From assembly GCA_017656305.1 (NCBI GenBank), contig JACDOG010000003.1, positions 1-64,000 of the forward strand: 64,000 nt of DNA, read 5' to 3'. This document shows, one piece after another, positions 1-64,000 of the stretch. The stretch comes from Thermoanaerobacteraceae bacterium (lineage in GTDB: Bacteria > Bacillota > JADQBR01). The position numbers were made by a program, and so were the translations under genes. The notes beneath the pieces are model-generated. The model was not told the DNA's origin, did not search any database, and was given only the letters and a program-made list of their open reading frames with translations. Position 1 is the first letter of the stretch, and each line of letters starts with the position of its first letter.

Positions 1-77
1 AGCATAAACACTGGGGTTCTACGATTGCAAATATGATTTAAGTTAACAGAACTATAAAATTTTAGGGGAGGATTCAT

Positions 78-635
78 ATGATTTCTACAAACGACTTTCG
101 TACCGGACTGACAATTGAGGTGGACGGGGCTATTTACCAGGTAATAGATTTCCAGCACGTAAAACCGGGTAAAGGTGCCGCGTTTGTCCGTTCCAAGTTG
201 AAAAATTTGATGACGGGTGCTATCGTGGAAAAAACTTTCCGTGCCGGCGAAAAGGTTGCCAGGGCTCATGTTGATAAGAAGCAGATGCAGTACCTGTATA
301 ATGACGGGGATACCTATTATTTTATGGACACCGAAACCTATGAGCAGCTGCAAATCGGTCAGGATATTATTGCTGACAAGACCAAGTTTTTAACGGACAA
401 CATGATTATTGACGTGGCCATGCACGGCAACACCATTATCGATGTGGAACTTCCCAATTTTGTGGAACTGAAGGTAGTGGAGACGGAGCCCGGCGTTAAG
501 GGTGATACGGCAACCGGAGCTACCAAGTCAGCAACGCTGGAAACGGGAGCCAAGGTCCAGGTGCCGCTGTTTGTTAACGTGGGGGACGTGCTGCGCATTG
601 ATACACGTACGGGAGAATACATTGAGCGAGTTTAA
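78..635 (+). CDS. efp: Translation elongation factor P
   Basis: EF-P binds between the ribosomal P and E sites and rescues ribosomes stalled on polyproline. The 185-residue protein has the normal family length and three beta-barrel domains: an N-terminal KOW-like domain with the PGKGAA loop (Lys32 is the residue usually modified or contacting tRNA), a central OB domain and a C-terminal domain ending [10 protein letters not shown]. The ATG follows AGGGGAGGA. It opens the backbone block; in many Firmicutes efp likewise sits just upstream of spoIIIA. Identification is from direct recognition of the conserved sequence. Confidence 0.97.
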
Positions 636-691
636 AAGTACGACCGGAAGGTAATACTAATAGTCGGTAGTTTAAAAAGGGAGGCAAAAAC

Positions 692-1213
692 ATGGATGAG
701 TTAAAGAAAAAAGTGGCGTACTTACAGGGTTTAATCTCAGGTATGGAACTGGATACCAGTACCAAGGAAGGACGCCTGTTTCAGGGAATCATTGACGTGC
801 TGGAAGAGATTGCCGATAACCTGGAAGACCTGTGGACGGAACAGGGTGAACTGGAGTACTACCTGGAAAGCCTGGATCATGACCTGGGCGAGTTGGAAGA
901 TGATTTCTACCTGGATGATGACGACTTTGAATTTGATGATGAAGACGAGGATTTGGTTGACGGGGATGGCTACGATGTGGACGACGATGACCAGGCCTAT
1001 GTGGAGGTTGAATGTCCCAAGTGCGGGGATATAGTTTACTTTGAGGCCGATGTCCTGGATGACGATGATTACGTGGAAGTAACCTGCCCGCACTGTGAAA
1101 CCGTGGTATTTGTAAACGACGAAGAATATGAGCTGTACCCGGCTGATGAGGATGATGACCGGCATGATGAGGATAAATCGCAGCCGGTCGGGCCGGAAAC
1201 TGAAGACATCTAG
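692..1213 (+). CDS. Acidic zinc-ribbon protein, CD1247-type N-terminal domain
   Basis: 173 residues. The first ~60 (MDELKKKVAYLQGLISGMEL...) match my memory of a clostridial family named after CD1247, an all-helical domain of unknown function. Residues ~66-100 are an extremely acidic Asp/Glu linker, followed by a zinc-ribbon-like pair of knuckles (CPKC at Cys108/Cys111 and CPHC at Cys132/Cys135) and an acidic tail. It lies 56 bp after efp behind an AAAGGGAGG ribosome site and is closed by a clear terminator, so it probably shares the efp transcript. The four cysteines suggest metal binding; the function is unknown. Confidence 0.85.
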   Translation: MDELKKKVAYLQGLISGMELDTSTKEGRLFQGIIDVLEEIADNLEDLWTEQGELEYYLESLDHDLGELEDDFYLDDDDFEFDDEDEDLVDGDGYDVDDDDQAYVEVECPKCGDIVYFEADVLDDDDYVEVTCPHCETVVFVNDEEYELYPADEDDDRHDEDKSQPVGPETEDI

Positions 1214-1217
1214 TTGC

Positions 1218-1247
1218 TACTCCTCTTATTGAGGAGTATTTTTTTTT
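1218..1247 (+). terminator. Intrinsic terminator after efp-CD1247 gene
   Basis: An 8-bp stem TACTCCTC/GAGGAGTA with loop TTATT is followed directly by nine T residues, separating this transcript from spoIIIA. Confidence 0.93.
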
Positions 1248-1383
1248 GCCCAAATAATTTACAGCCGGGTGGCATAAAGTTGGACGAACCCTAATATCTA
1301 TAGTTAGGGACAAAGTTTTTCGTTGAGTTTGTGTTACAGGTGTCCAGATACACGGGAAAGAAAAGGAAGGGAAGGGGGTAGCG

Positions 1384-2427
1384 TTGGTTCGGATTGAGCT
1401 GAAACCTGCGGAAAAACAAGTAAGGCATTCAAGCGACGAAATTGCCGGGCTTCCGGAGAAGATTGTAGAATTATTCTCCGGCCGGTTAAAGCAGTCTGTG
1501 CTTAATATTCCGGAGCAGGTTCAGGTGCAGGTGGAAGAAATACGGTTGCGGGCTGCCCGGCCGGTAATTATAAGGACGTGGGGGAAGGAATGGCTGCTTG
1601 GTGAAAGCGGTGTTACCGACGACCTGCAGCATGCCTATACATGCCAGCAGAGGGATATCCAGGTGCTGGTCAACCAAATTAGCGGTGGTGCTTTATACAG
1701 CCTGCAGGAAGAATTGCGGCACGGATTTGTCACCATACCCGGAGGACACCGCCTGGGTTTTACCGGGCAGGTGGTGCTGGAACAGGGAGCGGTCAAAACC
1801 ATCACCAACTTGACGTCTGTCAATATCCGCCTGGCGCGGCAGGTTAAGGGGTGTGCCCGGGCGGTGGTGCCGTATCTAAAACAGCATGACGGCCTGCCGT
1901 GGAATACGCTGATCATTTCGCCGCCCCAGTGCGGGAAGACTACCCTGCTGCGAGATATCATCCGCATTTTCAGCAGCGGCAGGCAGGGAGTCCAGGTAGG
2001 GGTGGTTGACGAGCGGTCGGAGATTGCCGGCTGTTACAGGGGTGTGCCGCAGCTGGATCTGGGTATAAGGGTAGATGTGCTGGACCGCTGTCCCAAAGCC
2101 CAGGGAATGATTATGCTGGTGCGCTCTATGTCACCGCAGGTGATTGCCACCGATGAAATAGGCAGACCGGAAGATGCCACTGCCATCTGGGAAATGCTCA
2201 ATGCTGGTGTCCGGGTAATTACCACCGTTCACGGCAGCAGCTTGGGCGAGGTAATCAACAGGCCGCAGGTCGGGCATCTGATCAAACAGCGCATTTTTGA
2301 CCGCTATATTGTGCTGGGACGCAGTTTGGGAGTGGGAACGGTGGAGCAAATTCTGGACCGGTTTGAAAAAAAATTGCTTTCTATGCCCCTGCGGTTAAGC
2401 AGTCGGGAGGTGGGCAGCAGTGGTTAA
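1384..2427 (+). CDS. spoIIIAA: Stage III sporulation protein AA (ATPase)
   Basis: SpoIIIAA is the secretion-type ATPase of the SpoIIIA-SpoIIQ channel that keeps the forespore nourished after engulfment. The 347-residue protein has a Walker A PPQCGKTT at ~180-187, a Walker B region GVVDERSE at ~206-213 and a later IATDEIG motif, as in the VirB11/PilT-like superfamily. The start is TTG, behind an A/G-rich AAGGGAAGGGGG site. It is the first gene of an intact eight-gene operon and overlaps spoIIIAB by 8 bp. The 136-bp leader holds a small CCCTAA/TTAGGG inverted repeat; I could not settle on a convincing sigma-E promoter there. Confidence 0.96.
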   Translation: MVRIELKPAEKQVRHSSDEIAGLPEKIVELFSGRLKQSVLNIPEQVQVQVEEIRLRAARPVIIRTWGKEWLLGESGVTDDLQHAYTCQQRDIQVLVNQISGGALYSLQEELRHGFVTIPGGHRLGFTGQVVLEQGAVKTITNLTSVNIRLARQVKGCARAVVPYLKQHDGLPWNTLIISPPQCGKTTLLRDIIRIFSSGRQGVQVGVVDERSEIAGCYRGVPQLDLGIRVDVLDRCPKAQGMIMLVRSMSPQVIATDEIGRPEDATAIWEMLNAGVRVITTVHGSSLGEVINRPQVGHLIKQRIFDRYIVLGRSLGVGTVEQILDRFEKKLLSMPLRLSSREVGSSG

Positions 2428-2938
2428 ACTGGTTGGCGCGGTGTTGGTACTTGGTAGTTGCTCTTATGCCGGGATTTCTTTTGGCCGGAAATACACGGGT
2501 CGCGTGGAGCAACTGCGCCAGTTGATTTCGGCGTTGCAGCTGCTGCAGTCAGAGATTGACTATACTTCCACGCCAATTCTCGAAGTTTTGCCTGTGCTGG
2601 CGCAACATACTGCACGACCTGTGGCGTGTATCTTTTTGAAGATGGAAACAAGACTGAAAAACGGCAGCGGCTATACTGCCGGAGAAGCCTGGCAGGAGGC
2701 ACTTGATACCGTCAAGCCGCAGCTTAGTCTTACCAAGTTCGACCTGGAGATACTCTACCGCCTGGGAACCAGCATGGGTTCCAGCGGTAAGGAGGAACAG
2801 GTAAAGAACTTGCAGCTGGCCAAGCAGCAGCTGTCCTACCAGGAGCGTGAGGCTGCCGCGGAACGTATCAGGTACGAGCGATTATACAAAACTATGGGTT
2901 TCCTGGTGGGGCTGGCTTTAGTGTTAGCATTTGTATGA
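2420..2938 (+). CDS. spoIIIAB: Stage III sporulation protein AB
   Basis: Membrane component of the SpoIIIA channel, in a family distantly related to type II secretion GspF. 172 residues with an N-terminal hydrophobic segment (VGAVLVLGSCSYAGISFG), the conserved opening RVEQLRQLISALQLLQSEIDY, and a C-terminal membrane segment (GFLVGLALVLAFV). It starts with GTG inside the end of spoIIIAA, giving translational coupling, and is followed at once by spoIIIAC. Confidence 0.95.
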   Translation: MVKLVGAVLVLGSCSYAGISFGRKYTGRVEQLRQLISALQLLQSEIDYTSTPILEVLPVLAQHTARPVACIFLKMETRLKNGSGYTAGEAWQEALDTVKPQLSLTKFDLEILYRLGTSMGSSGKEEQVKNLQLAKQQLSYQEREAAAERIRYERLYKTMGFLVGLALVLAFV

Positions 2939-2954
2939 AAAAGGAGGCAGAAAC

Positions 2955-3170
2955 ATGGGTGGTTACCTGAATAACGGGGTTAATTTGATCTTTCAGCTGG
3001 CAGCATTGGGAATTGTGGTGTCAATTCTGTATTCATATTTGAAACAGACCGGACGAGATGAAATTGCTTACCTGACTTTGCTGGCAGGTTTGGCGGTAGC
3101 TGTGATAACGGTGCTGCCCGTTATTAACCGCCTGTTTTTAGAGGTTAAATCGGTATTTCAACTGTACTAG
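2955..3170 (+). CDS. spoIIIAC: Stage III sporulation protein AC
   Basis: Small integral membrane subunit of the SpoIIIA channel: 71 residues with two transmembrane helices (LIFQLAALGIVVSILYSYL and ...LAGLAVAVITVLPVI). I chose the ATG at 2955, which has an AAAAGGAGG site just upstream. A longer reading from 2931 would add eight polar residues encoded by the ribosome site itself. It is followed by its paralogue spoIIIAD 11 bp downstream. Confidence 0.95.
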   Translation: MGGYLNNGVNLIFQLAALGIVVSILYSYLKQTGRDEIAYLTLLAGLAVAVITVLPVINRLFLEVKSVFQLY

Positions 3171-3181
3171 AGGGTGTCGCT

Positions 3182-3571
3182 ATGGAAATTTTCCAATTTG
3201 TAGGCCTGGCACTGGTTACCACGGTACTGATTGTTACTGTCAAACAGCTTCAGGGTTTGCACGTAGGCGTACTGGTCAGCGTTGTCTTTGGCGCCATTAT
3301 TTTTCTGCTGCTCATAGGCAAGATAGGTAACATACTGGACATCCTGGAGCAGCTGGCGGTACGGGCCAACATTAACCAATTTTACCTGGCCACCATTCTT
3401 AAAGTCATCGGAATTGCCTACATTGCCGAATTTGGGGCTCAGGTCTGCCGGGACGCCGGAGAGAACGCCATTGCCCAGAAGGTGGAATTTGCCGGGAAGG
3501 TACTTGTCATGGTGCTGGCACTGCCAATTATCGCGGCTATTCTGGAAACGGTTTTAAAATTGCTTCCTTAA
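3182..3571 (+). CDS. spoIIIAD: Stage III sporulation protein AD
   Basis: 129-residue polytopic membrane protein of the SpoIIIA complex, with about four hydrophobic helices. The central KVIGIAYIAEFGAQVCRDAG segment is a signature of the family. The ATG follows AGAGGGTG. It is related to SpoIIIAC by its tandem helices and sits in the conserved operon order AC-AD-AE. Confidence 0.95.
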   Translation: MEIFQFVGLALVTTVLIVTVKQLQGLHVGVLVSVVFGAIIFLLLIGKIGNILDILEQLAVRANINQFYLATILKVIGIAYIAEFGAQVCRDAGENAIAQKVEFAGKVLVMVLALPIIAAILETVLKLLP

Positions 3572-3584
3572 GGTGGTTTTCCTG

Positions 3585-4757
3585 ATGTGGAAACGGGTTA
3601 TTTCACTTGCCATAGTGTTTGTTCTGCTGCTGGTACCTGCTGCCGGCGCACAGGCCATAGATGATATAAATCAAGTGGTTGAAGAACAGCTGGATAAATT
3701 AAACCTGGAGGAGATTCAGAAATTTGCAGACCAGGTAGACAGAGAAATGCAAGGTTTTCTGCCGCAGTTAAGTGTGCGCCAGGTAGTTGCTGACCTGCGC
3801 CAGGGGAAGCTCAACTTGAACATGGACCAGTTTATGACCGGGCTGGCGAAGTTTTTGTTCAGCGAGGTGTTGGCGCACTCCTATTTGCTGAGCCAGCTTT
3901 TGGTACTGGCCGTGCTGTGTGCCGTTCTCAACAATATCCAGGAGGCTTTCTCCGGCCAGGGTGCCGGAAAGGTGGCCTACATGGTGGCCTACCTGGCCCT
4001 GGTGACTTTGGCCCTTACTTCCTTTACCAAAGCCATGGATACCGGACGTGATGCCATCCGGGAGATGGTAAACTTTGTCCATGCCATCCTGCCTATCCTG
4101 CTGAGCCTGCTGGCGGCCATGGGGGGGCTCATTTCCACGTCGGTAATTCATCCATTGGTGTTGGTCGCGCTGGGGGTGATCAGTACCGTTATCAATAATA
4201 TCGTCTTACCCTTAATTCTCTTTGCGGCAATTTTAACCCTGGTGAGCCAGATTTCCGACCGGTTTAAGGTGGATAATCTTGCCGGCTTGTTCAAAGATGT
4301 GAGCAAAACTCTTTTGGGTACGCTGTTAACTTTTTTTACGGGCTTTATGGCTCTGCAGGGGATTGCCGGTACTGTGGCGGACAGCGTTACGTTACGTACT
4401 GCCAAATTCATGACCGGGGCCTTTGTACCGGTCGTGGGCGGTATGCTGGCAGATGCGGCGGAGGCGCTGGTGGGTACCTCCATGCTGCTAAAAAACGCGG
4501 TAGGTATTGTAGGGCTGCTCCTGATTATTGGCCTGGCAGTTTATCCCATGATTAAAATTCTGTCCCTGGTTATCATTTACCGCCTGGTTGGGGCTTTAGC
4601 CCAGCCTATCGGTGATGAAAAAATGGCCAAAGTGTTAAGCAGCCTGGGGAACATGCTGCTCATGATCTTTGCTGCTGTAGCCGGCGTGGGGTTGGCATTT
4701 TTTATGGCCATTGCTTTTATCGTTGGCCTGGGCAATGTCACTGTCATGATGAGGTAG
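3585..4757 (+). CDS. spoIIIAE: Stage III sporulation protein AE
   Basis: Largest membrane subunit of the SpoIIIA channel, 390 residues. It has a cleavable-looking signal (VISLAIVFVLLLVPAAGAQA), a soluble segment of ~90 residues, then at least six long hydrophobic helices to the C terminus. The ATG at 3585 is preferred because AAGGTGG (3570-3576) is then correctly spaced; the GTG at 3573 lies inside that ribosome site. Family membership is clear from sequence and operon position. Confidence 0.95.
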   Translation: MWKRVISLAIVFVLLLVPAAGAQAIDDINQVVEEQLDKLNLEEIQKFADQVDREMQGFLPQLSVRQVVADLRQGKLNLNMDQFMTGLAKFLFSEVLAHSYLLSQLLVLAVLCAVLNNIQEAFSGQGAGKVAYMVAYLALVTLALTSFTKAMDTGRDAIREMVNFVHAILPILLSLLAAMGGLISTSVIHPLVLVALGVISTVINNIVLPLILFAAILTLVSQISDRFKVDNLAGLFKDVSKTLLGTLLTFFTGFMALQGIAGTVADSVTLRTAKFMTGAFVPVVGGMLADAAEALVGTSMLLKNAVGIVGLLLIIGLAVYPMIKILSLVIIYRLVGALAQPIGDEKMAKVLSSLGNMLLMIFAAVAGVGLAFFMAIAFIVGLGNVTVMMR

Positions 4758-4767
4758 GTGAAGGTAC

Positions 4768-5445
4768 GTGGAGCTGCTGCGTGAACTGGTGCGCAACGTG
4801 GCACTGATAATCCTGATAGCGTCGTTTATCGATTTGTTCTTACCGGGTAAAAACATGGAGCGGTATTTGAAGCTGATCATCGGTCTTTTTGTGGTGGTAT
4901 CTGTTTTAAATCCCATCATGGCTTTTCTGGGTAAGAGCCAGGCTGTTGAGATTACGGCATGGCAGTACCAGCCGGCGGATGAGAGAGAACTGGAGAGCAT
5001 TTTCCGTCAGGGCGAGGAAATTGCCAAGGTAACCCGGGATGCTGCCTGGGAGGAATACAAGAAACGGGTGGAACGGCAGATTGTTTCCCTGGTAAAGCTG
5101 GTGCCCCGGGTAAAGGAGGTGCAGGTGGATGTAAGGTTTGAAAAGCGGGACAAGGCTTACTACGGTTCTATTCGCAGGGTGGTCATGGTTGCAGCTGTGG
5201 GGACAAAAGAAACCGCCGGTGTTTCCAATAAAAATACAGGTATGCAGATAGCACCGGTGGAAAACGTGGAAATAGGTTCCCAGGCCGGACCCGGTGAACT
5301 GGAAGATAGCCGGCAGGAGCTGTTAACCATGGATGAGAGAAAAGCCATCGAAACACGTATCAAGGAAGTGGTCTGTGATTTTTACGGCCTGCAGCCCTCA
5401 CAGGTAACAGTGACGGCTGTTGTGCGAGAGGTTAACGGGAGGTGA
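4768..5445 (+). CDS. spoIIIAF: Stage III sporulation protein AF
   Basis: 225 residues: two N-terminal transmembrane helices (LIILIASFIDLFLPG, IIGLFVVVSVLNPIMAFLG) followed by a soluble ring-building domain exposed to the intermembrane space, which in the family adopts the same fold as AG and AH. It starts with GTG after GGTGAAGG. Its 3' end reaches into the leader of spoIIIAG, whose ribosome site GGGAGGTGA overlaps the stop region. Confidence 0.94.
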   Translation: MELLRELVRNVALIILIASFIDLFLPGKNMERYLKLIIGLFVVVSVLNPIMAFLGKSQAVEITAWQYQPADERELESIFRQGEEIAKVTRDAAWEEYKKRVERQIVSLVKLVPRVKEVQVDVRFEKRDKAYYGSIRRVVMVAAVGTKETAGVSNKNTGMQIAPVENVEIGSQAGPGELEDSRQELLTMDERKAIETRIKEVVCDFYGLQPSQVTVTAVVREVNGR

Positions 5446-5452
5446 CAGACTC

Positions 5453-6019
5453 ATGGAAAAAAATAAGAACAGGTGGCTGGTCATTGGTCTGACGCTGGCC
5501 GTGGGACTGCTGCTGATGTCTCAACTGTACTTTACCGGTCAGGAACAAACTGTAACGGTTCAGGAAGGCAAAGAGCAAGATACCGCAGCGGAACCCATCA
5601 GCGTGTCTTCCGAGATAATCCGCCTGGAACGGGTTACGGAGCAGCGGTTGGAGCAAATACTCAGCGAGATTGAAGGAGCCGGGAAAGTGTCCGTGACCTT
5701 ATTTCTGGTAGCCGGGCCGGAATACAATTATGCCAGCAATGTCAACAGCAGCAAGAGGACTATTGAGGAACAGGACCAGGCTGGCGGAACTCGCATCACC
5801 ACCGAAGTGGACGAAGAAACCCAGCTGGTGATGTCCCAGGCGGCTTCTGCAGCTGGAGACCGTCCGGTGGTGGTAAAGGAGATTAAACCTGACGTTCAGG
5901 GTGTCCTGGTGGTTGCTGAAGGGGCTTCCAGCCCCTATATTAAGGAAACTCTCAGCAGGGCGGTACAGACGCTGCTGGGCATACCGGCCCATCAAGTAAC
6001 CGTATTACCGAGAAGGTAG
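5453..6019 (+). CDS. spoIIIAG: Stage III sporulation protein AG
   Basis: Forms the large ring between mother-cell and forespore membranes. One N-terminal membrane anchor (WLVIGLTLAVGLLLMSQLYF) precedes a ~150-residue ring-building domain with the family-typical insertion, starting GAGKVSVTLFLVAGPE. The ATG at 5453 has GGGAGGTGA 8 bp upstream; a GTG/TTG extension into spoIIIAF has no support. 188 residues. Confidence 0.95.
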   Translation: MEKNKNRWLVIGLTLAVGLLLMSQLYFTGQEQTVTVQEGKEQDTAAEPISVSSEIIRLERVTEQRLEQILSEIEGAGKVSVTLFLVAGPEYNYASNVNSSKRTIEEQDQAGGTRITTEVDEETQLVMSQAASAAGDRPVVVKEIKPDVQGVLVVAEGASSPYIKETLSRAVQTLLGIPAHQVTVLPRR

Positions 6020-6028
6020 GTGATTAAA

Positions 6029-6619
6029 TTGGCAAAAATAAATCTGGTGATTAACAGAAAACAGCTTTTGTGGACTGTTGTGGGATTGTTGGTTTTGGTA
6101 TTGGCCGTATCCGTGGTCAGTGAGGGCTTTAAGCTGGCTTTATCCTGGTTGGATAGCAAGGAACAGGAGAAAAACGCTGCGGTCAGCACCACCGATGCCA
6201 ATGCCAAAGTGGCCCCTCTGGAAAAAAACCTGGACCTGTTGACTCAGACTGAAAAACTTGCTAAAGAGGATAGAAACTTCTTTGTGGAGTACCGGCTGGA
6301 GCGCGACCGGGTGCGCAGCCAGCAGATTCAGCTATTGAAGGACATAGTACAAAACCCCAATTCTGTGTCCGAAACCAGACAGGAAGCCCAGGCGGTACTG
6401 CTAGAAATTACCAAGCGCATGGAAAAGGAACTGCAGCTGGAAAACCTGATTACTGCCAAAGGTTACGAGGACGCGGTGCTCTTTATCCAGCCTTCCGGGG
6501 TCACGGTAATTGTAAAAAGCGAACAACTGTCCCAGGAGGACGTTACCCGCATTTGTGATATTGTATCCCGCTCTACCGGCCACGATTTGAAGGACATAGT
6601 CGTTATTCCCAAAAAATAA
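6029..6619 (+). CDS. spoIIIAH: Stage III sporulation protein AH
   Basis: Mother-cell partner of SpoIIQ across the intermembrane space. One anchor helix (LLWTVVGLLVLVLAVSVVS), a coiled-coil-like stretch (~65-140: RLERDRVRSQQIQLLKD...) and a C-terminal YscJ/FliF-like ring domain (DAVLFIQPSGVTVIV...). The TTG at 6029 is the better start because AGGTGA at 6017-6022 is spaced 6 bp from it; the GTG at 6020 is part of that site. About 196 residues. Last gene of the spoIIIA operon. Confidence 0.93.
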   Translation: MAKINLVINRKQLLWTVVGLLVLVLAVSVVSEGFKLALSWLDSKEQEKNAAVSTTDANAKVAPLEKNLDLLTQTEKLAKEDRNFFVEYRLERDRVRSQQIQLLKDIVQNPNSVSETRQEAQAVLLEITKRMEKELQLENLITAKGYEDAVLFIQPSGVTVIVKSEQLSQEDVTRICDIVSRSTGHDLKDIVVIPKK

Positions 6620-6645
6620 GCTTTTCTCCAAAGTTTACTTATTGT

Positions 6646-6674
6646 TTGTTTAATTAACGAGCATTTGGTATAAT
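6646..6674 (+). promoter_or_regulatory. Sigma-A-type promoter for asp23 operon
   Basis: TTGTTT at 6646-6651, a 17-bp spacer and TATAAT at 6669-6674 lie between spoIIIAH and the Asp23-family gene. This suggests vegetative transcription of the next three genes independent of spoIIIA. Confidence 0.65.
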
Positions 6675-6716
6675 ATAGAAGATAAGCCTTGGGAAAAGCT
6701 TTGGGAGGTGTAAACA

Positions 6717-7121
6717 TTGGCGGAAACAAAAAAGGTTGACAACACAGTAACAGGAAAGGGTTCAATTCGCATTGCCGACGAAGTAGTGGCCATTATTGCC
6801 GGTCTGGCTGCCACGGAAATTGAAGGTGTGGCTGGCATGAGCGGTGGCGTGGTTGGTGGTATTGCGGAAATGCTGGGCCGCAAGAATCTCTCCAAGGGTG
6901 TGAAGGTGGAAGTTGGCGAAAAAGAAGCGGCCGTAGACTTGTACATTATCGTGGAGTTTGGCGTGCGCATACCTGACGTGGCCCTGAAAATACAGGAAAA
7001 CGTCAAGCAGGCTATTGAAACCATGACCGGCCTGTCCGTGGTGGAAACCAACGTGCACGTTCAGGGAGTGGCTTTCCCGGAAGCGGAGCATACTAAAGAA
7101 GAAGAGCAGCGTGTCAAATAA
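6717..7121 (+). CDS. Asp23/Gls24 family envelope stress protein
   Basis: 134 residues with the Asp23 core: GKGSIRIADEVVAIIAGLAA, a glycine-rich EGVAGMSGGVVGG, then VDLYIIVEFGVRIPDVA. In other Firmicutes Asp23 proteins are cytoplasmic but membrane-tethered through AmaP, and they respond to alkaline or envelope stress. The start is TTG behind a near-perfect GGGAGGTG. It occupies the slot of B. subtilis yqhY (upstream of nusB) and is followed by amaP and a DUF2273 gene, the usual partners. Confidence 0.93.
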   Translation: MAETKKVDNTVTGKGSIRIADEVVAIIAGLAATEIEGVAGMSGGVVGGIAEMLGRKNLSKGVKVEVGEKEAAVDLYIIVEFGVRIPDVALKIQENVKQAIETMTGLSVVETNVHVQGVAFPEAEHTKEEEQRVK

Positions 7122-7135
7122 GGAGGCGTTAAGCC

Positions 7136-7672
7136 ATGAAGCTTTTTGAGCGGGTGCTTTTGGCGGTGTATGCACTGGTGCTGGTGGCCCTGTCGCTGCT
7201 GGCACTTATAATGGCTGCCGGATGGACAACCCCTATTGATTACATGCAGTACGCCTTTAACAATACAAACACCCGGTGGATTATTGGCGTGGTTTCAGCC
7301 CTATTGTTACTAATAGGGCTCAACCTGTTTTTTTCCAACTTTCACCGCAAGTCGGTACTGCCGTCAGTCGTACACCATACCAGGCTGGGCGAGGTGCGCG
7401 TTAGTCTCACTGCCCTGGAAAATCTGGTGCACCGGGCTTCGCGTCAAGTATCCGGAGTGAAGGAAATAAAGCCCCGTATTAGGCCCAGTGAAGAGGGGAT
7501 TATTGTGCTGATACAGGCTGTCCTCCTACCTGACCAAAACATACCGGAAACCAGCCAGCAGTTGCAGCAGCAGGTAAAGGACTACTTGCAGCAGGCGGCC
7601 GGGCTGGATGTTGTAGAAGTTAAGGTAATGGTGCAAAATGTCAGTCACGAGGCCAAGGTCAGAGTAGAGTAA
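7136..7672 (+). CDS. amaP: Alkaline shock response membrane anchor AmaP
   Basis: 178 residues. Two transmembrane helices at the N terminus (VLLAVYALVLVALSLLALIMA and WIIGVVSALLLLIGLNLFF) form a hairpin, followed by a cytoplasmic domain similar in pattern to Asp23 (LTALENLVHRASRQVSGVKEI). The family anchors Asp23 to the membrane. ATG behind AAGGAGG, 14 bp after the asp23 gene; next is the DUF2273 protein. Confidence 0.9.
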   Translation: MKLFERVLLAVYALVLVALSLLALIMAAGWTTPIDYMQYAFNNTNTRWIIGVVSALLLLIGLNLFFSNFHRKSVLPSVVHHTRLGEVRVSLTALENLVHRASRQVSGVKEIKPRIRPSEEGIIVLIQAVLLPDQNIPETSQQLQQQVKDYLQQAAGLDVVEVKVMVQNVSHEAKVRVE

Positions 7673-7685
7673 TGGGGGGATCACA

Positions 7686-7901
7686 GTGGACTGGAATGAA
7701 TTGATCAACGAGATCTGGCGTCATCACCGCGGTAAGCTGCTGGGGGCCGTCATCGGCTTGACTTTTGGCCTGCTTACGGCTATTGTCGGCTTCTGGCAGA
7801 CTCTGTTCATAAGCATTTGCATTGTTATTGGCTACGTTGTTGGAAAAAGAATGGATGAACACGAAAGTTTTCGTGATTTACTGGAGAGAATCTTTAAATA
7901 A
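7686..7901 (+). CDS. DUF2273 small membrane protein
   Basis: 71 residues, GTG start after GGGGGGATCACA. It has two hydrophobic helices (LLGAVIGLTFGLLTAIVGF, LFISICIVIGYVVG) and a charged C-terminal tail. DUF2273 proteins nearly always accompany AmaP and Asp23, and the whole trio is probably one membrane-associated complex. The molecular role is not established. Confidence 0.88.
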   Translation: MDWNELINEIWRHHRGKLLGAVIGLTFGLLTAIVGFWQTLFISICIVIGYVVGKRMDEHESFRDLLERIFK

Positions 7902-7956
7902 TTAATTTCGGGTTAAAATTCCATGGCAATACATATTATTAACAGAGGGGTTACTT

Positions 7957-8373
7957 ATGAGCAGGAGAGTTGCAAGAGAAAAGGCACTACAGGCTATCTT
8001 CCAAATTGACCTGGTAAATGCCAAACCGGAAAAAGCGGTACAGTATGTCATTGAAGAATCAGAGTTGGACAGTGAAGACAAGCAGTTTGCCCGGGACCTG
8101 GTCTACGGAACGCTGGAACACATGGCGGAGTTTGACCGCTATATCAGCCAATATGCGGAACAGTGGGAGCTGGACCGCATGGCCAACGTGGACCGCAATA
8201 TTCTTCGGTTGGCCTTATTTGAAATGAAATACCGTGATGAAATCCCCTACAAGGTTTCCATAAATGAAGCCATTGAACTGGCAAAAGTCTTCAGCAGTGA
8301 GCAGTCGGGAAAATTTGTCAACGGGCTGTTGGACAACATCAGGAAAAACGAACTACAGGATGTAACGGAATAG
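7957..8373 (+). CDS. nusB: Transcription antitermination factor NusB
   Basis: 138-residue all-helical RNA-binding protein. With NusE/S10 it binds boxA in rRNA leaders to support antitermination. N-terminal RRVAREKALQAIFQID and C-terminal FSSEQSGKFVNGLLDNI are family signatures. ATG after AGAGGGG. As in Bacillus, it precedes the folD-xseAB-ispA-dxs genes, although here about 4.4 kb of other genes intervene. Confidence 0.96.
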   Translation: MSRRVAREKALQAIFQIDLVNAKPEKAVQYVIEESELDSEDKQFARDLVYGTLEHMAEFDRYISQYAEQWELDRMANVDRNILRLALFEMKYRDEIPYKVSINEAIELAKVFSSEQSGKFVNGLLDNIRKNELQDVTE

Positions 8374-8385
8374 AGGGAGTTGACA

Positions 8386-9339
8386 GTGCTTTATTTGGGT
8401 ATTGATACCAGTGCGTATACCACGTCCGTTGCCGTGGTAAACAGTGACGGCAAGTTAATATATGAAAACCGCCGGTTGCTGGACGTGCCTTCGGGTGAGC
8501 GGGGGCTGCTGCAGTCACAGGCGGTTTTTCAGCATGTGCAGAATCTGCCCGGGCTGTTAAAAGAAGCATTTGGTAGGATTGACAGCGCCAGGGTAGCGGC
8601 GGTTGCCGCCAGCACGGCACCCAGGCCCGTGGAGGGCTCATACATGCCTGTTTTTACGGTGAGCAGGGGACAGGGTGAAGCGCTGGCCGCGGCCTTGAAC
8701 TGCCCTTTTGTTGCCACCACGCACCAGGAGGGGCATATTGCGGCAGCTGCGTGGTCTGCCGGAGTGGAACTGCCCCAGCGGTTTCTGGCAGTTCACCTGT
8801 CAGGTGGTACTTCCGAGCTGCTCCTGGTTACTGTCAGACCGGGTGGTTACCATGTTCAGCTGCTAGGAGGCACGGAAGACTTGCATGCCGGGCAGTTTGT
8901 GGACCGGGTAGGTGTTGCCCTGGGGTTGGATTTTCCCGCCGGTCCGGTACTGGAGAAATTGGCTGCGGGCTCCACGGAACGGCTGGGCATTCCCTCGGCG
9001 GTTGACGGCTACAAGTTCAGCTTTTCCGGACCAGAAACCCATGCCCAGCGACTGATAAAACAGGGAGCAAAGGCAGCCGACGTGGCCCGGGCAGTGGAGC
9101 AGTGCATTGCCACTACCCTGGAAAAAGTGCTGCGCCGGGCGGTCCAACAGGAAGGTATCAAAGAAGTGCTGCTGGCAGGCGGTGTGGCAGCAAACTCCTA
9201 TATCAGGGGCCGCCTGAAAAAACGCCTGGAACACCGGGCCGTAGGCGCAAGACTGGTATTTGCCCAACCGCAGTACAGTACCGACAACGCCGTGGGCATC
9301 GCCCTGCTAGGCCTGCATTCACATCGGGGACGGTTCTGA
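8386..9339 (+). CDS. TsaD/Kae1-like ASKHA ATPase family protein (paralogue)
   Basis: 317 residues with the N-terminal phosphate loop LGIDTSAYTTSVAVV, the HQEGH (HxxxH) metal-binding motif at about residue 112, and a C-terminal LLAGGVAANSYIRGRLKK motif, as in TsaD (tRNA t6A synthesis). It is shorter and more divergent than TsaD proper, so I call it a TsaD-like paralogue; annotation pipelines often label such genes O-sialoglycoprotein endopeptidase. GTG at 8386 is preferred over TTG at 8380 because GAGGGAG (8373-8379) is then spaced 6 bp. The last codons (HSHRGRF) are contributed by a REP-like hairpin at the 3' end. Confidence 0.8.
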   Translation: MLYLGIDTSAYTTSVAVVNSDGKLIYENRRLLDVPSGERGLLQSQAVFQHVQNLPGLLKEAFGRIDSARVAAVAASTAPRPVEGSYMPVFTVSRGQGEALAAALNCPFVATTHQEGHIAAAAWSAGVELPQRFLAVHLSGGTSELLLVTVRPGGYHVQLLGGTEDLHAGQFVDRVGVALGLDFPAGPVLEKLAAGSTERLGIPSAVDGYKFSFSGPETHAQRLIKQGAKAADVARAVEQCIATTLEKVLRRAVQQEGIKEVLLAGGVAANSYIRGRLKKRLEHRAVGARLVFAQPQYSTDNAVGIALLGLHSHRGRF

Positions 9340-9386
9340 ATGTGAATTTTTTTCACATCTGGGACGGTTCTCGATGTGAATTTTTT
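9317..9386. repeat. Two tandem REP-like hairpins with GGGACGGTTCT loop
   Basis: Copy 1 (9317-9347) pairs ATTCACAT with ATGTGAAT; copy 2 (9352-9380) pairs TTCACATC with GATGTGAA. Both carry the same GGGACGGTTCT loop core and each is followed by T6-T7, so they can act as terminators. Copy 1 overlaps the stop codon of the TsaD-like gene. Loops of the GGGACGGTTCT type recur in many Firmicutes and Deltaproteobacteria genomes and have been associated with REP-type Y1 transposases; that link is from memory. Confidence 0.8.
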
Positions 9387-9409
9387 CAAATAAATCACAG
9401 TAAAGGTTG

Positions 9410-9438
9410 TTGTATAATATACATTGTGATGTTATAAT
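9410..9438 (+). promoter_or_regulatory. Sigma-A-type promoter before acetyltransferase
   Basis: TTGTAT (9410-9415), 17 bp, TATAAT (9433-9438). A second TATAAT at 9413-9418 belongs to a direct repeat of TATAATATACATT (9413-9425 and 9433-9445), so two overlapping promoters are possible. Confidence 0.5.
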
Positions 9439-9479
9439 ATACATTATTCAAATACTGGGAGCAGGAGTTGTTATAGTGT

Positions 9480-9932
9480 ATGATTATTAGAAAGGCAATT
9501 ATGTCTGACGTGGAGGCCATGCACAGCTTAGTGAATAAATATGCAGAAAAGGGTTTGATGCTGGCCCGGTCACGCAGTGCGTTCTACGAATCGTTACGTG
9601 ATTACACAGTGGTGGAAGAAAACGGTGAAGTTATCGGGGTAGGGGGTCTGCACATTCTCTGGTCAGACCTGGCGGAAATACGTTCCCTGGCGATTGCGCC
9701 GGGTTACGTGAAACAGGGTATCGGTCGCAAACTAGTGGAGGTTTTGGTGGAAGAAGCAAAGGAATTGGAAATACCTCAGGTATTTGCCCTAACGTATCAG
9801 CCTGTTTTTTTTATTAAATGCGGTTTCAAGGAGATTGCCAATAAAGATTTGCCGCACAAAGTATGGAAGGAATGTATCAATTGTCCCAAGTTTCCTGACT
9901 GTGACGAGTATGCGGTCATTAAAGAACTATAA
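9480..9932 (+). CDS. GNAT acetyltransferase, ArgA-type (N-acetylglutamate synthase-like)
   Basis: 150 residues with the GNAT acetyl-CoA site YVKQGIGRKLVEVLVEEAKEL. The N-terminal IRKAIMSDVEAMHSLVNKYAEKGLMLARS and C-terminal cysteine-bearing ECINCPKFPDCDEYAV are features I associate with short stand-alone N-acetylglutamate synthases of Clostridia and Deltaproteobacteria (first step of arginine synthesis). It stands alone with its own promoter and terminator. The acetyltransferase fold is sure; the exact substrate is an inference. Confidence 0.8.
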   Translation: MIIRKAIMSDVEAMHSLVNKYAEKGLMLARSRSAFYESLRDYTVVEENGEVIGVGGLHILWSDLAEIRSLAIAPGYVKQGIGRKLVEVLVEEAKELEIPQVFALTYQPVFFIKCGFKEIANKDLPHKVWKECINCPKFPDCDEYAVIKEL

Positions 9933-9946
9933 ATAAGTATGTACCA

Positions 9947-9971
9947 ACCCGGTTGCTGCCGGGTGTTTTTT
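9947..9971 (+). terminator. Terminator after acetyltransferase gene
   Basis: ACCCGG/CCGGGT stem with loop TTGCTG, then G and six T. Confidence 0.9.
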
Positions 9972-10136
9972 GTGTGGAAAAGAAGATAAATTCTGTTAAA
10001 AATCGTCTCAGGTTAGTTAAAATAATATTTGACACTGTAGGAAATAGGTGGAATTTACAGAAATGTGGAAGTAAATGGTATGTAATTGGAGATAATACTT
10101 GTTACTTTGTATGAAGAGTATATCAGGAAGCTGTAC

Positions 10137-10280
10137 ACCTATACACAAATCTGATACGCTTGAGGCACTGAATTCCGTACCGCAAAGTTCTTCGGTTATC
10201 CTGGCCGCTTTACGGGTGGATACGCCGTTAACTACCGTTTCCCTCAAAGCAGAACCAAAGCCTGTTCATACCACTTACCA
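10137..10280 (-). pseudogene. Decayed IS256-family (mutator) transposase fragment
   Basis: On the minus strand, residues VVNGVSTRKAARITEELCGT continue into EFSASSVSDLC, the classical N-terminal motif of IS256/mutator transposases (..GVSTRKV..ITEELCG..FS.STVS..). Upstream, in a different frame, lies WYEQALVLL, the matching preceding segment, so there is a frameshift at ~10250. No catalytic DDE region and no terminal repeats are visible: only ~45 codons of a dead copy remain. The rest of the 9,972-10,466 stretch is AT-rich with no gene that I can support. Confidence 0.75.
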
Positions 10281-10466
10281 ATTTACCAGAGGAGGGCGAT
10301 GGTCCTTTAAATGCTTTTTAAGCCTTTTTTACAGAAAATATCATACGTAACTGGGCCGTAACTATGTAACCGTTAAAGAAAGGTATTTTTTTTGTATGGA
10401 GAAATATTTTAAATAGAATATAGCTGTTTATTTCATGAAAAGTTAGAATTTTTTTCATTTATGAAG

Positions 10467-10494
10467 GCAGGAAAAGGAATGTTAATGTGAGAAT
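10467..10494 (+). promoter_or_regulatory. Sigma-H-like promoter before nfnAB
   Basis: GCAGGAAAA (10467-10475), 12 bp, TGAGAAT (10488-10494) fits the sigma-H consensus RNAGGAWWW-N11/12-RNNGAAT with one deviation (T for R). It lies about 50 bp before the GTG start of nfnA. The same -35 element recurs at 20219. Confidence 0.5.
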
Positions 10495-10541
10495 ATTTTT
10501 ATGATGTATACAATTATTATCAACAAGGAGGGGAAGTTAGG

Positions 10542-11381
10542 GTGTACCGGATTGTTGCAAAAAAGGTCTTAGCTCCAACCATTAAACTCTTTGAAGTCAA
10601 AGCACCAAAGGTTGCAGCCAAAGCGCAAGCAGGGCAGTTTATCATCCTGCGCGTGGATGAAAAAGGCGAGCGCATTCCCTTGACAATTGCAGACTTCAAC
10701 CGTGAAGCAGGAACCATAACAACGATTTTCCAGGAGGTTGGCTACACTACAAAACAGCTGGGTTGCCTGGAAGAAGGGGATAGCATTTTGGACTTTGTCG
10801 GCCCTCTGGGCAAACCTACGGAAATTGAAAACTACGGGCGAGTAGTTTGTGTCGGCGGTGGTGTGGGTATTGCCCCGCTGTATCCCATTACCAGAGCGCT
10901 TAAGGAAGCGGGTAATGAAATAATTTCCATTATTGGTGCCCGTTCCAAAGATTTATTGATACTGGAAGAAGAAATGGAGGCGGTTAGTGATAAACTGCTG
11001 GTGGCTACCGATGACGGTTCTTACGGCCACAAAGGATTTGTTACCGACCTGCTGAAACAGGTGCTTGACGAGCAGGAAGTTCAGCATATTTGGGCCATTG
11101 GGCCGGGAATCATGATGAAGGTAGTTTCGGAAACTACCAGACCTTATAAGGTTCCCACTATCGTCAGTATGAACCCCATCATGGTGGACGGTACCGGCAT
11201 GTGCGGCGCCTGCCGGGTTTCCGTAGGCGATGAGACCAAGTTTGCCTGCGTGGACGGGCCGGAATTTGACGGTCATTTGATAGACTGGGATTTAGCGCTG
11301 AGACGGATGAACATTTACAAGGATGAAGAAAAAAGAGCCGAGGCAGCAGGCAGTTGTGGAGGTGGATGCGGATGTCACTAG
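10542..11381 (+). CDS. nfnA: NfnA: sulfide/dihydroorotate dehydrogenase-like FAD/NAD-binding subunit
   Basis: Small subunit of the electron-bifurcating NADH-dependent reduced ferredoxin:NADP+ oxidoreductase. 279 residues: an FAD-binding barrel (RIPLTIADFN), an NAD-binding half (VCVGGGVGIAPLYPITRAL) and a [2Fe-2S] site with cysteines in GTGMCGACRVSV and FACVDGPEFD. The C terminus has an extra cysteine cluster GSCGGGCGCH. GTG start behind AAGGAGGGG. Its stop overlaps the start of nfnB by 10 bp, so the two subunits are co-translated. Confidence 0.92.
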   Translation: MYRIVAKKVLAPTIKLFEVKAPKVAAKAQAGQFIILRVDEKGERIPLTIADFNREAGTITTIFQEVGYTTKQLGCLEEGDSILDFVGPLGKPTEIENYGRVVCVGGGVGIAPLYPITRALKEAGNEIISIIGARSKDLLILEEEMEAVSDKLLVATDDGSYGHKGFVTDLLKQVLDEQEVQHIWAIGPGIMMKVVSETTRPYKVPTIVSMNPIMVDGTGMCGACRVSVGDETKFACVDGPEFDGHLIDWDLALRRMNIYKDEEKRAEAAGSCGGGCGCH

Positions 11382-12766
11382 TACTGGAAAAAACCCCAAT
11401 GCCGTCACAGGATCCCAAGGAAAGAATCAAAAACTTTGATGAAGTTGCTACCGGCTATACCAAAGAGATGGCACTCAAGGAAGCTGACCGCTGTATTCAG
11501 TGCAAGAAGGAACCCTGCCGCCAGGGCTGTCCGGTAGAAGTGGACATTCCGGCTTTTATTGCGAAAATCAAGGAAGAAGACTTTGAAGGGGCTATCAAGA
11601 AAATCAAGGAAAAGAACAACCTTCCTGCCATTTGTGGCCGGGTGTGCCCCCAGGAAAACCAGTGTGAAAAGTACTGTACATTAGGTAAGAAAGGTGAACC
11701 GGTGGGCATCGGCAGGCTGGAACGCTTTGTCGCTGACTGGCAACTGGAAACCGGTAGGATTGAAGAGCCGCAAATTCCCGAAAGCACTGGTAAGAAAGTG
11801 GCAGTGGTAGGTGCTGGTCCTGCAGGACTGACTGCAGCAGCCGACCTGGCACGCATGGGCCACCAGGTCACGGTTTTTGAGGCACTGCACGTGGCCGGCG
11901 GTGTGTTGATGTACGGTATTCCCGAGTTTCGTCTGCCTAAGGAAATAGTACAGCGGGAAATTGACTACATCCGCAAACTGGGTGTGGATATTCAGACCAA
12001 CTCCGTTATTGGCAAGATAGATACGGTTGATGACCTGCTGGAGCAGGGCTATGACGCCGTTTTCATCGGTACGGGAGCAGGCCTGCCGTACTTCATGAAC
12101 ATTCCCGGCGAGAACTACAACGGGGTTTACTCTGCCAACGAGTTCCTAACCCGGACCAACTTGATGAAGGCCTACAAGTTCCCCGAATACATCACGCCGA
12201 TTAAAGTGGGCAAGAGAGTGGCGGTTATCGGTGCCGGTAACGTGGCAATGGACGCTGCGCGGACAGCGCTGCGCCTGGGTGCCGAGGAATCCTACATTGT
12301 TTACCGCCGTGCAGCCGAACAGATGCCGGCACGGAAGGAAGAAATTGAACATGCCGAAGAAGAGGGCGTACAGTTTAAGCTTCTTACCAGTCCTATTGAA
12401 ATTCACGGTACGGAAGACGGCTGGGTCAAAGGTATGACCTGTATCAAGTATGAGCTTGGTGAACCCGATGAATCTGGTCGCCGCCGTCCCATTCCTATTG
12501 AAGGCTCTGAATTTTTCATGGAAGTGGATACCATAGTTATGGCCATCGGTCAGGGGCCCAACCCGTTGGTTCCTTCCACCACTCCCGGTCTGGAGCTCAA
12601 GCCCAAGGGAACCATTGTGGCGGAAGAAGGGACCGGTAAGACTACCAAGGAAGGTGTATTTGCCGGCGGTGATATTGTGACCGGTGCTGCCACGGTTATC
12701 CTGGCCATGGGTGCAGGCAAAAATGCCGCCAAGGCAATTGACGAGTATTTAAGAAATAAAAAATAA
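11372..12766 (+). CDS. nfnB: NfnB: NADPH-dependent GltA-type oxidoreductase subunit
   Basis: 464 residues. The N-terminal ~120 form a Fer4_20-type domain holding two [4Fe-4S] clusters (CIQCKKEPCRQGCPVE ... CGRVCPQENQCEKYC), followed by an FAD domain (VAVVGAGPAGLTAAADLARMG) and an NADPH domain (VAVIGAGNVAMDAARTALRLG). Such GltA-like proteins act as glutamate synthase small subunits or, beside NfnA, as the NADPH-binding half of Nfn transhydrogenase; the neighbour settles it here. ATG at 11372 is chosen because GGAGGT (11358-11363) is 8 bp away. Confidence 0.93.
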   Translation: MSLVLEKTPMPSQDPKERIKNFDEVATGYTKEMALKEADRCIQCKKEPCRQGCPVEVDIPAFIAKIKEEDFEGAIKKIKEKNNLPAICGRVCPQENQCEKYCTLGKKGEPVGIGRLERFVADWQLETGRIEEPQIPESTGKKVAVVGAGPAGLTAAADLARMGHQVTVFEALHVAGGVLMYGIPEFRLPKEIVQREIDYIRKLGVDIQTNSVIGKIDTVDDLLEQGYDAVFIGTGAGLPYFMNIPGENYNGVYSANEFLTRTNLMKAYKFPEYITPIKVGKRVAVIGAGNVAMDAARTALRLGAEESYIVYRRAAEQMPARKEEIEHAEEEGVQFKLLTSPIEIHGTEDGWVKGMTCIKYELGEPDESGRRRPIPIEGSEFFMEVDTIVMAIGQGPNPLVPSTTPGLELKPKGTIVAEEGTGKTTKEGVFAGGDIVTGAATVILAMGAGKNAAKAIDEYLRNKK

Positions 12767-12824
12767 AGAGACTCCAGGGACGGGTATTAAGGGAAACAAT
12801 AATTAATTTGGGGAGGTTTTAAGC

Positions 12825-13670
12825 ATGGCTGCTAAAATTATTGACGGCAAGCAGATTGCCAAAGAAGTGCGTGAACAGATTAAAAAGGAAGTAGCTGAAC
12901 TGGGATTTAAACCTGGCTTGGCCGTAATTCTCGTTGGCGATGACCCGGCTTCTCAGGTTTACGTGCGCAACAAGCACAAGTCCTGCGGTGAGGTGGGTAT
13001 GTACTCGGAAGTACACCGCCTGCCTGCTGAGACCAGCCAGGAAGAACTGCTCCAGCTAATTGACAAGCTGAACAATGATGATAAGATTCACGGTATTCTG
13101 GTGCAGTTGCCCCTGCCCGATCATATTGATGAGAAAATGGTCATTGATGCCATTGCGCTGGAAAAGGACGTGGACGGTTTTCACCCGGCAAATGTGGGCA
13201 ACCTGGTAATTGGCGATGACTGCTATTATCCTTGCACTCCGCACGGATGTATGGTAATGTTAGAGAAGTGCGGCATTGATCCCAAAGGGAAAAAAGCGGT
13301 GGTTGTAGGCCGTTCCAATATTGTTGGTAAGCCTGTTGCCATGATGCTGCTGGCCAAGCATGCTACCGTCACTATCTGCCATTCCCGCACGCAGAACCTG
13401 GCGGAAGAGTGCCGTCAGGCAGACATTCTGGTAGCGGCAGTAGGCCGTCCAGAAATGATTACCGGAGACATGATTAAGGAAGGTGCTGTGGTCATTGACG
13501 TCGGTATCAACCGCACCGAAGACGGCAAGCTGGTTGGTGACGTGCACTTTGAAAGTGCCAAGGAAAAGGCCAGTTGGATTACTCCGGTGCCCGGCGGTGT
13601 GGGACCCATGACCATCACCATGCTGTTACAGAATACACTGGAGGCTGCTAAACGGAGTGCAAAGAAATAG
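12825..13670 (+). CDS. folD: Bifunctional methylenetetrahydrofolate dehydrogenase/cyclohydrolase
   Basis: Interconverts methylene-, methenyl- and formyl-tetrahydrofolate with NADP. 281 residues, normal length, with [14 protein letters not shown] (catalytic Lys), the [12 protein letters not shown] motif and the [17 protein letters not shown]-terminal signature. ATG behind GGGGAGG. It starts the operon folD-xseA-xseB-ispA-OLE-oapA-dxs-tlyA; xseA begins inside its last codons. Confidence 0.98.
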
Positions 13671-14889
13671 GCGGATTTTTACCGTGGGGCAACTGAATAA
13701 CTATGTAAAAAACTTGCTGGATGCCGACCCCAACCTGACCAACCTCTGGCTGAAGGGTGAAATTTCTAATTTCAAGCACCATAATTCCGGTCACATGTAC
13801 TTTACATTAAAAGATGAGACCGGCAGTGTGCGCTGCGTGATGTTTCGCAGCCGCAGCAGCAAGCTGCGGTTTCGACCGGAGGACGGCATGCAGATATTGG
13901 CCAACGGTTACGTGTCTGTCTATACCCAGGGCGGCCAGTACCAGTTTTACGTGGAAACACTGGAGCCTCACGGGTATGGCAGTCTGCATGCTGCCTTTGA
14001 GCAACTGAAAGAAAAACTGGAACGAGAAGGCTTATTTCGTGACGAGAACAAACAGGCGATACCGGTTTTGCCCCGCAAAATCGGTATCGTCACTTCTATT
14101 TCCGGGGCGGCACTGCGGGATATAATCACGGTTATCCGTAGGCGGTTTCCCCGGGTAGAATTAGTGCTTGCTCCGGCTTCCGTTCAAGGAGCCGAAGCCC
14201 CGGAGGAAATTGTCCGGGCCCTGGACAGGTTAAACAGGTATGGTGAGGTAGATGTAATCATTGTCGGGCGCGGCGGCGGGTCACTGGAGGAATTATGGGC
14301 TTTCAATACCGAGCCCGTGGCCCGTGCCATTCACGCTTCGCGGATACCAGTGATTTCAGCAGTGGGCCACGAAACAGATTTCACCATAGCGGATATTGTG
14401 GCGGACCGACGTGCTCCGACACCGTCTGCCGCTGCGGAAATAGCTGTGCCTAACCTGATTGATTTGCAGGCGGAACTGGCGCATGTTTACCAGAGACTGG
14501 TCAGAGCCCTGGCCAAAAAAATACAGGCAGAGCGGCAGCGGTTAGCTTATTTGGGTGAAAGGAAAGTGTTTCAATCACCCCAGTCACTGTTTCAGGATCA
14601 CCAGCAAAAGGTTGACCTGCTGACAAAGGATTTACAGAAAGCAATGGAGAAAATATTTACCGACAGGAAAAATCATGTGGCCCAGCTGTCCGCCCGCCTT
14701 GATGCCTACAGTCCTTTAAAAGTACTGGGGAGAGGCTATGCCGTGTGCCGGCGGGAGGACGGCACGGTGATTAGACAGGCGGATGCCGTGAAAGTTGGGC
14801 AGCAGCTTGAGGTGCTCCTGGCCAGGGGCATGCTTTACTGCCGAGTGGAGGACTTAAAGGAGGAACTGTCGTGGCAGAAAAAGAACTGA
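13657..14889 (+). CDS. xseA: Exodeoxyribonuclease VII large subunit
   Basis: 410 residues: N-terminal OB fold ([20 protein letters not shown]...[10 protein letters not shown]), catalytic domain with [14 protein letters not shown] and [15 protein letters not shown], then a long coiled-coil C terminus (~270-380) and final [15 protein letters not shown] start at 13657 overlaps folD by 14 bp; xseB in turn overlaps its end by 19 bp. Confidence 0.97.
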
Positions 14890-15110
14890 GCTTTGAAGCC
14901 GCTGTAGAAAAACTGGAGGCCATAGTGAAAAAACTGGAAGAAGGAGACGTTACCCTGGAGGAAGCCCTGGAAAGCTTTCAGGAAGGGGTGGCCATGTTGC
15001 AGCACTGCAACAAGCGTCTGGCAGAGGTTGAAGCCAAAATGAACGTACTGCTTGACGAGTCTGGCGAACTGAAACTGGTACCATTTGCAGAACAGGATGG
15101 AGTGAAATAA
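14871..15110 (+). CDS. xseB: Exodeoxyribonuclease VII small subunit
   Basis: 79 residues, GTG start within the end of xseA. The helical hairpin FEAAVEKLEAIVKKLEEGDVTLEEALESFQEG is diagnostic. The small subunits sheath the XseA coiled coil. Directly followed by ispA with no gap. Confidence 0.97.
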   Translation: MAEKELSFEAAVEKLEAIVKKLEEGDVTLEEALESFQEGVAMLQHCNKRLAEVEAKMNVLLDESGELKLVPFAEQDGVK

Positions 15111-16001
15111 GTGGAATTGATTAAGTATTTGCAGGAAAGAAAAAAATTAATAGATGAAGAACTGGACCGTTACCTGCCGCAACCCGATGAAGCTCCGGAA
15201 ACGCTGTGTGAGGCCATGCGGTACAGCGTCTTTGCCGGCGGCAAGCGATTGCGGCCCATTTTAGTTATGGCTGCAGCAGAAGCGGTGGGTAAAGACAAGG
15301 AACTGGTACTGCCTACGGCGTGTGCTTTGGAATTTATTCACACTTATTCTCTGATACACGATGACCTGCCGGCAATGGATGATGACGACCTGCGCAGAGG
15401 AAAGCCAACCTGCCATAAGGTGTACGGGGAAGCCATGGCGATTCTGGCTGGTGATGCCCTGCTTACCAGAGCTTTTGAAGTGATCAGTAAAAACCGGGAA
15501 GTGCCGGGGGTAGACGATGCTGCAGTGGTACGGGTGATTCAGATTGTGGCCCATGGTGCCGGCTGTTCCGGTATGGTTGGCGGTCAGGTAGCGGATTTGG
15601 AAGCAGAGGGCAAGACGGCGGATAAGGATACCATGCTCTATATTCATGCCAACAAGACCGGTGCGCTGTTCAAGGCGGCTTTATGTGCCGGTGCGGTGCT
15701 GGCGGGAGCGGATGAAGAGGCCATAGCAGCGCTGGAGCGGTACGGTGAACAGTTTGGTTTGGCTTTTCAGATAACTGATGATATACTAGATGTAGAGGGA
15801 AAAACTGAGCTCATCGGCAAGCCCGTTGGTAGCGATACCAAAAATCAAAAGGCCACTTACCCGAGTATTTACGGTTTGGAGAAATCCTACCGCATGGCGG
15901 AGGAAAGTGTGGCGCAGGCTGTGGATGCTTTAAGAAACTTTTCTCATAAAGCAGAGCCGCTGCGGCAGATAGCCAGGTACCTGCTGACAAGAAGTTACTA
16001 A
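15111..16001 (+). CDS. ispA: Polyprenyl (geranyl/farnesyl) diphosphate synthase
   Basis: Condenses isopentenyl diphosphate with allylic diphosphates. 296 residues with the first Asp-rich motif HDDLPAMDDDD (~83-93) and the second DDILDVEGK (223-231). GTG start immediately after the xseB stop. It supplies prenyl chains from the DXP pathway whose first enzyme, Dxs, is encoded 1.5 kb downstream past the OLE RNA. Confidence 0.97.
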   Translation: MELIKYLQERKKLIDEELDRYLPQPDEAPETLCEAMRYSVFAGGKRLRPILVMAAAEAVGKDKELVLPTACALEFIHTYSLIHDDLPAMDDDDLRRGKPTCHKVYGEAMAILAGDALLTRAFEVISKNREVPGVDDAAVVRVIQIVAHGAGCSGMVGGQVADLEAEGKTADKDTMLYIHANKTGALFKAALCAGAVLAGADEEAIAALERYGEQFGLAFQITDDILDVEGKTELIGKPVGSDTKNQKATYPSIYGLEKSYRMAEESVAQAVDALRNFSHKAEPLRQIARYLLTRSY

Positions 16002-16079
16002 AATGGTGTGAAACAGGAGTGAAAATGGCTAAGAGAAGCAATTTTGGTGAGAAATTCTTCTTGAGGCCATTTTTGTTTG

Positions 16080-16108
16080 TTGATGGTTGGGGATATGCAT
16101 GTTATAAT
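16080..16108 (+). promoter_or_regulatory. Sigma-A-type promoter upstream of OLE RNA
   Basis: TTGATG (16080-16085), exactly 17 bp, TATAAT (16103-16108), between ispA and the OLE RNA. It would let the RNA and oapA be made apart from the folD-ispA readthrough. A second TATAAT at 16129-16134 has no good -35. Confidence 0.6.
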
Positions 16109-16179
16109 ATATTTTCCTGTAATAATACTATAATAAGAAAAATATTGCGCGAACTATTGTCATAGATAACATAAGAAGT

Positions 16180-16795
16180 GTGATACTCAGGCTATCACGC
16201 TTCCAAATAGTAATACGGTGGCGCAGTATTCTAGTCAGGATACCGGTTTCGAAGGCGGGCCTAAAAATCCGTCAAGGGCACAACGATGAAGTTCCTGGTG
16301 CTGGCTGCCGACGCCCCGTCGGGGGTCGGTGCTGGGAGTTAAGGGGGATGGGGCGATCTACAAGGGCATGTAGGCGTTGACCCCGCCCCCGCGGAGACCT
16401 AAGTGCGTGGCGTCTTTCCAACGAGAAAACGCTACGGCTTAGGGTGTAAACCTGCATGCGGTACGAAGAGTGCTGTGTGCAGTGTAGCCTGCCTTGAGTG
16501 GTGGTGGTGGATAAACGCAAAGGCACCACGGTCAAGTGGCCATAGACCATGGTTGCCTGTTTTGAAACCTCCACTGCAAAAGAGGCTAGAAACCGGTTTA
16601 CTGTCGAGGAAAACTCCTAGACTGTTTGCCGTTAGGGCAAGGCTAGATAGGGATTAAAGTGCGTGCTAAGTGGTAATCCAGCCCTGACTCCGGCGACGGG
16701 TCAGAATCAATCTTAAAGGGAAACCGCCTGGGCGGCGACGCCGGGTGATTGATTGGGAAAACCTGCTGGACCTAAGCCGCAGCGTTTACCTATTT
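16180..16795 (+). ncRNA. OLE RNA (ornate, large, extremophilic RNA)
   Basis: A ~610-nt GC-richer, non-coding, pairing-dense segment sits between ispA and a ~200-residue membrane protein followed by dxs, exactly the genomic niche and size of OLE RNA. Visible helices: GTGATA/TATCAC (16180-16198), CCGAC/GTCGG enclosing CCCC/GGGG (16308-16329), AATCAATC/GATTGATT (16705-16712 with 16747-16754), and a long-range pairing of 16429-16443 with 16771-16785 (14 of 15 pairs). OLE forms a membrane-bound ribonucleoprotein with OapA and contributes to cold, ethanol and Mg2+ stress responses in Bacillus halodurans. Ends are approximate. Confidence 0.86.
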
Positions 16796-16872
16796 AGCCG
16801 CCACCGTATTATACATAACATTTTTGTGGCCATATTGGTCAAGTGTTTGCCGTTGAATGGAGTGAATGGTGT

Positions 16873-17460
16873 TTGGGAAAAAATAATAGAAATAATAATC
16901 GTAACCTGCTGGTCCGCAGTCTTTTAATTGCGGTTAGCACCTTTATTTTGGCAATTATAGCTAGTTTTACGTCCCAGGTGATACTGAAAAACATTACATC
17001 GTTAATATTAGCTTTTATAATTTTGGCTGTTATTATTCTGGTGGGAATTATTTTTGATATAATAGGAGTTGCGGCAACTGTTGCCAGCGAAACGCCTTTT
17101 CATGCCAAGGCTGCCAAGAAAATTTCCGGATCCCGCCAATCGCTTTACATCATCAAGAACGCTGATGCGGTGGCCAGCTTTGCCAACGACGTTATTGGCG
17201 ACATTTCGGGAACATTGAGCGGTGCCGTGGGCGCGGTTATTGTTCTGCGGCTGGTGGCGGGGCAACCCAGCAGTGTTCAGGTGGCTGCCGGGACGGTTAT
17301 GACCGCCTTGATTGCCGCGATTATTGTTGGCGGTAAGGCATTTGGCAAATTTGTTGCCATTAATAAGGCTGAGGAGATAATTTTTCAAGTTGGCAGGTTG
17401 CTGGCATGGTGGGAACAAATATTTAAGGTGGAGTTTTTTGCAAATGGAAAAAGAAGGTGA
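16873..17460 (+). CDS. oapA: OLE-associated protein A (OapA-like membrane protein)
   Basis: About 195 residues: two tight N-terminal membrane helices ([36 protein letters not shown]), the conserved [20 protein letters not shown] segment with an Asp-rich/cationic character, then two more hydrophobic stretches ([31 protein letters not shown]). In known systems OapA dimers anchor OLE RNA to the membrane. TTG at 16873 is preferred (GGAGTG 8 bp upstream); GTG at 16843 is possible. The stop overlaps the ribosome site of dxs. Confidence 0.87.
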
Positions 17461-17465
17461 TTCTT

Positions 17466-19367
17466 TTGGCTAAACTGTTACCCCACATCAAGGGACCGCA
17501 GGACCTGAAAGGATTGAATATCAAGCAGTTGGAACAGCTGGCGGAAGAGATTCGCATTACCATGATCAATACTGTATCGGAAACCGGGGGGCATTTGGCG
17601 CCAAATCTCGGGATGGTGGAACTGACCATAGCTTTGCATCAAGTATTTGATTCTCCCGTGGACAAGTTCGTCTTTGATGTGGGGCACCAGTCATATGTAC
17701 ACAAACTGCTGACGGGGAGACAGGACAGGTTTGATACGCTGCGGCAGTACGGTGGCCTGAGCGGCTTTCCCAAGTACCAGGAAAGCGAGCACGATGTCTT
17801 TAATACGGGACACAGCAGTACTTCCATTTCTGCCGCGTTGGGACTGGCCCTGGCAAGAGACAAGAAAAAAGAAGATTATCATGTGGTGGGTATTATTGGT
17901 GATGGTGCTCTGACCGGCGGTATGGCCTTTGAGGCATTGAACCATGCCGGTCATCTGGGCACCAACCTTATCATCATTCTTAACGACAACGAAATGTCCA
18001 TTGCCAGCAACGTGGGGGCCCTATCTTCATACTTGACGCGGATGCGGTCCGACCCTATGTATTATAAGGGAAAAGAAGAAATTGAGCACCTGCTCAAGCG
18101 GCTGCCTGCCGGCGGCAAGGTGCTTAAGGTCATGGACCGTTTGAAGGATTCCTTGAAATATTTGGTTGTCCCGGGGATGCTGTTTGAAGAGCTCGGTTTC
18201 ACGTATTTTGGCCCGGTGGATGGCCATAATTTTAGCAGTCTCAAGTCAGTACTCCAGAGTGCAAAAAAGAGCAAGGGACCGGTTTTGGTTCACGTTCTTA
18301 CCACCAAAGGCAAGGGATACAAACCTGCCGAGGAAAATCCCGACCTGTTTCACGGTATCGGCCCGTTTGATGTCAAAACCGGTACACCGAAGAAATCGGC
18401 CGGGCCGCCGAAATATACCCAGGTTTTCAGCGATACCTTACGTGAAATTGCCCGGCAAAATGAGAAAATTGTGGCGGTTACCGCTGCTATGCCCGGTGGA
18501 ACGGGGATAGATAAGTTTGCTGAGGAATTTCCTGACCGCGCGTATGATGTGGGTATAGCCGAACAGCATGCTGTTACCATGAGTGCCGGTTTGGCTGCCG
18601 GTGGCTTTAAACCCGTAGTGGCCGTTTACTCTACCTTTTTGCAGCGTGCCTATGACCAGATACTACACGATGTCTGCCTGCAGAACTTACCGGTGGTCTT
18701 TGCCTTGGACCGGGCGGGTATTGTCGGTGACGACGGGGAAACCCACCAGGGGCTATTTGATTTTGCTTATTTACGCAACATACCGCGCATGGTGATCATG
18801 GCTCCCAAAGATGAAAACGAACTGCGGCACATGTTGTATACCGCCGTGGAATATGATGGCCCCATCGCCCTGCGGTACCCCCGGGGTCAGGGTGTCGGTG
18901 TGCCCATGGAGGATTCGCTGCACAGGCTACCCATTGGACAGGGAGAAGTACTGCGCGAGGGTAAGGATATGTCCATTATTGCCGTCGGCAACAGGGTGTA
19001 TCCCAGTTTGGAGGCTGCCGAGCTTCTGGCCGCAGAGGGAATAGATGCTGCCGTTATCAACGCCAGGTTTGTCAAGCCGCTTGATGCGGAACTGATAATT
19101 TCCCAGGCGGAAAAGACCGGAAGAGTGCTCACTGTAGAGGAGCATGTGCTGGCAGGCGGTTTTGGCAGTGCGGTGTTGGAACTACTTGCGCTTAAAGGTA
19201 TCTCCGTGGAGATTTACAACCTGGCAGTGCCCGATGAATTTGTCCAGCATGGTCAGGCTGACATTTTCCGCAGGAAATACAGACTGGATGCGGCGGGCAT
19301 TGCGGAAACCGTGAAGCAGCGTTTTTTTTCGCAGTCCAAGGTTAAGCATATCTGGCAGAGAGGTTAG
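17466..19367 (+). CDS. dxs: 1-deoxy-D-xylulose-5-phosphate synthase
   Basis: First enzyme of the DXP isoprenoid pathway (pyruvate + glyceraldehyde-3-phosphate, thiamine diphosphate). 633 residues with [14 protein letters not shown], the [15 protein letters not shown] ThDP/Mg motif and the catalytic-Glu region [16 protein letters not shown] at 17466 is favoured because AAGGTGA (17454-17460) precedes it. It shares the OLE/oapA transcript and is followed by tlyA 2 bp later. Confidence 0.97.
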
Positions 19368-19369
19368 TC

Positions 19370-20164
19370 ATGAGTAAAGTCAGGTTGGACCAGTTGTTGG
19401 TGGAAAGAGGTTTATTCCCCAGCAGGGAAAAAGCCAAGGCAAATATTATGGCAGGTCAGGTGCTGGTGAATGACCAAAAGGTGGAGAAGGCCGGCACCAA
19501 GGTTGACAGGGATGTGGATATTCGCGTCATAGGCGAAGCCATACCCTATGTCAGCCGCGGCGGCCTGAAGCTGGCCGGAGCCATTGAAGTCTTTGACTTA
19601 GATCTGACGGGAAAAGTGGTGCTGGACATTGGTGCTTCTACCGGTGGGTTTACAGACTGTGCTCTGCAGAACGGCGCGCGAAAAGTATTTGCCGTGGACG
19701 TGGGTTACGGTCAGTTAGCCTGGAAGTTGCGACAGGACCCGCGTGTCGTTTGCCTGGAACGCACCAATGCCAGGTACTTAACTTTGGATCAACTGGGGGA
19801 AATAGTCGACTTTGTAACTATTGACGTGGCTTTTATTTCTCTGGAAAGGATTCTTCCTGTGATTCCGCCGCTGTTGGCGGAACGGGGAGAGGTCGTTGCC
19901 CTGGTAAAGCCACAGTTTGAGGCAGGAAAGGATAAGGTCGGAAAAAAAGGTGTTGTACGTGACCCCGGTGTGCACCGGGAAGTAATAGAAAACGTCATAG
20001 GCTGTGCTGAAAAGTTGGAATTTGGCGTTAAGGGCTTATATTTTTCGCCAATCCGGGGCCCGGAAGGAAATATCGAGTACCTGCTGTACCTGGAGAAAAA
20101 CGTGCCGTCTGAAAGAGTGGATGTTTACCAGGTGGTTTCTGCTGCACACCGGCAGCTGTGCTGA
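19370..20164 (+). CDS. tlyA: TlyA-type 23S/16S rRNA 2'-O-methyltransferase
   Basis: 264 residues: N-terminal S4 RNA-binding domain (~3-60, RLDQLLVERGLFPSREKAKA) and an FtsJ-like methyltransferase (VVLDIGASTGGFTD at ~83-95, GEVVALVKPQFEAG). It equals B. subtilis yqxC. In most relatives argR/nadK follow; here the backbone is interrupted until 36.6 kb. Confidence 0.95.
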   Translation: MSKVRLDQLLVERGLFPSREKAKANIMAGQVLVNDQKVEKAGTKVDRDVDIRVIGEAIPYVSRGGLKLAGAIEVFDLDLTGKVVLDIGASTGGFTDCALQNGARKVFAVDVGYGQLAWKLRQDPRVVCLERTNARYLTLDQLGEIVDFVTIDVAFISLERILPVIPPLLAERGEVVALVKPQFEAGKDKVGKKGVVRDPGVHREVIENVIGCAEKLEFGVKGLYFSPIRGPEGNIEYLLYLEKNVPSERVDVYQVVSAAHRQLC

Positions 20165-20211
20165 GTTGCCCGTCGTGCAGTTTTTTGTTATTAATAATTG
20201 CTATTATTTTT

Positions 20212-20246
20212 TTCGACAGCAGGAAAATTTCCTGGGATTTGCGAAT
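20212..20246 (+). promoter_or_regulatory. Spo0A box and sigma-H-like promoter before sigma-54 activator
   Basis: TTCGACA (20212-20218) is a perfect 0A box on the minus strand (TGTCGAA). Adjoining it, GCAGGAAAA (20219-20227), 12 bp, TGCGAAT (20240-20246) fits sigma-H. The -35 is part of a perfect palindrome CAGGAAA-A-TTTCCTG (20220-20234). The activator GTG is ~57 bp downstream. Confidence 0.5.
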
Positions 20247-20302
20247 ACGTAAATTGACGCGTTTTTTAAAATGTGGTTTTTGCTGCCGAAAGGAGTGAGA
20301 CT

Positions 20303-21937
20303 GTGTTAGACCGGTACGAAACAGTAGCTTCTGCGTGGTATCAGTATGTAAATAAAGGGGAAGTGTCGGATAAGCTGTCATCTATTGTCGCCAAGTCGTG
20401 GAAACGCAATGCGGGTAATCACAACCCGTTTGGCAGGGCGGAGATTGTCAAGCTGGAGGAACACCGGCTGCGGGAACAGCTGGAGAAAAACAGTCTGCTC
20501 TTAGAGGTAGCAGTACCCACCATGCAGGATATTTACGAGCATATCAAGGGCAGCGGTTCGCTGGTTATTCTCACAGATGCCAGCGGGTATATTTTAAAAG
20601 TCATAGGTGATAACCGTTTTTACGACAGGGCCAAGCAGGTTAACCTGTCGGAAGGTGTCAACTGGGCGGAAAGATTTAAAGGTACCAACGCTATTGGGAC
20701 CGCTCTGGTGGAAAAAGTACCGTTGACAATTTTTGCTCACGAACATTTTTACCAGGAAAATCATTTTTTAACCTGTGCTGCCGCGCCCATTTTTGATTTA
20801 AACGGCAATCTCATGGGAGTACTGGACATTTCCGGTGATTACCGAACTGCCCATCCGCACAGCCTGGGCCTGGTAGTTGCCGGCAGCAAGGCCATTCAGA
20901 GCCGCCTGCTGGTGCGGCAGATACAGCAGCGGCAGCATGGCAGAAAATACCGTTTGGGGTATGAAGCCCGCTATACTTTCGAACGGATTATCTCGCGTAG
21001 TGAGATTATGAAGAATCTGGTCAACCAGGCGCGAAAGGTTGCGCGCAGCAATTCACCGGCCCTGCTTTTGGGTGAAAGTGGTACCGGCAAGGAACTGGTA
21101 GCCCAGGCTATACACAATGCCAGCTCCCGTGCAGACGGCCCGTTCATTGCTGTAAATTGCGGGGCGGTGCCGCGGGACTTGATTGAAGCGGAACTGTTCG
21201 GTTACGAAGAAGGGGCATTTACCGGAGCACGCAAGGGCGGCGCTGCCGGGAAATTTGAACTGGCTCAGGGCGGCACCTTGTTTTTAGACGAAATCGGCGA
21301 TATGCCCCTGGAAGTACAGGCCGTCTTGCTGCGGGTGCTGCAGGAGAAGCAGTTTACCCGCGTGGGCGGCCACCGCATGATACCTTTGGACGTGCGTATT
21401 ATTGCGGCAACCAACAAGGACCTGTTTCAGCTGGTCCAGGAAGGTAAATTCCGGTTGGACTTGTATTACCGTATTAACGTACTGAGCTTGAAACTGCCGC
21501 CATTGCGGGAGCGCTTGGAGGATATCGAACCGTTGGTACACCATTTTTTGGCCCAGTTTAAAGCAGGCGCCCAGCGGCAGGACGTTAAACTGTCTCCGGC
21601 GGTAATGGAAATCTTCAAAAAGTATACCTGGCCCGGAAATATCAGGGAACTCATTAACGTTATCGAACGGGCCGTGACCATGGTAGATGAAGATATTATC
21701 ATGCCCTATCATTTGCCTGAAGAAATACTGAAGCAATGCAGAGCAGACGGTGCTGGCAACGGTGACCTGAAGACTATAAACATTTCCGGCGGGCGAAACC
21801 TGCGGGATATAGAAAGGGAGTCCATTGAAAAGGCTTTGGCGGCCTGTGCGGGCAACGTGTCGCAGGCAGCCAAAAAACTGGGTATCGGTAGAACCACTCT
21901 CTACCGCAAGATGAAAAAATACGGGCTGAAAGCATAG
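20303..21937 (+). CDS. Sigma-54-dependent transcriptional activator (GAF-AAA+-HTH)
   Basis: 544 residues, AcoR-like: an N-terminal GAF-type sensor (~70-200, VILTDASGYILKVIGD ... AERFKGTNAIGTAL), an AAA+ domain with Walker A GESGTGKE, the GAFTGA loop (as EGAFTGARKGG) that contacts sigma-54, and a Fis-type HTH (GNVSQAAKKLGIGRTTLYRK). GTG start after AAAGGAGTGAG. It faces the MoaD-AOR-adh genes, whose upstream regions carry -24/-12 promoters, so it is the likely activator. It probably senses a small metabolite (aldehyde or alcohol related), but the ligand cannot be read from sequence. Confidence 0.93.
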   Translation: MLDRYETVASAWYQYVNKGEVSDKLSSIVAKSWKRNAGNHNPFGRAEIVKLEEHRLREQLEKNSLLLEVAVPTMQDIYEHIKGSGSLVILTDASGYILKVIGDNRFYDRAKQVNLSEGVNWAERFKGTNAIGTALVEKVPLTIFAHEHFYQENHFLTCAAAPIFDLNGNLMGVLDISGDYRTAHPHSLGLVVAGSKAIQSRLLVRQIQQRQHGRKYRLGYEARYTFERIISRSEIMKNLVNQARKVARSNSPALLLGESGTGKELVAQAIHNASSRADGPFIAVNCGAVPRDLIEAELFGYEEGAFTGARKGGAAGKFELAQGGTLFLDEIGDMPLEVQAVLLRVLQEKQFTRVGGHRMIPLDVRIIAATNKDLFQLVQEGKFRLDLYYRINVLSLKLPPLRERLEDIEPLVHHFLAQFKAGAQRQDVKLSPAVMEIFKKYTWPGNIRELINVIERAVTMVDEDIIMPYHLPEEILKQCRADGAGNGDLKTINISGGRNLRDIERESIEKALAACAGNVSQAAKKLGIGRTTLYRKMKKYGLKA

Positions 21938-21938
21938 G

Positions 21939-21979
21939 GAAAACGGGTAGCGCTCTTGGTGGAGCCACTACCCGTTTTC
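21939..21979. terminator. Bidirectional hairpin between convergent activator and moaD-like gene
   Basis: A perfect 12-bp stem GAAAACGGGTAG/CTACCCGTTTTC with an inner GCTC/GAGC helix sits between the two converging genes. The T-run is weak, but its position fits a shared terminator. Confidence 0.7.
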
Positions 21980-22003
21980 TGGTGTTTGGTGAATGGTTGA
22001 AAC

Positions 22004-22240
22004 CTACCCGCCGCCCACAGGAGGGAATATTCCAACACGGTCACCGTCTTGAAGGACATGGTTTTCCGGTTCACGTCTACCGTTAACCATGATAATCAGC
22101 GGCAGGTCCCGAGGAATATTAAGATGTTTGATAAGGTCGGCGGCGGTACTGCCTTCCGGCAGTTCCACCTTCACCTGACCTTTGCTATCTTTGGGAAGAT
22201 AGTCACGCAAGTTTGCAAATAAACGGACTTCAAGCTGCAT
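22004..22240 (-). CDS. MoaD/ThiS-like ubiquitin-fold sulfur carrier
   Basis: 78 residues, beta-grasp protein ending FPPVGGG; the terminal Gly-Gly is the thiocarboxylate-forming tail. MoaD donates sulfur for the pterin dithiolene of Mo/W cofactor. It lies 13 bp downstream of AOR on the same strand, consistent with a dedicated carrier for the tungstopterin cofactor of that enzyme. Confidence 0.93.
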   Translation of the reverse strand: MQLEVRLFANLRDYLPKDSKGQVKVELPEGSTAADLIKHLNIPRDLPLIIMVNGRREPENHVLQDGDRVGIFPPVGGG

Positions 22241-22253
22241 GTGGTATCACCTG

Positions 22254-23978
22254 TTAAAAGTTAAATACTTCGTCCAATTCCTCACCGGTAAAGTCGAACG
22301 TTGTTCCGTGCGGATCCAGTTCTTCGTTGAAGAATTCCGGCAGCCGGTCATGTGAATTGGTAAACCCGGCTTTGGCGTTAAATTCTCTTTCGGTTTTCAG
22401 GATGGACTTGCCCAGCTCGGTTACATCGTCTACAGTAAGGCTCAAGCCGTACTGAGCATTGATCATGTCTACTATGCGCGGCAGTGCTTTGGGCTCATCC
22501 AGAACGGCAAATGCTACAAAGAGGCATAAACCGGTGCTGTCTATTGCGGCAGTGGCAATCTGCAGGTTGCGGGACAGGTCAACCTGGCCATCTTTCTTTA
22601 ACGGGTCAACCTGGCCGCCAACTTTCAGGATATTGGCGGTTACGCTGTACCCTGCAGTATGGTCGGCGCCCATGGTACTGGTAGCATAGGTCACGCCGAC
22701 ACCCTTAACTGCACGCGGGTCATATGCCGGGATACTTTGTCCCTTAACAGTGGGCACACGGCTTACGCCATAGGCCTTGGCAGTAAACTCGGCACCGTTA
22801 CCCAGGATGCGGCCCAGCGGCTTGCCTTCACCGACCTGCTGCAGCAAGTCGATAGCGCCATCTGCGTCACCGAACGGTATAATACCGGCTTCCATGGCTA
22901 CACCGATAGTAACTCCCATTTCAATGGTGTCCACACCGATGTCGTCGCAGAGACGGTCCAACGTGGCAATAGCGTCCAAGTCGTCAATGGTGCAGTGAGC
23001 ACCAAAGGCCCAGATGGTCTCGTATTCAAATCCGGCAGTCAGGTAATTGCCGTCCTTGTCGTGATAAACCTGGGAACACCTCATGACGCAACCTGGGTGA
23101 CAGCCGTGTGTTGGCTTGCCGTTGCGCTCATTGATGACGTCGTACATGGCCTCGCCGCTGATCTTGTCTGCGCCGTCGAAGCGACCGAAGCGGAAGTTCT
23201 TAGTCGGTAAACCGCCGGCTTCATTTAATATGTTAATTAAAACAGCGGTTCCGTATGTGGGTAGCCCCTGACCGCATACGGGGTGGTTGAGCAGCATCTT
23301 GCTGAAATCTTTGGCTGCCTCTTTAAACTTTTCCTTATCTTTGATAGAAACACCTGGAGCATCGGTATCATCGATAACAATAGCCTTGACTCCTTTGCTG
23401 CCCATAACAGCGCCGGTACCACCGCGACCACAGTGACGAACCGGGCGTCCATCGCCGTCGGTTACTGCGATTGAAGCAGCACTGAGTTTGTACTCGCCTG
23501 CAGGACCAATGGATACGACACAAACATTTTCACCGTGTTCGCTACGAAGTTGCTTGCCCACGTCGTAGTTTCTCTGGCCTACCAGAGCGGTGCCGTCCAG
23601 CAGTTCCACACCATCCTTGGTGACCTTGAGAGTATAGAACTTGCCGTCCTGCGGCTGCCCTTCAATGATAATTGCCTTGATACCCAGTTTGGCCAGCTTC
23701 TGAGCTGCCGTGCCGCCGGCATTAGACTCCTTGATTGTTCTGGTAAGAGGACTTTTGGTACCTATGGACAGACGGCCGGAACTGGGAGCATTGGTACCTG
23801 ACAGCAGGCCCGGAGCCAGGACCAGCTTGTTGTTTGGTCCCAGCGGGTGGCAGGTGGGGTCTACCTCGTCGGCGATAATTTGTGAGGTAAGTCCCCTGCC
23901 GCCCAGGGTAGCGTATTTTTCCTTTACTTCTTCTGCCCTGACTGTTCCTTCAGTCATGTTGACACGATAGATTTTCAT
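22254..23978 (-). CDS. aor: Aldehyde:ferredoxin oxidoreductase (tungsten family)
   Basis: 574 residues. Oxidises aldehydes to carboxylates with ferredoxin, or the reverse. Visible motifs: HCGRGGTGAVMGSKGVKAI in domain 1/2, CHPGCVMRC (cysteines x3 x3 for the [4Fe-4S] cluster) at about 300, and DSTGLCLF carrying the fourth cysteine. ATG at 23978 (MKIYRVNM) is chosen; the GTG at 23990 overlaps the GGAGGTG ribosome site. It is preceded by a sigma-54 promoter and followed by the MoaD-like gene; with the alcohol dehydrogenase it can couple alcohol, aldehyde and acid pools to ferredoxin. Confidence 0.94.
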   Translation of the reverse strand: MKIYRVNMTEGTVRAEEVKEKYATLGGRGLTSQIIADEVDPTCHPLGPNNKLVLAPGLLSGTNAPSSGRLSIGTKSPLTRTIKESNAGGTAAQKLAKLGIKAIIIEGQPQDGKFYTLKVTKDGVELLDGTALVGQRNYDVGKQLRSEHGENVCVVSIGPAGEYKLSAASIAVTDGDGRPVRHCGRGGTGAVMGSKGVKAIVIDDTDAPGVSIKDKEKFKEAAKDFSKMLLNHPVCGQGLPTYGTAVLINILNEAGGLPTKNFRFGRFDGADKISGEAMYDVINERNGKPTHGCHPGCVMRCSQVYHDKDGNYLTAGFEYETIWAFGAHCTIDDLDAIATLDRLCDDIGVDTIEMGVTIGVAMEAGIIPFGDADGAIDLLQQVGEGKPLGRILGNGAEFTAKAYGVSRVPTVKGQSIPAYDPRAVKGVGVTYATSTMGADHTAGYSVTANILKVGGQVDPLKKDGQVDLSRNLQIATAAIDSTGLCLFVAFAVLDEPKALPRIVDMINAQYGLSLTVDDVTELGKSILKTEREFNAKAGFTNSHDRLPEFFNEELDPHGTTFDFTGEELDEVFNF

Positions 23979-24026
23979 TAAAGCATGCACCTCCGTTGTT
24001 TAATAGATGTTTTAACTTGAAAACAC

Positions 24027-24055
24027 GAAACAACCAAGTGTTTCAATTTGAAACA
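24027..24055. promoter_or_regulatory. Three TGTTTCA/TGAAACA half-sites in aor leader
   Basis: GAAACA (24027-24032), six bases, TGTTTCA (24039-24045), then TTTGAAACA; TGTTTCAATTTGAAACA (24039-24055) is a perfect 17-bp palindrome. The set is repeated near adh (25725-25744, partly 25488-25515). Probably a binding site for a dimeric regulator, possibly the sigma-54 activator at 20303, acting from downstream of the promoter. Confidence 0.55.
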
Positions 24056-24140
24056 GTGCACAGGTTTTTTAGTGACGAATTTTGCTAGTATTACAGGGGG
24101 TTAAACACCTCCTACAAATGTATTTTACTTGTATAAAGAC

Positions 24141-24155
24141 GCAAGAATCGTGCCA
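24141..24155 (-). promoter_or_regulatory. Sigma-54 (-24/-12) promoter of aor-moaD
   Basis: On the minus strand the sequence reads TGGCACGATTCTTGC, matching the sigma-54 consensus TGGCAYR-N4-TTGC at every defined base. It lies ~165 bp before the AOR start, in an intergenic region with the activator gene nearby. Confidence 0.88.
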
Positions 24156-24214
24156 GAATAGTGAGAATGTTTTTTATCAATGCACAATTTGCACTTGGTA
24201 TTGTATTTAAAAAA

Positions 24215-24249
24215 TTACAAAGGAGAATGGCGGGCATTCTCCTTTGTAA
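24215..24249 (-). terminator. Terminator of adh
   Basis: Perfect 15-bp stem TTACAAAGGAGAATG/CATTCTCCTTTGTAA with loop GCGGG; on the minus strand a T6 run follows. It isolates adh from the aor promoter just downstream. Confidence 0.93.
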
Positions 24250-24273
24250 AGTTTGTTTTGTTTTGGCCTGAAA

Positions 24274-25437
24274 TTACATGGCTGCCTTGTAAATGTTGAT
24301 AACGTCTTCCAGAGTAGCCTTGCGCGGGTTGGTTAACATGCAAGCGTCCTTCATGGCGTTCTTGGCCATGGTTTCCAGGTCTTCTTCCTTGACACCCAAT
24401 TCCTTGAGGCCGGAAGGAATACCAATGTCACGGGACAATTGTTCAATTGCTTCCAGGGCCACTTCTGCTGCTTCTCTTACGGACAGTCCCTCAATGTTTT
24501 CACCCATGGCTTCGGCAATGTCAGCAAAGCGTTTAGGATTGGCGATTAGGTTGAAACGTTCCACGTGAGGCAGCAGGATGGCGTTGCAGACACCGTGCGG
24601 CAAGTTGTAGAAGCCGCCTAACTGGTGTGCCATGGCGTGTACATATCCCAGACTGGCGTTGTTGAATGCCATTCCAGCCAGGAATTCCGCGTAAGCCATG
24701 GCATCACGGGCCTGGAAGTTGTCCCCGTTGGCTACCGCGTTGCGCAGGTTTTCTGAAATCAGCTTAATTGCCATTAAAGCGGCGGAGTCGGTTACTGGTG
24801 TAGCAGCTGTTGATACATAAGCCTCAATAGCGTGAGTGAGAGCGTCCATACCGGTAGCTGCAGTCAGTGCCGGGGGTTTTTTCATCATCAGCAGCGGGTC
24901 ATTGATAGCTACGGTCGGTGTGCAGCGCCAGTCAACAATGGCCATTTTTACTTTGCGATCAGTGTCGGTAATGATACAGAAACGAGTCATTTCCGAAGCG
25001 GTACCTGCCGTGGTGTTGACGGCGATCATCGGAATGGACGCATTATTGGACTTGTCCACACCTTCGTAATCCCTGATGTTTCCGCCGTTGGAAGCTACGA
25101 TGCGGATTCCTTTGGCGCAGTCGTGGCTGCTGCCGCCGCCCAGGGAAACAATAACATCACAGTTGTTTTCCTTAAATACTTTGAGACCATCTTCCACGTT
25201 TTTATCAGTGGGGTTGGGCTCGGCACCGTCGAAAACAACAACATCGCAGCCGGCTTCCTTGATAATGCCAGCTATTTCATCGGCCATACCCATTTCGTTC
25301 AAGCCTTTGTCTGTAACCAGCAGTGCCTTCTTAACTCCTAAAACATTCATCTGTTCACCGACCCGTTTTGCAGAGCCGGCGCCCATCAGGTTAACTGTTG
25401 GCATGTAGTAACCAAATACTTGTTCACCAATTGACAT
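24274..25437 (-). CDS. adh: Iron-containing alcohol dehydrogenase
   Basis: 387 residues, family III ADH: NAD-binding GGGSSHDCAKGI (~98-109), TTAGTASEMTRFCIITD, and the iron ligands in GMDALTHAIEAYVS and GYVHAMAHQLGGFYNLPHGVCNA. Interconverts primary alcohols and aldehydes. ATG behind AAAGGAGGTATTCAACC. A ~124-bp second copy of codons for EGLSVREAAEV...KEE lies inverted at 25924-26047, evidence of a duplicated ancestor. Confidence 0.94.
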   Translation of the reverse strand: MSIGEQVFGYYMPTVNLMGAGSAKRVGEQMNVLGVKKALLVTDKGLNEMGMADEIAGIIKEAGCDVVVFDGAEPNPTDKNVEDGLKVFKENNCDVIVSLGGGSSHDCAKGIRIVASNGGNIRDYEGVDKSNNASIPMIAVNTTAGTASEMTRFCIITDTDRKVKMAIVDWRCTPTVAINDPLLMMKKPPALTAATGMDALTHAIEAYVSTAATPVTDSAALMAIKLISENLRNAVANGDNFQARDAMAYAEFLAGMAFNNASLGYVHAMAHQLGGFYNLPHGVCNAILLPHVERFNLIANPKRFADIAEAMGENIEGLSVREAAEVALEAIEQLSRDIGIPSGLKELGVKEEDLETMAKNAMKDACMLTNPRKATLEDVINIYKAAM

Positions 25438-25516
25438 GGTTGAATACCTCCTTTGATATTTTTAATTTAGCTGTTAGTTGCAAGTAATGAAACTTGACAG
25501 AATGCGGTTGTTTCAA
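25424..25516 (-). other. Possible 30-codon leader ORF overlapping adh start
   Basis: A textbook ribosome site TAAGGAGGTG (25521-25530, minus strand) precedes a TTG at 25516 opening a 30-codon frame (begins MKQPHSVKFHYLQL, ends FNHVNW) whose TGA lies 14 bp inside adh. It could couple translation of adh or be a relic of a deleted gene. It covers most of the adh leader; no homologue is recognised. Confidence 0.35.
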
Positions 25517-25597
25517 TGCTCACCTCCTTATCTGTTAAATTAGGTTTATAGCCAGAAGAAACCCCTCTTCTTACCACTGTATATATACCTGCTTATT

Positions 25598-25717
25598 CTG
25601 CACGAAATGCAAATCAAGCTTACCATGAAGACCGAATTGCCTGCTGTAAAGCTTCGTATGAAAAAACATTGACTACTTTACCTTTCTGCTTCACTACCAG
25701 CCGTTCGCTTTTTTTCC
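25598..25717. repeat. Repeat R2, copy a
   Basis: 120-bp segment repeated at 26048-26167 with ~9% mismatches, same orientation. Read on the minus strand both copies encode the tail of a frame (KKSERLVVKQK...ALQQAIRSS, stop), so it may be the 3' end of a lost gene. Confidence 0.8.
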
Positions 25718-25725
25718 AAAATCAT

Positions 25726-25920
25726 GAAACAACCAAGTGTTTCAATTTGAATCAGCGCAAAGGTTTTTTAGTGACGAATTTTGTTAGTATTACAAGGGGT
25801 TAAACACCTCTTATAAATGTACTTCACTTATAAAAATGCAAGAAACATGCCAGAATAGCGAGAATATTTTTTATTAATACATAATTTACACTTGTTATTG
25901 TATTTAAAAAATTACAAAGG
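25726..25920. repeat. Repeat R1, copy b (duplicate of aor control region)
   Basis: About 195 bp duplicating 24027-24223, the whole aor upstream region (half-sites, sigma-54 promoter, A/T-rich upstream part and first bases of the adh terminator), with roughly 12% mismatches and a 2-bp deletion. The copy ends abruptly at ~25920, where an inverted adh fragment begins. Confidence 0.88.
25838..25852 (-). promoter_or_regulatory. Sigma-54-like promoter upstream of adh
   Basis: On the minus strand TGGCATGTTTCTTGC keeps the GG and GC elements with the proper 10-bp gap. It is the duplicate of the aor promoter and points at adh, 400 bp downstream. No other convincing adh promoter was found. Confidence 0.65.
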
Positions 25921-25923
25921 CGA

Positions 25924-26047
25924 ATTGAAGGACTGTCCGTAAGAGAAGCAGCAGAAGTGGTCCTGGAAGCAATTGAACAATTGTCCCGTGACATTGGTAT
26001 TCCTTCCGGCCTCAAGGAATTGGGTGTCAAGGAAGAAGGCCTGGAAA
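25924..26047 (+). pseudogene. Inverted fragment of alcohol dehydrogenase gene
   Basis: The + strand encodes IEGLSVREAAEVVLEAIEQL and continues through SRDIGIPSGLKELGVKEEGLET, nearly identical (about four base differences) to adh codons in 24371-24498 read on the opposite strand. There is no start or downstream remainder, so it is a broken duplicate. Confidence 0.88.
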
Positions 26048-26167
26048 CTGCACGATATGCAAATCAAGCTTATTATGAAGACCGAATTGCCTGCTGTAAA
26101 GCTCCGTATGAAAAATCATTGACCACTTTACTTTTCTGCTTCACTACCAGCCGTTCGCTTTTTTTCC
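26048..26167. repeat. Repeat R2, copy b
   Basis: Second copy of the 120-bp segment at 25598-25717, joined directly to the adh fragment. Beyond it, 26168-26417 is AT-rich with nothing I can identify. Confidence 0.8.
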
Positions 26168-26417
26168 CGAGAAACATACCATAATCAGAAACTACCAAGT
26201 CTTTCTGTTTTCACCACCATAGGCTTCTATAAAAATTATTGCCAAACAAGAGGAAATATATTAAAGCGACAGCTGGTAATTTCCAATTAAACAATTTGAT
26301 ACTTCCCAAGCCCAAAGACCGTACCCTTACCTGCGTGATTTATTTCTTTATAGCCCTCTAAAACTTTTGGAGAAAATGCATGTATATGTTAACATTACAG
26401 CTAGAGGGTAAATGTAG

Positions 26418-26504
26418 GCTGTCTTTGATATTAGTAAGGACATCCATATTATTGACGAAGAATTACGCCAGTGGTTTTTGAGGAAAGAGATTGAGGGCTT
26501 ATGA
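26418..26504 (+). pseudogene. Possible orphan C-terminal coding fragment
   Basis: After an in-frame TAG, 28 codons read AVFDISKDIHIIDEELRQWF-LRKEIEGL and stop. The composition looks like genuine protein (alternating charged/hydrophobic), but there is no start and no family recognised. Might be the tail of a gene deleted during the rearrangements upstream. Confidence 0.25.
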
Positions 26505-26541
26505 AAAAAAGTATATTTTCTGTCTTACGGGGGAGTTACTT

Positions 26542-26940
26542 ATGTCTATTAAATTAAGAGGGCACCATCTTATCTGCCTGCAGTTTTTTCAAGGCAAAGG
26601 GTATGACAGGAAGTTTACGGATAATTTGCAGGAACTGCTGCAAAGGATAGAGGCAGGCGAAGAAACTATACTGGTAAACGGTCCGGATGACGTTTGCCTG
26701 TCCTGCCCGCATTTACAGGCGGCTAAATGTATGCGGAAAGCGGATGCTGCTGATGAGATTAAAAGAATGGATGAGCAGGCGTGTGTCTATTTTGGTTTGA
26801 CAGAGGGAGATATTGTCAAATGGCAGGAACTCCGGGACAGGGTAAACAGGATACCTTCCGCGTGGTATGCACGTTTTTGTAAGGAGTGTGACTGGCTGGA
26901 TATTTGCAATCAACTGAGAGAGCGGGACAGGTCAATTTAA
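26542..26940 (+). CDS. DUF1284 domain protein
   Basis: 132 residues beginning MSIKLRGHHLICLQFFQGKGY, the DUF1284 signature, with seven cysteines (e.g. DVCLSCPHLQAAKC, CKECDWLDIC) that could bind a metal or Fe-S cluster. ATG at 26542 follows GGGGGAG; the frame extends upstream to 26491 but without support. Single gene with its own terminator. Function unknown. Confidence 0.85.
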   Translation: MSIKLRGHHLICLQFFQGKGYDRKFTDNLQELLQRIEAGEETILVNGPDDVCLSCPHLQAAKCMRKADAADEIKRMDEQACVYFGLTEGDIVKWQELRDRVNRIPSAWYARFCKECDWLDICNQLRERDRSI

Positions 26941-26950
26941 AAATAAATAC

Positions 26951-26987
26951 AAGACAGCTGCACTTCCAAATAACAGCCGTCTTTTTT
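26951..26987. terminator. Terminator between DUF1284 gene and convergent HD-GYP gene
   Basis: AAGACAGCTG/CAGCCGTCTT stem (one mismatch) followed by T6. Confidence 0.85.
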
Positions 26988-27011
26988 GCTGGCAGCTCAG
27001 GACTCAGGAAA

Positions 27012-27956
27012 TCAAGTTAAAGTCTCAGCGCGAATATCTGCGTGTTGTCTCGGGAGTTTGAGTAGTGGGGATTTCAGAAATGCAGATACAACATCCGGGT
27101 CAAACTGTGTGCCGCTGCATCTTTTCAGTTCTTCACAGGCCTCCTCGATTGACCTGGCATCGCTGTATGGACGCTTGGAAGTCATGGCATCAAAGGCATC
27201 GGCAACGGCAATAATTCTTGCGCCCAGCGGGATGTCATCTTTTCGGGGCCCGTCCGGGTAGCCCTTGCCGTTGTAATATAAATGGTGGTATTTGATAATA
27301 TCGGTGATTTCCCTTAATGTGGGAATATTTTTTAATATTTTGGCACCAACCTCCGGATGAGTCTTTATCAAGTCCCATTCACTGTCCGTCAGGCGCCCGG
27401 CTTTATCCAAAATGGTTTCACTGATGCCGATTTTGCCGATGTCGTGAAATAATCCGGCCAGGCATACTTTTTTGCATTCCTCTGGAGGTAACTGCATTTG
27501 TTCGGCGATTTGTCTAGCGTAAAAAGAAACATTGAGAGAATGACTGCACAAGTATTTGTTTTTCGCTTCCATGGTGTTGACAAAGGCCAGGATTAAATCC
27601 TTATTTAGTTCAGTAATTTTTTTGTGGTGCTTTGTTAACTGTTGAATATATTTCTTTACTTGACTGCCCGTATAAGCAGCAAAAATAAACATCAGTGCCA
27701 GGGTTGTTTCCTGAATGATGAACTGCGAGCGGGGAACATTGTACACCAGATTGCTTACCAGTGAAAAAATATAAACTGTTCCGGCAAGAAAATAGGTCAG
27801 TTTAGCAGAGTAGATTAACCCGGTAAGCAGTATAGCGATTATGAAGAAACCGCCGGCCAAAAAACCTGTGGTTAGTTTGAAAGTTGCGCCAACGGCCAGA
27901 AGTACCGCAATAATAAGACAGCTCAAAGCTTTGTTGTTGTATATAAAAGAGAACAT
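27012..27956 (-). CDS. Membrane HD-GYP domain protein (c-di-GMP phosphodiesterase type)
   Basis: 314 residues. The N-terminal ~100 contain four or five hydrophobic helices without a recognisable sensor domain, then a short linker and an HD-GYP domain: SHSLNVSFYARQIAEQM, LFHDIGKIGI (HD), THPEVGAKIL, and YHHLYYNGKGYPDG with the GYP motif intact, plus DAFDAMTSKRPY. All metal ligands appear present, so it should be active. It is one of three c-di-GMP genes within 9 kb. Confidence 0.9.
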   Translation of the reverse strand: MFSFIYNNKALSCLIIAVLLAVGATFKLTTGFLAGGFFIIAILLTGLIYSAKLTYFLAGTVYIFSLVSNLVYNVPRSQFIIQETTLALMFIFAAYTGSQVKKYIQQLTKHHKKITELNKDLILAFVNTMEAKNKYLCSHSLNVSFYARQIAEQMQLPPEECKKVCLAGLFHDIGKIGISETILDKAGRLTDSEWDLIKTHPEVGAKILKNIPTLREITDIIKYHHLYYNGKGYPDGPRKDDIPLGARIIAVADAFDAMTSKRPYSDARSIEEACEELKRCSGTQFDPDVVSAFLKSPLLKLPRQHADIRAETLT

Positions 27957-28104
27957 GCTGCCATCCCCTGGAAAAATATGACCCGTTTAGCCTAAAATTC
28001 GATACCAAATATAAATTTTCCTTTTTTTTTCTTGACTAAAAATAGGCTGAAAATTTTGATGATGAATGAGAAAATTGCAGGTTAACAAATATGTCCTGGT
28101 AACT

Positions 28105-28737
28105 TTAACGTGTTTTTTTCCTCGCTTTTTCGGCCATACGTTGTTTGTGGTCCTTAAACTTTTTATGCATGGCTTCCACACGCCTGTTTTTCAAAGCTTT
28201 GGCCTTGCTGCTGCCGGACTGAAAATTTTTTGTACGTTTTTTCCCCGGATTGGAGTTGCTGCTAAGCGGCAGGAATCGTCCGGCACGGCCGGGACGCCTG
28301 CCGGTGACCTCCGTTACTTCTTCGGTTACCTCTGTTTCCAGTTCTTCAACGGGGCTTATCTCCTGCTGAATTTCCAGAACAGGTGTCCTGGGCAGCAGGT
28401 TTCTGGGGTCGCGCGGTTCCGGGTTGTTTTCAGCCAACTGCTGTATGGCCTCGACGAACAATTCCAAGGGGATACCCGTGTCATCCAAAACGTCGGCAGT
28501 AAATTCAAGTTTGATGAAGAGTGTGAAAATTACGATATCAATTAATGTGCCCGTGTTATCCGCCCTGTCTATGGCCAGGTTAATTGTTCGCTGCCCGACG
28601 CCGGGGGTTCTGGTTAATTCTTCTGCGGCACCTACCAGGAGACGGTAGTTATCGGTTAGCTGGTTCATGACATTTAATAAAGCATTTATATCGCTGAACA
28701 GTAATTCTAGGACATCTATACTGTCTTTAGCTGCCAT
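28105..28737 (-). CDS. Hypothetical protein with basic C-terminal tail
   Basis: About 211 residues; no family recognised. Residues 1-110 look globular and mostly helical (KDSIDVLELLFSDINALLNV, ...TADVLDDTGIPLELFVEAIQ), ~115-145 is acidic (EELETEVTEEVTEVTG), and the last ~65 are strongly basic and low-complexity (KKRTKNFQSGSSKAKALKNR ... KARKKTR), which may bind nucleic acid or polyanions. ATG at 28737 has better spacing from AGGGGGA than 28743. Divergent from the GGDEF gene across a palindrome. Confidence 0.7.
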   Translation of the reverse strand: MAAKDSIDVLELLFSDINALLNVMNQLTDNYRLLVGAAEELTRTPGVGQRTINLAIDRADNTGTLIDIVIFTLFIKLEFTADVLDDTGIPLELFVEAIQQLAENNPEPRDPRNLLPRTPVLEIQQEISPVEELETEVTEEVTEVTGRRPGRAGRFLPLSSNSNPGKKRTKNFQSGSSKAKALKNRRVEAMHKKFKDHKQRMAEKARKKTR

Positions 28738-28855
28738 GACCATTCCCCCTAACGATCTGACTACCTACTTTTAATATATTTTTTCCGGGAGAGTTAGTGC
28801 TTATTTTGCTGGACAGCGGAACAAAAATCTTCAATTACTCTATTAAATTATTTAT

Positions 28856-28879
28856 AATTTTGTTAGGTATAACAAAATT
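28856..28879. promoter_or_regulatory. Operator-like 24-bp palindrome
   Basis: AATTTTGTTA-GGTA-TAACAAAATT: perfect 10-bp arms in the 205-bp divergent region (28744-28948) between the basic hypothetical gene and the GGDEF gene. No strong T-run in either direction; looks like a repressor site. Confidence 0.5.
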
Positions 28880-28948
28880 TTGAAGGGAAATATTGCAAAA
28901 GAGAGAAATAACTATGAGTTATAGATAGTTTGCTCTTGCTGGGGGGTG

Positions 28949-29977
28949 ATGGGTATAGAAGATACCAAGCAATTAAAAATATTATCTGCCATTGCCCGCA
29001 TACATCACAGCGTTGGTGCCAGTTTGGAAGTGGAAGAAATTGCCCAGATTATTATAGACGAGCTCGTGGAGATCGTGGGTTGTGATGCGGCAGCGATAAT
29101 GCTGATTAGAGGTCAAACTGTGGACGTGATTGCGGAAAAGGGATTCAAAAAGACTTTTGCCAACGGAGTATGCCATGTTGACCTGCCGGTGATACAGCAT
29201 ATTATTAATACCAAAGAAGGTATTTACACCAATGATATAGCTAGCAGTCCCGCTGCTGCCTGTGTTCCCAGCGGGTGTACCATGAACTCATTAATTTTTA
29301 CCCCCATTACCATAGATGGTGAAGTCGCGGGTATGATATTTTTAGCTTCCGGGCAGCATGACATCATTACTGATGAGGACTTGCAATTTGTCCAGCGGCT
29401 GGTAAAGGAAATCTCCATAATTTTCAAGAGGAGTTTTCAGTTCAGCAAGGTCAAGTTTTTATCCATTAGAGACGTTTTGACAGGAAGTTTCAACCGGAGA
29501 AAGTTTGACGAGGATATAGTTGTGGAACTTGACCGCGCCAAACGCTACGGCAGGGACTTATCCCTGCTGATGCTGGATATCGACTGGTTTAAACGGTATA
29601 ATGACCTGTACGGGCACCAGAAGGGTGACGCCGTGCTGAAACAACTGGTACACGTACTGACGTGTAACTTGCGGAGCAGTGATAGGATTTACCGCTACGG
29701 CGGCGAGGAGTTTGCTATTCTGGCTCCGGAAACAAATAAAGAAGAAGGCCAAAAACTGGCGTGTAAATTGCAGAAAATTATTGAACAAGAAAGGTTTGTG
29801 GATGAAGAGCAGAGTCAACCTGGGCAAAAACTAACCATTAGTGTCGGTGTTGCCGGTTTTCCCATTGATGCGGAAGAGCCGGAAGCCCTGGTTGCTGCTG
29901 CGGACAGGGCTTTATATGAGGCCAAACAAACCGGAAAGAACAAAGTGTGTGTCTATAATGCTGAATATAACAGCTAG
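28949..29977 (+). CDS. GAF-GGDEF diguanylate cyclase
   Basis: 342 residues: N-terminal GAF domain (~20-165, ..ELVEIVGCDAAAIMLIRGQ..) and a GGDEF domain with the active site YRYGGEEFAIL and an RSSD inhibitory site five residues before it. It should make c-di-GMP from two GTP with product inhibition. The GAF ligand is unknown. Start at ATG 28949 (GTG 28946 possible). It lies alone between a palindrome and a strong terminator. Confidence 0.9.
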   Translation: MGIEDTKQLKILSAIARIHHSVGASLEVEEIAQIIIDELVEIVGCDAAAIMLIRGQTVDVIAEKGFKKTFANGVCHVDLPVIQHIINTKEGIYTNDIASSPAAACVPSGCTMNSLIFTPITIDGEVAGMIFLASGQHDIITDEDLQFVQRLVKEISIIFKRSFQFSKVKFLSIRDVLTGSFNRRKFDEDIVVELDRAKRYGRDLSLLMLDIDWFKRYNDLYGHQKGDAVLKQLVHVLTCNLRSSDRIYRYGGEEFAILAPETNKEEGQKLACKLQKIIEQERFVDEEQSQPGQKLTISVGVAGFPIDAEEPEALVAAADRALYEAKQTGKNKVCVYNAEYNS

Positions 29978-29984
29978 AGTATTG

Positions 29985-30013
29985 ATCCACTACGGTAGTA
30001 GTGGATGTTTTTT
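29985..30013 (+). terminator. Terminator after GGDEF gene
   Basis: ATCCACTAC/GTAGTGGAT stem, loop GGTA, then G and T6. The following 150 bp to the cstA terminator holds no supportable gene. Confidence 0.92.
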
Positions 30014-30160
30014 ATATTACGGGTGGTTACTGTGAAGAAAACGAATTTACTGCCGGTTTCGCCAGAAAAAAATTATTTCAGCTTCTTTTTACCCCGTTCA
30101 CTGACGATGTGCGTTAAACCTGGTGCATTATCTGAGATGAATTTTCTTAAGGATATAAAA

Positions 30161-30189
30161 AAAGCAGCAAGGTGGAACCTTGCTGCTTT
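30161..30189 (-). terminator. Terminator after cstA
   Basis: Perfect AAAGCAGCAAGGT/ACCTTGCTGCTTT stem, three-base loop, T-run on the minus strand. Confidence 0.93.
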
Positions 30190-30199
30190 AAAAAAGGTT

Positions 30200-31627
30200 T
30201 TATGCAGTGACGGATTCTGACTGTGCCTTTTGTGTTTTCTTTGCTGCTTTTGTCAGGAACAGTACCAGTGCCGCTATTGCGCTAACAATACCTACCGGGT
30301 AGGAAATGCTGGTGGATAAACCCAAACCTTCCGGAGCCTGCAAGATATAAGTGATGCTGACGCCGGTCATAAATGTTGCCGGTATGGTGGCAATCCAGTG
30401 TAGTCTTTCTTCCTTTGCCAGGAAGGCTGCAGCGGTCCACAGAACCATCATTGCCAGTGTCTGGTTGGACCAGGCAAAGTATCTCCAAACAATACCGAAG
30501 TCAATTTGCGAAATCAGGAAACCAATGGTCATTACTGGTATCGCAATTGATAAACGCTTGGCTACCGGTTTTTGTTCAAACTTCAAGGCATCTGCTATGG
30601 TCAAACGGGCGCTTCTGAAAGCGGTGTCACCAGATGTGATCGGGCATGCAATAACCCCGAGAATTGCCAGCAAGCCGCCCACTTTACCCAACAGGGTGGT
30701 GGATAAGGTGTGAACCACTCCACCCGGACCGCCTTCAGCCAGAGCTGCCTGCAGGCCTTCGGTGCCGTTAAAGAAAGTCATGGCAGCTGCTGCCCAAATG
30801 AGAGCAATGATACCCTCTGAAATCATGGCGCCGTAAAATACCTTGCGACCGTGGGTTTGATTTTTAACACAGCGAGCCATCAGTGGTGATTGTGTAGCAT
30901 GGAAACCGCTGATAGCACCGCAGGCAATAGTTACGAAAAGCAGCGGCCATATCGGTAATCCTTTAGGATGCAGGTTCTGCAGAGTTAACTCGGGAATTTG
31001 ATAGCCGCCAACAATCAGTCCTCCGGCTATGCCGACAGCCATAATCAGTAATGCCGCACCAAACAGCGGGTAAATACGACCGATGATTTTGTCAACCGGT
31101 AAAATGGTTGCCAGGAAGTAATATGCCAGAATGATTCCCAACCATACGGTAACTGTTATTCCTGAAGTCAATGCTGCCAGCAACTTTGCCGGGCCTAGCA
31201 TAAATACTGTTCCCACCAGTATCAGCAGTACCACGGTAAAGACGCGCATGACCTGTCTTGCCGTGTTACCCAAGTACATTCCTACCAGTTCGGATATGCT
31301 GGCGCCGTTGTGTTTGATGGAAAGCATCCCGGAAAAGTAATCATGTACCGCTCCCGCAAAAATCGCTCCAAAAACAATCCACAGAAATGCTACCGGCCCC
31401 CACAGAGCACCCGCTATGGCTCCGTAAATAGGCCCCAGACCGGCAATGTTCAAAAACTGGATGAGAAAGATTTTCTTCCAGTCCATGGGCACATAATCCA
31501 CACCGTCATTGTTGACAACTGCCGGTGTTTGTGCCTGCGGGTCAATTCCTAGAACTTTTTCCACGAATTTTCCATAAACAAAATAGCCACAAATTAAAGC
31601 GGCAAGCGCTATGAAAAAGGTTACCAT
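30200..31627 (-). CDS. cstA: CstA-family carbon starvation / pyruvate-peptide transporter
   Basis: 475 residues, all-helical membrane protein with the CstA signatures NNDGVDYVPMDWKKIFLIQF, GPIYGAIAGALWGPVAFLWI and FHATQSPLMARC. ATG at 31627 follows GGGGGGG. Relatives import pyruvate (BtsT, CstA) or peptides. Directly upstream on the same strand is a LytTR regulator and LytS-type kinase, the pairing found for BtsSR-BtsT, so pyruvate uptake is the best guess. Confidence 0.9.
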   Translation of the reverse strand: MVTFFIALAALICGYFVYGKFVEKVLGIDPQAQTPAVVNNDGVDYVPMDWKKIFLIQFLNIAGLGPIYGAIAGALWGPVAFLWIVFGAIFAGAVHDYFSGMLSIKHNGASISELVGMYLGNTARQVMRVFTVVLLILVGTVFMLGPAKLLAALTSGITVTVWLGIILAYYFLATILPVDKIIGRIYPLFGAALLIMAVGIAGGLIVGGYQIPELTLQNLHPKGLPIWPLLFVTIACGAISGFHATQSPLMARCVKNQTHGRKVFYGAMISEGIIALIWAAAAMTFFNGTEGLQAALAEGGPGGVVHTLSTTLLGKVGGLLAILGVIACPITSGDTAFRSARLTIADALKFEQKPVAKRLSIAIPVMTIGFLISQIDFGIVWRYFAWSNQTLAMMVLWTAAAFLAKEERLHWIATIPATFMTGVSITYILQAPEGLGLSTSISYPVGIVSAIAALVLFLTKAAKKTQKAQSESVTA

Positions 31628-31710
31628 GTGTAGAGCCCCCCCTGATGTTTTGTACAAGTAAATTACACCATATACCGGGGGAGGTGTCAGTATATTGTTC
31701 TTAAAATGCA

Positions 31711-31739
31711 AATAATCAGGCCTGAAGTGCCTGATTATT
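31711..31739 (-). terminator. Terminator/attenuator between btsR-like gene and cstA
   Basis: AATAATCAGGC/GCCTGATTATT stem. It follows the response regulator on the minus strand, so cstA probably has its own promoter in 31628-31710. Confidence 0.75.
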
Positions 31740-31760
31740 CACCTGAATTGTATAATAAAT

Positions 31761-32510
31761 TTATAAATTCAATAATTCTTTTAATTTATTGATATGCTTT
31801 CGGCTGACTGGGATGGGTTCGTCATAACCCTGCATTTTTACCTGGTAGGTGTTGTGGAACCAGGGAATGATCTCTTTAATTTTCTCCAGGTTGACAATAT
31901 AGCTGCGGTGGATACGGAAAAAGGGCAATCCTTCCAAACGCTGCTCCAGTTCGGTCAGATTGTAACTGGATGTATAGCTGTTATCTTCGGTATGAATAAT
32001 TGTATTTTTGCCTTCAGTTTCAATGAACGAGACGTCTTGTACCGGAATGATGATAATCTTTCCGTCCTTGTTCGCGGGAATACGGTGCAGGTTGCCGCTT
32101 TTAGTTTCCGACTGCAGCAGGTTGATGATTTTTTTTACCTGGTCGTCACTAGAAAACTGCATGAAGCGGGCCAGCGAGCTGCTCAGCCGCTTTTCCGTGA
32201 CCGGTTTCAAGAGGTAATCCACTGCGTTGATTTCAAAGGCTTTGACGGCATATTCGTCGTAGGCGGTGACAAAGATAATTTTCGGCGTGTTGGAAAGGTT
32301 TATCAGTTCCCGGGCCACCGAGAAACCATCCATATCAGGCATCTTGATGTCAAGCAGGACCAGGTCGGGGTTTAACTCTGTAACTTTCTTAATGGTTTCG
32401 GCCCCGGTGGCGGCTTCACCGACAACTTCAAAGTGTTTGAATTTATCTAACAAAAACCTCAGTTCCTCTCTTGCTGGTTTTTCATCGTCAACTACGAGGA
32501 CTTTATACAT
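31761..32510 (-). CDS. LytTR-family response regulator (BtsR/LytR type)
   Basis: 249 residues: receiver domain with phosphoacceptor Asp54 in LVLLDIKMPDMDG and a C-terminal LytTR DNA-binding domain (FIETEGKNTIIHTED..., FFRIHRSYIVNLEKI). ATG at 32510, 1 bp from the kinase stop, so translation is coupled. Likely activates cstA next door. Confidence 0.93.
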   Translation of the reverse strand: MYKVLVVDDEKPAREELRFLLDKFKHFEVVGEAATGAETIKKVTELNPDLVLLDIKMPDMDGFSVARELINLSNTPKIIFVTAYDEYAVKAFEINAVDYLLKPVTEKRLSSSLARFMQFSSDDQVKKIINLLQSETKSGNLHRIPANKDGKIIIIPVQDVSFIETEGKNTIIHTEDNSYTSSYNLTELEQRLEGLPFFRIHRSYIVNLEKIKEIIPWFHNTYQVKMQGYDEPIPVSRKHINKLKELLNL

Positions 32511-32511
32511 G

Positions 32512-34200
32512 TCAGTCTGTCACCTCTTTTGGCAGCATGATCCTAACTTTGGTGCCACAATTGGGTTTGCTGGATATGTCCAGCCCATATTCTTTTCCGT
32601 ACCGGGATTTAATCCGGTTATTCACATTACTGATACCGATGTGTTTGGCTGTTTCCGGTCCCTCAAGATATTTTTTAATGTCTTCCCGTCTCATTCCCAC
32701 TCCGTTGTCTTCTACAATCAGTATAATTTTATCTCTAGTTTCCTTCAGGCGAATATAAATATTCCCCAATCCGGCTTTGGGATATAAACCGTGCTTGATG
32801 GCGTTTTCCACGATGGGCTGGAGTATAAAGGGCGGAAGTTTCACCTCTGTGTACTCATCAATATCCCAATGTACCTTGAGCCTGTCGCCGAAGCGTGCTT
32901 CTTCAATAGCTAGATAAGATTTGACGTGCTGGATTTCCTCGTGTAAGTCGACCAAGTCTGCCTTGTGCTGCAGGTTGGTTCGGAAGTAGTCGGCCAAATG
33001 GGCCAGCAGGTCCCTGGCTTTTTCCGGGTCGGTCCGTACCAGAGACCGGATGGTGTTTAAAGCGTTAAAAAGAAAATGGGGGTTTACCTGAGCCTGCAGG
33101 GCTCTCAGTTCCGCTTTGTTCAGCAGTTTTGCCTGGTGCTCTGCTTTGGCCAACTCCAGCTGGGTGGAAAACATTTGTGCTAACCCCAGTGCCAGTTCGA
33201 TTTCCACGGATGTAATAGCGTTTTCGCTGGTTTGATAAATTTTTAAGGTGCCGATGACCTTATCTTTTTCCTTCAGCGGCACAACCACTGCTGAAGCCAG
33301 CTGGCACGTCGGATTGCTGCAGTTAATGGCCTTTCTATTTTGGGCTACATAATATTTGCCGGTGGCCATAACTTTACTCGTTCCGCCGGTTAAGTAGGAT
33401 AGTCCCGGCCGGTGATGGTCCTCGCCTACTCCCACGTGGGCCAGGATTTTATTTCTATCCGTTATTGCTACTGCTGCGGCGTTAATGTACTTGTAGATAA
33501 TTTTAGCTGTTTCAGCTGCGGTTTTTTCATTGAGTCCCTGCCGCAGGATGGATAACGTCTGGTCGGCAATGGTCAGCGCCAATTGGGCCTGGTGGGCACC
33601 GATACGGGCTTTTTCCAGAAAAATGTTTTGAATAATACCCATCATGGCGGCGGTTCCCAGACTGTTGACCAGTACCATGGGCAGCCAGATGATGCGCACC
33701 AGCGCCAGTGCATCGGAAAAGGGCTTGGCTACAGCCAGGATGATCAGCATTTGAATTAATTCCGCTCCGGCACAGATAAAGAACGCCGGCAGCCATTTAT
33801 TTTTCTTTTTTATGATATAGCGGTGAAGCACGCCCCCCATGGTACCTTCCACAAAGGTAGACAGGGCGCAGGCCAGAGCCGTAAACCCGTTGATATCAAT
33901 TGCCCACCTGTGAAATCCGGCGATAAAACCGGAACCCATTCCCACTACCGGGCCGCCCAGCAATCCCCCAATGAGAACGCCGACAACACGGGAGTTTGCT
34001 ATGGCACCCCGAACGGGAATGCCGAAGTACGTGCCTAAAATGCCTATTAGGCCAAAGACTCCGGCCAGGGTCAGCTTCTCTTTCAGGCCGATATGCTTTT
34101 TTATGATCAATCTTTTAAAGGGAGCAAACCTGCTTAACAAATAGGCAACAACTATGATGATACCTAGCCGGCTTACCAAGCTCTCGAAAAGGGCAGGCAT
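32512..34200 (-). CDS. LytS/BtsS-type sensor histidine kinase
   Basis: 562 residues: an N-terminal 5TMR-LYT membrane sensor of ~190 residues, a GAF domain (~220-345), then the His-kinase signature VNPHFLFNALNTIRSLV with phosphoaccepting His and an ATPase domain (NAIKHGLYPKAG, VEDNGVGMRRED). BtsS homologues sense extracellular pyruvate; others sense cell-wall or electrical changes. AAAGGAGGA upstream of ATG. Confidence 0.93.
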   Translation of the reverse strand: MPALFESLVSRLGIIIVVAYLLSRFAPFKRLIIKKHIGLKEKLTLAGVFGLIGILGTYFGIPVRGAIANSRVVGVLIGGLLGGPVVGMGSGFIAGFHRWAIDINGFTALACALSTFVEGTMGGVLHRYIIKKKNKWLPAFFICAGAELIQMLIILAVAKPFSDALALVRIIWLPMVLVNSLGTAAMMGIIQNIFLEKARIGAHQAQLALTIADQTLSILRQGLNEKTAAETAKIIYKYINAAAVAITDRNKILAHVGVGEDHHRPGLSYLTGGTSKVMATGKYYVAQNRKAINCSNPTCQLASAVVVPLKEKDKVIGTLKIYQTSENAITSVEIELALGLAQMFSTQLELAKAEHQAKLLNKAELRALQAQVNPHFLFNALNTIRSLVRTDPEKARDLLAHLADYFRTNLQHKADLVDLHEEIQHVKSYLAIEEARFGDRLKVHWDIDEYTEVKLPPFILQPIVENAIKHGLYPKAGLGNIYIRLKETRDKIILIVEDNGVGMRREDIKKYLEGPETAKHIGISNVNNRIKSRYGKEYGLDISSKPNCGTKVRIMLPKEVTD

Positions 34201-34276
34201 TGGACATCCTCCTTTCTCAAAGATAATAACATATATTTAGGGCAAAACCATAGTGAAGATTGTTGGAATAAAAAAA

Positions 34277-34305
34277 GGCTATATTTCCGTACAAGAAATA
34301 TAACC
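34277..34305 (-). terminator. Terminator after stand-alone Fe-S domain gene
   Basis: On the minus strand GGTTATATTTC/GAAATATAGCC with T7 following. Confidence 0.88.
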
Positions 34306-34324
34306 GCTGTAAGTTGCGTTTTGG

Positions 34325-34723
34325 TTATTTTTGTTCCTGCTTTTTTTTGCCGCCGTAGTCCCCCAAAAATCTTTCCAGGCGTCCGATGGCTATAGGTTTA
34401 CCGGTTTTTGCCAGAACACATCGGGATTCGCACTGTTTTTCCTGCGGACAAACGCGACCGCAGACGGCAGGCAGGGTATTGCTTTTTTCGATTGTCTCCA
34501 GAGCTTTATCAAAGTTCCCTTCGTGCAGGTGTTTAATAAACCCCTTGATGTTAATGCCTACCGGGCATCCCTGTTCGCAGGTGGGAGTCTTGCATTGCAG
34601 GCAGCGGTTGGCTTCTTCTATTGCCATTTCCCTGGTGTACCCCCGGGCTACTTCCGCAAAATCCTTGCTGCGCTCTGCTGGGTCACGTGTCGGCATGGGC
34701 GTGCGCTTTTTTCGCTGTGCCAT
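34325..34723 (-). CDS. Stand-alone GltA/NfnB-type N-terminal [4Fe-4S] domain protein
   Basis: 132 residues, about the length of the N-terminal domain of NfnB (11372) and carrying the same eight cysteines: CLQCKTPTCEQGCPVGI and CGRVCPQEKQCESRC, plus AIGRLERFLGDYGG. It then ends in a lysine-rich tail and a clean terminator, with no FAD/NADPH part. Full ribosome site GGAGGG and no decay argue for a real small ferredoxin-like electron carrier or a subunit that joins a separate flavoprotein. Confidence 0.85.
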   Translation of the reverse strand: MAQRKKRTPMPTRDPAERSKDFAEVARGYTREMAIEEANRCLQCKTPTCEQGCPVGINIKGFIKHLHEGNFDKALETIEKSNTLPAVCGRVCPQEKQCESRCVLAKTGKPIAIGRLERFLGDYGGKKKQEQK

Positions 34724-34834
34724 AATGACAACCCTCCTATTATTGATAGTGTTACCGGTAGAGAGAAATTTTATTTTTTGTCTGCCGGCATTAAACTTAT
34801 TTACAAATTTTTAAAGAACATGTTGAGAAGCGGC

Positions 34835-34861
34835 AAAGGGAAAGTCGACCGGTTATAGAAT
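34835..34861 (+). promoter_or_regulatory. Sigma-H-like promoter before second GGDEF gene
   Basis: AAAGGGAAA (34835-34843), 11 bp, ATAGAAT (34855-34861): one mismatch in the AGGA core. About 50 bp before the ATG. Confidence 0.35.
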
Positions 34862-34912
34862 TATTACATAGATACTTTTTTTGGAAATATTTCCGTGGAT
34901 GTGAGGCTGCTT

Positions 34913-35953
34913 ATGGTTGCAGATGATATGTGGAAAGGCAGGTTCTCCGCAAAACAATTCAAACTTTACCAGTTGGAAATGCTGAACCGGTATGTTATTG
35001 AGCTCAATTCCGCACATGATGTTGCAGCAATATTGGAAAATAGTGCCCGAATGATAGCGGACATGCTGGACAGTCAGGGGTGTTTTATTTTCATGAGCCG
35101 GCAGGTGAGAAATCAACTGCGGCTGGAAACTGCTTATTATTTTGACCGCAGCAACAAGCGGCTGCCCGAAGGTGTTGATGAAACCAAAGGTATAACCGGT
35201 CTGGCATTCACCACCGGTGAACCTTTTGTGGTCGGAGATACTTACCGGGACCCGCGCGCAACGAAAGAGATTGTGGAACATTTTGGTCACCGGTCGGTTT
35301 TAGCCGTGCCCATGGTCGTGAAAGAACAGCAAATGGGTGTTGTAACCATTTACGCCATGGAAAAAAACAAGTACGGTGAATTTGAAGTTGAGTTCTTGAT
35401 GATGCTGGCCAGCCAACTGGGACTGGCGGTAGAAAACGCACGGCTGATGACCGAATTAAAAATTGCGGCCATCACGGATGCCCTGACGGGAGTTTACAAC
35501 CACGGCTATTTTCGTACCTTGCTCAACGCGCAAATGGATTCCTCCTGTAAAAACAAGGACAAATTGTCTTTAATCATGCTGGATATCAACAACTTTAAGG
35601 ATTTTAACGATACCTACGGGCATACCTTTGGCGACTGTATTCTCAAAGAAGTGGCCGGCGTAATAAAACAGGTCGTCCGGGAGGTAGATGCGGTAGCTCG
35701 TTACGGTGGGGACGAGTTTGCAGTGATCCTGCCCGGTACCGATGAAGATACTGCCAAAAATGTTGCGGAGCGTATTGTCAAGGCTGTCCGGGAGTATAAC
35801 TTCTGCTATCAAGATCGGGATTTTACGGGGGAAATATCGCTCTGCTACGGCATTGCCACTTATCAGGGCGGTAACAGTACGGTGGATAAATTTATTGATG
35901 CGGCGGATTTACGCCTGTATGAAATGAAGAAGTGTGCCAAAAAAGAGGCCTGA
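34913..35953 (+). CDS. GAF-GGDEF diguanylate cyclase
   Basis: 346 residues: GAF domain (~25-175, QGCFIFMSRQVRNQL..., GITGLAFTTGEPFVV) and GGDEF domain with ARYGGDEFAVIL and an REVD inhibitory site five residues upstream. Both active and product-inhibition sites are intact. ATG at 34913 behind GAGG is preferred over GTG 34895. Resembles the cyclase at 28949 in layout but not closely in the GAF half. Confidence 0.9.
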   Translation: MVADDMWKGRFSAKQFKLYQLEMLNRYVIELNSAHDVAAILENSARMIADMLDSQGCFIFMSRQVRNQLRLETAYYFDRSNKRLPEGVDETKGITGLAFTTGEPFVVGDTYRDPRATKEIVEHFGHRSVLAVPMVVKEQQMGVVTIYAMEKNKYGEFEVEFLMMLASQLGLAVENARLMTELKIAAITDALTGVYNHGYFRTLLNAQMDSSCKNKDKLSLIMLDINNFKDFNDTYGHTFGDCILKEVAGVIKQVVREVDAVARYGGDEFAVILPGTDEDTAKNVAERIVKAVREYNFCYQDRDFTGEISLCYGIATYQGGNSTVDKFIDAADLRLYEMKKCAKKEA

Positions 35954-35981
35954 GACCTGAAATCGTTAGGTCTCTTTTTTT
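35952..35981 (+). terminator. Terminator after second GGDEF gene
   Basis: GAGACCT/AGGTCTC stem followed by T7; it begins at the stop codon. Confidence 0.92.
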
Positions 35982-35997
35982 AGCTTGTCGTTAAAAT

Positions 35998-36024
35998 AGA
36001 GGATATGTAGTATTTGTGTAGAAT
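35998..36024 (+). promoter_or_regulatory. Sigma-H-consensus promoter before membrane protein
   Basis: AGAGGATAT (35998-36006), 11 bp, GTAGAAT (36018-36024) matches RNAGGAWWW-N11-RNNGAAT completely. A competing sigma-A reading (TTGTCG 35985, 17 bp, TAGTAT 36008) overlaps it. Confidence 0.5.
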
Positions 36025-36043
36025 AGCTCTGTGAGGTGGCTTT

Positions 36044-36580
36044 ATGCGTATGTCTGACTTGATTATTCTCGGACTTATAATGGCGACTGTTTTGTTTTAT
36101 AATATCGGTAACCGCTGGCGCCGGCGGCGTGTATCTCTGCGCATTGCCGCGGCTCGCAAGGCGGTACAAAAAGCAGTTGAAATTCTGGCGGAGCAGGGAT
36201 TTAAAATAATAGATGTGGAGAAAGCAGTCCACGTGACCACCGGTATTGACGGTAGACTGTACCGGTACACTGTAACGGCGGACGTTATTTGTAAAAAACG
36301 CGGCAAGACTTACTTGGTGGAAGTGAGGTCGGGTAAAAAAGGCAGCCGGGTTACCAGTGTGCGTGCTCAGCGGGAATTATTGGGGCACTACCTGTTGTTT
36401 GGCCCCGCGGGAATAATTATTCTGGATGTAGACAGTGACAAAATGCGGGAGATACGGATTGCTGTGGACGGTACTGCCGCCAGGTGGCGCAGGGTAGCAG
36501 CGAGTTTGGGATACATGCTGATTGGAGCCTTATTACTGTGGGTTACCATAAATATTTTGAGGTTCAGGTGGGGGATATGA
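36044..36580 (+). CDS. Membrane protein with PD-(D/E)XK-like cytoplasmic domain
   Basis: 178 residues: an N-terminal membrane helix (LIILGLIMATVLFYNIG) followed by a very basic RWRRRRVSLR, a soluble domain of ~100 residues, and a C-terminal membrane helix (LGYMLIGALLLWVTINIL). The soluble part has the pattern TADVICKKRGKTYLVEVRSG, i.e. a D...ExK-like strand pair with Arg in place of the usual Lys, reminiscent of restriction-like nuclease folds. It overlaps nadK (ATGA), hence co-expressed with nadK-mnmM-argR-recN. No family name recognised. Confidence 0.7.
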   Translation: MRMSDLIILGLIMATVLFYNIGNRWRRRRVSLRIAAARKAVQKAVEILAEQGFKIIDVEKAVHVTTGIDGRLYRYTVTADVICKKRGKTYLVEVRSGKKGSRVTSVRAQRELLGHYLLFGPAGIIILDVDSDKMREIRIAVDGTAARWRRVAASLGYMLIGALLLWVTINILRFRWGI

Positions 36581-37449
36581 AAAATATCGGGCTGATTGTT
36601 AATATCAAGAAACCAAAAGCCATTGAGGTGGCGACTGAATTGATTGAATGGCTGGAGAAACAGGACATGAAGCTGTTCCTGCCTACGTCCAATGCCCAGG
36701 TTTTGGACCGTGTGGACCTGCAGATGCCCGAAGAGGAGCTGGCGAGCAGTGCGGACTGCATCCTGGTGCTGGGGGGCGACGGTACCCTGCTGAACACTGC
36801 TCGTTCCCTGGCCCACACGGGAACGCCGCTGTTGGGAATTAACCTGGGACAGCTGGGTTTTCTGACGGAAATAGAGCTGTCGGACCTCTACCAGGAACTG
36901 GAGAAATTATTGGCCGGCCAGTACACGGTGGAGGAGCGCATGATGCTAGAAGCCAGGGTACTGCGGGACGGACTAGTAATAGACAAGTTTTACGGGCTCA
37001 ATGACATTGTGGTTACCAAAGGCGCTTTTTCGCGGATGATTTCTCTGAAAACATATGTAGGTGAACATTACAACGCCACGTATCCTGCTGATGGTATCAT
37101 TGTTTCCTCGCCAACGGGTTCCACTGCATACTCGCTGTCAGCCGGTGGGCCCTTGGTTAGCCCTGATGTGGAGGTAATGGTATTGACCCCCATCTGTCCG
37201 CATACGCTGTCTGCCCGGCCTCTGGTGCTGTCACCCAAGGAAATCGTCCGGGTGGTAGTGTGTTCTGCCGTGTCGGAGGTAATGCTCACTGTAGACGGGC
37301 AGCACGGGTTTAAACTGGAAGAAGATGATGAAATCACTATTTTAAAAGCTCCGTTCAATGCCAAGTTGCTGCGGCTGCAGGGAAGGAGTTTTTACGAAAT
37401 CTTGCGGGAAAAATTAAAAGGAGAGGATGGGCGCTATGCCCGTGGTTAG
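36577..37449 (+). CDS. nadK: NAD kinase
   Basis: 290 residues; phosphorylates NAD to NADP. GGDGT motif in LVLGGDGTLLNTARSLA, then INLGQLGFLTEIE and SSPTGSTAYSLSAGGPL. ATG at 36577 overlaps the previous stop as ATGA; the frame extends upstream but inside the membrane-protein gene. In Clostridia nadK commonly precedes argR-recN. Confidence 0.97.
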   Translation: MKNIGLIVNIKKPKAIEVATELIEWLEKQDMKLFLPTSNAQVLDRVDLQMPEEELASSADCILVLGGDGTLLNTARSLAHTGTPLLGINLGQLGFLTEIELSDLYQELEKLLAGQYTVEERMMLEARVLRDGLVIDKFYGLNDIVVTKGAFSRMISLKTYVGEHYNATYPADGIIVSSPTGSTAYSLSAGGPLVSPDVEVMVLTPICPHTLSARPLVLSPKEIVRVVVCSAVSEVMLTVDGQHGFKLEEDDEITILKAPFNAKLLRLQGRSFYEILREKLKGEDGRYARG

Positions 37450-38017
37450 GTTGTTTCCCAACGCTGTTAAGGAGGCAAAGAAATTAATGGCCCGGGCTGT
37501 GTCGGCAGGAGATATCTGCATAGACGCAACGTGCGGTAACGGCCACGATACGGTGTTCCTGGCTCAGTTGGTGGGCGAAACGGGCAAGGTTTACGCTTTT
37601 GACATCCAGCAGGAAGCGCTGGCTTGTACCCGTTCACGCCTGGCAGCGGAAAATTTGGCTCGAAGGGTCGAGCTGATTGAGGCCGGGCACGAAGAACTGT
37701 TAGCCCACGTACATGAGGAAGTTTCCGGTGTCATGTTTAACCTGGGTTATTTACCCGGCGGCGATAAAGAGGTAATTACGCAGCCCGAGACCACGGTGAG
37801 AGCGCTGGAGGCTGCGCGCAGCCTGCTGCGGCCCCTGGGCCTTATCACTGTAGTGATTTATACCGGCCACCCGGGCGGCCGGGAGGAGGCAGCTGCCGTG
37901 GAACAGTGGGCCGCGGGTTTGCCGCAGGGTGGATGGGATGTAGCCCGGCTGACGTTTCCCAACCGGCAGCACCATCCCCCGTACCTGCTGGCCATACAGA
38001 GACGTGAGGTGGACTAA
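37427..38017 (+). CDS. mnmM: tRNA methyltransferase MnmM (YtqB family)
   Basis: Class I SAM methyltransferase, ~196 residues, with [20 protein letters not shown] (SAM loop), [22 protein letters not shown] and [15 protein letters not shown], all YtqB signatures. MnmM methylates the aminomethyl group of 2-thiouridine at the tRNA wobble position. The start is ATG 37427 or 37436. Overlaps nadK by ~23 bp; argR follows 1 bp after its stop. Confidence 0.88.
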
Positions 38018-38018
38018 A

Positions 38019-38471
38019 GTGAAGGCAAAACGGCAACGGAAAATTCTGGAGTTAATTGACAAATATGATATAGAGACCCAGGATGAGCTGGTGACTGCTT
38101 TAAGAAAGGAAGGCTTTGAAGTGACCCAGGCTACCGTATCCCGGGATATCAAGGAACTGGGTTTGGTGAAAATACCTGCCGGTAACAACGCCTATCACTA
38201 CGGCCGTCCCCAGGAACAGCGGGGAACAAACTATGAACGGCGTTTGCGGCGAATGTTCCGGGATTCCGTGGTATCCATTGACCACAGTGAAAATCTTATT
38301 TTAGTGCGTACATTGCCGGGTACGGCCAATGCAGTGGCTTCGTGCATAGACAATGTGGTCTGGGAAGAAGTTATTGGTACCGTTGCGGGTGACGATACCA
38401 TACTAGTAATTGTCAAGCCGAAAGAAGCTGTACCGGCAGTGCTGGAGCGAATGAACAATTTGTTAGCATAG
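38019..38471 (+). CDS. argR: Arginine repressor ArgR/AhrC
   Basis: 150 residues: winged HTH ([20 protein letters not shown] ... [19 protein letters not shown]) and C-terminal arginine-binding hexamerisation domain ([31 protein letters not shown]). GTG start after GAGGTGG. Standard position before recN. Confidence 0.97.
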
Positions 38472-38481
38472 GAGGCGCAAG

Positions 38482-40149
38482 ATGCTTAAAGAGCTAACAA
38501 TTGACAACTTTGCACTGATTGAACACCTGGAACTGGAATTTTCTTCCGGACTCAACGTGCTGACGGGAGAAACCGGGGCGGGCAAATCCATCATCATCGA
38601 TGCCGTCGGTTTGCTACTGGGTCAAAGGGCCAAACAGGAATACATTCGCCAGGGAGCCCAAAAGGCCGTGGTTTCCGGTTTATTTGCAGTACATGATAAG
38701 CCGGCGGTTAGGAGTTTGCTGGCGGAAATGGGATTGCCCGAGGATGAAGAGGGAAATTTAGTGCTCTCGCGGCAGATTTCTGCCAGCGGTAACAATACCT
38801 GCCGGGTTAACGGGCAGCCTGTGACACTGGCCATGTATCAAAAATTTGGGTCACTGCTGGTGGATATTCACGGGCAGCATGACCACCAGTCGCTGCTTTC
38901 TGAAGATATGCAGCGGCAGCTTCTGGATGAATATTGCGGTTCCGAGGCAGACAAATTAAAAGCAAAGCTTCGGGATTTGTATCACGACTGGCAGCAAACG
39001 GAGCGGCAGCTTCAGGACCTGCTGCGAAACGCAGAGGAGATAGCGCGGGAAGAAGATTATTATAAATTTCAGCTGGAGGAAATAGATAAAGCAGGCTTGA
39101 CTCCCGGTGAGGAAGAGGAGTTGGAACGGGAAAAGCAGCGGCTGGACGGTGCGGAGACCCTGGCTACAGGCGCTGATAAAATCCGGGTGCTGCTGTATGA
39201 CGGGGGACCGGGAGAATTAAGTGCCTATGATGCCATCAGCCAGGCAATAAACGAACTGCAGCGAATGCTGCATTATGACAAGGAACTGCAGCCCCTGGTG
39301 GAAAGCCTGGAACAGGCCCTGTACCAGGTGGAGGAATGTGCCGGTGAAGTGCGCCGGTATGCGGACGGCTTATCTTTTGACCCGCAGCGGATAGACCAGG
39401 TGGAAAGCCGGCTGCATTTATTAAGGCAGCTAAAACGGAAGTATGGTGGCACGGTGGCAGATATCCTGGCCTACCGCGACCAGATAGCAGCTTCACTGGA
39501 AGAATTGAGCCACAGGGAAGAAAACCAGGAACAGCTTCAGCAAGCCATTGCCCGGCTGAAAAAACAGTACTATGAATATGCGGAGCAGTTGACCGAGGTG
39601 CGCCGTCAAGGTGCACGGAAATTGATTGACAGGTTGAGCGGGCTGTGGAAGGATCTGGCCATGGAGGCAACTAGGTTTTGCGTTGCTATCAGAGAGGTGT
39701 CGCCGCAGCCCCACGGGAAGGATGAAGTCGAGTTTTTGATTTCCCCAAACCCTGGTGAGGATTTGAAGTCTCTTGCAAAAATTGCGTCCGGCGGGGAATT
39801 GTCCAGGGTGATGCTGGCTTTGAAAACCGTGCTGGCGGAACTGGACCATATTCCTACCATGATTTTTGACGAGATAGATACCGGCATTGGCGGGGAAACC
39901 ATTCGTAAAGTTGCGGAAAAATTGGCAACAATTGCCGAGCACCGGCAGGTGCTTTGCGTCACGCACAGTGCGGCTATTGCCGCCAAAGCCCACAGGCATT
40001 TTGCAATCAGCAAGGAAGTTGTCGGCGGCCGGACGGTCACATATTGCAAACCACTGGAACCGGAGCAGCGCGTCCGGGAACTGGCGCGTATGCTGGGTGG
40101 GACCAATCAGGTAGCAATCGAGCATGCCAAGGAATTGTTAAAAGCGTAA
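38482..40149 (+). CDS. recN: DNA repair protein RecN
   Basis: 555-residue SMC-like ATPase: Walker A GETGAGKS (29-36), long coiled coils (~160-370), ABC signature IASGGELSRVMLALK and Walker B MIFDEIDTGIGG. Acts in double-strand-break repair. ATG behind AGGAGG, 10 bp after argR. A terminator follows. Confidence 0.97.
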   Translation: MLKELTIDNFALIEHLELEFSSGLNVLTGETGAGKSIIIDAVGLLLGQRAKQEYIRQGAQKAVVSGLFAVHDKPAVRSLLAEMGLPEDEEGNLVLSRQISASGNNTCRVNGQPVTLAMYQKFGSLLVDIHGQHDHQSLLSEDMQRQLLDEYCGSEADKLKAKLRDLYHDWQQTERQLQDLLRNAEEIAREEDYYKFQLEEIDKAGLTPGEEEELEREKQRLDGAETLATGADKIRVLLYDGGPGELSAYDAISQAINELQRMLHYDKELQPLVESLEQALYQVEECAGEVRRYADGLSFDPQRIDQVESRLHLLRQLKRKYGGTVADILAYRDQIAASLEELSHREENQEQLQQAIARLKKQYYEYAEQLTEVRRQGARKLIDRLSGLWKDLAMEATRFCVAIREVSPQPHGKDEVEFLISPNPGEDLKSLAKIASGGELSRVMLALKTVLAELDHIPTMIFDEIDTGIGGETIRKVAEKLATIAEHRQVLCVTHSAAIAAKAHRHFAISKEVVGGRTVTYCKPLEPEQRVRELARMLGGTNQVAIEHAKELLKA

Positions 40150-40185
40150 ATTTAAAAATTTGCCTTGCATAGCGGTGAAAATTTT

Positions 40186-40217
40186 TGCCCATGCTTGAAA
40201 TAGGCTGGGCATTTTTT
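40186..40217 (+). terminator. Terminator after recN
   Basis: TGCCCA/TGGGCA stem with 14-nt loop, then T6. Confidence 0.8.
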
Positions 40218-40382
40218 ATTTATAAAAAATGGAAAAAAGTTTTTTGGTATTCGCAACAAAAATAACATGCAGATTGTAAACAATTGTCTTGCTTAGCCTG
40301 TCACAAATTGGTGCGCCAAACCTTTGATTTACCAGTGCTTCAAGGGCATAAAAGAAATTAAGAAAGGTTAACTTAACATTAG

Positions 40383-40440
40383 AAACTCGAGTTTAGTTTT
40401 CTGCGGAAGATCTTTCCAAAGGTTGAAACGTTCGAACGTT
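40383..40440. promoter_or_regulatory. Two palindromes upstream of spoIVB
   Basis: In the 364-bp recN-spoIVB gap, AAACTCGAGTTT (40383-40394) and AACGTTCGAACGTT (40427-40440) are perfect palindromes 32 bp apart. The remainder of the gap is AT-rich; I found no confident sigma-F/G promoter. Possible regulator sites. Confidence 0.4.
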
Positions 40441-40513
40441 CTTTTAAAAGAGAAGAAAAAGGAGGCTTGAGCTGTTTTGCCAGGGCGAAGGGTAAATTAG
40501 GAGGGTGATTCTC

Positions 40514-41875
40514 TTGCAATGCTCCAAGCGAAGCACATTTTTTGGGCTGTGTGTTATTATTTTACTGACCACATTGTGCCTGACCTCCCAGGTCAGAAGT
40601 TATCTAGCCCTCCCCACCCACCAAAAGATTCCGGTTGGAGAACAGGTCCGGTTGGAACTGGATTTTCCCCAAGAGGTACTACAAAAGCTAAGCGTGTATG
40701 TAAAGGCGGAATCGCAGGATATTCTGCGTCTTAAGAATGCTTCCTTTAAGGAACGTGTGCTGGGTTTTAGCAGGGACTGGCCGGTGGCTGTACAGCCGGG
40801 AAAAGTTAACCTGCAGTTGAAGCTGTTTGGTATCATTCCCTTGCGGCAAGTGACAGTGAACGTTGTGCCCAGGGTGGAAGTATACCCCGGTGGGCAGTCA
40901 ATCGGAGTAATGCTTCAATCCCAGGGTGTCATGGTTATCGGTTATTCTCCCGTGGTGGGTAAAAACGGTAACCGGAGTTACCCCGCCAAAGAGGCTGGAG
41001 TGAAAGTTGGCGACAAAATTATCAGCATCAACGGAGTAAAAGTTACTAGTGATAAGCAGGCGGCGCAAATTATTGATAAAGCCGGCGCCAGCGATTTGCC
41101 CGTAAACATGGTAGTAGAGAGAAATAAACAGCAATATCATATTGCCATTAATCCGGAATTTTGCCCTGAAACCAACCGTTACCGCATCGGTCTGTTTATT
41201 CGCGACAGTGCAGCCGGTGTCGGCACCCTGACCTTCTATGAACCGACAACACGTATTTACGGTGCGTTAGGACACCTGATTATGGATGCGGAAACACACC
41301 AGCAAATAGATTTAGGCCGTGGAAGCATAGTATCTGCTGTAATACAGGGTATCCAGCAGGGCAAAAGAGGACAGCCCGGTGAAAAAATAGGAATCTTTGA
41401 ACAGGATGGCATCAAAGGGGACATTCAAAAAAATACTACTGTAGGTATCTTTGGGAAACTAAACCAGCTGCCTAAAAACAACTGGTTTCATGAACCACTG
41501 CCGGTGGCTTACGTCAGTGAAATCAAACCGGGCCCGGCCAAAATTTATACAGTCGTGGACGGAAACAAAATCGAACAATTTGATATCGAAATAGAACGTG
41601 TACTGCCGCAGAAGCAGTATGAAGGAAAAGGGCTTATAATTCATGTTACGGACCCGAAACTGCTCTCCATTACCGGAGGCATCATTCAGGGTATGAGCGG
41701 CAGTCCTATCGTGCAAGGCGGGAAACTAGTAGGAGCCATCACCCACGTTTTTGTTAACGACCCAACTCGTGGCTATGGCGTTCCGGTGGAATGGATGTTA
41801 TTGAAAACTGATATAATCAAAAATATTAAAGCCAGAGCATTAAGTTTTTTCAATGCTGCTGGCTTTTTTCATTAA
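40514..41875 (+). CDS. spoIVB: SpoIVB serine peptidase (sigma-K checkpoint)
   Basis: Secreted from the forespore to trigger SpoIVFB and pro-sigma-K cleavage. 453 residues: signal anchor (TFFGLCVIILLTTLCLTSQ), PDZ domain (AGVKVGDKIISINGVKV at ~170), and S55 peptidase domain with the catalytic Ser in GMSGSPIVQGGKL and the catalytic His region GALGHLIMDAETH. TTG at 40514 is preferred with AGGAGGGTGA upstream; GTG 40505 overlaps that site. Its last codons contain a terminator. Confidence 0.95.
   Translation: MQCSKRSTFFGLCVIILLTTLCLTSQVRSYLALPTHQKIPVGEQVRLELDFPQEVLQKLSVYVKAESQDILRLKNASFKERVLGFSRDWPVAVQPGKVNLQLKLFGIIPLRQVTVNVVPRVEVYPGGQSIGVMLQSQGVMVIGYSPVVGKNGNRSYPAKEAGVKVGDKIISINGVKVTSDKQAAQIIDKAGASDLPVNMVVERNKQQYHIAINPEFCPETNRYRIGLFIRDSAAGVGTLTFYEPTTRIYGALGHLIMDAETHQQIDLGRGSIVSAVIQGIQQGKRGQPGEKIGIFEQDGIKGDIQKNTTVGIFGKLNQLPKNNWFHEPLPVAYVSEIKPGPAKIYTVVDGNKIEQFDIEIERVLPQKQYEGKGLIIHVTDPKLLSITGGIIQGMSGSPIVQGGKLVGAITHVFVNDPTRGYGVPVEWMLLKTDIIKNIKARALSFFNAAGFFH
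41830..41869 (+). terminator. Terminator embedded in the 3' end of spoIVB
   Basis: AGCCAG-A-GCATT pairs with AATGC-TG-CTGGCT and a T6 run follows; the stop codon is at 41873-41875, so the hairpin encodes the C-terminal residues. Confidence 0.85.
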
Positions 41876-41948
41876 TTCATGCTGAAAAAAGTAAAAATAT
41901 ACAGAAATATACATAAAAATAACAATTTAGCACTTTTTACCATGTATA

Positions 41949-41976
41949 GCAGGATTATCTGATTTCATCGTCGAAA
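41949..41976 (+). promoter_or_regulatory. Sigma-H-like promoter of spo0A with 0A-like box
   Basis: GCAGGATTA (41949-41957), 12 bp, GTCGAAA (41970-41976). The -10 overlaps CGTCGAA, one base off the TGTCGAA Spo0A box, which would allow feedback. spo0A is a sigma-H target in Bacillus. Confidence 0.55.
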
Positions 41977-42013
41977 AGCAAAAATAATTATAAATATTTT
42001 TACAGGAGGCGGG

Positions 42014-42793
42014 ATGGAAATAATGGCGGACCGAGTAAATGTACTGATTGCCGATGACAACAAGGAGTTTTGCAGCATTTTGGAAAATTACTTTATGGAG
42101 GAAGAGGATTTAAATCTTATAGGCATAGCGCATAACGGAGCCGAGGCACTGGAACTCATCGAAGAACACGAGCCGGACGTAGTGATACTGGACATAATTA
42201 TGCCTCATTTGGATGGAATTGGCGTTTTGGAAAAATTAAGCACTTTTGATGGGAAAATGCCAAAAATTATTGTACTTACAGCGTTGGGACAGGAAACAAT
42301 GACCCAACGTTCCATACAATTAGGTGCTGATTATTATATTTTAAAGCCCTTTGATTTGGAAGTGCTGGGTTCCCGGATACGTCAACTGGCCAACGGTATG
42401 CCCAGTTTGTCTACCGACAACAGGGGCGGAGTCATCAAAACTCGTAATTTGGATGTGGAAGTTACCAAAATTATCCATCAAATGGGGGTTCCGGCGCATA
42501 TTAAAGGCTACCAGTATTTACGCGATGCTATCTTACTCGTTATTGACGAAGTGAACTTGCTGGGCGCTGTTACCAAAGAATTGTATCCCATGATTGCCAA
42601 GAAGTACAACACCACTCCCAGCCGGGTGGAGCGAGCTATTCGTCATGCCATTGAGTTGGCCTGGGACCGCGGAAACGTGGAAATGATGAACAAATTTTTT
42701 GGATATACTATCAATGTTGAACGCGGTAAGCCGACTAACTCCGAATTTATAGCCATGGTAGCAGATAAACTGCGGATTGGCAAAGTAAGTTAA
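42014..42793 (+). CDS. spo0A: Sporulation master regulator Spo0A
   Basis: 259 residues: receiver domain with acidic pocket ADDN (13-16), phosphoacceptor Asp60 in [13 protein letters not shown] and Lys111 in ILKPFD; then the Spo0A effector domain with [12 protein letters not shown] and the recognition helix [21 protein letters not shown] region. ATG at 42014 after AGGAGG is used. Stand-alone transcription unit following spoIVB, as in all endospore formers. Confidence 0.98.
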
Positions 42794-42835
42794 ATTTATA
42801 ACAAGTGAACAGCAATAATCGTGTCAAACAATTTC

Positions 42836-42860
42836 AACGGGCAGTTTCTGCCCGTTTTTT
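42836..42860 (+). terminator. Terminator after spo0A
   Basis: AACGGGCAG/CTGCCCGTT with TTT loop and T6. Confidence 0.93.
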
Positions 42861-42891
42861 ACATTTTTCCGGGAAATAACTTGTAGAAAAG

Positions 42892-42950
42892 AAAGGAAAA
42901 CTGTAGTTATTTATCGAACTCCCTTTTGAGAGATAAAGAAAGGGAGTTCG
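42892..42950 (+). promoter_or_regulatory. Sigma-H-like promoter overlapped with RBS-hiding hairpin
   Basis: AAAGGAAAA (42892-42900), 12 bp, ATCGAAC (42913-42919) resembles sigma-H (GAAC for GAAT). Overlapping it, CGAACTCCCTTT (42915-42926) pairs perfectly with AAAGGGAGTTCG (42939-42950), burying the AAAGGGAG ribosome site of the next gene (ATG 42954). A transcript starting at this promoter would lack most of the 5' arm, whereas readthrough from spo0A would carry it. Confidence 0.55.
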
Positions 42951-42953
42951 GTA

Positions 42954-43802
42954 ATGAAAAAGATGGTCTTACTGTTGCTGTTACTATTTGCGATATTTTT
43001 TTCTACCTTTTACGCGGGAGCTGTGGAAATAATAAACCTCAGTTCCTGGCAGTGGTTAGGGGTGCAGGAGACAAGTGCCGACACCGGTGGCAGCATCCAA
43101 GAGGAGCTTATGGCTGGCGGTGATACGACAGAACAAATTCCGCAAGCTGGCCCAGACGCAAATGAGGAACAGGAGTCTTACCTGGAACGAACGGTGGATA
43201 CCGACCCGGATGGGAAGAAAATCGTCAATAATCCCGGCGATATTCTTGTACTGGTCAATAAAGAGCGCAACCTGCCGGCTGATTACATACCGGAAAACTT
43301 GGTAAAGCCCGACATTCCCTTTCCGTTTCGGGAAGATCTGCCGAAAAAGTTGTTGAGAGAAGAGGCGGCCCGGGCCATAGAGGTTTTGTTTGCCAAAGCG
43401 GCAGCCGATGGTCTGCACCTTTACGGGTTGTCGGGATACCGCTCCTATGAGAGACAGGAACAAATTTTTACTTACAAGGCTAGAAAGCGCGGGGAAGAAG
43501 TGGCCAACAGGACCAGCGCTCGCCCGGGGCAGAGTGAGCATCAGACAGGGTTGGCCATGGATGTTACCAGCCCCGGTGTCAATTACCGGCTGAACCAAAG
43601 CTTTGGCGAGACAAAAGAGGGCAAGTGGCTGGTGGAGAACGCTCCCGACTTCGGTTTTATCATCCGCTATCCCAAGGGCAAGGAGGAAATAACCGGCTAC
43701 AGCTATGAACCCTGGCACCTGCGCTACGTGGGCGTGGAAGCAGCCCGAGAGATAGCAAAATTGGGAATTACCCTAGAGGAGTATTTGAGAGACCATTATT
43801 AG
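42954..43802 (+). CDS. VanY-like D-alanyl-D-alanine carboxypeptidase
   Basis: 282 residues. N-terminal membrane anchor/signal (MVLLLLLLFAIFFSTFYAGA), acidic linker, and an M15B peptidase domain: YGLSGYRSYERQEQIF, SEHQTGLAMDVTSP (zinc His/Asp), YEPWHLRYVG (third zinc His). Trims the terminal D-Ala of peptidoglycan stem peptides outside the membrane. Position after spo0A with a sigma-H-like promoter suggests use at the onset of sporulation. Confidence 0.92.
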   Translation: MKKMVLLLLLLFAIFFSTFYAGAVEIINLSSWQWLGVQETSADTGGSIQEELMAGGDTTEQIPQAGPDANEEQESYLERTVDTDPDGKKIVNNPGDILVLVNKERNLPADYIPENLVKPDIPFPFREDLPKKLLREEAARAIEVLFAKAAADGLHLYGLSGYRSYERQEQIFTYKARKRGEEVANRTSARPGQSEHQTGLAMDVTSPGVNYRLNQSFGETKEGKWLVENAPDFGFIIRYPKGKEEITGYSYEPWHLRYVGVEAAREIAKLGITLEEYLRDHY

Positions 43803-43815
43803 TCTCTCTTTTTTT
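43787..43815 (+). terminator. Terminator after VanY-like gene
   Basis: GAGAGAC/GTCTCTC stem spanning the stop codon, followed by T7. Confidence 0.92.
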
Positions 43816-43878
43816 ATGCCCAAAAAAATTGTATAGCTGCTGAGAACAATGCTGAATACTAAGTACAGGTGACGAGAC

Positions 43879-45000
43879 ATGCATGTAAGAGGCCGTGTGC
43901 GGATAGATAAAAAAACTAAAGAGCTGGTCAAGCGGCTGAAGCCCGGGGAAATTGCCGTCATTGACCACCGGGACATAGACGAGGTTGCCGCCCAGAGCCT
44001 CCTGGCCTGTAAGGTGAAGGCGGTAATCAATCTTAGCCCCTCTATCAGCGGCCGTTACCCCAACCAGGGGCCTATGCGACTGGTGAAAAACGGGGTTTTG
44101 CTGATAGATGCCGACAGCCGCCGCCTGCTGCACCAGCTTCGGGAAGGACAGGAAATAGAGATTAAAGATTGTCACATTTTATTAAATAAGCATGAGATTG
44201 CCCAGGGAACGGTGCTGACGCTGGAACTTATTACCCGGCGCCTGGAAGGAACAAGGGACAACTACCGGAGAGAACTGGCCATATTTGCGGAAAATACTCT
44301 AACCCATGCCGCCAGGGAATTGGATTTGCTGGTAAAAGAACTGGACATCCCGCCGCTTAAGACCAGCTTTCGCGGCAGGCATGCCCTGGTAGTGGTCAGG
44401 GGGCACAACTACCGCCAGGATCTCCAGGCGGTGGAGACCTACATCCGTGAGGTAAACCCGGTGCTAATTGGTGTTGACGGCGGGGCGGATGCCCTGCTGG
44501 AGGCCAGGCTGGTTCCCGACATTATCATAGGAGATATGGACAGTGTCAGCGATAGGGCTTTGCGCTGTGGTGCCGAACTGGTGGTTCACGCGTATCCTGA
44601 TGGCAGGGCGCCGGGAATGAAAAGACTCCGGGAATTGGGTTTGGTGGGTCACATCCTGCCTTCGCTGGGGACCAGCGAAGACGTGGCCATGCTGCTGGCG
44701 TATCAAAAGGGTGCGGAACTGATCGTCGCTGTGGGAACTCATTCCAATGTTCTCGACTTCATGGAAAAGGGGCGCCGGGGCATGGCAAGCACTCTGCTGA
44801 CTCGTATGAAAATCGGTCCTGCTCTGGTGGATGCCAAGGGGGTCAGCAAGCTGTACTGTCAGCGGGTAAAAATAAGTTATTTGGCCCAGATTGTGGTGGC
44901 GGCGCTGGTACCGTTTACCGTCATAGCCGTGGCTGCTCCGGAAATATTCCAGCTCATTCGCCTGCTGCTTATGCGATTCCGGTTGCTATTCAATTTTTAA
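43879..45000 (+). CDS. steA: Putative cytokinetic-ring protein SteA
   Basis: 373 residues. N-terminal half (GRVRIDKKTKELVKRLKPGE, VAAQSLLACKVKAVINLSPSISGRYPN) and a thiamine-pyrophosphokinase-like domain (VLIGVDGGADALLEARLVPDIIIGDMDSVSD) define the SteA family, ending in one membrane helix (VVAALVPFTVIAVAAPEIF). In Actinobacteria SteA works with SteB in cell separation. Here it leads a three-gene unit with two envelope-glycan genes. Confidence 0.85.
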   Translation: MHVRGRVRIDKKTKELVKRLKPGEIAVIDHRDIDEVAAQSLLACKVKAVINLSPSISGRYPNQGPMRLVKNGVLLIDADSRRLLHQLREGQEIEIKDCHILLNKHEIAQGTVLTLELITRRLEGTRDNYRRELAIFAENTLTHAARELDLLVKELDIPPLKTSFRGRHALVVVRGHNYRQDLQAVETYIREVNPVLIGVDGGADALLEARLVPDIIIGDMDSVSDRALRCGAELVVHAYPDGRAPGMKRLRELGLVGHILPSLGTSEDVAMLLAYQKGAELIVAVGTHSNVLDFMEKGRRGMASTLLTRMKIGPALVDAKGVSKLYCQRVKISYLAQIVVAALVPFTVIAVAAPEIFQLIRLLLMRFRLLFNF

Positions 45001-45025
45001 TTGGACTTATCTGGAGGAAACTGCA

Positions 45026-45700
45026 ATGCGGGACGTTTCCATTATTATTCCTGCGTACAATGAGGCAGAAACCATTGGAAAAACGGTGACGGCACTGACC
45101 GGCCTGCCCCATGTCAAGGAAATACTGGTGGTAGATGACGGGTCTTTGGACAAGACTGCTGCACTGGCCAGCCGGGCAGGAGCGGAAGTGATTGTGCACC
45201 AGAAAAACCTGGGGAAGGGGGCAGCTTTAACCAGAGGGGTGGCTGCTGCCCGGGGTGATTACATATGTTTTTTGGATGCAGATTTAGGTGAAACTGCCGC
45301 TGAAGCCGTAAAACTGTATGTACCGGTAAGAGAGCGGCAGGCCGACATCAGTATTGCCCGGTTTCCCCGGCCCAAAACCAGGGGTGGTTTTGGCATAGCT
45401 ACAAACCTAGCGCGGTACGGCCTGTACCTGTATACGAAGACCTTCTTTTTCTCGCCTTTGTCCGGCCAGAGGGCCATGACCATGCAGGCTGCGGAAGCAC
45501 TAGCCCCCTATGCCGACGGTTTTGGCGTAGAGGTGGGGCTGACCATCGATGCTCATAGGCGGGGATTTAAACTGCTGGAAGTGCCGGTAAACATGTCGCA
45601 CCGAGAAACGGGACGTAACTGTAAGGGTTTTTATCACCGCGGGAAACAGTGCTGCCATGTGGCCAGGGTGCTGCTGCAGAAGGCATGGAGGAAAGCGTGA
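45026..45700 (+). CDS. Family 2 glycosyltransferase
   Basis: 224 residues, GT-A fold: VSIIIPAYNEAETIGKTV, the VVDDGSLDKT nucleotide motif and DADLGE (DxD). No transmembrane segment at the C terminus, unlike undecaprenyl-phosphate mannosyl/glucosyltransferases, so the acceptor is open. ATG after TGGAGG. Its stop TGA overlaps the next start (GTGATG). Confidence 0.88.
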   Translation: MRDVSIIIPAYNEAETIGKTVTALTGLPHVKEILVVDDGSLDKTAALASRAGAEVIVHQKNLGKGAALTRGVAAARGDYICFLDADLGETAAEAVKLYVPVRERQADISIARFPRPKTRGGFGIATNLARYGLYLYTKTFFFSPLSGQRAMTMQAAEALAPYADGFGVEVGLTIDAHRRGFKLLEVPVNMSHRETGRNCKGFYHRGKQCCHVARVLLQKAWRKA

Positions 45701-46524
45701 TGCACTATTTACCGCTTTATTTCTTAGCTATTCTTAACTATGCTGTGGCGCGAGCCATACAGGACCCGTTAATAAAGTGTTTAAAACGGGCGGGACTGAC
45801 CCGGCAAAATTTCCGGCAGCGGGAGGTTCCTTTCCTGGGAGGCCTGGTGATAGTATTCGGTTCTTTTGGTGGGCTGTTGTTGAGCTTAGTTGTGTTTCCC
45901 TCGTTTAAACGGGAAATACTTGCATTGCAGGTGGCAATCATGGTTGTGGGGGCGGCGGGATTGGCGGATGACCTGTGGGGAGAAACTGACAGTAAGGGCT
46001 TTGGCGGGCACCTGGCGGCCTTTTTTAAGCTGAGAAAGGTGACCACCGGCCTGATGAAAGCAGTGGTTGGTGGGATTGTTGCCGTGGGGATAGCCTTTAT
46101 TTTTGCCGCTTCCAGCCTTGAACTTGTCACTGACGCCCTGTTAATTGCCCTGGTGACCAACCTGGTCAACCTGTTTGACTTAAGACCGGGCCGGGCACTA
46201 AAAGTGTTTTTCCTGGCGGCTCTTCTGATAATAGCCGCGGCGCTCGGAGCTCTGCCCGCGGGACTGCTGTGGCTGGTCATTGCCCCGGCACTGGTGTTTT
46301 TTCCCCTGGATTTGGCTGCCGAAGCCATGTTGGGTGATGTAGGTGCCAACGTGCTGGGAGTAGTACTGGGGATTGCCGCCGTTTGGGTTCTGCCTGTCGG
46401 CATACGTTTGCCGGGCTTGGTCTTTCTGGCAGTTCTCCATTGGTATGCGGAAAAAGTTTCCTTTTCAAAAATTATCAGCAGTAACCGGCTGTTGCGTCAC
46501 CTGGATCGGCTGGGCCGTGAATGA
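45700..46524 (+). CDS. MraY/WecA-like polytopic membrane protein
   Basis: 274 residues with eight or more hydrophobic helices. GLADDLWG resembles the DDxxG motif and LVNLFDLRPGRALKV the NLxDG/D region of the MraY/WecA (GT4) phosphoglycosyl-transferase family. Some catalytic positions look altered (NLFDLRPG), as is usual for this clostridial branch beside steA. Probably handles a lipid-linked sugar with the GT2 upstream. Confidence 0.75.
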   Translation: MHYLPLYFLAILNYAVARAIQDPLIKCLKRAGLTRQNFRQREVPFLGGLVIVFGSFGGLLLSLVVFPSFKREILALQVAIMVVGAAGLADDLWGETDSKGFGGHLAAFFKLRKVTTGLMKAVVGGIVAVGIAFIFAASSLELVTDALLIALVTNLVNLFDLRPGRALKVFFLAALLIIAAALGALPAGLLWLVIAPALVFFPLDLAAEAMLGDVGANVLGVVLGIAAVWVLPVGIRLPGLVFLAVLHWYAEKVSFSKIISSNRLLRHLDRLGRE

Positions 46525-46532
46525 AAGGAGAT

Positions 46533-46548
46533 TGTCGAGATTGTCGAA
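46533..46548 (+). promoter_or_regulatory. Tandem Spo0A-box-like sites
   Basis: TGTCGAG (46533-46539) and a perfect TGTCGAA (46542-46548), start points 9 bp apart, at the end of the steA unit and ~160 bp before the NSS transporter start. Confidence 0.4.
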
Positions 46549-46709
46549 TAAGATATAGATTTTCCTTTTTTTGGACTGAGCAAAGTGCAATTGCGTACGG
46601 GAGGTGATACAGGAATTTTATTTGGGATAAAAGGTGGCAGTGTTGTGTGAAAGATGGTGGTTGTAGGGTTGGCAGTATCTACTCTTTAAGTACGGAAGGT
46701 GATGTTGTT

Positions 46710-48221
46710 GTGAGCGAGCAGCAAGTGCGTGACCAGTGGGGCACGCGGCTGGGATTTGTTTTGGCGGCAATCGGGTCCGCTGTAGGTTTGGGTAATATTT
46801 GGCGGTTTAGTTACATGGCATACTCCAATGGGGGCGGGGCTTTTCTTATTCCCTACCTGTTTGCACTATTTACTGCGGGTATTCCGCTGATGATTTTGGA
46901 ATTTGCCTTGGGGCACAAGCTTCGCGGCTCCGCGCCTCTGGCTTTTGCCCGGCTCGGACGCCGCTGGGAATGGCTGGGGTGGTGGCCAGTGGTGCTCTCA
47001 TTTATTCTGGTTGTCTATTATATGGTCATTATTGCCTGGAGTTTTAATTACCTTATCTTTTCCTTCACCCAGCCATGGGGTCAGGAACCGGCAGGATTTT
47101 TTATCAACGACTTTCTCCGGTTAACCGGTTCTCCCTGGGATTTCGGTTCTTTCCGGTGGCCCATAGTGGCAACCATAATTGGCATCTGGGTGCTGAACTT
47201 TGTTATTATTTACAGCGGTATTGAAAAAGGTATTGAGCGGGCCAATAAAATCTTTATGCCCTTACTGGCTGTGCTGGTTATCATTATTACCGTCCGCGGA
47301 CTGACCCTGCCCGGTGCCCTGTCGGGATTAAACTATTATCTGCAACCGGATTTCAGCGCGCTGTTGGATGCCAGGGTTTGGGTGGCTGCCTACGGGCAAA
47401 TATTTTTCACCTTAAGCCTGGGATTTGGTGCCATGATCATCTACAGTAGTTACCTGCCTGAGAAATCGGATCTGGTAAACAACGCTTTCATCACGTCTTT
47501 AACCAACTGTAGTTTCAGCTTTTTGGTGGGAATGGGCGTGTTTGGCATTCTCGGGTACATGGCGGAAGCACAGCAGATGCCCTTTGAACAGGTGGTGGAC
47601 AAAAGCATAATGCTGGCATTTGCGGTGTTTCCCAAGGCCATAAATACGCTGCCTACATTTAACGTGTTTTTTGGCATTCTGTTTTTTGGTTCTCTCGTTC
47701 TGGCCGGTATTTCTTCCAGTGTTTCCCTGGTGGAAACTGTTGCCGGCGCCCTGATGGACAAATTTAACTTAAGCCGCCCGGCGGCGGTTACGGGAACTTC
47801 GCTTTTTGCCATGATTTTAAGCCTGGGCTTTGCCTTTGGCAACAGCTTGATGGTTTTGGATATTGTTGACCATTTTATCAATAACTACGGGATTGCGGTT
47901 ACCGGGTTGCTGGAGTGTATTGTTTTGGGCTGGTTTTTTCGTTTGGATGAATTTAAGGAGTATGTCAATCGCATTTCCGACTTTTCGGTGGGCAGCTGGT
48001 GGATCTGGTCCATTAAGATTATTACCCCGTTTGTGCTCGGTATCATGAGTATCCAGAACCTGCTGGGAGATCTTAGTCATGCTTACGGGGATTACCCGGT
48101 GTCAGCTTTGCTCGTGCTGGGTGTCCTGGTTGTGCTGGTTTCCATCGCAGCTGCTTTGGCACTAACTACCCGGCCGTGGAGAGAGAACTGGCTGTTAAAA
48201 CCTACGGGGAGCGAGGAATAA
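46710..48221 (+). CDS. Sodium-dependent (NSS/SNF) transporter
   Basis: 503 residues, about 12 membrane helices. GFVLAAIGSAVGLGNIWRFSY is the NSS signature containing sodium and substrate contacts of TM1. Members carry amino acids with Na+. GTG at 46710, after GGAAGGTGA, is preferred to 46647. Substrate unknown; alanine and other amino acids are plausible. Confidence 0.92.
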   Translation: MSEQQVRDQWGTRLGFVLAAIGSAVGLGNIWRFSYMAYSNGGGAFLIPYLFALFTAGIPLMILEFALGHKLRGSAPLAFARLGRRWEWLGWWPVVLSFILVVYYMVIIAWSFNYLIFSFTQPWGQEPAGFFINDFLRLTGSPWDFGSFRWPIVATIIGIWVLNFVIIYSGIEKGIERANKIFMPLLAVLVIIITVRGLTLPGALSGLNYYLQPDFSALLDARVWVAAYGQIFFTLSLGFGAMIIYSSYLPEKSDLVNNAFITSLTNCSFSFLVGMGVFGILGYMAEAQQMPFEQVVDKSIMLAFAVFPKAINTLPTFNVFFGILFFGSLVLAGISSSVSLVETVAGALMDKFNLSRPAAVTGTSLFAMILSLGFAFGNSLMVLDIVDHFINNYGIAVTGLLECIVLGWFFRLDEFKEYVNRISDFSVGSWWIWSIKIITPFVLGIMSIQNLLGDLSHAYGDYPVSALLVLGVLVVLVSIAAALALTTRPWRENWLLKPTGSEE

Positions 48222-48222
48222 A

Positions 48223-49311
48223 ATGATTGATTTTTGCCAGGGGCGTGTCATTGAAATTACCGGCACCAGGCCGGGTGTGACGGAAATTATGGTGGAGACG
48301 GATGACGGTAGGGGCAGGGCGGTAAACTATGACGACCTGACGGGCAGCGTTGCTGTGGGAGATGTAGTGATGGTAAACACTACCGCTGTCAATCTCCGGC
48401 TGGGTACCGGCGGCTATCATTTTGTCATGGCCAACCTGACCAATACCGGCCGGACCAATATGCGACCCGGGCACATCATGAAACTGCGCTATACTCCCTG
48501 CCAGTTAAAAGTAAACGCCGTGGAAGAACAGGGAAGTCTCTACTACCATATCATGAAACAGGCTGACAGTCTTGAGGGAATGCCTGTGGTACTGGGCTTG
48601 CTGCACAGCATGCTACCCTATGCTGCGGCAGGCGTCAAGGCGGTGAATTCCAAACTGCGGGTAGTCTATGTCATGACTGACGGGGGAGCGCTGCCGCTTG
48701 CCTTCAGCAAACTGGTGACCCGGCTGAGGGAAAGTCGGCTGCTGGAGGGAACTGTTACTGTGGGCCATGCATTTGGCGGCGATTTGGAAGCCATAAATAT
48801 TTATACCGGCCTGCTGGCTGCCAGAGCGGTATTGGAAGCCGATGTTGCCGTGGTAACCATGGGGCCGGGAATAGCAGGTACCGGTACCCGCTTCGGCTTC
48901 AGCGGGTTGGAGCAGGCTGACATCATTAATGCCGTGGCCAATTTGCAGGGCAGGCCTTTTGTGATTCCCCGGCTGAGTTTTGCTGATTCCCGGCCGCGGC
49001 ACCGGGGTCTCAGTCACCACACGCGTACCATTTTGCAACTGGCTCATGCCCCTGCCACGGTTGTTTTTCCAAAACTGGACCGCAGGTTCATGGCGGACCA
49101 ACTGGAACAGCAGGCAAAGGATATTCCGGCCAAACATACGGTACAGGAGGTACCGGGAACACCGGCCCACGAACTGTTGCAGGAAAAAGGCATTGCGGTC
49201 TCTTCCATGGGGCGAGGATTTGAAGAGGACCCGGCGTTTTTCCTGGCAGCCGGTGCCACCGGAATTCTGGCTGCCAAGCAGGCGGCACGACGCGTTGACA
49301 GCTTGTTATGA
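48223..49311 (+). CDS. DUF3866 family protein
   Basis: 362 residues. IEITGTRPGVTEIMVETDDG opening, LGTGGYHFVMANL, and GPGIAGTGTRFGFSGLEQADIINAV match the DUF3866 family of Firmicutes and Actinobacteria. The ATG lies 1 bp after the transporter stop. Soluble; function unknown. It converges on the tiny mciZ-like gene. Confidence 0.87.
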   Translation: MIDFCQGRVIEITGTRPGVTEIMVETDDGRGRAVNYDDLTGSVAVGDVVMVNTTAVNLRLGTGGYHFVMANLTNTGRTNMRPGHIMKLRYTPCQLKVNAVEEQGSLYYHIMKQADSLEGMPVVLGLLHSMLPYAAAGVKAVNSKLRVVYVMTDGGALPLAFSKLVTRLRESRLLEGTVTVGHAFGGDLEAINIYTGLLAARAVLEADVAVVTMGPGIAGTGTRFGFSGLEQADIINAVANLQGRPFVIPRLSFADSRPRHRGLSHHTRTILQLAHAPATVVFPKLDRRFMADQLEQQAKDIPAKHTVQEVPGTPAHELLQEKGIAVSSMGRGFEEDPAFFLAAGATGILAAKQAARRVDSLL

Positions 49312-49312
49312 C

Positions 49313-49444
49313 CTAGTGCAGTTTTTCATTGATCAACTGGGAAACCGTTTCATACTGCCTGCTTAACTGTCGGAGATAATCGCATACTTCCAGTGGTTTT
49401 CCCAGCCAGAAAATACGGTCCTTTAATATTACCTGTTGCACCAT
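49313..49444 (-). CDS. mciZ: MciZ-like FtsZ inhibitor (mother-cell)
   Basis: A 43-codon minus-strand frame between DUF3866 and nudF. Residues 11-38 (IFWLGKPLEVCDYLRQLSRQ, then YETVSQLI) align with B. subtilis MciZ as I remember it (VVLVGKAWEIRAKLKEYGR-TFQYVKDWI): shared GK, E, L, R, aromatic and V...I spacing. MciZ caps FtsZ filaments in the mother cell. ATG follows GCGAGGGTC, and a sigma-E-like promoter is correctly placed upstream. The location beside nudF is, to my memory, the same as in Bacillus. Confidence 0.72.
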   Translation of the reverse strand: MVQQVILKDRIFWLGKPLEVCDYLRQLSRQYETVSQLINEKLH

Positions 49445-49477
49445 CTGTTGACCCTCGCTTTGTTGCTTTGATAATAT

Positions 49478-49506
49478 ATGATATGAAGTTTGCAGGAAAA
49501 ATATTC
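49478..49506 (-). promoter_or_regulatory. Sigma-E-like promoter of mciZ-like gene
   Basis: On the minus strand GAATATT (49506-49500), 14 bp, CATATCAT (49485-49478) fits sigma-E (KMATATT-N14-CATACAMT) with two mismatches in the -10. Predicted start ~27 bp before the ATG. Confidence 0.6.
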
Positions 49507-49524
49507 CGGAGAGGGGCGCTTTTT

Positions 49525-50052
49525 GTGGATTTGAGAGAAAAAACGCTGAGGAAGAAAAACATATTTACGGGCAACATCATTAACGTGCGGGTGGACACCG
49601 TGGAATTGCCAAACGGCAGAGAGGCTACCCGGGAGGTGGTGGAACATCCCGGAGCAGTAACCGTGGTCGCGTTGACTCCTGAACGGGAACTGCTGCTGGT
49701 ACGCCAGCACCGCTATCCCATTGGCCAGGATACCCTGGAACTGCCTGCGGGGAAGCTGGACGCCGGCGAAGCCCCCGAGGTATGCGCTATACGGGAACTG
49801 GAGGAAGAGACCGGATACCGTGCGCGGCAGGTGGAATTTTTGGGCAAGTTTTATACTTCGCCGGGCTTTTGCAATGAAATAATGTATCTCTACCGGGCCG
49901 CGGACTTGGAAGAACGGGAACAGCGGTGTGACGAGGATGAATTTGTGCAGGTGGTCAAGCTGCCGCTGGAGAAAGCAGTGGCCAAAGTTTACAGCGGCGA
50001 GATTGTGGACGGCAAAAGTATTGTGGGCATTCTCTGGGCGGCCGGAGCCTAG
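49525..50052 (+). CDS. nudF: ADP-ribose pyrophosphatase (Nudix)
   Basis: 175 residues with a full Nudix box GKLDAGEAPEVCAIRELEEE followed by TGY, and NudF-type flanks (REVVEHPGAVTVVALTPE, YTSPGFCNEIMYLY). Hydrolyses ADP-ribose to AMP and ribose-5-phosphate. GTG at 49525 is favoured; the frame extends to 49393 through the mciZ promoter. As in Bacillus it precedes spoIIM and xerD. Confidence 0.92.
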   Translation: MDLREKTLRKKNIFTGNIINVRVDTVELPNGREATREVVEHPGAVTVVALTPERELLLVRQHRYPIGQDTLELPAGKLDAGEAPEVCAIRELEEETGYRARQVEFLGKFYTSPGFCNEIMYLYRAADLEEREQRCDEDEFVQVVKLPLEKAVAKVYSGEIVDGKSIVGILWAAGA

Positions 50053-50069
50053 AAGGGGGCCGTGAGCTG

Positions 50070-50744
50070 ATGCCTCGTCTGCGGGTGAGCACGGAAACCG
50101 ATGCCAGCGGTGCAGCAGCGGCTGCCGCCCGGGGTGACGTTGTTGTCATCGTGGACGTCATCGACATGTCCACTTCTTTGGAAAGTGCCCTGGATGCCGG
50201 GGCAAGGGCGGTTTTTGGCGCTGCTCCTGATGGGGCTGTTGCTCCCGTGCCGGTTTCTCCTTATGCCATAGGCAGGCATGTGGGGCAGCTGTCCTTAGCG
50301 GAAAATGCGGGGATTGTTCTGGTTACCGAACCCCGGTGGGCCAGCAATACCGAAAGGGAGCAAAATGCTTCCCGGTTTATCAGCGGTGTGGCCGCTGCCG
50401 GGGCAAGGGTGGAACGGATTTTACCCAATGCCGGTGCGGAACTGGCCAAACTTTACCCGCTGGAAAACAAGCTGGTTGTGGCGGTCAGCGACACCGGCGG
50501 CACTGCCTTTGATGCAGCGTTTACCGCCGGCGGGCTTGTCCTGACGGCAACTGTTGCCAGGACGGGCCGTAAGAAAGGCCTGGCACCCGCTCTTTCCGGC
50601 GCCGGGCGGGCAGTTTGTCTGGCCAGGAAACATCAAAAAAATATTTCGATAGTGGCAGCCAGCGCCAATTCTTGGGAGGATGTTCTGGCTGCCCATTTTA
50701 TCTGCCAGGTGATACAAACCAAACTATTAGACGAGCATAAATAA
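50070..50744 (+). CDS. ComB-like (2-phosphosulfolactate phosphatase-like) protein
   Basis: 224 residues. VVVIVDVIDMSTSLESALDAGARAVFG parallels the ComB core (VVIDVLRATTTIVTAL.NGA) and ERILPNAGAELAKLYPLENK and LAPALSGAGRAV fit the same fold. The catalytic details differ, so it may be a divergent hydrolase rather than a coenzyme M enzyme. It sits between nudF and spoIIM in one direction. Confidence 0.55.
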   Translation: MPRLRVSTETDASGAAAAAARGDVVVIVDVIDMSTSLESALDAGARAVFGAAPDGAVAPVPVSPYAIGRHVGQLSLAENAGIVLVTEPRWASNTEREQNASRFISGVAAAGARVERILPNAGAELAKLYPLENKLVVAVSDTGGTAFDAAFTAGGLVLTATVARTGRKKGLAPALSGAGRAVCLARKHQKNISIVAASANSWEDVLAAHFICQVIQTKLLDEHK

Positions 50745-50781
50745 CCTCTCCTTGCATAAACATGTACAAAACAGGAGAGGT
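50744..50781 (+). promoter_or_regulatory. Hairpin hiding the spoIIM ribosome site
   Basis: ACCTCTCCT (50744-50752) pairs perfectly with AGGAGAGGT (50773-50781), which is the ribosome site for the GTG at 50789. Loop 20 nt; no T-run, so it is not a terminator. Confidence 0.6.
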
Positions 50782-50788
50782 GGCGCCT

Positions 50789-51409
50789 GTGGTCTTTACT
50801 AACAGACTTAAGGAATATATTCGGGCAAACTTGGCTGTTTGTCTTGTTACGTTGGTCATCTTTGGCGCTGGTATCATTACCGGTTCCCTGGGAATAAATA
50901 CCCTATCCGTGCAGCAGCAGGAGGAATTGCAGGATTACGTGGATTTGGTCCTGCAGGGAACCGGGGACTGGCAGGTTGACAGTACCGGCTTGGCACAGCG
51001 TGTAATTTGGTCCAATATTAAGGTAGTGGCCTTAATCTGGTTTTTGGGCCTGACGGTTATTGGGATTCCCCTGATTCTGGGGGTAATTTTTCTCCGCGGC
51101 TTGGTGCTGGGTTTTACCATCAGTTTTTTGATTCAGGAAAAGGCCGCAGCGGGGATTTTGCTAACGCTGTTTTCCATTCTGCCGCAAAATTTGTTCTTGT
51201 TACCGGCCCTGTTACTGGCGGCGGTTAGTGCGGTGACTTTTTCCTTAAACCTGGTGCGGGGCAGGTTTTCGCACGGCCTGCAGCTGCCCCGGTATTTTGT
51301 GGGGTATACGTTGCTTTTCTGTGGTGCCGCCGCTTTTGTTATTACCGGCGGGCTGGTGGAAGCCTTTCTCTCGCCGGCGTTTATCAAGTTAATAGCGGTT
51401 TATTTTTAG
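50789..51409 (+). CDS. spoIIM: Stage II sporulation protein M
   Basis: 206 residues with five hydrophobic helices (AVCLVTLVIFGAGIITGSLG, VALIWFLGLTVIGIPLILGV, FLRGLVLGFTISFLIQ, ...). SpoIIM scaffolds SpoIID/SpoIIP for peptidoglycan hydrolysis during engulfment. GTG at 50789. Synteny nudF-spoIIM-(...)-xerD as in Bacillus. Confidence 0.92.
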   Translation: MVFTNRLKEYIRANLAVCLVTLVIFGAGIITGSLGINTLSVQQQEELQDYVDLVLQGTGDWQVDSTGLAQRVIWSNIKVVALIWFLGLTVIGIPLILGVIFLRGLVLGFTISFLIQEKAAAGILLTLFSILPQNLFLLPALLLAAVSAVTFSLNLVRGRFSHGLQLPRYFVGYTLLFCGAAAFVITGGLVEAFLSPAFIKLIAVYF

Positions 51410-51412
51410 CAG

Positions 51413-51442
51413 AAAAGGTACGGTTTTAAAGCCGTGCCTTTT
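51413..51442 (+). terminator. Terminator after spoIIM
   Basis: AAAAGGTACGG/CCGTGCCTTTT stem running into T5. Confidence 0.88.
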
Positions 51443-51538
51443 TGTATTAGGCAATACATATTTTTTTGCGGCTGTGGAAAAAAATAAAAGAAGATAAAAT
51501 AAAAGATTAAGCGTGCGTCAGGAAAGGTGGTCAAAAAT

Positions 51539-52654
51539 ATGAGAATCGGAGTCCCCAAGGAAATAAAAAATAACGAAAACCGTGTTGCCATTACCCCTGC
51601 CGGGGTGGCTGCTCTCACCAAAAGAGGGCATGAGGTGTTAATTGAAACCGATGCTGGTGTGGGCAGCGGCATCAGCAACGAAGAGTTTGCTGCGCAGGGA
51701 GCCAAGATAGTACCTTCAGCAAAAGATGTGTGGGAAAATGCGGAAATGGTCATGAAAGTCAAGGAGCCACTGGCTGAAGAGTACGGTTATTTTCGTGAAG
51801 GACTGGTGCTTTTTACCTACCTGCATTTGGCTGCGGAAAAAGAACTGACAAAGCAGCTGGCTGCGAAAAAGGTGGTGGCCATCGCCTACGAGACCATACA
51901 GCTGGATGACGGTAGCCTGCCGCTGCTGACGCCCATGAGCGAGGTTGCCGGCAGGATGTCGGTACAGATTGGGGCGCAGTTTTTGGAAAAGCCCAAGGGT
52001 GGTCGTGGGACGCTGCTGGGCGGTGTTCCCGGGGTAGCGCCGGCGGATGTGGTTATCATTGGCGGCGGCGTAGTTGGTACCAACGCTGCCAAAATGGCCT
52101 ACGGCATGGGGGCCCAGGTAACTATTCTGGACCTTAATCCCAAGCGCCTGCGGGAACTGGACGACCTATTTGAGGGCAATGTCAAGACAATCATGTCTAA
52201 CGAATTCAACGTACGCAAGGCCGTGCGTTATGCAGACCTGTTAATCGGTGCGGTATTGATTCCGGGAGCAAAGGCGCCGCAGATTGTAACCGAGGATATG
52301 GTACGGGAGATGAAAAAAAGTGCCGTGATTGTAGACGTGGCCATTGACCAGGGAGGCTGTATCGAGACCATGGATTATGTGACCACGCACAGCGACCCGG
52401 TTTACGAAAAGCACGGGGTCATTCACTACGCTGTAGCCAATATTCCCGGGGCCGTACCCCGTACTTCCACTTTTGCCCTAACCAACAGCACGCTGCCCTA
52501 TGCCATTCAGCTGGCGGATAGGGGTTGGCTGCAGGCAATCAGGGAAAATGAACCTCTGTCCAACGGGGTAAACGTGGTCAATGGCAAGGTAACCTATAGA
52601 GCGGTGGCGGAAGCGCACGGAATGGAATACGTGGACCTGCTTGAGGCAATCTAA
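51539..52654 (+). CDS. ald: Alanine dehydrogenase
   Basis: 371 residues, NAD-dependent interconversion of alanine and pyruvate. [20 protein letters not shown] (catalytic Lys/His region follows), LTYLHLAA-type [12 protein letters not shown], Rossmann [17 protein letters not shown], and [22 protein letters not shown] 51539 behind AAAGGTGG. Coupled with the alanine symporter downstream. Confidence 0.97.
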
Positions 52655-52696
52655 CTGGCTTGGAATCCGGTAAAAATAGCATGAGAGGTGGCCATA

Positions 52697-54061
52697 ATGA
52701 CAGCCGTTACGGAGTTTTTTAATATGCTTAGCAAATGGGTATGGGGGCCGTACATGCTGGCTCTGCTGGTAGGGACGGGTATTTTCCTGTCTGTTCGCAT
52801 GCGCTTTTTACAGATACGCAAGTTGCCTTATGCCTTAAAACTGGTGTTTTCCAAAAATGAAGGCAATGCCGAAGAGGAAGGAGATATTACGCCGTTCCAG
52901 GCTTTGACAACGGCCTTGGCGGCCACTATCGGTACGGGAAACATTGCCGGGGTGGCTACGGCTCTAGCCGCCGGAGGACCCGGGGCAATTTTCTGGATGT
53001 GGATTACTGCACTGTTCGGCATGGCAACCAAATATGCCGAGGCCATCCTGGCGGTAAAATACCGCACGGTGGACGAAAAGGGAGAAATATCCGGCGGACC
53101 CATGTACTATATTGAAAAAGGCCTGGGCTGGAAGTGGCTGGGGATGCTGTTTGCGCTGTTTGCAGCTGTGGCAGCATTCGGCATTGGTAATACCGTACAG
53201 TCCAATTCGGTAGCTGATGCGGTGAAGGAGTCTTTTGGCGTCCCTCCCATGATTACCGGTGTTATCCTGGCCGTGCTGGTGGCGCTGGTAATTCTCGGCG
53301 GCATCAAGAGTATTGCAGGAGTGACCTCCATACTGGTACCTTTTATGGCGGTGTTTTATATTTTAGGGGGACTGCTGATTATTTTCATTAATATTTCCGA
53401 GGTTCCCAGGGCCCTGGGTATGATATTCGGCCAGGCCTTCACCGGCACGGCGGCTGTGGGCGGGTTTGCCGGTTCTGGTGTACTGCTGGCAATTCGTATG
53501 GGTGTGGCCCGGGGAGTGTTTTCCAACGAAGCCGGGTTGGGCAGTGCACCCATAGCGGCAGCTGCAGCCAAGACCGACTACCCCGGCAGGCAAGCTTTAA
53601 TCTCCATGACCGGAACGTTTATCGACACCATAATTATCTGTTCCATTACCTCGCTGGCCATTATCACCAGCGGTGTTTGGACCTCCGGCGAAACGGGCGC
53701 GGCTTTGACGGTTATAGCGTTCAGACAGGGTTTGCCCGGTCCCGGAGGACTGATAGTCAGCCTGGGGATTATTTTCTTCGCTTTTTCCACCATTCTGGGA
53801 TGGGCTTACTACGGGGAAAAGGCATTTGAATACCTTTTTGGCGTAAAAAGCGTCTGGTTTTATCGCTACGCCTGGATACTCTTCGTTTTCCTGGGAACTA
53901 CCATCAACCTGACCCTGGTATGGGGCGTGGCCGACGTCATGAACGCGTTAATGGCAGTACCCAACCTGGTGGGACTGCTGGGACTGAGCGGTGTGGTTGT
54001 GGCGGAAACCAACCGCTTCTGGCAGAGAGCCCCCCGGGGGAGACTGTTGCAGGAAAGTTAA
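52697..54061 (+). CDS. Sodium:alanine symporter (AGCS family)
   Basis: 454 residues, about 11 helices. [21 protein letters not shown] is the AGCS signature; [19 protein letters not shown] and [20 protein letters not shown] follow. Imports alanine (or glycine) with Na+. 42 bp after ald, so uptake and deamination to pyruvate form one unit. Confidence 0.94.
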
Positions 54062-54068
54062 CTTTCAG

Positions 54069-54101
54069 GCCCGGCATTGGCGGTATGAATGCCGGGCTTT
54101 A
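54069..54101 (+). terminator. Terminator after alanine symporter gene
   Basis: GCCCGGCATT/AATGCCGGGC perfect 10-bp stem followed by TTTAG. Confidence 0.85.
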
Positions 54102-54171
54102 GTTCTAAAACGCCCTTCCTGGACATATTTTTGAATAACAAAATGTTTAGTTTTGGGGAGGGAATTTAAAT

Positions 54172-54519
54172 ATGTTAATTATTGTTACCAATGTAAGGTC
54201 GAAAATGCAGACCGCGCTGCGGCTGGCCCTGTTGCTGGGCATATTTTTACTGGTCATCCTCAGTTTTAACAGCATGATTACCGACCTGGCAAAGAATGAG
54301 GATTTGAATCATGCTCCCGGGCAGCCGGTACGAGTGCAAAATGACCTACCAAACCCGGCTGTTCCCACGGAAGGTGACCGCATAGAACAGAAACAGGGCG
54401 GCAGCGAACCCGGGGAAAACCTGTGGCAGGAAAGCGGCAACACAGAACCTGCCGGGGAGAGCTGGTTTGATAAATTTATCACCAAATTGAAAGAATATTA
54501 CCAGGGAGAAGATAATTAG
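54172..54519 (+). CDS. Small membrane-anchored protein, positional equivalent of YqzK
   Basis: 115 residues: one N-terminal helix (ALRLALLLGIFLLVILSF), then a Pro/Gly/Gln-rich extracytoplasmic linker and a charged C terminus (SWFDKFITKLKEYYQGEDN). It sits where Bacillus has yqzK (DUF4227), directly before xerD, but I cannot confirm sequence relationship. ATG after GGGGAGGGA. Confidence 0.65.
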   Translation: MLIIVTNVRSKMQTALRLALLLGIFLLVILSFNSMITDLAKNEDLNHAPGQPVRVQNDLPNPAVPTEGDRIEQKQGGSEPGENLWQESGNTEPAGESWFDKFITKLKEYYQGEDN

Positions 54520-54596
54520 CATTTTGCGCAGGACTTCTCTTTTTTTTTGTAGAAAAGTCTAACAAGGGTATCTTGTCATGTAAGGGGTAACAGATT

Positions 54597-55487
54597 ATGA
54601 AAAATTACTGGATAGATGAGTTTTTACACCACTTGGCAGTGGAACGGGGGTTGGCTGAAAATACATTGTCTTCGTATTACCGGGATTTGCACCAGTTTTT
54701 TCAGTGGCTGGAGGAGAAAAAAGTGCGTTCCGTTGACCAGGCCCAGCGAAATCATATCATGGCTTACCTGCTGAACCTGCAGAAAAAGGGGCGGGCGCCG
54801 GCCACCATATCGCGGCACTTGGCGGCGTTGAAATCATTTTATCACTTTCTGGTGCGCGAGGGTGCAGTGGAGAAAGATCCCACGGCAAACCTGGATGCTC
54901 CGAAGCTGGCCAAAAAGCTGCCCCAGGTAATGACTCCTGAAGAGGTGGACAAGCTGCTTGCCCAGCCCGATGCCACAAAGCCCAGCGGTTTGCGGGACAG
55001 GGCCATGCTGGAGCTGCTTTATGCCACCGGACTGCGGGTTTCGGAATTGGTGGCCCTGGACACGTCCCATGTAAACCTGGATTTGGGCTATGTACAGTGT
55101 ATGGGCAAGGGAGCAAAGGAGCGCATTGTGCCCATGGGTTCAGTGGCGGCTGAATGTTTGGACGAATATTTGCGCCTGGGAAGAAAAAAACTAATTAAGC
55201 AGCCTGAAGAAAAGGCGCTGTTTGTCAACATGCATGGGCGCCGCCTGACGCGGCAGGGGTTCTGGAAAATCCTGAAAAAATATACCAGGGCAGCGGGTAT
55301 TACCAGGGAAATAACGCCGCACACGCTGCGGCATTCGTTTGCTACACATCTTTTGGAAAATGGGGCGGACTTGCGAGCGGTTCAGGAGATGCTGGGGCAT
55401 GCCGATATTGCCACTACCCAGATTTACACCCACCTCACCAGGACCAAGATCAAGGAAGTTTACGATAAAACACATCCTCGTGCATAG
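54597..55487 (+). CDS. xerD: Site-specific tyrosine recombinase XerD
   Basis: 296 residues. N-terminal core-binding domain ([20 protein letters not shown]) and catalytic domain with Arg in [25 protein letters not shown] (His-x-x-Arg), [15 protein letters not shown] (His and the Tyr nucleophile). Resolves chromosome dimers at dif. Normal length, followed by deoB as in Bacillus (ripX-drm). Confidence 0.95.
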
Positions 55488-55507
55488 AAATGGAGGTTTG
55501 GCGGGCT

Positions 55508-56704
55508 TTGGTAAAGCGAGTAATTTTAATAGTACTGGATAGTGTGGGTATCGGTGCTCTGCCCGATGCCGGGAAATACGGTGATGAAGGGGCAAATACC
55601 CTGTTACACGTGGCGGAAGCTGTGGGGGGACTAAAACTGCCCAATTTGGAGCGCCTGGGACTGGGCAATATAATCTCGGTTCCCGGAGTTAAAGCCGCTG
55701 CTTCCCCGCAGGCGGCCTACGGCAGGATGAAGGAACAGTCGGCAGGAAAGGATACAACCACCGGGCACTGGGAAATTTCCGGCGTAATTTTAGAAAAACC
55801 TTTTCCTACATACCCCGACGGTTTTCCGGAGGAAATCATAGCGCAGTTTGAACAGCGGATAGGAAGAAAAATACTGGGCAACAAAATGGCTTCGGGGACG
55901 GAAATAATTGAAGAACTGGGCGAGGAGCACATACGGACCGGTTATCCTATCGTTTACACCTCGGCTGACAGCGTTTTTCAAGTTGCTGCTCACGAAGAGG
56001 TAATACCCGTAGCGGAGCTCTATCGCATGTGTGAGATTGCCCGCGGCATCCTGACGGGAAAACATGCCGTGGGCCGGGTCATTGCCCGCCCGTTCGTGGG
56101 GCAGCCTGGTAGCTTCAAACGTACGGAACGCAGGCATGATTATTCCTTGAAGCCGCCGCAAAAAAACATGCTGGATACCATTGCTCAAGCCGGAAAAAGG
56201 GTCATGGCTGTAGGTAAAATCAAGGATATCTTTGCCGGGCAGGGTATCACCGACTCTTTATCTACCGGCAGCAACCGGGAGGGTATTGAGAGAATTAAGG
56301 AATTCATGGACACGGGTCATCCCGGACTTATTTTTGCTAACCTGGTGGATTTTGACATGCTCTACGGCCACCGCAATGACCCCCGGGGTTACGCGGAGGC
56401 CTTGCAGGAATTTGACCGGGCGCTACCCGGTATCATGGAGAAACTGGCCCGTGATGACGTGTTAATCATCACTGCTGACCACGGAACTGACCCGGGCTTT
56501 CCGGGAACGGACCATACCAGGGAGTACGTGCCCCTGTTACTGACCGGGGAGAAAATAAAGGCCGGTACTGCTATTGGCGAAAGAGAAAGCTTCAGTGATT
56601 TGGGAGCGACTATTACGGAAATGCTGCAGTGTGAACCGCCGGAAAACGGGACATCTTTTGCCGGGGAGGTACTGAGAAATGAAACTGGAGGACAAGCTCA
56701 ATGA
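55508..56704 (+). CDS. deoB: Phosphopentomutase
   Basis: 398 residues, alkaline-phosphatase superfamily; converts (deoxy)ribose-1-P to 5-[20 protein letters not shown] (metal Asp), [13 protein letters not shown] (phospho-Thr region), [23 protein letters not shown] at 55508 gives the family-typical start M-V-K-R and places GGAGG upstream; ATG 55490 would put that site inside the gene. Confidence 0.95.
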
Positions 56705-57497
56705 AACCGTTTCTTTTTTAGCGGCAGTGGAGAAAAATAAGCCCCGGATCGGCCTCATTTTAGGTAGCGGGCTGGGGGTGCTGGCAGAGGAAATTGCTAA
56801 CGCGAAGAAGTATGCTTATGAAGATATCCCGCATTTTCCCGTCTCCACCGTGGAGGGTCATGCGGGACAGCTGGTCTGCGGTGACTTGGGCGGCAAAACA
56901 GTCATTGCCATGCAGGGACGCTTTCATTACTACGAGGGATATTCCCTTACCGAAGTTACATACCCCGTACGAGTAATGCGTGAACTGGGGATTGAAACGT
57001 TAATAATAACCAATGCCGCCGGTGGCATCAACCCGGAATTCAAGGCCGGGGACCTGATGCTGATTGCTGACCATATCAACCTCATGGGAGCCAACCCTTT
57101 AAGGGGGCCCAATGTGGACCGCCAGGGACCGCGTTTTCCCGACATGACCGAGGCCTATGCGCCGGAATTGAGGGAACTGGCCAGGCAAATCGCCGGGGAG
57201 CTGGGCTATTCCCTGCAGGAAGGAGTATATGTCGCTGTTTTCGGACCCAGCTATGAGACATCTGCGGAAATAAGGTTTTTGCGGACCATTGGAGCAGATG
57301 CCGTGGGCATGTCCACCGTACCGGAGGTAATTGTGGCACGCCATGCTGGCATCAAGGTGCTGGGTATTTCCTGCATTACCAACATGGCGGCGGGGCTGGG
57401 ACATAAACCGTTGAGCCATGATGAAGTCATGGAAACGGCGGAAAAGACCAAGAGTAAATTTTCCAAGCTGGTTCATGAGGTAGTGCGGCGAATTTAA
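56679..57497 (+). CDS. punA: Purine-nucleoside phosphorylase
   Basis: 272 residues, trimeric PNP type: [68 protein letters not shown]. Overlaps deoB by 26 bp. With deoB and pdp it forms a nucleoside-salvage set feeding ribose-phosphate into central metabolism. Confidence 0.95.
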
Positions 57498-57506
57498 TTA
57501 TAGAGG

Positions 57507-57656
57507 GGTGTTACCACCCGTCGCCATGAGACCTGCGCAAACCCGGGCACTCAGCCACAGGTAAATGATGAGAAAAACTTATTTAGGATATAGTTAACGA
57601 AATGCGAAAACCTATGTAACTGAGTGCCCGGCTGAATCCTTCTTGGTGGTAACACC
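57507..57656 (+). ncRNA. Nested inverted-repeat leader element between punA and pdp
   Basis: Outer stem GGTGTTACCACC (57507-57518)/GGTGGTAACACC (57645-57656), perfect 12 bp; inner stem CCGGGCACTCAG (57543-57554)/CTGAGTGCCCGG (57620-57631), perfect 12 bp; inside it a shorter AC-AGGT (57557-57562)/ACCT-AT-GT (57610-57617). No T-run follows and pdp begins 45 bp later. Could be a cis-regulatory RNA or a small mobile element; it matches no class I can name. Confidence 0.6.
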
Positions 57657-57701
57657 GTTCCAGTATATATCCAAAGAATTTTTCTACCAAGGAGTGTAAA
57701 T

Positions 57702-59024
57702 ATGCGCGCTTACGATATTATTGCCAAAAAGCGGGACGGGGGTACTTTGACCAGGGAAGAACTGGAGTTTTTATTTAATGGCTACGTTGACGGCAGCATA
57801 CCTGACTACCAGATGTCCGCCTTTACCATGGCGGTTTTTTTTCAAGGTATGAACCATGAAGAAACTGCCATGCTTACCAAGATAATGCTGGATTCAGGTG
57901 ACAAAATTGACCTGAGCTCTATTCCGGGCACCAAAGTGGACAAACATAGTACCGGCGGTGTGGGTGACAAGACCACGCTGGTGGTGGCGCCGCTGGTGGC
58001 TGCAGCCGGCGTACCGGTTGCCAAAATGTCTGGGCGTGGCTTGGGACACACCGGGGGAACCATAGACAAATTGAGCGCCATTCCTGGCCTGCGAGTGGAG
58101 CTGGAAATTGATGAATTCCTGCAGCAGGTGCGGGAAGTCGGCCTGGCTGTGGTGGGCCAAACGGGGAACCTGGTTCCCGCCGATAAAAAACTGTATGCCC
58201 TGAGAGACGTGACGGCCACGGTTAACAGCTTGCCGCTGATTGCCTCCAGCATTATGAGCAAAAAACTGGCTTCGGGGGCGGATAAAATCGTGCTGGATGT
58301 CAAGGTAGGCAGCGGTGCTTTTATGAAAAATGTGGACCAGGCCTTTGAACTGGCCCGGGCCATGGTTGCCATAGGCAGTGACATGGGTAGGGAAACGGTG
58401 GCGGTGATTACCAACATGGACCAGCCCCTGGGAAACGCTGTGGGTAACGCCCTGGAAGTGCGGGAGGCTATTGAGGTGCTGAAAGGCCGGGGGCCTGCCG
58501 ACCTCCGTGCCGTCTGCCTGGAATTGGGGGCCTGGATGCTGAGACTGGGGGGTAAAGTGGAGGATGCTGCTCGGGGTAAGGAAATGTTAACCGAGCTGAT
58601 TGAGACAGGCAAAGGGCTGGCGAAACTGGGCGAAATGATTGCTGCCCAGGGTGGTGACACGAAAGTTTTGGAAAATCCTGACCTGCTGCCGCAGGCAGAG
58701 AGGGTACTTACCCTGTTAGCTGACCAGGCGGGGACCATCAGCCGCCTCCATGCCGAAAAAGTGGGTCTGGCTGCCATGGTTGCCGGTGCCGGACGCAGCA
58801 GGAAAGAGGATGATATTGACCTGGCCGCCGGGGTGATTTTAAAGGCGAAACCCGGGCAGGCAGTTGACAGGGGTCAGGTTTTAGCCGAAGTTTATACCGG
58901 CCATGAGCAGAAAGGAAAGGCGGCACTGGAAATACTGAAAGAAGCCTACTCATTTGGGGATTACCGGGAGCAGCCGCTGATTTACGGTACCGTAACTAAA
59001 AATGGGGACAACAGATACCGGTAA
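57702..59024 (+). CDS. pdp: Pyrimidine-nucleoside phosphorylase
   Basis: 440 residues, homodimeric NP-II family: MRAYDIIAKKRDGGTLTREE, KVDKHSTGGVGDKTTLVVAP (phosphate site), KMSGRGLGHTGGTIDKLSAI, and the C-terminal AGVILKAKPGQAVDRGQ domain. Splits uridine and thymidine. ATG behind AAGGAGTG. Confidence 0.96.
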   Translation: MRAYDIIAKKRDGGTLTREELEFLFNGYVDGSIPDYQMSAFTMAVFFQGMNHEETAMLTKIMLDSGDKIDLSSIPGTKVDKHSTGGVGDKTTLVVAPLVAAAGVPVAKMSGRGLGHTGGTIDKLSAIPGLRVELEIDEFLQQVREVGLAVVGQTGNLVPADKKLYALRDVTATVNSLPLIASSIMSKKLASGADKIVLDVKVGSGAFMKNVDQAFELARAMVAIGSDMGRETVAVITNMDQPLGNAVGNALEVREAIEVLKGRGPADLRAVCLELGAWMLRLGGKVEDAARGKEMLTELIETGKGLAKLGEMIAAQGGDTKVLENPDLLPQAERVLTLLADQAGTISRLHAEKVGLAAMVAGAGRSRKEDDIDLAAGVILKAKPGQAVDRGQVLAEVYTGHEQKGKAALEILKEAYSFGDYREQPLIYGTVTKNGDNRYR

Positions 59025-59106
59025 CCTGTCATAAAATCCCTCCCGGGGAAATAAAGTAGAATATAGAGTCTGTTTGAGGAAAATTTTGGCCTTGGGAGGG
59101 ATAGTG

Positions 59107-60249
59107 GTGAGGAAAAGCATTGCACTGGTACTGATACTGAGCATATTATTTGCCGGCCTGGCAGTTAACGCCGCCTGGGCGGTAAACCTTGACCTGGATG
59201 TAGAAAGTGCTGTTTTGATGGATGCCAGCAGCGGCAAGGTGCTGTATGAACAGGATGCGCACAAAAAGTGGTACCCGGCGAGTATGACCAAGCTCCTGAC
59301 GCTGATTGTGGCCTTGGAAGCCGTAGAACAAGGCAAGGTGAAGCTGACCGACAAAGTTACCTGCAGTGAAAATGCGGCGGGCTACGGCGGCTCTCAAGTA
59401 TGGTTGGAACCGGGAGAAGTTTTTACACTGGAAGAGCTGCTTATAGCCATTGCAGTCGGGTCGGCCAACGATGCCAGTGTGGCGGTTGCCGAGTACATCG
59501 GCGGCACGGAAGCAAACTTTGTAGAAATGATGAACAAGAAAGCCAAGGAAATCGGGGCGAAAAATACCCACTTTATCAATTCCCATGGTTTGCATGACGA
59601 CAATCATTACACCACGGCGTATGACATGGCTCTGATAGGCGGGTACGCGACCAAAATACCTAAGCTAATGGAACTGGCTTCTACCAAATACTTTAAGTTT
59701 CGTGAGGAGCCAGAGCTGGAGTTGTGGAACCTGAACAAGCTGCTCTGGTGGTACGAGGGAGCGGACGGCTTGAAAACCGGCACTACTTCCAAAGCCAAGC
59801 GGAACTTGACAGCAACTGCCAAAAGAGACGGCCTGCGTCTGATTGCCGTGGTTATGGGTGCGGACCAGCGCAACGGGCATTTTCGTAATGCCATGAACTT
59901 GCTGAATTACGGTTTCAACAGCTTTGCATTCCATCGGGCGTACAAGGCCGGGGATACGGTAGGAACGATCAGGGTAAGTAAAGGTGTCAAAGAGGAAATT
60001 GCGGCTGTGGCTGCTGGCGACGCCGGTTTTATCATTGAAAAGGGTACGGAACCGCAAATGGAAACCAAGGTTAACCTGCCCCGGTGGGTGGATGCTCCGG
60101 TGCAAAAGGGACAGAAACTGGGTGAAGTCATTGTTTATGACAAAGGTAAGGAAGTAAGCCGTGTAGACCTGGTTGCAAAGGAAACCGTGGAAAAAGCCGG
60201 GTTTTTCCGAATCCTGACGGAGTCCTTCCAAAAGATTTTGGGAGAATAA
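59107..60249 (+). CDS. dacF: D-alanyl-D-alanine carboxypeptidase DacF
   Basis: 380 residues: signal peptide (SIALVLILSILFAGLAVNAAWA), S11 penicillin-binding domain with PASMTKLLT (SxxK Ser), SANDAS (SxN), KTGTTSKAK (KTG), and a C-terminal beta domain ending in an amphipathic helix (FFRILTESFQKILGE). Trims peptidoglycan; in Bacillus dacF is co-expressed with spoIIA, but here a strong terminator separates them. GTG 59107 after GGGAGGG. Confidence 0.95.
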   Translation: MRKSIALVLILSILFAGLAVNAAWAVNLDLDVESAVLMDASSGKVLYEQDAHKKWYPASMTKLLTLIVALEAVEQGKVKLTDKVTCSENAAGYGGSQVWLEPGEVFTLEELLIAIAVGSANDASVAVAEYIGGTEANFVEMMNKKAKEIGAKNTHFINSHGLHDDNHYTTAYDMALIGGYATKIPKLMELASTKYFKFREEPELELWNLNKLLWWYEGADGLKTGTTSKAKRNLTATAKRDGLRLIAVVMGADQRNGHFRNAMNLLNYGFNSFAFHRAYKAGDTVGTIRVSKGVKEEIAAVAAGDAGFIIEKGTEPQMETKVNLPRWVDAPVQKGQKLGEVIVYDKGKEVSRVDLVAKETVEKAGFFRILTESFQKILGE

Positions 60250-60267
60250 ATGCCTGGACAGAGACAA

Positions 60268-60308
60268 CCGGGGCAAGAAGGTTCGCAACTTCTTGCCCCG
60301 GTTTTTTT
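60268..60308 (+). terminator. Terminator after dacF
   Basis: Perfect 13-bp stem CCGGGGCAAGAAG/CTTCTTGCCCCGG, 8-nt loop, T7. Confidence 0.95.
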
Positions 60309-60359
60309 GGTAATTTTGGGGAATGAGAGCTAAAGCGACAATCTTTGCCAAGTATTTTA

Positions 60360-60387
60360 GCAGGATTTACCAGTGGAATTGTAGAAT
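60360..60387 (+). promoter_or_regulatory. Sigma-H promoter of spoIIA operon
   Basis: GCAGGATTT (60360-60368), 12 bp, GTAGAAT (60381-60387) is a full match to RNAGGAWWW-N12-RNNGAAT, 40 bp before spoIIAA, agreeing with the known sigma-H dependence of spoIIA. Confidence 0.85.
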
Positions 60388-60426
60388 ACTGCGCTGCATG
60401 AAAGAATAGCAAGGGAGGTAAGAAAT

Positions 60427-60765
60427 TTGAACACAAGTGTCAAGCACTTTGGCAATACAGTACTGGTGTCCGTTTGGGGTGAACTGGACATGAAGGTAGC
60501 GGACAGCTTCCGGCAGAGACTGGATACTCTGTTAGACAGGTATCCGGAAAGCAACCTGCTGCTGGACCTGTCGGGGGTTAACTTTATTGATAGTTCGGGG
60601 TTGGGAGTAATTTTGGGGCGGTACAAGAAACTGGCTAAGGAAAATAGAAGCATAGCAATCAGCGGCGTGCAGCCGCAGGTGAGGAAGATATTGGAGCTGT
60701 CGGGAATCATGAAAATTATCGAAGTTTATCCTTCGGAAGAAGATGCATTATCCCAATTACTCTAA
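60427..60765 (+). CDS. spoIIAA: Anti-sigma-F factor antagonist SpoIIAA
   Basis: 112-residue STAS-domain protein. Phosphorylatable Ser57 in FIDSSGLGVILGRYK. Dephosphorylated SpoIIAA frees sigma-F from SpoIIAB in the forespore. TTG start after AAGGGAGGT. Unusually, the next gene does not follow at once: a 364-bp gap with a structured RNA intervenes. Confidence 0.96.
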   Translation: MNTSVKHFGNTVLVSVWGELDMKVADSFRQRLDTLLDRYPESNLLLDLSGVNFIDSSGLGVILGRYKKLAKENRSIAISGVQPQVRKILELSGIMKIIEVYPSEEDALSQLL

Positions 60766-60901
60766 GTCCTGCGGTAATATGTCAAGTACCTAAAATGAAA
60801 AATCGGACAGCATTTTCTCAAATTATCCTTAGATAATTGTCTGGGAACATCACGAAAAGTCCAACCCCTAATTTTCAATTTTGAAAAGTTTCTAGAACCT
60901 G

Positions 60902-61014
60902 CTCTTGACGGCGAGCCTCTGACCGCATGGTTAACACAGACTGGGCAGCTCCCTTCTGAAGGGGGTGTCTGTGTGGCCGGAAAGCCTACCATGGGGCCTT
61001 CTTACCGTCAAGGG
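60902..61014 (+). ncRNA. Structured RNA element between spoIIAA and spoIIAB
   Basis: Rod-like fold by eye: P1 60902-60911/61005-61014 (core CTTGACGG/CCGTCAAG); P1b GCCT/GGGC (60915/60994); P2 CATGGT (60926)/ACCATG (60988); P3 ACACAGAC (60934-60941)/GTCTGTGT (60967-60974); apical CTCCCTT/AAGGGGG; side hairpin GGC/GCC with loop CGGAAA. A further hairpin AATTATC/GATAATT lies at 60821-60838. No T-run, no open frame. Not a class I recognise. Confidence 0.68.
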
Positions 61015-61084
61015 TAAAATGAAGGGTTTCTCTATGGATAAAGAGTTAATTTTAGTTTGATTGTTAAGACCTGAACCGGAAATT

Positions 61085-61113
61085 TTGTGGTTGGGTTGGT
61101 CAAAACATATTAT
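61085..61113 (+). promoter_or_regulatory. Possible extra promoter before spoIIAB
   Basis: TTGTGG (61085-61090), 17 bp, TATTAT (61108-61113). Only 16 bp before the GTG start, which leaves a very short leader, so confidence is low. Confidence 0.3.
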
Positions 61114-61129
61114 ATGAGGGGGTAGGAGA

Positions 61130-61570
61130 GTGAATACTGCAGATATGGGCAAGTTGTTGAATAAAGTCACAATGGAGTTTTCCAGCATAGCAGAGAACGT
61201 CGGGTTGGCCCGGGTGACTGTTGCCAGCGTTGCCTCCCAGGCGGATTTAACTTTAAATGACCTGGAGGAAATCAAGGTGGCTACTTCCGAGGCTGTTTCC
61301 AATGCTATTATTCACGGCTACGAAAACCGCCGGGACGGTCGAGTAAAACTGGAGATTAGCCGGTTTGAAAATTGGCTAGAAATAGTAGTGGATGATAAGG
61401 GTAAAGGGATTGAAAATATTCAGCAGGCCATGGAACCCACTTATTCTTCCGACCCGGAGAGAATGGGCTTGGGATTTGTCTTCATGAAGTCATTTATGGA
61501 TGATTTGGAGGTTAAATCGGAACCGGGTCAGGGGACTGTAGTCATCATGCGAAAAAGGTTAACAAAATAA
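61130..61570 (+). CDS. spoIIAB: Anti-sigma-F factor SpoIIAB
   Basis: 146-residue GHKL kinase: N box EAVSNAIIHGYEN, G1 VDDKGKGIENI, G2 MGLGFVFMKSFMDDLEV. Binds sigma-F with ATP and phosphorylates SpoIIAA. GTG start after GGGGGTAGGAGA. sigF follows 13 bp later. Confidence 0.96.
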   Translation: MNTADMGKLLNKVTMEFSSIAENVGLARVTVASVASQADLTLNDLEEIKVATSEAVSNAIIHGYENRRDGRVKLEISRFENWLEIVVDDKGKGIENIQQAMEPTYSSDPERMGLGFVFMKSFMDDLEVKSEPGQGTVVIMRKRLTK

Positions 61571-61583
61571 GGGGAGCAGGTAT

Positions 61584-62366
61584 ATGGTAAGCCGTTTGTC
61601 AGAAATGAATTTACCACGGTTTCCCTTGCTTTCCGATGAAGAACAGATGGAACTTTTGAAACGGGCGCAACAGGGAGATAGGGAAGCACGCGAACGTTTG
61701 GTAAATTGCAATTTAAAACTGGTTTTCAACGTGGTGCAGCGGTTTGACAACAGGGGCTATGATATTGAGGATTTGTTCCAGATCGGTACCATTGGTTTGA
61801 TAAAGGCCATTGACAAATTTGATATGTCATATAATGTAAAATTTTCTACGTATGCTGTTCCCATGATTGTCGGGGAAATCCGGCGCTTTTTGCGGGACGA
61901 TAACCCGGTAAAGGTCAGCCGGTCTTTGAAAGAAACCGCTTCCAAGGTGCGGATGCGCAAAGAGGAACTCAGTAAAGAACTAGGGCGGGAACCGACCATC
62001 CAGGAACTGGCCGAAAGTTTGGAGATTCCCAAAGACCAGATAATTGAAGCTTTGGAGGCGGTGCAGTCTCCCAGTTCCATCTATGACACGCTTTACAAAG
62101 ATGATGGAGACCCCATTTTCGTGCTGGACCAACTGGGTAGCGCCGAGGAGGAAGAAGAAGCCTGGTTTGATAAAATCGCGTTAAAAGAGCTTTTGAAACA
62201 GCTGCCGGAAAAACACCGCAAGGTCCTGGTAATGCGTTTTTTCCAGGACAAGACACAGACAGAAGTGGCGGAGGCAATTGGTTTGTCCCAGGTGCAGGTA
62301 TCCAGAATTGAAAGACAGGCACTAAAACAAATCCGCCAGTTAATGGCGGACACTAAAAAAAGGTAA
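61584..62366 (+). CDS. sigF: RNA polymerase sigma-F factor
   Basis: 260 residues, sigma-70 family group for sporulation/flexible stress: region 2 LVNCNLKLVFNVVQRFDNRG-YDIEDLFQIGTIGLIKAIDKFD, region 3 SRSLKETASKVRMRKEELSK, region 4.2 KTQTEVAEAIGLSQVQVSRI. First compartment-specific sigma factor of the forespore. ATG after GGGGAGCAGG. Confidence 0.95.
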   Translation: MVSRLSEMNLPRFPLLSDEEQMELLKRAQQGDREARERLVNCNLKLVFNVVQRFDNRGYDIEDLFQIGTIGLIKAIDKFDMSYNVKFSTYAVPMIVGEIRRFLRDDNPVKVSRSLKETASKVRMRKEELSKELGREPTIQELAESLEIPKDQIIEALEAVQSPSSIYDTLYKDDGDPIFVLDQLGSAEEEEEAWFDKIALKELLKQLPEKHRKVLVMRFFQDKTQTEVAEAIGLSQVQVSRIERQALKQIRQLMADTKKR

Positions 62367-62382
62367 GATGAGATTTGCTGGC

Positions 62383-62440
62383 AATAACAAGTCTTGTGAC
62401 TGATTGCAACTGTCGTCTCCGAGGATCAAGACTTGTTATT
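62383..62440. repeat. 14-bp perfect inverted repeat downstream of sigF
   Basis: AATAACAAGTCTTG (62383-62396) and CAAGACTTGTTATT (62427-62440), 30-nt loop, no T-run. May be an RNA stabiliser, a factor-dependent terminator or a binding site. The rest of the 213-bp gap is AT-rich leader for the dodecin. Confidence 0.65.
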
Positions 62441-62580
62441 ACTTACTTCCATACTATAAAGTTTGCGCATATCTGGCAATTGACCAAAGTCATTTTTCAC
62501 AATGATTTTGGTTATTTTTTTTGTATAGAATTTTGTGCAAGAGACAAAATAAATACAGAAATTTAAAAGGAGGGTTATGG

Positions 62581-62796
62581 ATGCAAGTAAAGGTTATTGA
62601 GCTGGTGGGAGAATCACCGTACAACTGGAAGGATGCCGTACAGCAGGCTGTGGCTGATGCTTCCAGGACTTTGCCCAATATTACAGGCGTTGAAGTTTAC
62701 AACTTAACTGCAAACGTGCAAAACGGAAAATTACAGGAGTACAAGGCAAACGTCAAGATTGCATACGCCGATGACGGCGGCAATGCTTCAATCTAG
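62581..62796 (+). CDS. Dodecin family protein
   Basis: 71 residues, beta-alpha-beta-beta fold: VKVIELVGESPYNWKDAVQQ-AVADASRTLPNITGVEV. Dodecins assemble as dodecamers that store or buffer flavins (or CoA in some). ATG 62581 after AAAAGGAGGG. Its own terminator follows. Placed between sigF and spoVAC, it may be expressed in the spore line. Confidence 0.9.
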   Translation: MQVKVIELVGESPYNWKDAVQQAVADASRTLPNITGVEVYNLTANVQNGKLQEYKANVKIAYADDGGNASI

Positions 62797-62805
62797 TAAA
62801 ACGGT

Positions 62806-62840
62806 GAAAGCACCTGCACTTCCAGGTGCTTTCTCTTTTT
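62806..62840 (+). terminator. Terminator after dodecin gene
   Basis: GAAAGCACCT/AGGTGCTTTC perfect stem with T-rich tail TCTTTTT. Confidence 0.92.
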
Positions 62841-62900
62841 GGAACAGAATTAACTAATAACTTCTTTTCATGGGGGAAAACTAATTTTGGAGGTGTTTTT

Positions 62901-63389
62901 ATGGGTGCAAATGAAGGCAGTCTACTGGACAAACAATTCCAGCAGGTTAAGAAACAGGCACAACAGCAGCAATACCAGCAGATGGCCCAAAGTGTCAAGC
63001 CAAAGCAGACTTGGGTGAAAAATGCGGTAGCGGCATTCCTGGTGGGCGGTTCCATTACCGCTTTTGCCCAGATTATTCAGAATATTTTTCAAAGTGCTGG
63101 TCTGGCGCAAAAGGAAGCCGGTACCGCTACACTCATGATCATGGTCTTTTTGGGGGCCTTTTTCACGGGACTCGGTATTTACGACAACCTGGGTAAGTTT
63201 GCCGGTGCCGGATCTATCGTACCCATTACCGGTTTCGCCAATTCCATAGTTTCTCCGGCACTGGAATTTAAGAGAGAGGGGTTTGTTTACGGTGTGGCAG
63301 CCAAAATGTTTACCATAGCGGGACCGGTGCTGGTATACGGTTTCGTTACTTCTGTCATTATCGGTTTGATAGCTTATTTCTTTCAATAA
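62901..63389 (+). CDS. spoVAC: Stage V sporulation protein AC
   Basis: 162-residue membrane protein of the dipicolinate channel SpoVA, with four helices (AVAAFLVGGSITAFAQIIQ, MIMVFLGAFFTGLGIYD, FTIAGPVLVYGFVTSVIIGL) and the GAGSIVPITGFANSIVSPA motif. ATG 62901 after TGGAGGTG. Glutamine-rich N terminus (KKQAQQQQYQQM). spoVAA and spoVAB are absent before it, as in other Clostridia. Confidence 0.95.
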   Translation: MGANEGSLLDKQFQQVKKQAQQQQYQQMAQSVKPKQTWVKNAVAAFLVGGSITAFAQIIQNIFQSAGLAQKEAGTATLMIMVFLGAFFTGLGIYDNLGKFAGAGSIVPITGFANSIVSPALEFKREGFVYGVAAKMFTIAGPVLVYGFVTSVIIGLIAYFFQ

Positions 63390-63431
63390 TATTGCGTACG
63401 CGATATCAGAACGATAGGAAGGTGAAAAGTT

Positions 63432-64000
63432 TTGCCTGGTGTAAAAAAAGTAGGTCAGAGAACAATTCAGTTTGCCAACCCGCCGGTGGTGATGGCCACG
63501 GCGTCAATTGTCGGTCCCAAGGAAGGTGAAGGACCGCTGGCAGACTGTTTCGATAAGATAGTGCAGGATACTTATTACGGCGAAAAGACCTGGGAAAAGG
63601 CGGAGACCAAAATGCTGGCCGAAGCTGTGGAAATGGTGATCAAGAAGGCCGGCCTGCAGACAGGCGATATTGACTACCTATTTGCCGGCGACTTGTTAAA
63701 CCAGACTATTTCGGCCAATTATGCCGCCCGGCAGCTGGCCATACCGTTTTTTGGCCTCTACGGTGCCTGTTCCACTATGTATGAAGGCACAATCTTGGCT
63801 TCCATTCTCGTGGACGGCGGTTTTGCGGAAAAAGTGGTAGCCGCTACCTCCAGTCACCATAATACGGCCGAGCGGCAGTATCGTTATCCCACGGAGCTGG
63901 GTTCCCAGCGGCCCATGACTGCCCAGTGGACCGTTACCGGTGCCGGGGCCATGCTAATAGCAAAGGAAGGTTCCGGCCCGCGCATCACCCATGCAACCGT
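63432..64000 (+). CDS. spoVAD: Stage V sporulation protein AD (partial, runs off window)
   Basis: The first ~189 residues of a thiolase-fold protein: GQRTIQFANPPVVMATASIV, EGPLADCFD, AGLQTGDIDYLFAGDLLNQ, FFGLYGACSTMYEG. SpoVAD binds dipicolinic acid. TTG start at 63432 after GGAAGGTGAAAAG. No stop before the window ends; full members have ~335 residues. Confidence 0.95.
   Translation, partial: MPGVKKVGQRTIQFANPPVVMATASIVGPKEGEGPLADCFDKIVQDTYYGEKTWEKAETKMLAEAVEMVIKKAGLQTGDIDYLFAGDLLNQTISANYAARQLAIPFFGLYGACSTMYEGTILASILVDGGFAEKVVAATSSHHNTAERQYRYPTELGSQRPMTAQWTVTGAGAMLIAKEGSGPRITHAT

What the first reader, a model, noticed from the sequence alone, without database searches (positions are those of the whole stretch)
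60766..61129. Novel structured RNA separating spoIIAA from spoIIAB
spoIIAA and spoIIAB are normally almost contiguous, because the ratio of the two proteins sets sigma-F activity. Here 364 bp separate them, holding a rod-like RNA of ~113 nt with at least five helices, including perfect 8-bp P1 core and P3, plus an upstream hairpin and a possible promoter. It could tune SpoIIAB dosage, act as a riboswitch on the forespore commitment step, process the mRNA, or be an inserted selfish RNA.
Basis: seen in the sequence. Interest (0 to 1): 0.76.

Follow-up and report, generated by a model that had tools for sequence, protein, structure and literature searches.

The report
Miniature IS110 element carrying structured RNA
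The extra DNA between two spore-control genes is a crippled jumping gene that landed exactly at a ribosome-binding site; it carries a hairpin RNA that is not in Rfam and that recurs in several unrelated kinds of jumping gene.

Summary
There is a 364-nt gap between spoIIAA and spoIIAB, and it holds a strongly paired ~111-nt rod. The gap is not a spoIIA riboswitch. Two same-family genomes have a 12-nt gap at this spot (TAA|GGGGGTAG..GTG). The window has exactly 352 extra bp between copies of an AG dinucleotide, and full-length relatives of those ends enclose an IS110-family recombinase. So this is a non-autonomous IS110-group element. It lost its recombinase and most of its bridge RNA but kept both ends, including the two halves (TTGACA, TATAAT) of the promoter that a circular form would rebuild on the minus strand. 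Full copies of this clade insert at Shine-Dalgarno sequences, and a loop of their bridge RNA matches their targets. The host genome has no intact IS110 recombinase.

The rod is a separate module upstream of the bridge RNA. It belongs to a structured family that Rfam 15 lacks, found in 34 of 399 sampled genomes of the phylum. It lies inside or beside IS110, IS3, IS21, IS256, ISL3 and IS200-type elements and inside miniature elements. Compensatory change is overwhelming. Its function is open; I favour an RNA hairpin module of mobile elements, with only incidental effects on spoIIAB.

The parts
60427..60765 (+). spoIIAA; its stop codon TAA (60763-60765) overlaps the A of the left core
   Evidence: TIGR02886, STAS domain
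60765..60766 (.). left copy of the core dinucleotide AG (CT on the recombinase strand)
   Evidence: comparison with empty sites in G001 and G002 and with identical full copies
60767..61118 (-). the inserted 352 bp: miniature non-autonomous IS110-group element, recombinase orientation minus
   Evidence: 364-352 = 12 nt, the gap in both same-family relatives; homologous ends flank an IS110 recombinase in G002 and G086
60767..60807 (-). right end (RE) of the IS, including the -35 half-promoter TTGACA (60785-60780, minus strand)
   Evidence: query 1-42 conserved in G001, G002, G036, G083, G086, G121; sequence read directly
60809..60867 (-). truncated 5' part of the bridge RNA (closing strand TTGGACTTTTCG and the first hairpin); target loop, donor loop and 3' closing strand are missing
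   Evidence: alignment by eye to the 255-259-nt structures of L035, L033, L034
60903..61013 (-). the rod: conserved three-helix RNA/hairpin module; weaker outer pairing reaches about 60892-61032
   Evidence: models R1 and R2 (90 bits with R2); covariation
61071..61116 (-). left end (LE) tip of the IS, with the -10 half-promoter TATAAT (61114-61109, minus strand)
   Evidence: 93% identical to the relic upstream of carD and conserved in contig 5 of the same genome; sequence read directly
61117..61118 (.). right copy of the core AG; with the bases that follow (AGGGGG) it is the spoIIAB ribosome-binding site
61130..61570 (+). spoIIAB, intact, start GTG
   Evidence: TIGR01925 above cut-off

Best explanation
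The gap is a 352-bp miniature, non-autonomous member of the IS110 group of bridge-RNA-guided recombinase elements. Shown: it sits between two copies of a 2-nt core (AG); the empty site exists in relatives; full-length relatives carry an IS110 recombinase and a bridge-RNA-like structure; this copy lost the first and most of the second. Shown for the clade: full copies insert at the AG of Shine-Dalgarno sequences just upstream of genes, and the 5' side of a bridge RNA loop matches each element's own targets. Inferred: the parent element excised as a circle, its rejoined ends rebuilt a promoter driving leader, rod and bridge RNA, and the complex integrated next to the spoIIAB ribosome-binding site without disrupting it. 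The miniature copy was either deleted in place or mobilised in trans by an intact copy no longer present. The rod is a separate hairpin RNA module spread among mobile elements. My best guess is that it insulates or processes transcripts, for example by separating the junction-promoter leader from the bridge RNA or by blocking read-through. In the spoIIA mRNA it is a passenger that may loosen spoIIAA-spoIIAB coupling or alter mRNA stability.
For: Empty site with a 12-nt gap in two same-family genomes against 364 here, a 352-bp difference bordered by AG. Ends homologous to full IS110 elements whose recombinase matches PF01548, PF02371 and NF033542. No recombinase over threshold in the host, one 72-aa decayed fragment. 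SD targets in the clade. Guide-target match 7.9 against 6.4 of 10, 21 of 40,320 permutations. Bridge RNA fold separate from the rod. Rod family in many mobile elements with strong covariation. Circle-junction promoter and bridge RNA are published features of IS110 (PMC11208160).
Against: No RNA data from this organism; expression of rod or bridge RNA is inferred. The guide loop was located by eye before the permutation test. The rod's job is a guess. Orientation of rods relative to the neighbouring transposase is mixed, which does not fit a single cis role easily.
Confidence: 0.93

Rival explanations
1. A cis-regulatory RNA (riboswitch or attenuator) evolved to set the SpoIIAA:SpoIIAB ratio.
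For: Position between two genes whose ratio matters; stable, conserved structure.
Against: Not present at this junction in any other genome that could be measured, 12 nt in both same-family genomes. Other copies stand in mobile elements and at unrelated genes. The conserved strand of the structure is antisense to the spoIIA mRNA.
Confidence: 0.03
2. The rod is itself the bridge RNA (guide RNA) of the element.
For: It is structured and lies in the long non-coding end where bridge RNAs lie.
Against: A separate 255-259-nt structure nearer the recombinase carries the target-matching and donor-matching loops. Rods occur in IS3, IS21, IS256 and ISL3 elements that have no IS110 recombinase. Related IS110 elements lack the rod.
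Confidence: 0.04
3. The rod acts as DNA: a cruciform or hairpin used in excision, replication or as a landing site for other elements.
For: Palindromic, works in either orientation next to transposases; covariation cannot tell DNA from RNA hairpins; some elements are known from memory to target hairpins (REP, attC).
Against: Wobble pairs favour one strand, G.U 76 against A.C 18, and the internal-loop sequences are conserved on that strand. Inside IS3 and IS110 elements the rod is an internal part, not a flank.
Confidence: 0.3
4. In this operon the rod is an RNase III substrate or stabilising hairpin that uncouples spoIIAA from spoIIAB in the mRNA, and is kept for that reason.
For: Long, nearly continuous imperfect helix in a co-transcribed position; other bacterial miniature elements (Correia elements) are cut this way, from memory, not tested here.
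Against: No expression data; the insertion keeps both stop codon and ribosome-binding site, which suggests tolerance rather than use. The window copy has partly lost the outer helix.
Confidence: 0.2

Closest known systems
IS110 group of the IS110 family (IS621 type, bridge-RNA-guided recombinases; Durrant et al. 2024, PMC11208160)
   Same: Homologous ends, dinucleotide core CT/AG, no target duplication beyond it, long LE and short RE, split sigma-70 promoter at the ends, bridge-RNA-like structure upstream of a DEDD recombinase in full copies.
   Different: This copy has no recombinase and only the first ~60 nt of the bridge RNA; the LE carries an extra rod; the clade's targets are Shine-Dalgarno sequences instead of REP elements.
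[quoted passage not shown]
   Same: Short, no transposase, ends of a parent IS retained, relics of the parent elsewhere in the genome.
   Different: IS110 ends lack terminal inverted repeats, so the name does not apply literally; only one complete miniature copy in this genome.
IS900-like IS110 elements that insert at ribosome-binding sites (from memory; not confirmed in the held papers)
   Same: Insertion next to the ribosome-binding site and start codon of a gene.
   Different: Other host group; relation not tested here.
Structured RNAs of Rfam release 15
   Same: Covarying helices with conserved internal loops.
   Different: No Rfam family matches the rod or its relatives.

Membership tests
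IS110-group mobile element (as a non-autonomous derivative) | DEDD recombinase with PF01548 and PF02371 in the full element | tested here: met
   Met in full-length relatives L035; absent in this copy and intact nowhere in the host
IS110-group mobile element (as a non-autonomous derivative) | Insertion at a short core without other target duplication | tested here: met
   352 bp between AG copies, empty sites in G001 and G002
IS110-group mobile element (as a non-autonomous derivative) | Long LE, short RE, promoter rebuilt across RE-LE in the circle | tested here: met
   LE ~530 and RE ~110 nt in full copies; TTGACA and TATAAT halves would be 17 nt apart in a circle (sequence); transcription not tested
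[quoted passage not shown]
   Structure and target match in full copies, guide chosen by eye, donor match by eye; lost in the window copy
IS110-group mobile element (as a non-autonomous derivative) | Able to move (in trans for this copy) | not testable with these tools
   No recombinase in the host genome
Rfam-described structured RNA | Match above a family's gathering score | tested here: not met
spoIIA cis-regulatory RNA | Conserved at the spoIIAA-spoIIAB junction of relatives | tested here: not met
   No gap near 364 nt in any other genome that could be measured; 12 nt in both same-family genomes; three loci could not be measured by the script
IS-borne rod family (this work, models R1 and R2) | P1, P2 and P3 helices with conserved AGAGG and TAGGCT-type loops | tested here: met
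   Window scores 90 bits, but it is one of the sequences the model was built from; G.U and compensatory changes

The most novel reading that the evidence does not exclude
The rod is a member of an undescribed RNA class carried as an exchangeable module by unrelated insertion-sequence families (IS110, IS3, IS21, IS256, ISL3, IS200) and their miniature derivatives, doing a common job for them, for example binding a host factor that shields or matures element transcripts.
Probability: 0.4. Interest if true: 0.78.

Novelty: new variant of a known kind. Interest (0 to 1): 0.56.

Why it matters
It corrects a tempting reading (a sporulation riboswitch) and replaces it with a testable story of an RNA-guided element that lands beside ribosome-binding sites without breaking the gene. 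That landing habit explains how an insertion survives inside an operon as sensitive as spoIIA. The rod family is the more surprising part: a strongly covarying structure absent from Rfam 15 and shared by unrelated transposon families would be a new kind of common tool among selfish elements, and its conserved loops make it directly testable.

Tried and rejected
Rfam at gathering and permissive thresholds: no hit for the rod or its relatives. Rod as an integron attC site: no matching end motifs by eye. Rod as the bridge RNA: rejected, see rivals. One whole-genome pattern search for type-B rods was wasted because the allowed gap was too short. Plasmid and phage collections: only two partial plasmid matches to the bridge RNA start, none to the rods. 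Three rod-pattern matches in viral contigs, one of them (L245) beside an IS3-type OrfB. A search for terminal inverted repeats around lone rods gave little above background. A scan of genome contigs for relatives of the recombinase found only four. The first spoIIA gap script had a bug and was rerun. The LE finder also picked false ends in some loci; only those starting CTCGTA were counted. One Pfam call failed on bad coordinates.

Full report
Observation. spoIIAA (60427-60765) and spoIIAB (61130-61570), followed by sigF (61584-62366), are confirmed by profile matches. The 364-nt gap holds the described rod: two perfect 8-bp helices and a fold of -55.6 kcal/mol on the + strand with z = -2.6, or -46.7 with z = -2.3 on the - strand. 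No Rfam family matches. No consensus promoter lies in the gap as it stands.

What it is. Searching the gap in 150 related genomes gave pieces in a constant order: query 1-42 (left part), then 44-111, the rod and 306-360 (right part). In G002 and G086 the left part and the rest are ~1.57 kb apart. The DNA between them encodes, on the opposite strand to the window, a 416-aa protein matching PF01548, PF02371 and NF033542 'IS110 family RNA-guided transposase'. Identical copies in the same genome define the ends. The window copy lacks the recombinase and most of the non-coding end next to it.

Empty site. In the same-family genomes G001 and G002 the junction reads CTAA|GGGGGTAGAATA|GTG and CTAA|GGGGGAAGAACG|GTG, a gap of 12 nt. 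The window reads CTAAG[352 bp]GGGGTAGGAGAGTG, and 364-352 = 12. The insertion is bordered by AG on both sides and has no other target duplication. This fits IS110, which recombines at a short core (PMC11208160). The spoIIAA stop and the spoIIAB ribosome-binding site are untouched.

How the family works. In IS110 the excised circle rebuilds a sigma-70 promoter across RE and LE that drives a bridge RNA (PMC11208160). In the window the two halves are intact on the minus strand: TTGACA at 60785-60780 and TATAAT at 61114-61109, which a circle would set 17 nt apart. In full copies a 255-259-nt structure follows, closed by TTGGACTTTTCG/CGAAAAGTCCAA-type pairing. It holds a loop whose 5' side reads like CTCCCTCCT. 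Reading the insertions whose LE begins CTCGTA (35 with flanking sequence), 33 have a target starting AGG and 29 have a start codon close downstream on the opposite strand, mostly 12-15 nt from the core. So the clade lands at Shine-Dalgarno sequences. Guides match their own targets better than those of sister elements (7.9 against 6.4 of 10; 21 of 40,320 permutations as good). For example CACTCCT in G155 and CTCCCCCT in G234 match their own sites. The guide was chosen by eye, so this is support, not proof. The same bridge RNA holds CCCGCAGGCTG, close to the RE donor CCGCAGGACT. The window copy keeps only the first ~60 nt of this bridge RNA and has no target or donor loop. The host genome has no IS110 recombinase over threshold and only a 72-aa decayed fragment upstream of carD. 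A further relic stands between selD and a yedF-like gene. The element is therefore a fossil or was mobilised in trans by a copy now lost.

The rod. It lies between the junction promoter and the bridge RNA. A first model from seven copies found it in 11 of 200 genomes. A wider model (A5, R2) found it in 34 of 399 genomes of the phylum at E <= 0.001. On 14 sequences aligned by MAFFT, 91.9% of cells pair against 77.7% in shuffles, and 15 of 26 pairs change on both sides. On 59 matches the figures are 93.8% against 72.8%, and 20 of 26 pairs; sliding the partner by one column drops pairing to about 40%. The second alignment is fitted to the model and leans that way; three of its 59 rows are the reverse strand of rods already counted. 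Wobble pairs favour one strand, G.U 76 against A.C 18, which suggests selection on RNA; the model's own strand contributes to this bias.

Where rods live. They are found in IS110 non-coding ends (G002, G086, G234, G057); downstream of IS3 OrfB inside an IS3 element present as two identical 1424-bp copies in G002; right behind OrfB in a second IS3 subgroup in four genomes (own genome, G274, G343, G383); next to IS21 IstB, IS256, ISL3 and IS200-type transposases; and inside 352-bp repeats with GTATCTCGTG ends in G086 and other multi-copy repeats in G150 and G357 (read by eye). Among ORFs within 300 nt of rods at least 17 of 51 are transposases or integrases, against 2 of 55 more than 900 nt away (Fisher p = 7e-5; only the 25 most frequent families per set are listed, so both counts are minima). 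Rods also stand in plain intergenic regions. In the IS110 relative G357 the rod's place holds a different perfect hairpin, which hints that a hairpin at that spot is useful whatever its sequence.

Mechanism. Shown: identity, ends, empty site, target preference of the clade, and conserved structure of the rod. Inferred: circle-driven transcription of rod plus bridge RNA, and loss of mobility. Proposed: the rod is a general hairpin module of mobile elements that insulates or matures transcripts; in spoIIA it is a tolerated passenger that might weaken coupling between spoIIAA and spoIIAB. A DNA-level role remains a serious rival.

Novelty. An IS110 relic is ordinary. Targeting of ribosome-binding sites is, from memory, known for IS900-like elements; I could not confirm this in the held papers. 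The rod family is not in Rfam 15 and I found no paper describing it, though subscription papers and ISfinder were not searchable.

Noticed in passing
window 16202-16820 (+): Full-length OLE RNA (RF01071), 540.9 bits.
   Followed up: no
L103 2960-3345 (own genome, contig 11, upstream of carD): Decayed IS110 copy with a recombinase fragment and both ends, inserted at the AGGGGG ribosome-binding site of a carD-like gene.
   Followed up: partly
L104 3010-3165, minus strand (own genome, contig 5, between selD and a yedF-like gene): Half a rod plus the LE tip of the same IS110 type, again ending at a GAGGGGGG ribosome-binding site.
   Followed up: partly
L003 280-1730 and L045 2017-2320 (own genome, contigs 47 and 8): An IS3-family element with a rod directly behind OrfB, and an internally deleted copy in which OrfA runs into the rod.
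   Followed up: partly
L142/L146 1410-1761 (G086) and L135 (G014): A 352-bp miniature element with GTATCTCGTG ends and a rod in the middle; both G086 copies stand beside CCTCC (ribosome-binding-site-like) sequences.
   Followed up: no
L245 9704-9807, L246 10305-10411, L247 5553-5657 (viral contigs): Three rods in IMG/VR contigs; L245 lies behind an IS3-type OrfB.
   Followed up: partly
L082 2348-2450 (-), G357: Just-below-threshold match to the S10-Clostridia ribosomal protein leader (34.3 against 35.1 bits) beside an IS110 insertion.
   Followed up: no
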